Shown piece by piece: positions 1 through 25,321 of a stretch of DNA of 25,321 nt. Made by a program: the position numbers and the translations under genes. Position 1 is the first letter of the stretch, and each line of letters opens with the position of its first letter. The notes beneath the pieces were generated by a model, which was given only the letters and a program-made list of their open reading frames with translations, was not told the DNA's origin and did not search any database. Source of the DNA: a virus; IMG/VR virus record IMGVR_UViG_3300002231_000792, positions 1,080-26,400 of that record; one strand, given 5' to 3'.

Positions 1-1
1 T

Positions 2-964
2 ACAGGGCGTTTACAAGCTTGGTTGGTCTATGGAATAGACAAGCGCGAAGACGGCGTGAGAGGGGAGCCCCTGCTTTCTATAGCCATACAGCCGATCAGC
101 GAAATTGACAAGCATCGGGACAGCGCACAAAGAAAAGCGTTCCTGAATGCAACCATTGTAGGGGCTGTAAAGCGTTCTGACAACGTGCGGTTGAAAACCA
201 AGCCCGTTACAGGGGCGGCAACCAAAAGCGGCACCACAGCGCAACCTACCACGGCAAGCAACGCGGTCCCCACTGCAAGCATGATCCCCGGCGTATTCCT
301 TGAGGGTATGCAACCGGGCGAAGAGATGAATTTCTACCAGAACAACGGAGTTGACGCCAATTTCGCTGCTTTTGAAACGGCTGTTTTGGTTGGCTTGGCA
401 TGGGCGCTCGAAATCCCCCCTGAAATTCTGATTTTATCATTCAATAAAAATTATTCGGCAAGTCAAGCGGCGATCAATGAGTGGAAAATATTCCTTAACA
501 AAGAGCGCGAACGTTTTGGATCTGAGAATAACGATCACATTTATCAGGCGTGGTTTTTGTCCATGGTTTTGCTTTCCCGGATTGATGCGCCGGGATATTT
601 GGAGGCCCTTGGGGATCCCATGAAGTGGGACATTGCGCGGGCATGGACTATCGCGGATTGGTCCGGGGCAATTAAACCAAGTACTGACATGCTGAAAGCA
701 ACAAATGCATACACAGCCCAATGTGACCAGGGGTTCAACACCCGCGAACGATCTACCCGAGAATTGACGGGTCAGAAATACAGCAAGGTAATCCGCCGGC
801 TTGGTAAAGAAAATCAAATGTTGGCGGATACAATGCGTCCCCTTTTGGAACTTGAACGCGAATTCGGACAAGGGTCCATTGAGGCGATCTCCAAGGGTTC
901 CACAATTTCAGCGGCGGGGGATGAGATTGTAACCCGTATTGATGAAGCAAAAGAGGCAGTTTAA
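2..964 (+). CDS. Phage portal protein, lambda gpB family (5' truncated)
   Basis: The reading frame is already open at base 2, so the true start lies upstream of the window and the TTG at 23 is not the start. The visible about 320 residues carry the portal signature in which 'RGEPLLS' is followed by a helix with 'DKHRDSAQRKAF' and an Ala-rich stretch, as in lambda-family portals. Portals form the dodecameric ring at one capsid vertex through which DNA enters and leaves. The C-terminal third is helical and charged. The stop overlaps the next start (TAATG at 962-966), indicating translational coupling. The downstream order (protease, decoration, capsid) agrees with a portal call. Family assignment comes from motif recognition, not a search. 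Confidence 0.88.
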   Translation, partial: TGRLQAWLVYGIDKREDGVRGEPLLSIAIQPISEIDKHRDSAQRKAFLNATIVGAVKRSDNVRLKTKPVTGAATKSGTTAQPTTASNAVPTASMIPGVFLEGMQPGEEMNFYQNNGVDANFAAFETAVLVGLAWALEIPPEILILSFNKNYSASQAAINEWKIFLNKERERFGSENNDHIYQAWFLSMVLLSRIDAPGYLEALGDPMKWDIARAWTIADWSGAIKPSTDMLKATNAYTAQCDQGFNTRERSTRELTGQKYSKVIRRLGKENQMLADTMRPLLELEREFGQGSIEAISKGSTISAAGDEIVTRIDEAKEAV

Positions 965-1920
965 TGATTGGTAATTCAGAAGTATCATTTTCCCCTGATT
1001 TTCTAACCCGCGTTGGGTTCGGGAAAGTCCCAGGGTGGTCATTTATTGAAAAGTTTGGGGATAATCCAGATGTGGACACTGGCACGTACCCGGAGGATAT
1101 TTGGAGTCAGGGCGGTGTGTACACATTCAGCACAACCGCTGATATTGATACCATAAGCAGCTCATCCGCCGCCGACACAATCATTATGTCAATACAGGGG
1201 CTTGACGAAAATTGGGATTTAGTGACCCAAACCGCCACATTGGACGGACAAAACAAGGTTACGCTTACAACCCCGCTGATTAGATGTTTCAGGGCATGGA
1301 ATGCCGACGGCACGGCATTGGCGGGGGACGTTTATGTCTATGTGGACGGGGCTATCACGGGCGGCGTTCCGAATGTTGCAACCACTATCCGAGTTAAAAT
1401 CCCGATCGGTTCTGAGCAGACAGAAATGTGTATATACACAATTCCGAACGGTTATACCGGGTACTTTTTAGGCGGTTATGTGGCGCTTTCCAGATCGCAA
1501 AGTTCCGGCACGGCCTCGATCACTTCCAGGCTTAGATTGCAAGATGGTATTTTCCGGGTACTAAGCCGGGTCGCTTTACAGGCGGGTGGTGCTAGTACTT
1601 GGGATTATAGATATCCAGTTCCGTTGGAAATCCCCGCGAAGTCTGATTTGCTTTTGAGAGTGGACGAAGTAAGCGCAAATAACATGGGCGTGTCAGGCGG
1701 TTTTACAGTTCTTTTAGTACAAGATACAGCGGACGATCCGACGCCTTCGTTACAGACGATTTCAGTCGGCGCATGGAAAAAAATTACACCATCCGGCGGT
1801 GTAGTCGGTGGGACAGTTTACGTCATGGACAGCGCAACAGAATTACGTTCATACGATCCGAAAAGTTGGCGGAACGCCACCAACAGACGGAGATTTATCC
1901 GAGGGGATTTCTCTGGATGA
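964..1920 (+). CDS. Virion decoration/fibre-like structural protein (frame-broken near its 3' end)
   Basis: This 318-residue beta-rich protein sits between portal and protease, where lambda has no gene. It contains a run of motifs ('EDIWSQGGVYTF', 'SSSAADT', 'GLDENWD', 'YTIPNGYTGYF') that I associate with an uncharacterised virion-protein family in many phages. No transmembrane segment or catalytic motif is seen. From about residue 300 the frame turns Arg-rich and stops at 1920, leaving a 112-base gap unusual for this packed operon. The +1 frame over 1862-2017 reads as a natural continuation up to the next gene's ribosome site. A role on the capsid surface or at the portal vertex is inferred from position and beta-rich composition. 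Confidence 0.7.
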   Translation: MIGNSEVSFSPDFLTRVGFGKVPGWSFIEKFGDNPDVDTGTYPEDIWSQGGVYTFSTTADIDTISSSSAADTIIMSIQGLDENWDLVTQTATLDGQNKVTLTTPLIRCFRAWNADGTALAGDVYVYVDGAITGGVPNVATTIRVKIPIGSEQTEMCIYTIPNGYTGYFLGGYVALSRSQSSGTASITSRLRLQDGIFRVLSRVALQAGGASTWDYRYPVPLEIPAKSDLLLRVDEVSANNMGVSGGFTVLLVQDTADDPTPSLQTISVGAWKKITPSGGVVGGTVYVMDSATELRSYDPKSWRNATNRRRFIRGDFSG

Positions 1921-2017
1921 AACGCTTGACGGCGAAGACATTTCGCAGAATCAGCCAATTGATATTTACGTAGCAGTTACGGGAGCGGAATCCGGGACGA
2001 TCCAAACTAGGTTTTAA
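1862..2017 (+). CDS. Frame +1 C-terminal end of the preceding virion protein
   Basis: This segment has no start of its own. If one A of the AAAA run at 1861-1864 is skipped, the upstream protein continues as 'SYDPKVGGTPPTDGD' and ends '...GTIQTRF' at 2017, 15 bases before the next ATG. The resulting C-terminal domain (an 'AWKKITPSGG...VYVMD' start, an acidic middle and a 'YVAVTGAESGTIQT' end) looks like the compact beta domains common in phage decoration proteins. The explanation is a homopolymer indel in the sequence, a real mutation, or a +1 frameshift. An indel seems most likely, since other genes here show the same pattern. Confidence 0.55.
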   Translation, partial: KVGGTPPTDGDLSEGISLDETLDGEDISQNQPIDIYVAVTGAESGTIQTRF

Positions 2018-2032
2018 GAAAGGCCCTTTGAT

Positions 2033-3181
2033 ATGTGGTTAATGCTCGAAAAGGAAATTGAAAACATTGAATCCATGCTTGCTAATTTTAAGGGCGTGGA
2101 TATTTCCGCTTTCACAGACGAAACCAAGGGCGGCGGATTCAGGGGATTGACCATGAACGGCAAGATCGCAACGATTGCGATCACCGGGCCAATGTTACCA
2201 CGGCGCAATCCAATGTTGGCTTTCGTCGGAAAAGAGCAGACCGGATATGATGAAATTGTAGGCAATATAGAGCAAGCAAAGAGCCAAGGGGCCGAAAAGA
2301 TCGTCTTTGCCATGGATACACCCGGAGGCACCGTCAACGGGATGACGGAGGCAATGGAGGCTGTCAGCGGGGCTGGAGTACCGACTGAAACAGTTGTGAC
2401 GGGAAGACTTGCGAGTGCCGGATACATTCTCGGCTCACAATCTGATGTTATCACCGCGTCCAACGAGTTGAATATGATTGGTTCCGTTGGCGTTGTTCAG
2501 GATTTCAGAATTGATGAAAACGTCGTCTCAATCACAAACCCGGAAAGCCCGAGGAAGAACCCGAGCGCGGCAACGGACGAAGGGAAAAAAGAAATCCAAG
2601 CCACCCTTTCAGACGTTTACGGGATTGTTGCTAAAAAGATAGCAGATGGGCGCGGGGTTTCAGTGGACACCATAAACGCCAATTACGGGCAGGGGTCACT
2701 TGTAACAGCAAAAACAGCACTTACCAAGGGCATGATTGATGCCATTGGATTCGATAAGACAACGGAAAAAAAGGCCGGGGCTTCGGCTAAAACAACCAAA
2801 ACAGGAGTAAAAACCATGGACAGAACAAAATTGAAAGCGGAACACCCGGATTTGTTCGCGGCAATTAAGGCCGAAGGCGCAAAAGAGGAACGCGAAGCGA
2901 ACCTTGAAACCGTCAAGGCGCATGTTGAATTGTTTGCGATAAGCGGCGATTCCAAGCGCGTAATGGCAGACATTCAGGAAATGAACGCTGTTACTCCCGC
3001 CGTGATGACCTATCACCTCGGGATGGGACAAAAGAAAAACAAAATAGAAGCACACCAGGAAGAGCAACCCCCCGAGGTTGACGGCGGTGATGGACAGGCC
3101 CTCCCGGGTGCGGAGTCCTTTGCTAAAGAACAGGAAGAGATCAACGCCATGATTCCCGGCGTAGAAGTGGAGTTTAACTAA
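2033..3181 (+). CDS. S49-family (ClpP/SppA-like) prohead protease with C-terminal scaffold region
   Basis: This 382-residue protein corresponds to lambda gpC. The protease domain spans about residues 40-250. It includes 'MDTPGGTVNG' at about 94-103, the nucleophile motif 'RLASAGY' with Ser128, and 'SPRKNP' with Lys175 as candidate catalytic base of the Ser-Lys dyad. Residues 262-382 are charged and helical, matching the scaffold part of gpC-type proteins. In this family the protease cleaves scaffold, portal and itself during prohead maturation. An AAAGG sequence lies 9 bases before the ATG at 2033; a second ATG at 2042 is possible. It overlaps the decoration gene by one base. Confidence 0.88.
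   Translation: MWLMLEKEIENIESMLANFKGVDISAFTDETKGGGFRGLTMNGKIATIAITGPMLPRRNPMLAFVGKEQTGYDEIVGNIEQAKSQGAEKIVFAMDTPGGTVNGMTEAMEAVSGAGVPTETVVTGRLASAGYILGSQSDVITASNELNMIGSVGVVQDFRIDENVVSITNPESPRKNPSAATDEGKKEIQATLSDVYGIVAKKIADGRGVSVDTINANYGQGSLVTAKTALTKGMIDAIGFDKTTEKKAGASAKTTKTGVKTMDRTKLKAEHPDLFAAIKAEGAKEEREANLETVKAHVELFAISGDSKRVMADIQEMNAVTPAVMTYHLGMGQKKNKIEAHQEEQPPEVDGGDGQALPGAESFAKEQEEINAMIPGVEVEFN
2816..3181 (+). CDS. Nested capsid scaffold protein (lambda Nu3-like), internal in-frame start
   Basis: An ATG at 2816, in frame with the protease gene (its Met262), is preceded by AGGAG at 2803-2807 with an 8-base spacer, a stronger ribosome site than that of the protease itself. It would give a 121-residue, charged, helix-rich protein beginning 'MDRTKLKAEHPDLF' and ending 'IPGVEVEFN'. 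In lambda, Nu3 is made the same way from within gene C and acts as the internal scaffold on which the capsid protein assembles before being degraded. The 'K.....HPDLFAAI' opening is common in phage scaffolds of this kind. The ribosome site is seen directly; expression and role are inferred from the lambda precedent. Confidence 0.75.
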   Translation: MDRTKLKAEHPDLFAAIKAEGAKEEREANLETVKAHVELFAISGDSKRVMADIQEMNAVTPAVMTYHLGMGQKKNKIEAHQEEQPPEVDGGDGQALPGAESFAKEQEEINAMIPGVEVEFN

Positions 3182-3873
3182 TGACTAACATTACCGAAAC
3201 AGCAGTTGACAATGACACCGTTTTCCTTGGTAACAAGATCGAGACGGATGAAACTGTCACGGGTACGGTTTCCGGGACCGCCGGATCCATTACTGATTCC
3301 ACATCATATCCAGTTGCGGATCAGGACACAAAAACCCTTTCATTTACGATTGACGGCGGAACCGCCCAACTCGTAACTTTCGACATTACTGTCACAACGG
3401 CCCTTTTGGTTGCACAACAGTTGAACGATCAACTCACCGGTTGTTCTGCGGGTGTAGTCAGCGGCAAGGTTGTTGTAACATCCGACACGGTGGGATCGCT
3501 TTCAAGCGTTGCGGTAACTGCAGGAACCTCAGCCCTCACATGGGCAACGGCGGTTGCAGGGACTGGATCCGGCGCGGCGGGCCTCACAATTACCAAGGGC
3601 ACCCTTATGGCCCGCAATACGTCCACCGGGAAAATGGTTCCTTACGTATCCGGCGGATCGAACGGAACGGGAACCCCTACGGGCGTGATTGACACAACCA
3701 ATGTTTTCGCCGCAACGGGTGACAAACAACTCAAGATCGGAAGGTCCGGGTCCGTTAACGCGGCCCTGCTTTTGGTCAACGGAACAGGGGCGGCGGCGTC
3801 TTCTTTGGAGATCGACAGCCTTGAAAAAAATAGCAGCATAGTGGCGATCAAAGTCGTCAACACAGGAAGGTAA
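3181..3873 (+). CDS. Head decoration protein, lambda gpD-like, with an inserted beta domain
   Basis: The C-terminal part ('KGTLMARNTSTGKMVPYV', then 'GTPTGVI') has the gpD pattern of proteins that cap capsid three-fold positions and stabilise the shell. At 230 residues it is about twice the length of lambda gpD (110). The extra length lies at about residues 40-135, between the N-terminal 'DNDTVFLG' and the gpD core. It looks like a separate Ser/Thr/Val-rich domain with 'LSFTIDGGTAQLVTFDI' and 'AQQLNDQLTG', a pattern also met in flagellin- and sheath-type insertion domains. The insertion is probably exposed on the capsid surface. The ATG shares a base with the protease stop, and the capsid gene follows after 6 bases. 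Confidence 0.82.
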   Translation: MTNITETAVDNDTVFLGNKIETDETVTGTVSGTAGSITDSTSYPVADQDTKTLSFTIDGGTAQLVTFDITVTTALLVAQQLNDQLTGCSAGVVSGKVVVTSDTVGSLSSVAVTAGTSALTWATAVAGTGSGAAGLTITKGTLMARNTSTGKMVPYVSGGSNGTGTPTGVIDTTNVFAATGDKQLKIGRSGSVNAALLLVNGTGAAASSLEIDSLEKNSSIVAIKVVNTGR

Positions 3874-3879
3874 AAAACG

Positions 3880-4974
3880 ATGACCTCACCACAAAGAGAC
3901 ACCTACAAAATGCTTCGCCCCTTCGTAAAAGGGATTGAAGCCCCCATGTTTCTGAGCGGATTCTTTCAGGCCGACGGCGTGGACGCTTTCCATAATCAGA
4001 AAAAAATCCAGATCGACAAAGAGCAGGAAGCGGAACGCGTTGCGATCCCCGTTGATTCTGTTACGTCGAATTACAATTTCAACAACAGCAATGATCGCGA
4101 TGAAATGGAAGTAACCCCCCCTGTCTACAAAGAGGGGGAAAAAGTTTCGACGGAAGATCTTTACGACCGGGCAACCGGAGTTGATCCCTACAAAAACAAC
4201 GATTTCCAGCGCAACGGATCCCGCCTTGCTTTTAAAGCGGCTGTCCGACTCCGCAGGAAGGTCAGACGTGCTTTGGAGTTGCAGGCTTCCCAAATTCTGA
4301 CCACGGGCGAACTGGACTTGATCGACGATTCAGGCGCTACCAAATACGCGCTTGATTACAACATGAGTTCAAGTCTTTTCCCCACCGCGTCGGTTGCATG
4401 GTCTACGGCGGCAACGGCGGTTCCCCTTGACGATATTGGCGGACTTTGCCAAGTGATCCGATTGGGTGGGAATGATGCCAAAATCGCCATTATGAGCGCT
4501 GAATCCTTCGAGGCCGCAATGGCCGTTACTGCTTTTGAAAAGCGTTTCACGGCTGTTAACGCCAATGTGGGAGCACTTCAGGACATGAGAAACCCCGGAA
4601 CCCGTAATGGTAATTTCAGGGGCCGTCTCCAGGTTTACGATTGGACCTTGGATATTTACACCTACGGCGCGGTTTATGACGCGATCACCACCGGAACCGC
4701 CGGAACCAAGTACGTTACTGCAAAAAAATGTATCATCATGAGTGGCGGACGCCTTGATGCGACATTTGGCGGGATCCCTCGTTTTGGTAGTGACCAGCAA
4801 GCACTACGTTACCTTCCCGGTCGTATCTCTTCGCAGAACGGACGCATGGACATGACCTTCAATGCGTGGTTTGACAACCCGCGTGAGGTTCTTTCGATTG
4901 GTGTAGGAACCCGTGCACTTTTGATCCCAACTGACAAAACAGCCTTTGGTTGTCTTGACACAGACCTCGCTTAA
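3880..4974 (+). CDS. Major capsid protein, lambda gpE family
   Basis: This 364-residue protein has the length and motifs of the gpE-type major capsid family. The N-terminus 'MLRPFVKGIEAPMFLSGFF' is followed by a helical 'GSRLAFKAAVRLRRKVRRALELQASQILTTG' region (about 110-145). The C-terminal end has 'YLPGRIS' and 'NPREVLSIGVGTRALLIP'. It is expected to have the HK97 fold and to build the icosahedral shell with the decoration protein. AGGAAGG precedes the ATG at a suitable distance. No N-terminal prodomain is apparent, consistent with use of a separate scaffold. Confidence 0.92.
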   Translation: MTSPQRDTYKMLRPFVKGIEAPMFLSGFFQADGVDAFHNQKKIQIDKEQEAERVAIPVDSVTSNYNFNNSNDRDEMEVTPPVYKEGEKVSTEDLYDRATGVDPYKNNDFQRNGSRLAFKAAVRLRRKVRRALELQASQILTTGELDLIDDSGATKYALDYNMSSSLFPTASVAWSTAATAVPLDDIGGLCQVIRLGGNDAKIAIMSAESFEAAMAVTAFEKRFTAVNANVGALQDMRNPGTRNGNFRGRLQVYDWTLDIYTYGAVYDAITTGTAGTKYVTAKKCIIMSGGRLDATFGGIPRFGSDQQALRYLPGRISSQNGRMDMTFNAWFDNPREVLSIGVGTRALLIPTDKTAFGCLDTDLA

Positions 4975-4985
4975 AGGGGGGACAA

Positions 4986-5360
4986 ATGAGTAAGAAATCA
5001 GACGACTCGAAAAAGAAAAAGGAAGCGAAAGCCAAAAAAGACGCTGAAAAAACAGCGGAAAAAGAAAAGGCAATCGCAGAATCCAAGGCAAAGCGCGAAA
5101 AGGAAGAGGCGGATCGCCTTGAAAAAGAGGAAGAGGCCAGATCCAAAAAACAAGCGGACGCGGTAATTGAACAGAAAGCCGGTAAAGCCGGAACGTTCGA
5201 CCCAAAAAAACCTTGCACGGTTCGCCACGGGTGCGCGATTACTTGCCGCCGGGGTGTAGTTGGAGGCGGTAAAACCGTACTTACCAAAGACGTGATCGGC
5301 GGAAATGAAACCCTTAAAAAGCTTGTTGAAGTTAACGGGATTCTGGTTCAGGGTGCTTAA
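4986..5360 (+). CDS. Small Lys/Glu-rich head protein, possibly gpFI-like
   Basis: The 124-residue product has two parts. Residues 1-65 are almost entirely Lys, Glu, Ala, Asp and Arg and should form a long charged helix or coiled coil. Residues 70-124 form a small globular part ('CTVRHGCAITCRRGVV', ending 'LKKLVEVNGILVQGA'). Lambda gpFI, which helps dock the packaging complex to proheads, sits at the same place and also couples a charged N-terminus to a small C-terminal domain. That match rests on position and general shape only. The gene follows an AGGGGGG ribosome site and its stop overlaps the next ATG. Confidence 0.6.
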   Translation: MSKKSDDSKKKKEAKAKKDAEKTAEKEKAIAESKAKREKEEADRLEKEEEARSKKQADAVIEQKAGKAGTFDPKKPCTVRHGCAITCRRGVVGGGKTVLTKDVIGGNETLKKLVEVNGILVQGA

Positions 5361-5743
5361 TGATTGGATTGCGGCAACAGGCGCATGAAGATGCCCAAAC
5401 GATAATGAAAGAGGTTGGCGGGGCGGTTTGGCCATGTACCATAACCGACCCCGCCGACACCACTAAATCGTTTTCTTGCCGAAGCACTGACATTCACGCC
5501 ACAGTTGATCCGGACACCGGGACACTTATCACGGGCGCACGGGCAACAGTCGTTGTGCTGATTTCAGATCTCATTTTGTCAAGTTTCCAATCTATCAAAG
5601 GCGTTCAGGACGATGACCAGCACCCTTGGATTGTGGACGTTGACGACATAAACGGAGTTTCAGGCAAATTCAAAGTTGCGGAGACGTACCCTGACAACAC
5701 TTTGGGTTTGATGGTTTGTCTATTGGAGGTTTACACAGTATGA
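5360..5743 (+). CDS. Head-tail joining (head-completion) protein, gpFII-like
   Basis: This 127-residue protein starts with a helix ('LRQQAHEDAQTIMKEVG') and continues as beta strands ('FSCRSTDIHATVDPDTG', 'ARATVVVLISDL', 'PWIVDVDDI'). This is the layout of head-completion proteins that bind beneath the portal and receive the tail. The phrase 'G.KFKVAETYPDNTLGLMVCLLEVY' resembles the closing strand of gpFII/gp15-type proteins. Position between the gpFI-like gene and the tail terminator supports this. The stop overlaps the next start (ATGA at 5740-5743). Confidence 0.62.
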   Translation: MIGLRQQAHEDAQTIMKEVGGAVWPCTITDPADTTKSFSCRSTDIHATVDPDTGTLITGARATVVVLISDLILSSFQSIKGVQDDDQHPWIVDVDDINGVSGKFKVAETYPDNTLGLMVCLLEVYTV

Positions 5744-6411
5744 CCGCCACTATTCCATTGATTGATTCGCTTGACGGTTTTGAGATCGTTCGCAATAAAG
5801 TTGCGACCATTTTAGCGGCGGAACAAACTTTACAAGTTGCGGCGGCAACGGCGGCGGGGAAAACCAATCCGAGTTTATGGAAATTGCGCGTTTACTTGGA
5901 AAGATCCGACCCCTGGGAAATGTTCAAGCGAACGGTGACGGATTTTTCGCCCGTGGTCAATGTTTGGTATGACAATTCGAACACAGACTTAGGGGCATCC
6001 AATCTGAGATCGCGCCAACAAATGACAAGTCAAATCAATATTGACATTGTTGGCTATGCTGAGGCACAGGAAAACGACACCGGACACTTGCCGGCGGACA
6101 GGGAATCGGCTTTGACGGCCCAACGTGGGGCGCGATTGGTGCGCGGTATCATAATGCACGGCAAGTACAACTACTTGGACCTAGACGGCATCGTAGGGCG
6201 TCGTTATGTGTTGACGCGCACGTCGTTTCAACCGTCAAACAGCGACGGCCCGATTCAAAGGGCGGTTGGGGTGCGTTTGACATTGGCGGTTGACCATATC
6301 GAAACTATTGGGATTCAGGATTACGACGCAATCGAACAGATATATGTAACTCATAAATACGACCCCGACGGCATGATAATTGCCGAACAGGACATTGACA
6401 CAACCGTCTGA
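5740..6411 (+). CDS. Tail terminator/completion protein
   Basis: This 223-residue protein starts at ATG 5740, preceded by GGAGG at 5725-5729; the in-frame TTG upstream is not needed. The N-terminus 'LIDSLDGFEIVRNKVATILAAEQ' and the middle ('RQQMTSQINIDIVGYAEA', 'LTAQRGARLVRGIIMHGKYNYLDL') fit tail-completion proteins that cap the tail tube and bind the head. In contractile phages such genes lie between head-joining and sheath genes, as here. Family identity is inferred from position and overall pattern rather than a decisive motif. Confidence 0.62.
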   Translation: MTATIPLIDSLDGFEIVRNKVATILAAEQTLQVAAATAAGKTNPSLWKLRVYLERSDPWEMFKRTVTDFSPVVNVWYDNSNTDLGASNLRSRQQMTSQINIDIVGYAEAQENDTGHLPADRESALTAQRGARLVRGIIMHGKYNYLDLDGIVGRRYVLTRTSFQPSNSDGPIQRAVGVRLTLAVDHIETIGIQDYDAIEQIYVTHKYDPDGMIIAEQDIDTTV

Positions 6412-6440
6412 AAAAAGGCGGATGGAAAGGATTTACTAAT

Positions 6441-7934
6441 ATGGCAGTATCAACAGCATTTAGTCCTTCGAGAGTTGCGCGGGGCGTAGCAATTGAGACT
6501 GAATTTAATGCAACCGTGCCAAGTTCAGCGGTTTACAGGCCGATCAAGATCGCCTTGGTTGGAGTTGGACAGGCAAGCGAATCATACGCATTTACGCCTT
6601 TTGACGTGACGAAACTTTCGGACGTTTCGGACGTTGTGGGATACAAAAACCCACTTTACCAAGCGGCTAAAATGCTTAAACCCCCAACGGCCCTAGGGAT
6701 TGGCGATATTCCTTTGACCGTTTTCCCGGTGGAAGTTACGGCAAGCGGTGCACAATCGGTTGGATCCGTTGCACTGGTTGGAACGTTGGGAACCGGGTTG
6801 ACTGAGGTACACACGATCAAAATGGGTAACCATGCGGCACAAGTAACGCTTGTTGGCGGGGAAGCTAACACGGATATGATCGCAAAATTCGTTGCGGCGG
6901 CGGCGGCGATCCCCGATTACCCAGCGGCGGTAACGGACGGAACAACCGTTGCAACTTGTACCATCGGATGGGAAGGCGCAACCGGGGACGAATGCGACAT
7001 TACAATCGAATCCCCGTCTACAAGTGCGTTGACTTGGACAATCGTACAGCCAACGGGCGGCGCGGGAACCCTTGACGTAGATGATGCCCTAGCTCAATTT
7101 GGGAACGTTTGGTATTCTCACGTTATCAATTGCGATTCAGCGGACACAGCCACGTACAACAAGTATAGCGCATTCAATGAGCTGAGATGGGCGGCGGCTG
7201 TGTACAAGCCTTTCAAGTGCTATTCAGGCACCAATGAAACAAGCGTTGTTACGGCGGCGGCGATCACGGATGCGAGGAAATCAGACAGAACAAACAGTCT
7301 AAAACCGGCACCGGGTTCCCTTGACATGCCTTGGGAGATTGCGGCTCGACAGGTTCAGGCAATGGTTATCGTTGCGAACGTCAACGCCCCCACTGATTAC
7401 GGTTCTGAAAAAGTCACCCTACTTGACGACGGAGGGGAAGAGAACCAATGGACCGAAGACGATGGGGAGTACCAATATGCAGTTTCCAGGGGCCTTTCGA
7501 CAACCAAAATCAAATCCAACGTTTTGAGAATTGCGGATTCGATTATGATGTATCACCCGGATGGTGAGGATCCGCCGGCGTATCAGTACGATGTGGACAT
7601 CGAAAAGCTTTGCGCGATGATTTACAACATTGATCTCATTTTCAATAATGACAGTGTTGACGGATCGCCATTGCCCCCCGATGCGGACGTGATCACGAAC
7701 CCGAACGCACGGAAACCACGGACCTATAAAGCAGCATTATTCTCGCTCTATAAAACGATGTCTGAAGACGCTATTATTGCCGATCTGGACTATGCAAAAG
7801 AAAATACAGTTGTTGAAATCAGCGGATCCAACCCGAAACGGCTGGATGTTCTGGCAGTCTACAAACTTGCCGGAAATGCGAACGTGATTTCAATAACCCA
7901 ACAATTCAGCTTCTACTTTGGGGGTGCAGCATGA
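6441..7934 (+). CDS. Contractile tail sheath protein, Mu gpL type
   Basis: The 497-residue product has the length and architecture of Mu-type sheaths. An N-terminal part ('SSAVYRPIKIALVGVG', 'FTPFDVTKLSDVSDVVGYKNPLYQAAKMLKP') is followed by a beta-rich insertion at about 95-205 that probably protrudes outward. A conserved C-terminal part includes 'YQYAVSRGLSTTKI', 'IADSIMMYHP' and the closing 'VLAVYKLAGNANVISITQQF'. Sheath subunits stack around the tube and contract to drive it through the cell envelope. Presence of this gene makes the phage a myovirus. AAAGGA precedes the ATG. The tube gene overlaps its stop. Confidence 0.88.
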   Translation: MAVSTAFSPSRVARGVAIETEFNATVPSSAVYRPIKIALVGVGQASESYAFTPFDVTKLSDVSDVVGYKNPLYQAAKMLKPPTALGIGDIPLTVFPVEVTASGAQSVGSVALVGTLGTGLTEVHTIKMGNHAAQVTLVGGEANTDMIAKFVAAAAAIPDYPAAVTDGTTVATCTIGWEGATGDECDITIESPSTSALTWTIVQPTGGAGTLDVDDALAQFGNVWYSHVINCDSADTATYNKYSAFNELRWAAAVYKPFKCYSGTNETSVVTAAAITDARKSDRTNSLKPAPGSLDMPWEIAARQVQAMVIVANVNAPTDYGSEKVTLLDDGGEENQWTEDDGEYQYAVSRGLSTTKIKSNVLRIADSIMMYHPDGEDPPAYQYDVDIEKLCAMIYNIDLIFNNDSVDGSPLPPDADVITNPNARKPRTYKAALFSLYKTMSEDAIIADLDYAKENTVVEISGSNPKRLDVLAVYKLAGNANVISITQQFSFYFGGAA

Positions 7935-8320
7935 ACGCTATTGGAAGACCACTTGAAAGAGTGGAAATAAACGGGCGCGAATTCCAATGTGTTGGGGACG
8001 CCGCCGGGACAAGGGATTTGGGCGGATTTTCAAACGAGTATCAATCTAACGGAAACCCGGGAACGGGCCGAATGATTATGACCCCCAAGGGATGGAGTGT
8101 TCCGAGTCAAGGGCTTGAAATTGATGACGCCGCCGAGGACCAGGAATACATTCAAGCCCTTGCGGACAGCGGTGCAAAAAACGTTGATTTCGTATTCAAT
8201 TACGGGCAAGGCGTTTCCTATCAGGCAACCGGCGGATTGGTTGATACTTTGGAATTTGACCCGATGACCGGAACAATGCCAACGGCCTTCGGGGGACCGG
8301 GCAAAATGACAAAACTGTAG
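7931..8320 (+). CDS. Tail tube protein, Mu gpM type
   Basis: This 129-residue protein directly follows the sheath gene with an ATGA overlap, as expected for Mu/P2-type tube genes. It starts 'MNAIGRPLERVEINGREF', has a central 'GRMIMTPKGWSVPSQGLEIDDAAEDQEYIQ' segment, and ends with beta strands ('FNYGQGVSYQATGGLVDTLEFDPMTGTM'). Tube subunits form stacked hexameric rings through which DNA passes. No signal or membrane segment is seen. Confidence 0.82.
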   Translation: MNAIGRPLERVEINGREFQCVGDAAGTRDLGGFSNEYQSNGNPGTGRMIMTPKGWSVPSQGLEIDDAAEDQEYIQALADSGAKNVDFVFNYGQGVSYQATGGLVDTLEFDPMTGTMPTAFGGPGKMTKL

Positions 8321-8340
8321 TCAGTCAAGGGGCTTAATTT

Positions 8341-8403
8341 ATGCCGCGTCGTTTAACATGCCCCGTTAAACTGGGTTCAATCCCGAGACGCGGCCTCGTA
8401 TAA
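8341..8403 (+). CDS. Candidate 20-residue leader peptide between tube and chaperone genes
   Basis: An ATG at 8341 is preceded by AAGGGG at 8327-8332 with an 8-base spacer. It opens a 20-codon frame ending at TAA 8401-8403. The product begins 'MPRRLTCPV' and is very basic. Its stop runs directly into a second AAGGGG (8402-8407), the ribosome site of the chaperone gene at 8414. The ORF coincides almost exactly with a strong RNA fold, so ribosomes translating it would melt the fold. It could be a regulatory leader or a chance ORF. Too short to judge by codon bias. Confidence 0.35.
   Translation: MPRRLTCPVKLGSIPRRGLV
8343..8395 (+). ncRNA. tRNA-like cloverleaf lacking a D arm
   Basis: The outer stem pairs GCCGCGT (8343-8349) with ACGCGGC (8388-8394), seven perfect pairs extendable to eight by C8350-G8387. 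The second stem pairs GTTTAAC (8351-8357) with GTTAAAC (8365-8371), seven perfect pairs closing a 7-base loop ATGCCCC. In tRNA numbering that loop has T33 and anticodon GCC (glycine). The third arm contains GGTTCAATCC (8374-8383), a perfect match to the T-loop (B-box) consensus, though its stem has one G-G mismatch. There is no D arm, only about one variable-loop base, and no encoded CCA. The fold is clear; whether it is a degenerate tRNA, a tRNA mimic or an mRNA control element is open. Confidence 0.55.
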
Positions 8404-8413
8404 GGGGCAAGCT
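8402..8413 (+). promoter_or_regulatory. Ribosome site of the chaperone gene, complementary to the tRNA-like loop
   Basis: AAGGGG (8402-8407) is the Shine-Dalgarno sequence for the ATG at 8414. The six bases GGGGCA (8404-8409) are exactly complementary to TGCCCC (8359-8364) in the loop of the tRNA-like fold, so a pseudoknot could hide the ribosome site. The upstream GGGGC (8329-8333), part of the leader ORF's ribosome site, can compete for five of the same loop bases. Confidence 0.4.
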
Positions 8414-8851
8414 ATGGACGAAAACAGTATCAAGATTGTGGAAAACAAAACGACCGTTACCGAAGAGATCGCGGAACAGGATTTTGAACGCATGTTAAAA
8501 GCGGCCCGCGTAAAGTGGGATTTGTATCGCCAGATCAGCGGAACCCGGGACGCGGACAACGACAAGGCGCTTATCATTTCTGAAATTATGGACGGCCGGA
8601 TCTCCGTTAATGAATCCGGATTTCCAACGGTCCATACAGAAAGCGAGATCCAACCGGAAATTAAGATTTTCAGACGCTCTACAAGGGCCGACAAGCTGAT
8701 GATCGACCGGTGCAAAGAAGGTCACAACGTACAGGCCCAGGACGCTGTTATGGGGGTTTTTCTGAAGGTTGCCCCAACGGTGCTACAGAAACTTGACGAC
8801 GTTGACTACAGAAACGTGGAGGTGCTTTGGTCGCTTTTTCTGGGATACTGA
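8414..8851 (+). CDS. Tail assembly chaperone, short (G-like) form
   Basis: The 145-residue product lies between tube and tape-measure genes, the invariable site of tail chaperones. It starts with an acidic helix ('MDENSIKIVENKTTVTEEIA'). In the C-terminal half it has a 'RSTRADKLMIDRC' segment and 'VAPTVLQKLDDVDYRNVEVLW', typical of this group, where a late 'L..lD..Dy..v' helix closes the protein. These proteins coat the tape measure during tail assembly and are absent from the virion. The reading frame stops at 8851, four codons after a TTTTT run where a long form can be made. Confidence 0.72.
   Translation: MDENSIKIVENKTTVTEEIAEQDFERMLKAARVKWDLYRQISGTRDADNDKALIISEIMDGRISVNESGFPTVHTESEIQPEIKIFRRSTRADKLMIDRCKEGHNVQAQDAVMGVFLKVAPTVLQKLDDVDYRNVEVLWSLFLGY
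8834..8840 (+). promoter_or_regulatory. Probable programmed frameshift site (CTTTTTC)
   Basis: Upstream codons are read TCG CTT TTT CTG. A -2 slip lets the Phe tRNA on TTT (8837-8839) re-pair perfectly with TTT (8835-8837). A +1 slip lets it pair with TTC (8838-8840), its preferred codon. Either leads into the frame of the long chaperone form. Tail chaperone frameshifts are -1 in lambda and P2 and have been reported as -2 in Mu, so a -2/+1 event suits a Mu-type tail. A one-base sequencing error in the T5 run would look identical. Confidence 0.5.
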
Positions 8852-9089
8852 GATCGAATCCCCTTTACTTGTCCGGTATGGGGAAAACACGAAAGCGGAA
8901 CCGGACAGGAAAACAGGGGAGCGTATGCACACCCGTTGGAGAGTTTACCGCGAAATGTTGCGACACATAACCAGAATTTACCCCGGATTGCCAGATCCCC
9001 GGTCCATGGACTTGGAGGAAATCGAATTTTGGTATGACGGGATAAGAGCTGAAATAATGGATTCTACGAAACCGAAGTCAAATGCCTAG
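8838..9089 (+). CDS. Tail assembly chaperone, frameshift extension (T-like part)
   Basis: This frame has no good start of its own. Joined to the short chaperone at 8834-8840 it adds 83-84 residues beginning 'FWDTEIESPLLVRYGENTK' and ending 'GIRAEIMDSTKPKSNA' at 9089. The segment 'RIYPGLPDPRSMDLEEIEFWYDG' resembles the tape-measure-binding extension of P2 E' and lambda T-type proteins, with a Pro followed by an amphipathic helix ending in an aromatic pair. The stop overlaps the tape-measure start at 9082, as is usual for T-type extensions. Confidence 0.65.
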   Translation, partial: FWDTEIESPLLVRYGENTKAEPDRKTGERMHTRWRVYREMLRHITRIYPGLPDPRSMDLEEIEFWYDGIRAEIMDSTKPKSNA

Positions 9090-10218
9090 CACCACCGTAT
9101 TAAAAATAAAAGCCGTATTTGGCGCAATTGATCGTTTTACTGGCCCGCTTGCCGGAATGCAAAGACGCATGGCGCGATTTAAACGGGTTGCGGGTGGGGT
9201 TGCCCGTGCTATGAAACGCGCAGGGCGGGCGGTGAGGGCTTTTGGAAGGTTGGCGGCTAGTGGCCTAAAGGTTGGACTTTTGGCGGCGGCGGGGGCGGTG
9301 ACGGCCCTAGGGGTGTCTATTTTCAAAATGACAGAGAATATGGACACCCTAGCAAAGACTACCCGTGCCCTGAATTTCCCGATTGAGGAATTTCAGGAAT
9401 TCAGATTTGCAGCGGAACAATCCGGGGTGTCAACCGAGGTTTTCAACAAATCCATAAAGAAGTTTTCCAAGGGGATAGGGGAGGCAAAAGCCGGGACCGG
9501 GACCATGGTTACCATTTTACGGAAATCGAACCCGGAACTCTTAAAGCAGTTGACAAGCACTGAGAACGTTGCGGACGCCTTTGACATTTACCTGAAGGCA
9601 ATCCGGGACATTAAGAACCCAATGGACAAAGCGGCCCTTTCATCGGCGGCATTTGGTAGGGCCGGGGTTGACATGATTAACCTGGCTAATTTGAGTCAAA
9701 AGGACTTAGGTGCCTTACGTGCTCAGATGCGCGAAAACGGGGTTGTAACGCAGGAACAAGCGGAGCTTGCCGAAGAGTTTAACGACACCATGAACCGCGT
9801 CAAATTGACCGTGATGGGCGTATTCCGGGATGTGGTTGTTCCTTTGATACCCAAGCTAACAAAATGGGCGGAAAAGTTCAGAAAATGGGCGGTTGCAAAC
9901 CGGGAATTGATAAAGACAAAAGTTACCGAATGGGCGATCAAGTTTAAAAATGCACTCGTAAAAGTTTGGACGTGGTTCAAACAAAACCAGCCTGCAATTG
10001 AGCAATTCATTTCCGATCTTGCCTCTTTTGCAAAAGGGGTTGCAAATTTCGTGCGCGGGTTATGGGATTTTAAAGATTCCCTTTTGTTAGTTGCGGCGGC
10101 GTTTGTTTCCATCAAGGTGGCAATGGCAGGAATGCAACTGGCGCAAACGGCGACAAATTTGACGGCCATGGGAGGGGCGGCGGCAAAAGCGGCTCCGGCG
10201 GTTGGGGGGCGTTTCTAA
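9082..10218 (+). CDS. Tail tape measure protein, N-terminal part (frame broken at G6)
   Basis: These 378 residues start with a very basic helix rich in Arg, Lys and Ala (about 20-60), a hydrophobic segment at about 60-82 ('GLLAAAGAVTALGVSIFKM'), and then long helices including 'NMDTLAKTTRALNFPIEEFQEF'. The latter is the conserved tape-measure start ('d.laK.a..lg.s.eelqe'). A second hydrophobic Ala/Gly-rich segment follows near the end. The frame ends 'AAPAVGGRF' just after GGGGGG (10204-10209), but the protein obviously continues in the overlapping frame. Tape measures sit in the tube lumen and set tail length. Confidence 0.83.
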   Translation: MPSTTVLKIKAVFGAIDRFTGPLAGMQRRMARFKRVAGGVARAMKRAGRAVRAFGRLAASGLKVGLLAAAGAVTALGVSIFKMTENMDTLAKTTRALNFPIEEFQEFRFAAEQSGVSTEVFNKSIKKFSKGIGEAKAGTGTMVTILRKSNPELLKQLTSTENVADAFDIYLKAIRDIKNPMDKAALSSAAFGRAGVDMINLANLSQKDLGALRAQMRENGVVTQEQAELAEEFNDTMNRVKLTVMGVFRDVVVPLIPKLTKWAEKFRKWAVANRELIKTKVTEWAIKFKNALVKVWTWFKQNQPAIEQFISDLASFAKGVANFVRGLWDFKDSLLLVAAAFVSIKVAMAGMQLAQTATNLTAMGGAAAKAAPAVGGRF

Positions 10219-10771
10219 GGTACTCGGGAAGGGTGGACTTATTACGGCGGCGGCGGCGGCGGGGGTTGCGGTTGGATTGCTAATAAACAAACTTGTTGAT
10301 AAATCAGAAAAGGCAGATAGGGCGGCAAGGAATAGCGCCGTCCAATTACAAAGGGGACTTGGGGGCGCAAGCCTTAAAGAATTACAGGGCCGTAAAGCAA
10401 GCCTTGAAAGGAAAAGGCAGAAAACAGACACATTGGGGGGATTTGCATCTGACGTGATCGCGTCCGGTGGGTTGACGGGATACCTTTTGGGACTGAATAC
10501 AGAAAACAAAGATGCGTTAAAGGAAATAAGCGACGCTAACAAAGCCATAAACGCGGAAATAGCCCGCCGGGTTGGAGGGGTTGGACCGACCGCGCAGGCC
10601 GAAACACCCGCGCCCCTAGCTCCCCCTCAATCGTCAACAAGTAGCACAACGACAACGACAACGGAGCGGACGGAATTGACCATCAAAGACGAAACCGGGC
10701 GCACTGAGATTACCAAGGGCGGGACAAATGGAACGGTTAAACTAGTACCAACCGGGGCAATGGCTAACTAA
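10202..10771 (+). CDS. Tail tape measure protein, C-terminal part
   Basis: This frame overlaps the end of the preceding one at the G6 run and reads straight on as 'GGVSKVLGKGGLITAAAAAGVAVGLLINKLVD', the Gly/Ala-rich membrane-like segment typical of tape measures. It then has a charged coiled-coil region and a Ser/Thr/Pro-rich tail (about 140-165) with an 'SSTSSTTTTTT' stretch. The only start is a TTG inside the G-run context with no ribosome site, so it is best read as the same protein. The joined length of about 563 residues would suit a rather short tail. The next gene starts at the stop codon. Confidence 0.7.
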   Translation: MGGVSKVLGKGGLITAAAAAGVAVGLLINKLVDKSEKADRAARNSAVQLQRGLGGASLKELQGRKASLERKRQKTDTLGGFASDVIASGGLTGYLLGLNTENKDALKEISDANKAINAEIARRVGGVGPTAQAETPAPLAPPQSSTSSTTTTTTERTELTIKDETGRTEITKGGTNGTVKLVPTGAMAN

Positions 10772-12075
10772 TGGGATTATTGGACAAATTAAAAGGGTTG
10801 CTATTTCCGACACCACAGGAACCCGGGGAATTGCCCCCGTGGATTGACCGACTTCAGGAAGCCAAATACACGAGTTTAAGCGGGATCGAGGTGCCGTTTG
10901 ACTATATCGATCTGCAATCATTTTTTTCCAAAAAAACAGCGGTATTCCAGAACGTGAATGCCCCCGGCGCTTATATCCAAGATAACGGAACGGGCGGATT
11001 TCAATTCCCCATGGGTTGTGTATTTTCAGGCCCAAACCATGATACCGAGGCAAGCACCCTGTTAAAAGCACTTTTGGAAACCGGGGAGGGGACTTTAATT
11101 CATCCTATTTTCGGGTCCATTGTCGTAATCCCGGTAGGCAGGATCGAGCATGTTTCGGCCCTTGCGTCTGCGGCAAATATGACAACTATCATGGTTGAAT
11201 TTTTTGAAACGACAGGATTGCAGCTCGGGGCGCTTCCCCCATTTGACAGCCTTTTAGACGATTTCAGCGCGGCGGCGGCGGCGGACTTTGCGGAAAAATT
11301 GAATGTTGATGACGTTGCGGATAGTGCTAATTTCGTGGAACGCTTTACGAGGCGAATCAACCAAATTTCAAACACTCTCACAAATATTTCAAGCGGGTTA
11401 ACCGACGCAACGGAAAGTATGAAAGACGTTTCAGACAGTCTCACCAGGACAATGGACGTTTTGATCGGGCAACCGTTGGCACTCGCACGGCAGACTCAAT
11501 TATTGATCGGGGAGCCTGCTAGATTAGCGGAAGCAACCCGGGCCCGGTTGGAGGCATATGGAAATCTTGCCCGTAATATTTTCGGGTTGAACACAGTGCC
11601 GACGGGGTATGATTTCAGTGCTGAAAACGGGTTCCACGGAGATTCCCTTATTGCATCCAGCTCCGTTGCAGGCGCGGCGGAATCTGCTTTCAATAATGAC
11701 TTTTATACGGTGTCGGAATTTATTGCAGCGGCGGTTGAATTGAACGCCTTACTAGATGAGTTTTCCACATGGTCGGATAATGCTTATACGGCAATCGGGG
11801 ATTTCAACACAGAAACACAGGACACCGGGGACGGTTGGATCCAGTTACAAGAATATGTTTCCTCGGTGGTTTCAACGCTCATTACAGGCGCGTTGACGGC
11901 TACCAACGAGGTCAAGATCACATTGGACCGGGAGCGCGGAACGCAAGAATTGTGCTATGAATTATACGGGACTTCAAAACCAGATCAATTAGATATTTTC
12001 GCAAGTTCAAACAATTTTGGCGGGGATGAATATTTTACGTTGCAGGAAGGGCGGGAGATTGTCTACTTCGTATAG
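10771..12075 (+). CDS. Mu gpN-like (DNA circularisation family) tail/baseplate protein
   Basis: The N-terminal 150 residues match the DNA-circularisation N-terminal family pattern: 'WIDRLQEAKYTSLSGIEVPF', a middle motif, 'STLLKALLETGEGTLIHPIFG' and 'IVVIPVGRIEHVS'. A long Ala-rich helical region with coiled-coil character follows (about 160-280). The end 'YELYGTSKPDQLDIFASSNN...FTLQEGREIVYF' is a LysM-like closing segment common in these proteins. In Mu, gpN lies between tape measure and hub genes, as here, and is a baseplate-hub-associated component; the 'DNA circularisation' family name is historical. Confidence 0.8.
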   Translation: MGLLDKLKGLLFPTPQEPGELPPWIDRLQEAKYTSLSGIEVPFDYIDLQSFFSKKTAVFQNVNAPGAYIQDNGTGGFQFPMGCVFSGPNHDTEASTLLKALLETGEGTLIHPIFGSIVVIPVGRIEHVSALASAANMTTIMVEFFETTGLQLGALPPFDSLLDDFSAAAAADFAEKLNVDDVADSANFVERFTRRINQISNTLTNISSGLTDATESMKDVSDSLTRTMDVLIGQPLALARQTQLLIGEPARLAEATRARLEAYGNLARNIFGLNTVPTGYDFSAENGFHGDSLIASSSVAGAAESAFNNDFYTVSEFIAAAVELNALLDEFSTWSDNAYTAIGDFNTETQDTGDGWIQLQEYVSSVVSTLITGALTATNEVKITLDRERGTQELCYELYGTSKPDQLDIFASSNNFGGDEYFTLQEGREIVYFV

Positions 12076-13264
12076 CACAAATTCCGGTGACACCTTTTCG
12101 CTAATCGCACAGCAGACGGTTGGAACGGATACCTTTGCGGCCCAAATCAAAAGGGCCAACCCAGGAATAAGCGAACCGATCCCGGCGGGGACAACCATTT
12201 TAATCCCGTCAAATCGTGAGAACGCAAAGGGCTTTTTGGCGTCCGGGCTTGACGTGAAAGTGACGGCGGACAGGTTCGTTACAATGCCTAATTTCACGCT
12301 TTCCAAAAGGATTGACGCAATCAGGAAGGCAACGTTTACCGTTCCCAACGAAATACAGACGCGGGCTACGTTGCCCCCGTTGACGCCCCTTGATTGTAGT
12401 ATCGGATATAACGGCTTGTCAGAAATGCAAGGCCGGATTGCCACCCCCAAAAATCGGGAGTCAGAAAGTTCAAAATCTTTGGTTGTAAACGCGTTTTCAG
12501 AATGCGCGAACCTTGAAAAATCGCCGCCTCCATTATCGGCTTTCCCGCTGGAATTCAAAGACCAGAATTTGGAACAGATCGCCGGGACCATTTGTAACAT
12601 CATGGGGATTGACGTGTTTTTCGATTTTGATTCAGGCCCCCGGTTTAAGCGTGTCGATATTCAGCAAGGTGAAAAGGTATTAGGTTTTTTTGCCAAGCTT
12701 GCCGAACAACGCAATTTGATAATCACAGACGACGAATTCGGGAGCCTGTTATTTACACGCGGGGACGGGTCCGGCGCTCCCATTTTGCAAATTGATGACA
12801 CGGGAAGGCCGGATGTAAAAGTAAACACGGTTTTCAATGACGATAAATACTATTCCAGCGTGACGGGAATTTTGCCGACTAAGACGAAAAAACCGGGCAA
12901 GCAATTCACGATTGACAATCCATATTACACCGGAATTGTACGGCCTTATACTTTCAAGGCGGACAACATCGATCAAGGCGAACTTGAGACGGCGGTTAGG
13001 AGCACGGCGTCAAGAATGTTTGCGGGGATTTTTGGCGCGTCGATAACGGTTCCATTTTGGACCGATGACAACGGCGATATTTTGAAAACAAACAGTGTCA
13101 TCCGGTTGCGATCCCCGTCCAATTATCTGAACAATTGGGGCGAATATTTGATCGCCGGGGTTACGTTGTCAAATACCGAGGGTTCAGAGACGGCAACGAT
13201 TGACGCCGTTTTACCGTCCGCATACAGTGGAAAAATCCCGGAAAGTTTGCCATGGGCGAACTAG
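12059..13264 (+). CDS. Baseplate hub protein, Mu gpP type, with N-terminal LysM-like segment
   Basis: I place the start at TTG 12059, 8 bases after AGGAAGG (12044-12050). An ATG at 12026 is in frame but has no ribosome site. The first 50 residues ('STNSGDTFSLIAQQTVG', 'IKRANPGI', 'IPAGTTILIPS') are a LysM-like domain. The remainder resembles gpD/gp27-type hubs: 'AFPLEFKDQNLEQIAGTIC', 'GEKVLGFFAKLAEQRNLII', 'YYTGIVRPYTFKADNID' and 'LRSPSNYLNNWGEYLIAGV'. Hubs form the trimeric ring that joins tube to spike. It overlaps the preceding gene by 17 bases and the spike gene by 13. Confidence 0.82.
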   Translation: MSTSYSTNSGDTFSLIAQQTVGTDTFAAQIKRANPGISEPIPAGTTILIPSNRENAKGFLASGLDVKVTADRFVTMPNFTLSKRIDAIRKATFTVPNEIQTRATLPPLTPLDCSIGYNGLSEMQGRIATPKNRESESSKSLVVNAFSECANLEKSPPPLSAFPLEFKDQNLEQIAGTICNIMGIDVFFDFDSGPRFKRVDIQQGEKVLGFFAKLAEQRNLIITDDEFGSLLFTRGDGSGAPILQIDDTGRPDVKVNTVFNDDKYYSSVTGILPTKTKKPGKQFTIDNPYYTGIVRPYTFKADNIDQGELETAVRSTASRMFAGIFGASITVPFWTDDNGDILKTNSVIRLRSPSNYLNNWGEYLIAGVTLSNTEGSETATIDAVLPSAYSGKIPESLPWAN

Positions 13265-13623
13265 GCAAAATAAAGGAATTGACCCTTTCAGGCGGTGAAA
13301 TAACCTGTGTTGTTGACATTGCCAACGGCGGGGAAAAGACGGCAACTATTTACGGGCTTGCCGGGGTGGATACATATCCACTCCCTGGGGATGAAGTAAA
13401 GATCGATTACAACGGCGGGCAATGGGTTGTTTCAGCGGTATTCAGGGACGCGGGCGCGGGCGCGGGGGAAACCATCATATACAGCCGGAATAGCGATGGG
13501 AACGTGGTTTCAAGCGTCCATTGCAAGGCGGACGGTTCAATAAGGGCGGAAAATGATAACGGGTTTTTTGAGTTGAAAAGCAACGGACAATTTAACGCGA
13601 ACGATAATTTCACGGTGGATTAA
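13252..13623 (+). CDS. Baseplate spike protein, Mu gp45/P2 gpV type
   Basis: This 123-residue protein has an N-terminal OB-fold-like half ('TLSGGEITCVVDIANGG', 'AGVDTYPLPGDEVKIDYNGGQWVVSAVF') followed by a repetitive strand region ('VHCKADGSIRAENDNGFFELKSNGQFNAND'). Alternating short strands of this kind form the trimeric beta-helix needle of gpV/gp45 spikes that pierces the outer membrane. No His-rich iron-binding tip is present at the end, and the protein stops at 'NFTVD', so a separate tip protein may cap it. Confidence 0.82.
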   Translation: MGELGKIKELTLSGGEITCVVDIANGGEKTATIYGLAGVDTYPLPGDEVKIDYNGGQWVVSAVFRDAGAGAGETIIYSRNSDGNVVSSVHCKADGSIRAENDNGFFELKSNGQFNANDNFTVD

Positions 13624-14045
13624 TGACTTTAAAAAACGTTGCAAATGAAGATATGGAAGTAAAATTCACGAATACGGCGGGGCCGACTGACCTGAAATAC
13701 GGTGGGGACTTAGGGATCGATACTGTAGAAATAGTTCCGACGCTTTCCCCAAATTGTAAAGCAAAGGGAAAAAAGGTCGCCACCAAGGGGGTTACAATAA
13801 CTTGGACGGCGGCGGGTTGCGCCTTTACATCCGTGTCACATACTTTTGTTTCAGGAGTTGGGGCCATTACACCACAAGCAACCAAAACGAAAGCAGACGG
13901 GGAATTACCACTACGCAAGGGGGATGAAGACACGGGCGGGTGTAAGGGCGGTTGGACGTTGACGGCCTTTCCATTTACCGCCGTACCATGTGTATGTGAT
14001 ACAAAAGTATCAAGCCCCGGTCAGACAAAGGACAAGGCCCAATGA
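13623..14045 (+). CDS. Small Cys-rich protein, candidate spike-tip or baseplate protein
   Basis: I do not recognise this 140-residue protein. It is beta-rich, with Thr- and Gly-rich strands ('KGVTITWTAAGCAFTSVSHTFVSG'), and ends in a Lys/Gln-rich tail. It contains Cys45, Cys66, His73, Cys107, Cys123 and Cys125, a high cysteine count for a phage structural gene; 'CVCD' and 'GGCKGGW' could bind a metal or form disulfides. It starts at the spike gene's stop (TAATG). The spike above lacks a tip, and PAAR-like tip proteins bind spikes through small beta-rich domains, so a tip or spike-chaperone role is a reasonable guess. Confidence 0.45.
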   Translation: MTLKNVANEDMEVKFTNTAGPTDLKYGGDLGIDTVEIVPTLSPNCKAKGKKVATKGVTITWTAAGCAFTSVSHTFVSGVGAITPQATKTKADGELPLRKGDEDTGGCKGGWTLTAFPFTAVPCVCDTKVSSPGQTKDKAQ

Positions 14046-14491
14046 CCACAATGAACAGAAACCAGGCAGGGGACGTTTTACTATTTCAAGGGCCGGATGA
14101 CGGTGACATTTTTGTACAGGACGGGATAACGGAAATGACCCAAGGATTTGAGTCAATGCTGTACATAATTCTGGTAGGGTCCAATGAAGACGATGACGGA
14201 TCGCAATCCACTGAACATCTCCAATGGTTGGGGAATGAAGACGAACCGCCGGAAAACCAAATTAGGGGCAAATTTCACAAACGCTTGAACGGGTCACCAA
14301 TAACAAGCGGAACCCTGAAGGATTTACAGGCGGACGCGGTGGACGATATAACAGCGGGATTCGGAGATATGATTGAGGGCGTAGATCTCACCGTTCAGGC
14401 AACCTCCAATAAATCAGTTTCAGTATCGGGAAAAATATATTTTACAAATGGCGTTGTGGAAACGTTCGGATTGGAGCTATTCAAACAATGA
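14042..14491 (+). CDS. Baseplate wedge protein, Mu gp46 / gp25-like
   Basis: This 149-residue protein precedes the gp47-type gene, the fixed place of gp46/gpW in Mu and P2. It begins 'GDVLLFQGPDDGDIFVQDG', continues with 'FESMLYIILVGSNEDDDGS' and 'WLGNEDEP', and has the helix 'SGTLKDLQADAVDDI'. This follows the gp46 pattern of a strand, a helix holding the family's length-conserved core, then a W.GN motif and helix. Gp25-type proteins nucleate sheath assembly at the baseplate. A second ATG at 14051 is a possible start. Its stop overlaps the next start. Confidence 0.68.
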   Translation: MTTMNRNQAGDVLLFQGPDDGDIFVQDGITEMTQGFESMLYIILVGSNEDDDGSQSTEHLQWLGNEDEPPENQIRGKFHKRLNGSPITSGTLKDLQADAVDDITAGFGDMIEGVDLTVQATSNKSVSVSGKIYFTNGVVETFGLELFKQ

Positions 14492-15666
14492 CAACACCAC
14501 GGAAAACGGCGGCGGAAATTAGTGCAATAGTAATCGCGCAACTTGAGGCAAGTTTTAACCAGGCGATCCAACTTTTGCCTAAGGCGTTCAACCGGGTACT
14601 TGCTAAAATTTGCGGGCTTGTATTTGTCGGATTGTTTCAGTTCGCGGGTTTCATTGCCTTACAAATGTTCGTCAAATATGCAAGCGACAAGGATTTTACA
14701 GTGGGCGGAATAACCCTTAATCCATTGCAGATGTGGGGCGATTTGGTAGGAATTACGAGGGGGACAGGGGCGCGATCTGAGGGGACAACTACAGTGACGG
14801 TGCTTTCCCAGGTGGGATCCCTTGCGAGTGGATCACAGCTTATTGACACGGACACTGAAGAGACTTATATCACGGTTGGGTCAACCCTTTTGAACGCGGC
14901 CACGGTGACCCCTACAGTGCGAGCAACAAGCTATTCAGCGGCGGCAAATCTGTATGTGGGTCAAAACCTTTCGTTTGTTAACGCACCCCCCGAGGTGGAA
15001 AAGGAAACGACGGTCGCAACTGTTACGGTGGAAGGTGCGGACCCGGAAAGCACTGAAGACTTCCGGGATAAGATCCTGCAATTCTTTGCGGCGCGTCCCC
15101 AGGGTGGGGCCTATGCGGATTATTGGGAATGGGGATCCGAGGTTGATGGGGTGGCAAATATTTACCCATATTCGGGAGGCACCCCTGCAATTCCTACAAG
15201 CGGAGCGGGACAAGTAGACATTTATGTCAAATCAGACACCGGAGACGGCACTGCAAGCGCCCCATTGCTTGCCTCGGTACTTGCCAACATAGAGCAAACG
15301 GCGGTCACTGGATTGGCAGACAGGCGGCCTGTAAACGCATTCGTAAATGTTGCATCAATCTATAACGAATCAATCGACGTAACCGTATCGGGGTTAAATC
15401 CAGACGTATTGGCAACTCGCACGGATATTGAGACGGCCCTTGAAAACTACTTTTTGGACAGGGAGAATTTCATCACGGGTTTAACGGTATTTCCCAGAAA
15501 AGACAATGTAACGGCAACCGAGGCGGGTGGTATCGCCGGGAGGGTAGCGGCGGCAAACGGGGCTACTATTTCAAGCGTTGCCCTAAACGGTTGGACGGGT
15601 AACTTTAGTGTCCATACGCTTTCCGAGGGCGAACAGGCGAGGATCGGGACTGTAACATGGAGTTGA
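14488..15666 (+). CDS. Baseplate wedge protein J, Mu gp47 type
   Basis: The 392-residue product matches gp47/gpJ baseplate proteins in length and pattern. It has an N-terminal helical part with 'ASDKDFTVGGITLNPLQMWGDLVGITRG', then a beta domain ('GSLASGSQLIDTDTEETYITVG'), the 'EGADPESTEDFRDKILQFFAARPQGGAYADY' core, and 'NIYPYSG'. The C-terminal domain runs 'YNESIDVTVSGLNPD' to 'VHTLSEGEQARIGTVTW'. The 'PEST.EDFR.Ri' element with 'GG...DY..W' is the hallmark. These proteins form the wedge arms that link the baseplate to the fibres. Confidence 0.88.
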   Translation: MTTPRKTAAEISAIVIAQLEASFNQAIQLLPKAFNRVLAKICGLVFVGLFQFAGFIALQMFVKYASDKDFTVGGITLNPLQMWGDLVGITRGTGARSEGTTTVTVLSQVGSLASGSQLIDTDTEETYITVGSTLLNAATVTPTVRATSYSAAANLYVGQNLSFVNAPPEVEKETTVATVTVEGADPESTEDFRDKILQFFAARPQGGAYADYWEWGSEVDGVANIYPYSGGTPAIPTSGAGQVDIYVKSDTGDGTASAPLLASVLANIEQTAVTGLADRRPVNAFVNVASIYNESIDVTVSGLNPDVLATRTDIETALENYFLDRENFITGLTVFPRKDNVTATEAGGIAGRVAAANGATISSVALNGWTGNFSVHTLSEGEQARIGTVTWS

Positions 15667-16454
15667 ATTTCTGGACTAGGTTTATCGCTTTCCTTTTGCC
15701 CAAATCGCGGGCCTTCTGGATAACCGTCAATAAACCGTTGCGGCAACTTTTCGAGGGCGTTGCAATAGTCGCAAAGACGATTCACGATCACTTGACTGAT
15801 ATTTTTCTGGATATATGGCCAACGTCCACAACTAAACTATTGCAGTGGTCACAACAGATGGGTTTCGCACAGGAACAAACCATAACGACCATTGAGGCGG
15901 CGTGGGCGGACGGTGGCGGGCAATCCCCTAGCTCATTACAGGAACGCCTTCAGGCGGCTGGATTTGACGTTTATGTACATGAGTGGTGGGAAGTCCCGGC
16001 GGCAAGCCCCCCGGTAAAAAGGAACCCAATTACGCTCATAAATGCCGGAAATGAAGTACTCGTAAATGACGTTACTGTTGCAAGCCCAAAATATGTAAAT
16101 CAGTTTCAGTCGGTTGCGGCGGGGAATACTCAATTCCAGGGGGACAACGATGTAAGATTTGGGGACATAAACGGCCTTCTTTATCTTCAAAAGAATTATG
16201 CAACCCCATCGATCACGGATGAATATGTGCATTATTGGTATGTAGGGGATTCCACTTTCCCGGATAAAGCGGACGTTGCAGACACAAAATATGATGAATT
16301 GAAGCGGTTGATCTACAAATACAAACCGACGCATACAAGGGTTGTCACTTTGGTTAATTTGGTTCCCGAGGTTTGGCAGAATACAGTGGGTGGATCGCCC
16401 GTTTACCAAAATACGGTTGGAGGATCGCCCGTTGTCCAAAACGTGGTAGCATAG
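15657..16454 (+). CDS. Baseplate-proximal protein, Mu gp48-like, with C-terminal repeats
   Basis: This 265-residue protein is placed where gp48/gpI lies, between gp47 and fibre genes. The first 110 residues show the expected pattern ('LLPKSRAFWITVNKPLRQLFEGVA', 'DIWPTSTTKLLQWSQQMG', 'LQERLQAAGFDVYVHE'). The 'YDELKRLIYKYKPTHTRVVTLV' motif near the end is characteristic of the family. The last residues hold two perfect 10-residue repeats, 'QNTVGGSPV' preceded by Trp or Tyr. Such proteins attach the tail fibres to the baseplate. Confidence 0.78.
   Translation: MELNFWTRFIAFLLPKSRAFWITVNKPLRQLFEGVAIVAKTIHDHLTDIFLDIWPTSTTKLLQWSQQMGFAQEQTITTIEAAWADGGGQSPSSLQERLQAAGFDVYVHEWWEVPAASPPVKRNPITLINAGNEVLVNDVTVASPKYVNQFQSVAAGNTQFQGDNDVRFGDINGLLYLQKNYATPSITDEYVHYWYVGDSTFPDKADVADTKYDELKRLIYKYKPTHTRVVTLVNLVPEVWQNTVGGSPVYQNTVGGSPVVQNVVA
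16374..16439 (+). repeat. Two 30-base coding repeats (QNTVGGSPV)
   Basis: Units at 16374-16403 and 16404-16433 encode WQNTVGGSPV and YQNTVGGSPV, and a partial third unit (VQN) follows. The units differ at several silent positions (aat aca gtg ggt versus aat acg gtt gga), so they are not fresh duplicates and the peptide sequence is under selection. Confidence 0.8.
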
Positions 16455-16466
16455 GAGTTTTTTAAA

Positions 16467-17357
16467 ATGGCAGATTTATACCCGGAAATTTTAGAAATTG
16501 AAGACGAGGCGGCGGATATTGGAACCGGACAACGGTGCATTGAAGACGTTGCGGACGCGGACATTGGGGTAAAGTTGGCGGGGTACAAAGACCATGACGG
16601 GGTGGCGCGAAAAATGCTTGTTAAAGATCAACCGTTGAAAAACAGCAAGATCACGATTTCAGGATCCAATACAAATACCATTGCCGGATCTTCTTTTGGT
16701 GCCTCGGCAACGACGGGAGATGCATTTCTCACGTCCGAGGGCGCGGATTGTTATCAGAGGGATCAATATACGGCGGCGGGGGCTACCCCAAATGTTTTAC
16801 TTTCAGATGGGGACCAGGAATACAACACAACTAATAAAACACACCTTGGATCGCTAAATGAAGCTTTTGCAGCAACCCAAGATGTAGACAATTTGCAAGG
16901 TGAAGACATAGAAGACCGGGCGATTGATGTAAACGCATTAGGGCCGCAATTGTTTTCTAATTCGTTTTTTGGGGCCGATACCGACTGGACAAAGGGGACA
17001 GGGTGGACAATCGGATCCGGCGTTGCAACCAAGGCGGCTGGCAGTGCAGGCAATTTGACGGAGGGTTCCATAGGTGTTGACGCGGGTGCAACATACGAAG
17101 TTATTTTTGAGGTCACCTCAATTTCAGCAAGCACTTTCACTCCGTTGGTTGGTTCAACAAGCGGAACGGCTAGGAGCGCTGCAGGATGGTACAGGGAAGA
17201 GATTGTTGCAGCAGGTTCGGATATTGCAGGGATTCAAGCAACGTCAACAACGGCGGGATCTATTGACAACATAACAATCCGCAAAGTCAGAGACGTAAAG
17301 AATAACCACGTCAAGCCGGATTTTCTAGTGGTTGCAGAATTTGTTTACTTATTCTGA
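16467..17357 (+). CDS. Tail fibre/adhesin, N-terminal part with carbohydrate-binding-like domain
   Basis: These 296 residues start after a GGAG ribosome site. The N-terminal 150 residues are acidic with a Ser/Thr-rich middle. Residues about 165-275 form a jelly-roll carbohydrate-binding-like domain ('FFGADTDWTKGTGWTIGSGVATKAAGS', 'GATYEVIFEVTSIS', 'DIAGIQATSTTAGSIDNITIRKV'), a module common in receptor-binding tail proteins. Just after it the frame fails: 'NLFTYSEDASNGDWARTNL', a phrase typical of the next module, is encoded in another frame (17335-17420), and the original frame resumes downstream. It is probably one 619-residue protein up to 18326. Confidence 0.7.
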   Translation: MADLYPEILEIEDEAADIGTGQRCIEDVADADIGVKLAGYKDHDGVARKMLVKDQPLKNSKITISGSNTNTIAGSSFGASATTGDAFLTSEGADCYQRDQYTAAGATPNVLLSDGDQEYNTTNKTHLGSLNEAFAATQDVDNLQGEDIEDRAIDVNALGPQLFSNSFFGADTDWTKGTGWTIGSGVATKAAGSAGNLTEGSIGVDAGATYEVIFEVTSISASTFTPLVGSTSGTARSAAGWYREEIVAAGSDIAGIQATSTTAGSIDNITIRKVRDVKNNHVKPDFLVVAEFVYLF

Positions 17358-17465
17358 GGATGCGAGCAACGGTGACTGGGCAAGGACTAACTTGACAGAT
17401 ATTGTTGCGTCTGGACAGCTTTCCCCTACGTCGTAGACAGAGATACCGGGTTACAAATTGAATAC

Positions 17466-18326
17466 ATGGGGTTGATTGCCACTGCTTCCAGCTCACAGCA
17501 CCGGGTAACACAAACAAAAACGCTCACGGCAAAAAGATGGACTATAGGCGTTTATGCAAAAGAGGGTATAGAAGATTGGTGTGTTATAGTGGAAGGAGTG
17601 GGCGGAACGCTAGCCTATTTTGATGTTAATGCCGGAACAGTTGGAACAGTTACATCAGGTAACTTGGCATCATTAATTAAATTTCCGGGACAAGGCGCAC
17701 TGATATTAATGGAATTTGACGGAACCGCCGCTCCTACACAACTAAAGTTACAGGCGGCAGATAGTAATGGAGGGGCGGTCTTTGCTGGTGACGCTGTAAA
17801 CCAATCTATTTTATTTTGCGGAATGTTTGTACGGGAAGGCACCATCGCCGACAATTTCCCCTACGCCAAAACCACAACGGCGGCGGAAACCGGAAAACAT
17901 GAATACAGACACGAAGCCGAAACGGTTCAGGAATACCGGGCAAGGTTGGGGCTTAAAGAGAGAACCGATTCTCAGGGGTTGCCAACGGGCATTTGGGAAA
18001 CGCCACAAGTCGAAACTGAATATATCGAACCGGATATGTGGCGCGGTAGGCAAGTTTACTATATGGCATTTGCGGATGTCATTACGGTTGGAGGGGCACA
18101 AACATTACTTTCCACTTCCGATTGGACACGCATCCGCAAAATGGAAGGTTCGATTGTTGACGATTCATCCGCTGGAAATTCGGCAGTCACTCAATACGGC
18201 ACAAGTAATCAATTCGGAAGCGCATGGGTGCAAGCTTCAAACGGGCAAGTACAAGTATTATTGGGAGGATCGTTCGATGATGTAAACGATTCATATGACC
18301 TAGAATTCTACTATATCAAAGATTAA
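17466..18326 (+). CDS. Tail fibre/adhesin, C-terminal part
   Basis: The frame is the same as that of 16467-17357 and is open from 17391. The ATG at 17466 has no ribosome site, so it is better seen as the rest of the fibre. With one C added to CCCC (17423-17426) the middle reads '...SGQLSPYVVDRDTGLQIEYMGL', a smooth join. A second beta domain ('KTLTAKRWTIGVYAKEG', 'ILFCGMFVREG') is followed by a short helix ('EYRARLGLKER') and a third domain ('ADVITVGGAQTLLSTSDWTRIRK', ending 'YDLEFYYIKD') that is probably the receptor-binding tip. A separately translated gene is possible but less likely. Confidence 0.62.
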   Translation: MGLIATASSSQHRVTQTKTLTAKRWTIGVYAKEGIEDWCVIVEGVGGTLAYFDVNAGTVGTVTSGNLASLIKFPGQGALILMEFDGTAAPTQLKLQAADSNGGAVFAGDAVNQSILFCGMFVREGTIADNFPYAKTTTAAETGKHEYRHEAETVQEYRARLGLKERTDSQGLPTGIWETPQVETEYIEPDMWRGRQVYYMAFADVITVGGAQTLLSTSDWTRIRKMEGSIVDDSSAGNSAVTQYGTSNQFGSAWVQASNGQVQVLLGGSFDDVNDSYDLEFYYIKD

Positions 18327-18340
18327 AGGAGCAAAGCAAA

Positions 18341-18682
18341 ATGATTATAGAAACCTTCAATTTGAAAAATTCAGCATATCGTAACTACAGGAACGAACTT
18401 GCCGGGATGTTAAAAAACCGGGACGTTATGCCAGCAAAGGAATGTATAGGAAGGGACTTTGAAATTCTTGACGCGGTTGTAAGTGCTTTTGAAGCCCAAT
18501 ACATTCTTGATGCAGAGGGGCAGGTCACAAACAAGGCAGAAATCGACAGCACAAAACAAGAGGTTTCAGTTTTGAGAATTAGCAAAAGGGAAGTTCCGAT
18601 TAAGTGGACGGCTCAGGAAACCTTGAACGCAAAGTTTTTAATCCATGATTGGAACGAAAACCCGGAACCCGTTGCACCGTAA
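18341..18682 (+). CDS. Unknown protein between tail fibre and holin-like gene
   Basis: This 113-residue protein has a good ribosome site (AAAGGAGC before ATG 18341). The N-terminal half is helical and charged ('NLKNSAYRNYRNELAGMLKNRD'), followed by 'FEILDAVVSAFEAQYI' and a C-terminal 'WTAQETLNAKFLIHDWN'. There is no membrane segment, Cys cluster or recognisable catalytic motif. In many phages this place holds a fibre chaperone or a hypothetical protein. I do not recognise the family. Confidence 0.6.
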   Translation: MIIETFNLKNSAYRNYRNELAGMLKNRDVMPAKECIGRDFEILDAVVSAFEAQYILDAEGQVTNKAEIDSTKQEVSVLRISKREVPIKWTAQETLNAKFLIHDWNENPEPVAP

Positions 18683-18696
18683 TAACTGAAAATCCT

Positions 18697-18705
18697 GGGG
18701 GGGGG
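18697..18705 (+). repeat. G9 homopolymer in the ribosome-binding region
   Basis: Nine consecutive G residues lie 12-20 bases before the ATG at 18718. A tract of this length can change by slippage and would alter the ribosome site spacing without touching the coding frame. It is also a place where sequencing length errors are likely. Confidence 0.6.
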
Positions 18706-18717
18706 AAGTTGAACGCA

Positions 18718-19119
18718 ATGAATGAAAAATCGACTAGTGAGCGCATTTTTGAAAAGCTTGATCTATTGGGTAAAGACGTTTCTACGGCAAACAGAAAACT
18801 TGATGTTGTTCAGGAACAAATGAAACACAAACCGGATAAAGTTGAAATGATTGAATATGTAGATCAAAAAATGAAACTACACAAAGAAGACTGTTCACCA
18901 CAAGGCGAACCCTCCCAAGTTGTGGACATGACCCAATACAGGCAAAGCGATAGGACAACGACAAGCGATGCGATTAGAATCAGTATAAAAGGACTTCCCC
19001 CAATAGCCAGGTATTTAATTTATTTACTTTTGGCAGGCGGGCTTTTTACGGGTGGGCATTTTGCCCCTAGCGTTTTGGGTGGACATAACGAAAAGCCAAT
19101 CGCAACGGATAAGGAGTAG
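18718..19119 (+). CDS. Coiled-coil protein with one C-terminal TM helix; holin/membrane-protein candidate
   Basis: I choose ATG 18718, which follows a purine-rich G9-AAG ribosome region (18697-18708); in-frame TTG codons upstream overlap the previous gene. The 133-residue product has an N-terminal helix with heptad-like spacing (about 5-58, 'IFEKLDLLGKDVSTANRKLDVVQEQM'). A polar linker with one Cys follows, then one hydrophobic segment at about 97-112 ('ARYLIYLLLAGGLFTGG') and a short polar tail. This coiled-coil plus late TM layout is seen in XhlA-type haemolysin/holin accessory proteins. A lysis role is inferred from layout and place in the late operon. Confidence 0.5.
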   Translation: MNEKSTSERIFEKLDLLGKDVSTANRKLDVVQEQMKHKPDKVEMIEYVDQKMKLHKEDCSPQGEPSQVVDMTQYRQSDRTTTSDAIRISIKGLPPIARYLIYLLLAGGLFTGGHFAPSVLGGHNEKPIATDKE

Positions 19120-19125
19120 AATACA

Positions 19126-20175
19126 ATGGCAATTAAACCAGATGCGAGTTACCCCGGGCGAATAGTTGCGGCGGACGCAAATTACCCGTATGGTTCGGGA
19201 CAAAATGAAACCGTTACGGGGGCCGAAGATGGAACGCCCGTTGAAGTGGCTTGGATAAATGACCTTTGGGGCTTGCTTCAGGGCCTTTTGTGGCAGGAAG
19301 GGATAACCCCTTCAGGATCGGCGGACACGGCCCTATTGAGCCAATATTTGGAAGTGATTAATCGTATCGCGGCCATGGGGGACTATTACGACACGTTCGG
19401 GACAGTTGACGCGATTGTACTAAACCCCCGTGAAACTAATGGGAAGATACCCGGCACAGAAACAACGGGGGTCCGTGTACGATTTAAGTCGGGCGGGGTG
19501 AACACAATACCGGGGGCAACCTTGACGCTTTCAGACAGTGTAACAACGATTGGCCCCTATCCAATGTCATTAACCCAAGTTGCAAACGGCGGAACGCCTA
19601 CAATTCCGGCGGGGATGTTAGGCGCGGATATGATGGTCACCGCAATTTTAGATCAAACGCCGGACACATTAACCACATATTGGCGCATTGTTGGGGGTCC
19701 GGCCAGGATTATCAGCGGGGACAATTCATCCGCCTTTTTGCCTTCCAGTGTTTCATCTTTAGAGGAGGGTGGAACGGTATTCACGGACCTTTCCACGAGC
19801 CTGAAAGGGAGGGGCATGGACTATACGGGCGGTCCCGGGGACGTAACACCGCAACGGATAAGATGTTCAATCTTTGACGCATCAACCCCCTGGGGTTCGT
19901 TTACTTGGGTAAACACAGCGGCCCCCGTTTATTCGAATGCCAACGATTTGGTCTTGACCGGGATCCCATGGTCGGCAACCAAGCGGGAGTTTTCTTCATT
20001 TATGAGATTTTCGGCGGCGTCTTCAAAATATTGCTGTCCGGTTTCGCTTAAATTAAAAGACAACGGATCTGGGGTTGCTACGGTTGATGAAGCCTATGCA
20101 ACATGCGCGGTTGACCCGTCCACCGGGAGCGATCACGAATTAGTGATTTATTTCGATGCAAATGGCGTCGATTAG
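19126..20175 (+). CDS. Tail fibre protein with conserved attachment domain
   Basis: This 349-residue protein starts after AAGGAG. Its first 85 residues ('SYPGRIVAADANYPYGSGQN', 'DGTPVEVAWINDLWGLLQGLLWQEGITPSGSADT') match the N-terminal attachment region common in phage tail fibres, where a 'G.n...p...D.tPl...w.nD..g....ll..aGi.psg' pattern fixes the trimer to the baseplate. The rest is beta-rich, with 'GVRVRFKSGGVNTIPGATLTL' and a C-terminal domain ending 'HELVIYFDANGVD'. It is the last gene of the late operon. No fibre chaperone of its own follows. Confidence 0.72.
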   Translation: MAIKPDASYPGRIVAADANYPYGSGQNETVTGAEDGTPVEVAWINDLWGLLQGLLWQEGITPSGSADTALLSQYLEVINRIAAMGDYYDTFGTVDAIVLNPRETNGKIPGTETTGVRVRFKSGGVNTIPGATLTLSDSVTTIGPYPMSLTQVANGGTPTIPAGMLGADMMVTAILDQTPDTLTTYWRIVGGPARIISGDNSSAFLPSSVSSLEEGGTVFTDLSTSLKGRGMDYTGGPGDVTPQRIRCSIFDASTPWGSFTWVNTAAPVYSNANDLVLTGIPWSATKREFSSFMRFSAASSKYCCPVSLKLKDNGSGVATVDEAYATCAVDPSTGSDHELVIYFDANGVD

Positions 20176-20247
20176 TCACTTTCTGAAAACCTTCCCCTCG
20201 CTTCATCGTATAATCTAATCCGTCGCTTTATTAGTCTTTGAGTGCGT

Positions 20248-20433
20248 TCAGATTTGCTTACACACCGTCCGCTTGCATACATGGTAAGGGTTTGTCTTCG
20301 CATACTGTTTATTATATTCCCGTTGGCAATCTTTACAGTTGTAGCTTAATCCAAATTTTCCGTTTGCACACTTATAAAAGCGATCGAAAGGCAAATCAAG
20401 ATCACAGGATCCACAATGTTTTATATTTTCCAC
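20248..20433 (-). CDS. Small zinc-finger protein
   Basis: A GTG start at 20433 follows AAAGGGG with a 5-base gap. The 61-residue product holds two CxxC knuckles (CGSC at about 7-10, CKDC at about 33-36), with 'LPFDRFYKCANGKFGLSYNCKDCQREYNKQY' between and after them. This pattern is familiar from small phage zinc-finger proteins and from the N-terminal part of HNH nucleases. No HNH catalytic motif is present, so it is either a stand-alone DNA/RNA-binding protein or a nuclease remnant. It is the last gene of the minus-strand operon, ending 73 bases from the late operon's last stop. Confidence 0.72.
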   Translation of the reverse strand: MENIKHCGSCDLDLPFDRFYKCANGKFGLSYNCKDCQREYNKQYAKTNPYHVCKRTVCKQI

Positions 20434-20456
20434 TTATGCCCCTTTGTGGTTAATGG

Positions 20457-21029
20457 CTAATTAGCCCCGGGGACCCTCCAAAACTGATTCCGAAATCCCG
20501 TTCGGATGAATTTCCAACCCGCTTTTATCGCCCGGTGACGGTCCTTTATTGATCCATAGTGCATTGCTTTAGGGGTTGGGTCATCAATTTTTCCCTGTAA
20601 AAAGACAACAGCCAGGGCCATAGTACCCCTACAATCATCCTTGTATCGCTCCCATTTTAGGGCATCGGGCCATTTTTCTGGTTCATCGCAATCTCTGTAA
20701 AGATGTAATAACCAGGGGTTGTGTTTCCCCTTTTGCCATTTTGTGGCGGCGCTGTATTTCCTGGTTACCTCGTACAGACTTAATCCTGATGGTTTCATTC
20801 TTTTTTTGTATATATGCCATATTGCTGCGCACTCCCCGGTTTTGTGTCCATCCCACATAGCCTCGCCAATACATGACCGGGCAAGCCATAGGACAACGTC
20901 TTCAGATTTTTCTGCCCTCGTATTTTCAGAATTTAGAAACAGGATCAAAATTATCAGGAAGGTCAATAAAATCCCAATTACAATCCTGTCCCCGCGTTTA
21001 ATTCGTTTGTAGTCGTATGGTTCAATCAT
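20457..21029 (-). CDS. Membrane-anchored peptidoglycan-degrading enzyme (endolysin candidate)
   Basis: The 190-residue product has a short basic start, one hydrophobic segment at about 16-33 ('IVIGILLTFLIILILFLNS'), and a catalytic-looking domain. Key motifs are 'WLARSCIGEAMWDGH' with Glu56 as likely catalytic residue, 'ECAAIWHIYKKRM', 'NPWLLHLYRDC', 'AMHYGS' and 'FRNQFWRV'. I associate these with a transglycosylase or cell-wall-hydrolase family found in phages and deltaproteobacteria. The N-terminal segment could be a signal-anchor-release helix, giving membrane-tethered export by the host Sec system. It overlaps the gene upstream at its start (21022-21029) and is the only lysin visible here. 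Confidence 0.62.
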   Translation of the reverse strand: MIEPYDYKRIKRGDRIVIGILLTFLIILILFLNSENTRAEKSEDVVLWLARSCIGEAMWDGHKTGECAAIWHIYKKRMKPSGLSLYEVTRKYSAATKWQKGKHNPWLLHLYRDCDEPEKWPDALKWERYKDDCRGTMALAVVFLQGKIDDPTPKAMHYGSIKDRHRAIKAGWKFIRTGFRNQFWRVPGAN

Positions 21030-21417
21030 GGTTCCCTTTCAAGTATGTTTCCATCCGTTCCCCCGTCCAAAATCTTTGCTTGCCGTCCGGGGTTATTAAT
21101 CCGTGTTTTCGCATCCATTTTTCCATTTTCGCCCTATCTTTACTATTCAGATATTCTGAATCGTCCCCGGTTTTCGCCCGGTCTATTGATGCAGGCATTG
21201 TACACCGGATAAGCGGTTGATCGCAAACGTCCGACATTCTGCCCGGCGAATTATCATCAAGCAGGTCTAAACCAATAAACCAACAATCCGAACATTCGGG
21301 TCCGTTGGGGGTCATAGTCATACCTTCCCCGCCGATCAAATCCCGGATGGTTGGAGGCCCACCGCATTTGTGGCATGTTTCTCGCATAACATCATGTGGA
21401 CGTTGACCTCCGCTCAT
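21022..21417 (-). CDS. Unknown protein with CxxC zinc-ribbon motif
   Basis: The 131-residue product begins 'MSGGQRPHDVMRETCHKCGG', with a second knuckle 'ECSDCW' 27 residues later. The four cysteines are spaced as in a zinc ribbon. The C-terminal half is charged and helical ('LNSKDRAKMEKWMRKHGLITPDGKQ'). Function is unknown; similar small zinc proteins are common among phage replication-cluster genes. The start overlaps the upstream stop (ATGA), so it is translationally coupled. Confidence 0.65.
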   Translation of the reverse strand: MSGGQRPHDVMRETCHKCGGPPTIRDLIGGEGMTMTPNGPECSDCWFIGLDLLDDNSPGRMSDVCDQPLIRCTMPASIDRAKTGDDSEYLNSKDRAKMEKWMRKHGLITPDGKQRFWTGERMETYLKGNHD

Positions 21418-21755
21418 AACGTCAACCCCCCGTAAAATTCACAAACCGCCTTTAATCGTTCCCAATCGCAAACACATATTTCAGAATCACAACCATATTC
21501 CAAATAACAATTGGTCACTCTCCATTCGATTAGTTCGCATTCTGTATCAATCCCAGTATCCGTGTCCGTATCGGCCCAGGTGTCGGAATCTGTATCACTG
21601 TCATAGTGTGAATTATTTTCACACCCAAGGGACATAAGCAGAAAGGCCCCTAGAATGGCCCGTATTGCGTTTACAATCGGCCTCATGTACCTATCAGGAA
21701 TACGCGATAAAACGCGGACAGGGGTCAACCTCGCAAGGATTTGAGGTGTTTTCAT
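21414..21755 (-). CDS. Lipoprotein-like protein with Asp/Ser/Thr linker and Cys-rich end
   Basis: The ATG at 21755 overlaps the upstream stop (ATGA) and gives 113 residues. A second start at 21686 would leave 'MRPIVNAIRAILGAFLLMSLGC', which looks like a complete lipoprotein signal with a non-ideal lipobox (Ser at -3, Leu at -2, Gly at -1). The mature part starts 'CENNSHYDSDTDSDTWADT', an acidic Ser/Asp/Thr linker, followed by Cys residues spaced as 'C..IEW..TNC......C....CVC'. Such linkers are common in deltaproteobacterial surface lipoproteins. In a phage, an exported lipoprotein could block superinfection or adjust lysis timing; neither is shown here. Confidence 0.55.
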   Translation of the reverse strand: MKTPQILARLTPVRVLSRIPDRYMRPIVNAIRAILGAFLLMSLGCENNSHYDSDTDSDTWADTDTDTGIDTECELIEWRVTNCYLEYGCDSEICVCDWERLKAVCEFYGGLTL

Positions 21756-22189
21756 GCTTCCCATGGGTCCACCGTGCCGAAAACTTCGTGATTTAGCAAT
21801 ATTTTCCCCTTTTCGAGTTTCAATAGCCAATGTTCCCGGCCCTCAATAATCACTCGCATAGTTGTTAAAACTTCCACTATCAGCGGATTGATAGGGCATT
21901 CAAAAGTAATTTTCCCATAGTCCCCGGCCTTGTGAGCGTAGAAAAAAAGGTCAACCAGGTGACGCAAAAGGGAATATTCGCCCCTGGCGGCAAAAGTATT
22001 CCATGCCTCAAGTGCTATACTTTCTGTTTTCCAAGGGATTGAAACACGGGGCGCATGTTGCCACCAATACCCGGGGCATGGATCCGGTTGCAGGCTGTCC
22101 AGCATTTCCGCATATTCTCGGTTAAACCCCTCTACATATTGCGTACATAGTTCATTTTTGAAATTAATAACTCTGTTCGTTTTGCTCAT
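21752..22189 (-). CDS. Unknown protein downstream of the helicase
   Basis: The ATG at 22189 has a good ribosome site (AGGAG with 6-base spacing) lying inside the end of the helicase gene. The 145-residue product has a Trp- and Pro-rich middle ('DPCPGYWWQHAPRVSIPW'), helices ('SIALEAWNTFAARGEYSLLRHLVDLFFYAH') and a beta-rich end ('MRVIIEGREHWLLKLEKGKILLNHEVFG'). There is no catalytic motif or membrane segment. I do not recognise it; a replication accessory role would fit its neighbours. Confidence 0.6.
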   Translation of the reverse strand: MSKTNRVINFKNELCTQYVEGFNREYAEMLDSLQPDPCPGYWWQHAPRVSIPWKTESIALEAWNTFAARGEYSLLRHLVDLFFYAHKAGDYGKITFECPINPLIVEVLTTMRVIIEGREHWLLKLEKGKILLNHEVFGTVDPWEA

Positions 22190-23432
22190 ATCGATCTCCT
22201 ATCGCCATATGTGGCAAGTCAATGTATTTTTCTTTTTTTCCGGTTTCCCCATGGGTAGCTTTTTCAATTAGGACATAGAGCTGGTTTGGATCTGAATTAA
22301 CCGGGTCATGGTATGCAGGGCGGAATAGTAGCCAAATATTTCGGGATATTTCCTCGATTTTGCCAGAATCCCGCAGGTTGGACATTTTGGGCATTTGCGG
22401 GGCGTTCTGCTTGGCTCCCTTTTCGGTTTCCCGGTTTAACTGATGGGCAAGCAATATAGGCACGTCGAGATCACGGGCTATTGCGGAAATCCCTTTCATG
22501 TTCCGGGTGGCGCTTGCATATGCCTTTTCTTCATCTGTTAGTTGTCCCAAGTGGTCAATCACAATAACGCTCAATTCCCCCCGTGCTTTCAATAGCATAG
22601 CAGTACGGCGGATTGAATTTACAGACTGTCGGGAGCCGTCATCTATGTGGAATTTCCAACCGTTGGATTGGTTTTTGAAACCTTCCACAAGTTTAAATTC
22701 GTCAAATGTCAGTTCCTGATTTTCTGTAAATTTCTTATATGGAATTCCGGTAAAGCGGGAAATCATGCGGAGTTGACAATAATACGATGTGTCTTCGAGC
22801 GAGGCAAAAAAGACCCCCTCACCTGATTTTGATAGGTTGGCGGCGATATTCAGCAAAAGACAGCTTTTACCGGACCCCGGACGCCCGGCAACTACTGTTA
22901 CCAATCCCGAGGGCATAACCAAATCTTTCAACCCGGTAGGCATCAGGGCCCGGTTTTTTTTGGGCTCTGAAATCCTTTTGATGGTCATTGGCAGGGCGTC
23001 TTTAAGGCTATAAAGGGTCTTTTCTCGCTTTGCCCGGGCCGTCTCGTTCATTATTTCCATAGCCTTGTCAATGGCCACATTGCCGTTTCTTTCGTATTCG
23101 GCAACCTCAAGGATACGATGCCCCCCGTCTGCTATACGGCGGCGCATGGCGTCAAACTGGACCCTTTCACAGATATTCCCATAGGCCCCGCCCGGGTTGG
23201 ATGCGGACACCTGATCCATGATGCCTACTATCCAAGGGCGATCTATTTCCATTTCAACGGCGTTCCGGTTTATTTCCTTGCCGTCAATTTTCAGGTTTAA
23301 AACGGTGTTGAATATTTGCCCTAGATGGACATTTGAAAAATCAGATGGTGAGAGTTCTGGCCAGTGGTCAACCATACGGGGTTGCCTCAATATTCCATAA
23401 ATAAGTTGAAATTCTGGTTTCGAGTTGTTCAT
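22164..23432 (-). CDS. dnaB: Replicative DnaB-type helicase
   Basis: I choose the ATG at 23432, which overlaps the upstream stop (ATGA); an in-frame ATG at 23465 has no ribosome site. In this 422-residue numbering the N-terminal DnaB helical domain spans about 5-100. Walker A is GRPGSGKS at 183-190, 'SLED' with Glu213 is the likely catalytic position, and Walker B is VIVIDHLGQL at about 289-298. Downstream, 'ISAIARDLDVPILLAHQLNR' and 'SNLRDSGKIEEISRN' are the H4 and arginine-finger-containing segments. DnaB-type helicases unwind DNA ahead of the replication fork. Presence with a DnaD-like initiator shows the phage supplies its own fork-loading proteins. Confidence 0.9.
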   Translation of the reverse strand: MNNSKPEFQLIYGILRQPRMVDHWPELSPSDFSNVHLGQIFNTVLNLKIDGKEINRNAVEMEIDRPWIVGIMDQVSASNPGGAYGNICERVQFDAMRRRIADGGHRILEVAEYERNGNVAIDKAMEIMNETARAKREKTLYSLKDALPMTIKRISEPKKNRALMPTGLKDLVMPSGLVTVVAGRPGSGKSCLLLNIAANLSKSGEGVFFASLEDTSYYCQLRMISRFTGIPYKKFTENQELTFDEFKLVEGFKNQSNGWKFHIDDGSRQSVNSIRRTAMLLKARGELSVIVIDHLGQLTDEEKAYASATRNMKGISAIARDLDVPILLAHQLNRETEKGAKQNAPQMPKMSNLRDSGKIEEISRNIWLLFRPAYHDPVNSDPNQLYVLIEKATHGETGKKEKYIDLPHMAIGDRYEQNEQSY

Positions 23433-23848
23433 AGGTCCGGGATTGCCTCCAACTCTTTTTTCCATTGTGGGGTATTTGAGTCTTCAATATCACTTTCCCA
23501 ATGACCCCCGTTTAACCAAGTGCTCAAATGATATTCAAACCCGCTCTTTTCCCAATATGCCTTATGGCTTTTCAGTATCTTTATCAGTGTATCTAAATCG
23601 GGTAGGTCGTCCTTTTTTGCCTTTTCATAAGCTTTCAGGGCTTCTTTCTTGCCACCCTTCCTATGGATTGCCCAAAGCTTCTCGAAATTTTCCGGGTAAA
23701 CTGTCTTCTTCTTATCTTTATTATCTTTCTTTTCTTTCTTGTCTGTATCCCCCGTGCGTTTCCCGTGCGTTTCCCGTGCGTTTCCTTTCTGTTCCATCTC
23801 TGTTCCGTTTCCGTTTCCGCCGTCCTGATATTTGCAATAATTCAGCAC
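23429..23848 (-). CDS. DnaD-like replication initiator, C-terminal part
   Basis: The frame opens 'VLNYCKYQDGGNGNG', the conserved 'NY..YQ' element that ends the winged-helix part of phage replication initiators. A Lys-, Gly- and Asp-rich linker follows with a long run of 'KK.KKDNKDKKK'. The C-terminal domain ('YPENFEKLWAIHRKGGKKEALKAYEKAKKDD', 'WLNGGHWESDI') resembles the helicase-loader end of such proteins. It has only a GTG start with no ribosome site and lies in the same frame as 23852-24145 across one stop. It is best read as the rest of that gene. Confidence 0.6.
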   Translation of the reverse strand: MLNYCKYQDGGNGNGTEMEQKGNARETHGKRTGDTDKKEKKDNKDKKKTVYPENFEKLWAIHRKGGKKEALKAYEKAKKDDLPDLDTLIKILKSHKAYWEKSGFEYHLSTWLNGGHWESDIEDSNTPQWKKELEAIPDL

Positions 23849-23851
23849 CTT

Positions 23852-24145
23852 TTAACCGTGTCGTAACCGTTTCCGATTGCGTTTTCGATCATGTTCTCTT
23901 TTTTCAGCATTGCAAAAGAAAGTATGAACTTTTTTCTTACTCCAGCCCCCAAAAAGTGTCCCCCATGTTTCAAGGCTTTTCAGGGATTCACCCCTTTCAT
24001 AGTGAAATAATTTTCTTTTAATAAGGATTTTGCCAGGGGAATAGTTGACCTCTAAAAGCAGGACAATCCAGGCCCTTAAATATTCGGGGTCCTGAAAAAT
24101 CCAGTGGTTTTTCATCCCGCGCTCGATCTTTATCCACCCGGGCAT
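23852..24145 (-). CDS. DnaD-like replication initiator, N-terminal winged-helix part (interrupted)
   Basis: The N-terminal 'WIKIERGMKNHWIFQDPEYLRAWIVLLLEVNY...GKILIKRKLFHYERGESLKSLETWGTLFGGWSKKKVHTFF' matches the winged-helix domain of phage replication initiators and DnaD-like proteins, which bind the origin and help load the helicase. Beyond residue 75 the frame degenerates into Arg/Lys-rich text and stops. Reading one T fewer at 23914-23917 and one T more at 23850-23853 restores 'TFFAMLKKENMIENAIGNGYDTVKKVLNYCKYQ'. The ATG directly follows the HTH gene's TAA. Confidence 0.62.
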   Translation of the reverse strand: MPGWIKIERGMKNHWIFQDPEYLRAWIVLLLEVNYSPGKILIKRKLFHYERGESLKSLETWGTLFGGWSKKKVHTFFCNAEKREHDRKRNRKRLRHG

Positions 24146-24340
24146 TTATTCCCCCTGTTCAACGCGGCAAGATTCAATCCATGCGTCCAAATCTTTTTGG
24201 CAGTAGGAAACCTTTCCCCCCATTTTCACATAAGCAGGGCCATTTTTGGCATTAGACCACCGATAAGAGTTCAGTGTATGCTTACTGATTCCCAAGTAAT
24301 CGGCGGCGTCTTCAATAGATAACAAGTCGTTTTTTTGCAT
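24146..24340 (-). CDS. Small HTH protein (excisionase/AlpA-like)
   Basis: The ATG at 24340 follows GGAGG at a good distance. The 64-residue protein fits the HTH_17 family: 'LLSIEDAADYLGISKHTLNSYRWS' supplies the helix-turn-helix, 'GPAYVKMGGKVSYCQKDLDAWIES' the wing and closing helix. Members are excisionases, AlpA-like activators or small regulators. As first gene of the minus-strand operon, facing a divergent control region, it may regulate the operon. No integrase is visible to support an excisionase role. Confidence 0.75.
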   Translation of the reverse strand: MQKNDLLSIEDAADYLGISKHTLNSYRWSNAKNGPAYVKMGGKVSYCQKDLDAWIESCRVEQGE

Positions 24341-24509
24341 ATTTTACCTCCAGTTTGGGTTTATGCCAGAATATGTGAATATATGCAAGGAAAAAGTTTA
24401 TTTTGCAAAAAGTATGTTTTTTTATTGACCATCCCCCAAATAAGGCGTATTCAATTGATACTGGCAATCACGCTGGGGTCAAACGCGATAAACGCGGGAG
24501 GTTTTCAAA
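24341..24509 (+). promoter_or_regulatory. Divergent control region
   Basis: This A/T-rich stretch separates the minus-strand replication operon from the + strand small-ORF run and holds no gene. It contains a perfect 10-base palindrome TTTTGCAAAA (24401-24410), two AATAT copies around GTG (24370-24382), and the direct repeat AAACGCG (24481-24487 and 24490-24496). TTGACC at about 24425, 17 bases before TATTCA, is a weak plus-strand promoter candidate. On the minus strand TTGCAA upstream of TATATT is another, with a 19-base spacer. These are suggestions from inspection only. Confidence 0.45.
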
Positions 24510-24677
24510 ATGAACAAATCAGAAATAATTCAAGCAATCACTGAGCAGTCAAAAAAAGCGGGCGTTCCGTTTTTCGAAATGTTCGCCCGGGTGCAGGCGG
24601 CGGCGGCAAAAACAGAACATTGGGAAGTGTTGGATCAACTTTGCACGATCAAGGCGGATATGGTGGGGCTGTCATGA
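24510..24677 (+). CDS. Small helical protein, unknown
   Basis: ATG 24510 follows GGGAGG with an 8-base gap. The 55-residue product is helical ('SEIIQAITEQSKKAGVPFF', 'VQAAAAKTEHWEVLDQL') without Cys knuckles or a membrane segment. Its stop overlaps the next start (ATGA). It is the first gene after the divergent control region. Confidence 0.65.
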   Translation: MNKSEIIQAITEQSKKAGVPFFEMFARVQAAAAKTEHWEVLDQLCTIKADMVGLS

Positions 24678-24814
24678 CGCAAGCAACCATCAAAATAGAA
24701 GACGTGCTGAACTATGATTACGGTTTTACGTCTCACTTCATTTCAGACGGTCCCCGGGTCCGGTTGTGTTCGCAATCTCCCAAGTTTAAGGGGATCGCTC
24801 TACTTTGGAGGTGA
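24674..24814 (+). CDS. Small protein, unknown
   Basis: This 46-residue ORF starts at an ATGA overlap and ends just inside the ribosome site of the next. The sequence has 'IKIEDVLNYDYGFTSHFISDGPRVRL' and a hydrophobic, Trp-ending tail. No family is recognised. Translational coupling supports it as real. Confidence 0.5.
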   Translation: MTQATIKIEDVLNYDYGFTSHFISDGPRVRLCSQSPKFKGIALLWR

Positions 24815-24818
24815 CAAA

Positions 24819-24908
24819 ATGAATTTAACACCATTACGCAAAATTGCCCGCAAAAACAGCGTTTCATTTCGCCGCGTTCTTTTAATGTATTTGGAGTCAA
24901 AAAGATGA
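24819..24908 (+). CDS. Very small basic protein (29 residues)
   Basis: ATG 24819 follows GGAGG (24807-24811) with a 7-base gap, an ideal ribosome site. The product ends 'RVLLMYLESKR', with the stop overlapping the LRR gene's start (ATGA at 24905-24908). It may chiefly couple translation to the LRR gene; function is unknown. Confidence 0.5.
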   Translation: MNLTPLRKIARKNSVSFRRVLLMYLESKR

Positions 24909-25321
24909 AAATAAATAAATACGGAAAATCAAAAAACTGGAGAGAAATTAAATCAAGACTGATTCAAGCCGGCGCAACATTCAAAAGGGGGAAATGGTCA
25001 TGTGATGGAGATCTGAACTTGGGGCGTCTTGGGCTTGAATCACCGCCACCAATAAAACATGTTGGTGGCTCTCTCTACCTGCGTAACGTCAAGGAGATAC
25101 CCAAGGGCTTCAACCCAACTGTTGGTGGCTCTCTCGACCTGCGTAACGTCAAGGAGATACCCAAGGGCTTCAACCCAACTGTTGGTGGCTATCTCGACCT
25201 GCGTAACGTCAAGGAGATACCCAAGGGCTTCAACCCAACTGTTGGTGACTCTCTCTACCTGAGTAACGTCAAGGAGATACCCAAGGGCTTCAACCCAACT
25301 GTTGGTGACTATCTCGACCTG
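24905..25321 (+). CDS. Leucine-rich-repeat protein, 3' truncated by the window
   Basis: ATG 24905 follows TTGGAG with an 8-base gap. The first 50 residues form a charged N-terminus ('KYGKSKNWREIKSRLIQAG') and a first irregular repeat ('GDLNLGRLGLESPPP'). From about residue 53 come 20-residue units of the type VGG(S/Y)L(Y/D)L(R/S)NVKEIPKGFNPT; four complete and one partial unit lie before the end. The 'L.L.N...IP..' core is that of short bacterial-type LRRs, which fold into a solenoid and usually bind proteins. Similar 'IP.GFNPTVGG.L.L' repeats occur in other phage genomes. The role is unknown. Confidence 0.8.
   Translation, partial: MKINKYGKSKNWREIKSRLIQAGATFKRGKWSCDGDLNLGRLGLESPPPIKHVGGSLYLRNVKEIPKGFNPTVGGSLDLRNVKEIPKGFNPTVGGYLDLRNVKEIPKGFNPTVGDSLYLSNVKEIPKGFNPTVGDYLDL
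25061..25321 (+). repeat. Tandem 60-base repeats encoding LRR units
   Basis: Units lie at 25061-25120, 25121-25180, 25181-25240 and 25241-25300, with a partial unit from 25301. Differences are confined to four positions per unit (GGC/GAC, TCT/TAT, TAC/GAC, CGT/AGT), all in the first 24 bases; the remaining 36 bases are identical in all four complete units. The array continues beyond the window. Confidence 0.95.

Follow-up and report, generated by a model that had tools for sequence, protein, structure and literature searches.

What is a compact, stably paired structure doing in the short gap between two tail genes of a virus, and which of the two genes does it serve? The locus lies in a 25,321-nucleotide stretch of DNA (the window) that belongs to a 32-kb virus record, and the preliminary description read it, at 8343-8395, as a tRNA cloverleaf devoid of the D arm, leaving the choice between a tRNA relic, a tRNA mimic and an mRNA control element. 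Comparison with related phages argues for the last of these: with a probability of about 0.8, the structure would be a cis-acting pseudoknot in the tail operon mRNA that sequesters a Shine-Dalgarno (SD) sequence, restrains translation of the tail assembly chaperone and is probably switchable.

The structure in the window and its relatives

The stem-loops are indeed present at this site and recur at the same place in relatives, and the pairing exceeds the chance expectation, as had been asserted: the site folds with an energy of -25.1 kcal/mol (z -4.7), and all 200 shuffled versions fold less well. The proportions differ somewhat from those originally proposed. Of the two stems, each described as having seven pairs, the inner hairpin (P2) does consist of 7 bp, around a 7-nt loop, whereas the outer stem (P1) has 8 bp; and, although the stems occupy the reported interval, the complete element is larger, spanning approximately 8327-8413 and including two matches to the P2 loop, at 8404-8409 and 8327-8333 (Table 1). 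The tail tube gene and a tail-assembly-chaperone-like gene flank the 93-nt gap in which it lies; a homologue of the latter gene, in Acinetobacter phage Scuro, carries the annotation of tail assembly chaperone, and the same family is also next after the element in relatives. An ORF at 8769-9089, immediately upstream of the tape measure gene, overlaps the chaperone 3' end in another frame and is possibly a frameshift product of the chaperone (G/GT-like).

Table 1. Features of the element and its flanking genes in the window
Feature	Coordinates	Strand	Basis or remark
Tail tube protein gene	7931..8320	+	phrog_4699 tail tube, E 1.6e-20; upstream neighbour of the element
Motif A, AAGGGGC, SD-like copy 5' of P1	8327..8333	+	Sequence and placement in relatives
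P1 5' strand, GCCGCGTC	8343..8350	+	Fold; P1 pairs doubly compensated in relatives
P2 5' strand, GTTTAAC	8351..8357	+	Fold; stems in relatives
P2 loop, ATGCCCC, putative anti-SD (motif B)	8358..8364	+	Loop:SD match and covariation in relatives
P2 3' strand, GTTAAAC	8365..8371	+	Fold; stems in relatives
P3 hairpin, TGGG-TTCAAT-CCCG, originally read as a T-arm	8372..8385	+	Fold; in most relatives
P1 3' strand, GACGCGGC	8387..8394	+	Fold; compensatory changes in relatives
Motif A', GGGGCA, overlapping the chaperone-gene SD (AAGGGG)	8404..8409	+	Sequence, loop:SD match, covariation
Tail-assembly-chaperone-like gene, proposed target	8414..8851	+	phrog_4648

Homologues about 40% identical to the tube protein of the window are present in phages of Vibrio, Shewanella, Oceanospirillum, Pseudoalteromonas, Aeromonas and Acinetobacter. 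As sole queries against viral contigs, the tube, chaperone and tape-measure proteins of the window retrieved no useful relatives, and a profile (A1) built from the tube homologues was required; it found 206 tube relatives, of which 80, on metagenomic viral contigs, were kept for analysis, and it also led to two MAG contigs. One locus, L103, was rejected as a relative, its tail operon being unrelated. The tube-to-chaperone gap measures about 75-125 nt in most relatives, and most such gaps have the same layout, namely, an outer stem, a hairpin with an exposed loop, usually a third hairpin, the return strand, an AU-rich linker, the SD and the ATG. Sequence comparison thus reveals a common fold, with P1, P2 and usually P3 at the same place in the operon, in more than 50 related phage loci; cultured phages with the element include VP16T, 1.009.O, SFCi1, PD0307 and Scuro.

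A covariance model (R1) was made from an alignment of 31 sequences (A2) that excludes the window. At an E-value of 2e-4 or better, it matches 54 loci; every match is on the coding strand, and nearly all extend to the start codon. With default filters, R1 misses the window site; with filters off, 8340-8416 is the top match on both strands of the whole 25-kb window (16.8 bits, E 4.3e-4), with an alignment that extends from P1 to the ATG. A second match in the window, at 24965-25002, was set aside, being only 38 nt long and not showing the full layout. Membership of the window in the element family is well supported by the top R1 match, the shared operon position and the match between loop and SD; as the longer P2, the 6-nt P3 loop and the 16.8-bit score indicate, the window is a divergent member.

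At least in some relatives, the element appears to be dispensable. Loci L042, L044 and L045 lack it and keep a single AGGGT SD, with flanks that match those of L031, which carries the element, at 92% and 87%; in a second near-identical pair with and without the element, L077 versus L076, the element-less form likewise keeps one SD. Such near-identical relatives imply that the element can be lost, and recombination between A and A' is a possible route; the element-less forms may also represent assembly collapse of a hairpin. An enlarged and different version of the structure is found at L097:1882-2013, where TTGAAACCC upstream matches GGGTTTCAA at the SD.

Pairing of the hairpin loop with the ribosome-binding site

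Across the relatives, the P2 loop has a sequence complementary to the chaperone-gene SD, which lies outside the interval first described. In the window, TGCCCC (8359-8364) in the loop matches motif A' (shuffle P 0.011 for the window alone), and, at the other start sites tested there, loop:SD matches do not exceed 4 bp. Examples from the relatives are loop TCAGCCCT and SD AGGGCTGA in VP16T, GTCCTG and CAGGAC in PD0307, TACCCTAT and ATAGGGTG in L027, GACCCCCA and TGGGGGTT in L079, and GCCACCCTAT and ATAGGGTGGT in L102. With stems that, in most loci, were found by folding without the use of the SD (twelve were marked by hand), the longest Watson-Crick match between loop and SD averages 6.72 bp over 54 loci, against 4.69 bp when loops are paired with the SDs of other loci (the maximum of 2000 permutations is 5.22) and 3.28 bp with shuffled SD regions. 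For nine loci that share no 5-mer in their pairing cores, the permutation P is 5e-5; given the kinship that remains among the rows, these permutation figures are guides rather than exact probabilities.

The alignment shows the same constraint column by column. In A2, 90.7% of the cells are paired, compared with 45-49% when the partners are slid by 1-3 columns, and 18 of the 22 pairs have changes on both sides, including all 8 pairs of P1 and 5 of the 7 pairs of the loop:SD helix. Compensating changes, the absence of which had been set in advance as a refutation of the original proposal, are therefore abundant, but they fit a loop:SD pseudoknot and not a cloverleaf, and it is the option of an mRNA control element that gains from the covariation of the loop with the SD. 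The SD stands 2-10 nt before the start codon, and the paired nucleotides include its core (AGG/GGG). Two features by which SD-sequestering cis-regulatory RNAs are recognized are accordingly found here: conserved pairing of leader and SD with compensatory change and, judging from the model matches and the SD spacing, a fixed position before the regulated start codon. Masking of the SD by the P2 loop is the best-supported reading of the element because the pairing covers the SD core at this distance from the start.

Under this reading, P1 and the P2 hairpin would present the anti-SD loop (B), whose pairing with the chaperone SD (A') would create a loop:single-strand pseudoknot that blocks 30S binding. 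A single mRNA encodes both the chaperone and the tube protein, although far less of the former is needed for tail assembly, and the likely purpose, we infer, would be to keep the chaperone, required in small amounts, far below the tube protein, required in hundreds of copies. The element may act as a fixed brake, as a co-transcriptional timer operating via motif A, or as a protein operator.

The upstream SD-like copy and the gene served

Just before P1, most loci have a further SD-like sequence, motif A, that is likewise complementary to the P2 loop; in the window, its GGGGC (8329-8333) can pair with GCCCC of the loop, and it lies 9 nt from P1. The match of motif A to the loop averages 5.19 bp, compared with 4.23 bp in permutations (maximum 4.67), and, among nine distinct cores, P is 1e-4 for Watson-Crick pairs and 0.011 with G-U pairs included. 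In 27 of 42 loci, motif A lies 3-6 nt before P1, where uniform random placement gives a mean of 11.6 and a maximum of 22 in 5000 trials, whereas its distance to the tube stop codon varies widely, from -2 to 34 nt. This constrained distance to P1, along with the variable distance to the stop codon, suggests that motif A is part of the structure. For the same reason, coupling through ribosomes that terminate at the tube stop was rejected.

The loop match of motif A and its preferred distance from P1 suggest that A and A' compete for the P2 loop. The mean energy is -10.2 kcal/mol for B:A' and -7.7 kcal/mol for A:B, with B:A' the stronger in 34 of 53 loci and the weaker in 4. In prefix folding of 45 loci, the A:B hairpin is predicted for 37 as soon as the loop has been made, for 21 at the stage preceding the P1 return strand and for 8 in the full leader, a trend that counts as supporting evidence only, since the Vienna program used does not model pseudoknots and P2 cannot yet form at the first stage. 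The putative sequence of events would be as follows. In transcripts that read through from the tube gene, motif A, a few nucleotides before P1, would occupy B; A:B would form before P1 and A' are transcribed, leaving the SD open for a while; and, in the final fold, the usually stronger B:A' would close it. Generalized to the family, this would amount to a two-state switch of tailed phages in which a single anti-SD loop chooses between the true SD and a conserved SD decoy 5' of the structure, so that read-through transcripts pass a translatable window before the chaperone SD closes and the tube:chaperone ratio is set without a protein or ligand. We put this family-wide version forward tentatively, at somewhat short of even odds. 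The switch is less certain than the masking of the SD because not all loci have a clear motif A; it is weak or absent in L005-type loci (CAGG), L036, L101 and L017-L020.

Five Vibrio phage loci (L017-L020 and L071) indicate which gene the element serves. Directly after the tube gene, they contain small reverse-strand genes and a terminator-like hairpin, AAACCCCTCGATTGAGGGGTTT, and the R1 match, remote from the tube gene, immediately precedes whichever gene comes first downstream. In L017-L019, that gene encodes the chaperone; L020 and L071 have a small ORF ahead of the chaperone gene, and there the masked SD is that of the small ORF. As judged from this placement, the element is attached to the downstream gene and not to the tube gene. 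Motif A is absent from these loci by eye, and a conserved promoter-like sequence, TTGTTT-17-TATACT, seen by eye as well, ends just before P1; we suggest that it is the promoter in the Vibrio phages with inserted genes, and a promoter scanner gave it no score. The site after the tube gene in these phages is a hotspot for extra genes.

Alternative readings, precedents and implications

Among the alternatives, one to which we give a minority share of the probability, and which we consider doubtful, is that the P1/P2/P3 shape serves as an autogenous operator, in the style of T4 gp32 or S15, on which bound tube or chaperone protein stabilizes the closed state. The shape is conserved and the unpaired nucleotides mostly are not, and feedback would be a natural fit for control of the chaperone dose. 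Yet, the alignment shows no obvious recognition sequence of conserved unpaired nucleotides, neither the tube nor the chaperone protein is known to bind RNA, and P3 is missing in VP16-type phages. The precedents are the pseudoknot operators of T4 gene 32 and of Escherichia coli rpsO, encoding S15, the latter located in the mRNA leader and termed a translational operator (PMC3014915). The gene 32 pseudoknot is, like the present element, a structure in phage mRNA 5' of the start codon that is linked to translation control, but it lies 67 nt upstream, nucleates gp32 binding, does not contain the SD and has no SD-like copy described. The rpsO operator, similarly a pseudoknot in a leader, differs in its fold, its requirement for S15 and its host ribosomal gene; we know of no decoy copy there.

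Activation of translation by the pseudoknot, instead of repression, is improbable. Loop:leader pairings are not always repressive, as illustrated by ColIb-P9 repZ, where pairing of the loop activates translation; here, however, the SD core itself is paired, only a few nucleotides before the start, such that pairing and 16S binding would be mutually exclusive, and it is repression that we infer. Still less probable is an intrinsic terminator or attenuator that lowers transcription past the tube gene: P1 is GC-rich, and a run of five T follows it within 12 nt in 11 of 54 loci, but the run is missing in most loci, the window included, a scan of the window finds no terminator-like site, and both the covariation of loop and SD and the upstream copy would be left unexplained. 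We attach equally little probability to protection of the 3' end of the tube mRNA or guidance of RNase processing, with the loop:SD match as a secondary feature; although the element sits between a high-level and a low-level gene, it accompanies the downstream gene where insertions follow the tube gene, and the SD pairing is under its own constraint.

The reading as a D-armless tRNA, tRNA relic or tRNA mimic is largely refuted, and we give it hardly any credence. The window does have a cloverleaf-like layout, with an acceptor-like stem, a loop arm, a T-arm-like hairpin and a T-loop motif, but, unlike a tRNA (RF00005), it lacks the D arm, ARAGORN finds 0 tRNA genes in the window, and Rfam gives no match to its element at the gathering threshold or at E 10. 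The TTCRA T-loop motif is found only in the window and is absent from the parsed relatives, where the P3 loop has 4 nt in 29 of 40 loci, P3 is absent in 5 of 44, including the VP16-type phages, and P2 mostly has 3-4 bp (7 bp in the window) rather than the 5 bp of an anticodon stem; nor would a tRNA require a loop that co-varies with an SD. CCA or ACCA directly after the 3' end of P1 occurs in 17 of 54 relatives (for example, L035, L037 and L081) and is not general. One distant relative has a true tRNA-Met (CAT) with encoded CCA in its tube-chaperone gap (L041:1972-2046), which we regard as a coincidence. A leader peptide was considered as well: a 20-aa ORF at 8341-8403 (MPRRLTCPVKLGSIPRRGLV), preceded by an SD-like motif, runs through the element to a TAA just before the chaperone SD; it was rejected because, on reading by eye, the ATG is missing in many relatives, and L050 and L089 have an immediate stop.

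For an SD-masking pseudoknot, the closest precedents are the operators of T4 gene 32 and rpsO discussed above and the metastable leaders of the MS2 maturation gene, hok and aapA, which have been grouped as metastable regulators (PMC6733600). In the latter, as proposed here, the SD is masked in the final fold and transient structures compete during synthesis, but no single loop is common to the true SD and an SD copy, and the sequences and genes are unrelated. The SD also lies within a pseudoknot helix in the SAM-II and preQ1-II riboswitches, from which the present element differs in that it has no Rfam match and no apparent conserved unpaired ligand-like core, the unpaired columns of A2 being mostly variable as judged by eye. 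A search of 19 relatives against Rfam 15 yielded no match except the tRNA of L041, and a literature search, which covered open-access papers, found no description of the element; it is, apparently, undescribed and absent from Rfam 15.

The known means of setting the chaperone dose is programmed frameshifting within the chaperone gene. If the proposed reading is true, an SD-masking pseudoknot would constitute a second, earlier control point, located before that gene, and the decoy SD would make the element a compact natural RNA with two competing pseudoknots. The presence of the element in cultured phages renders these possibilities directly testable.
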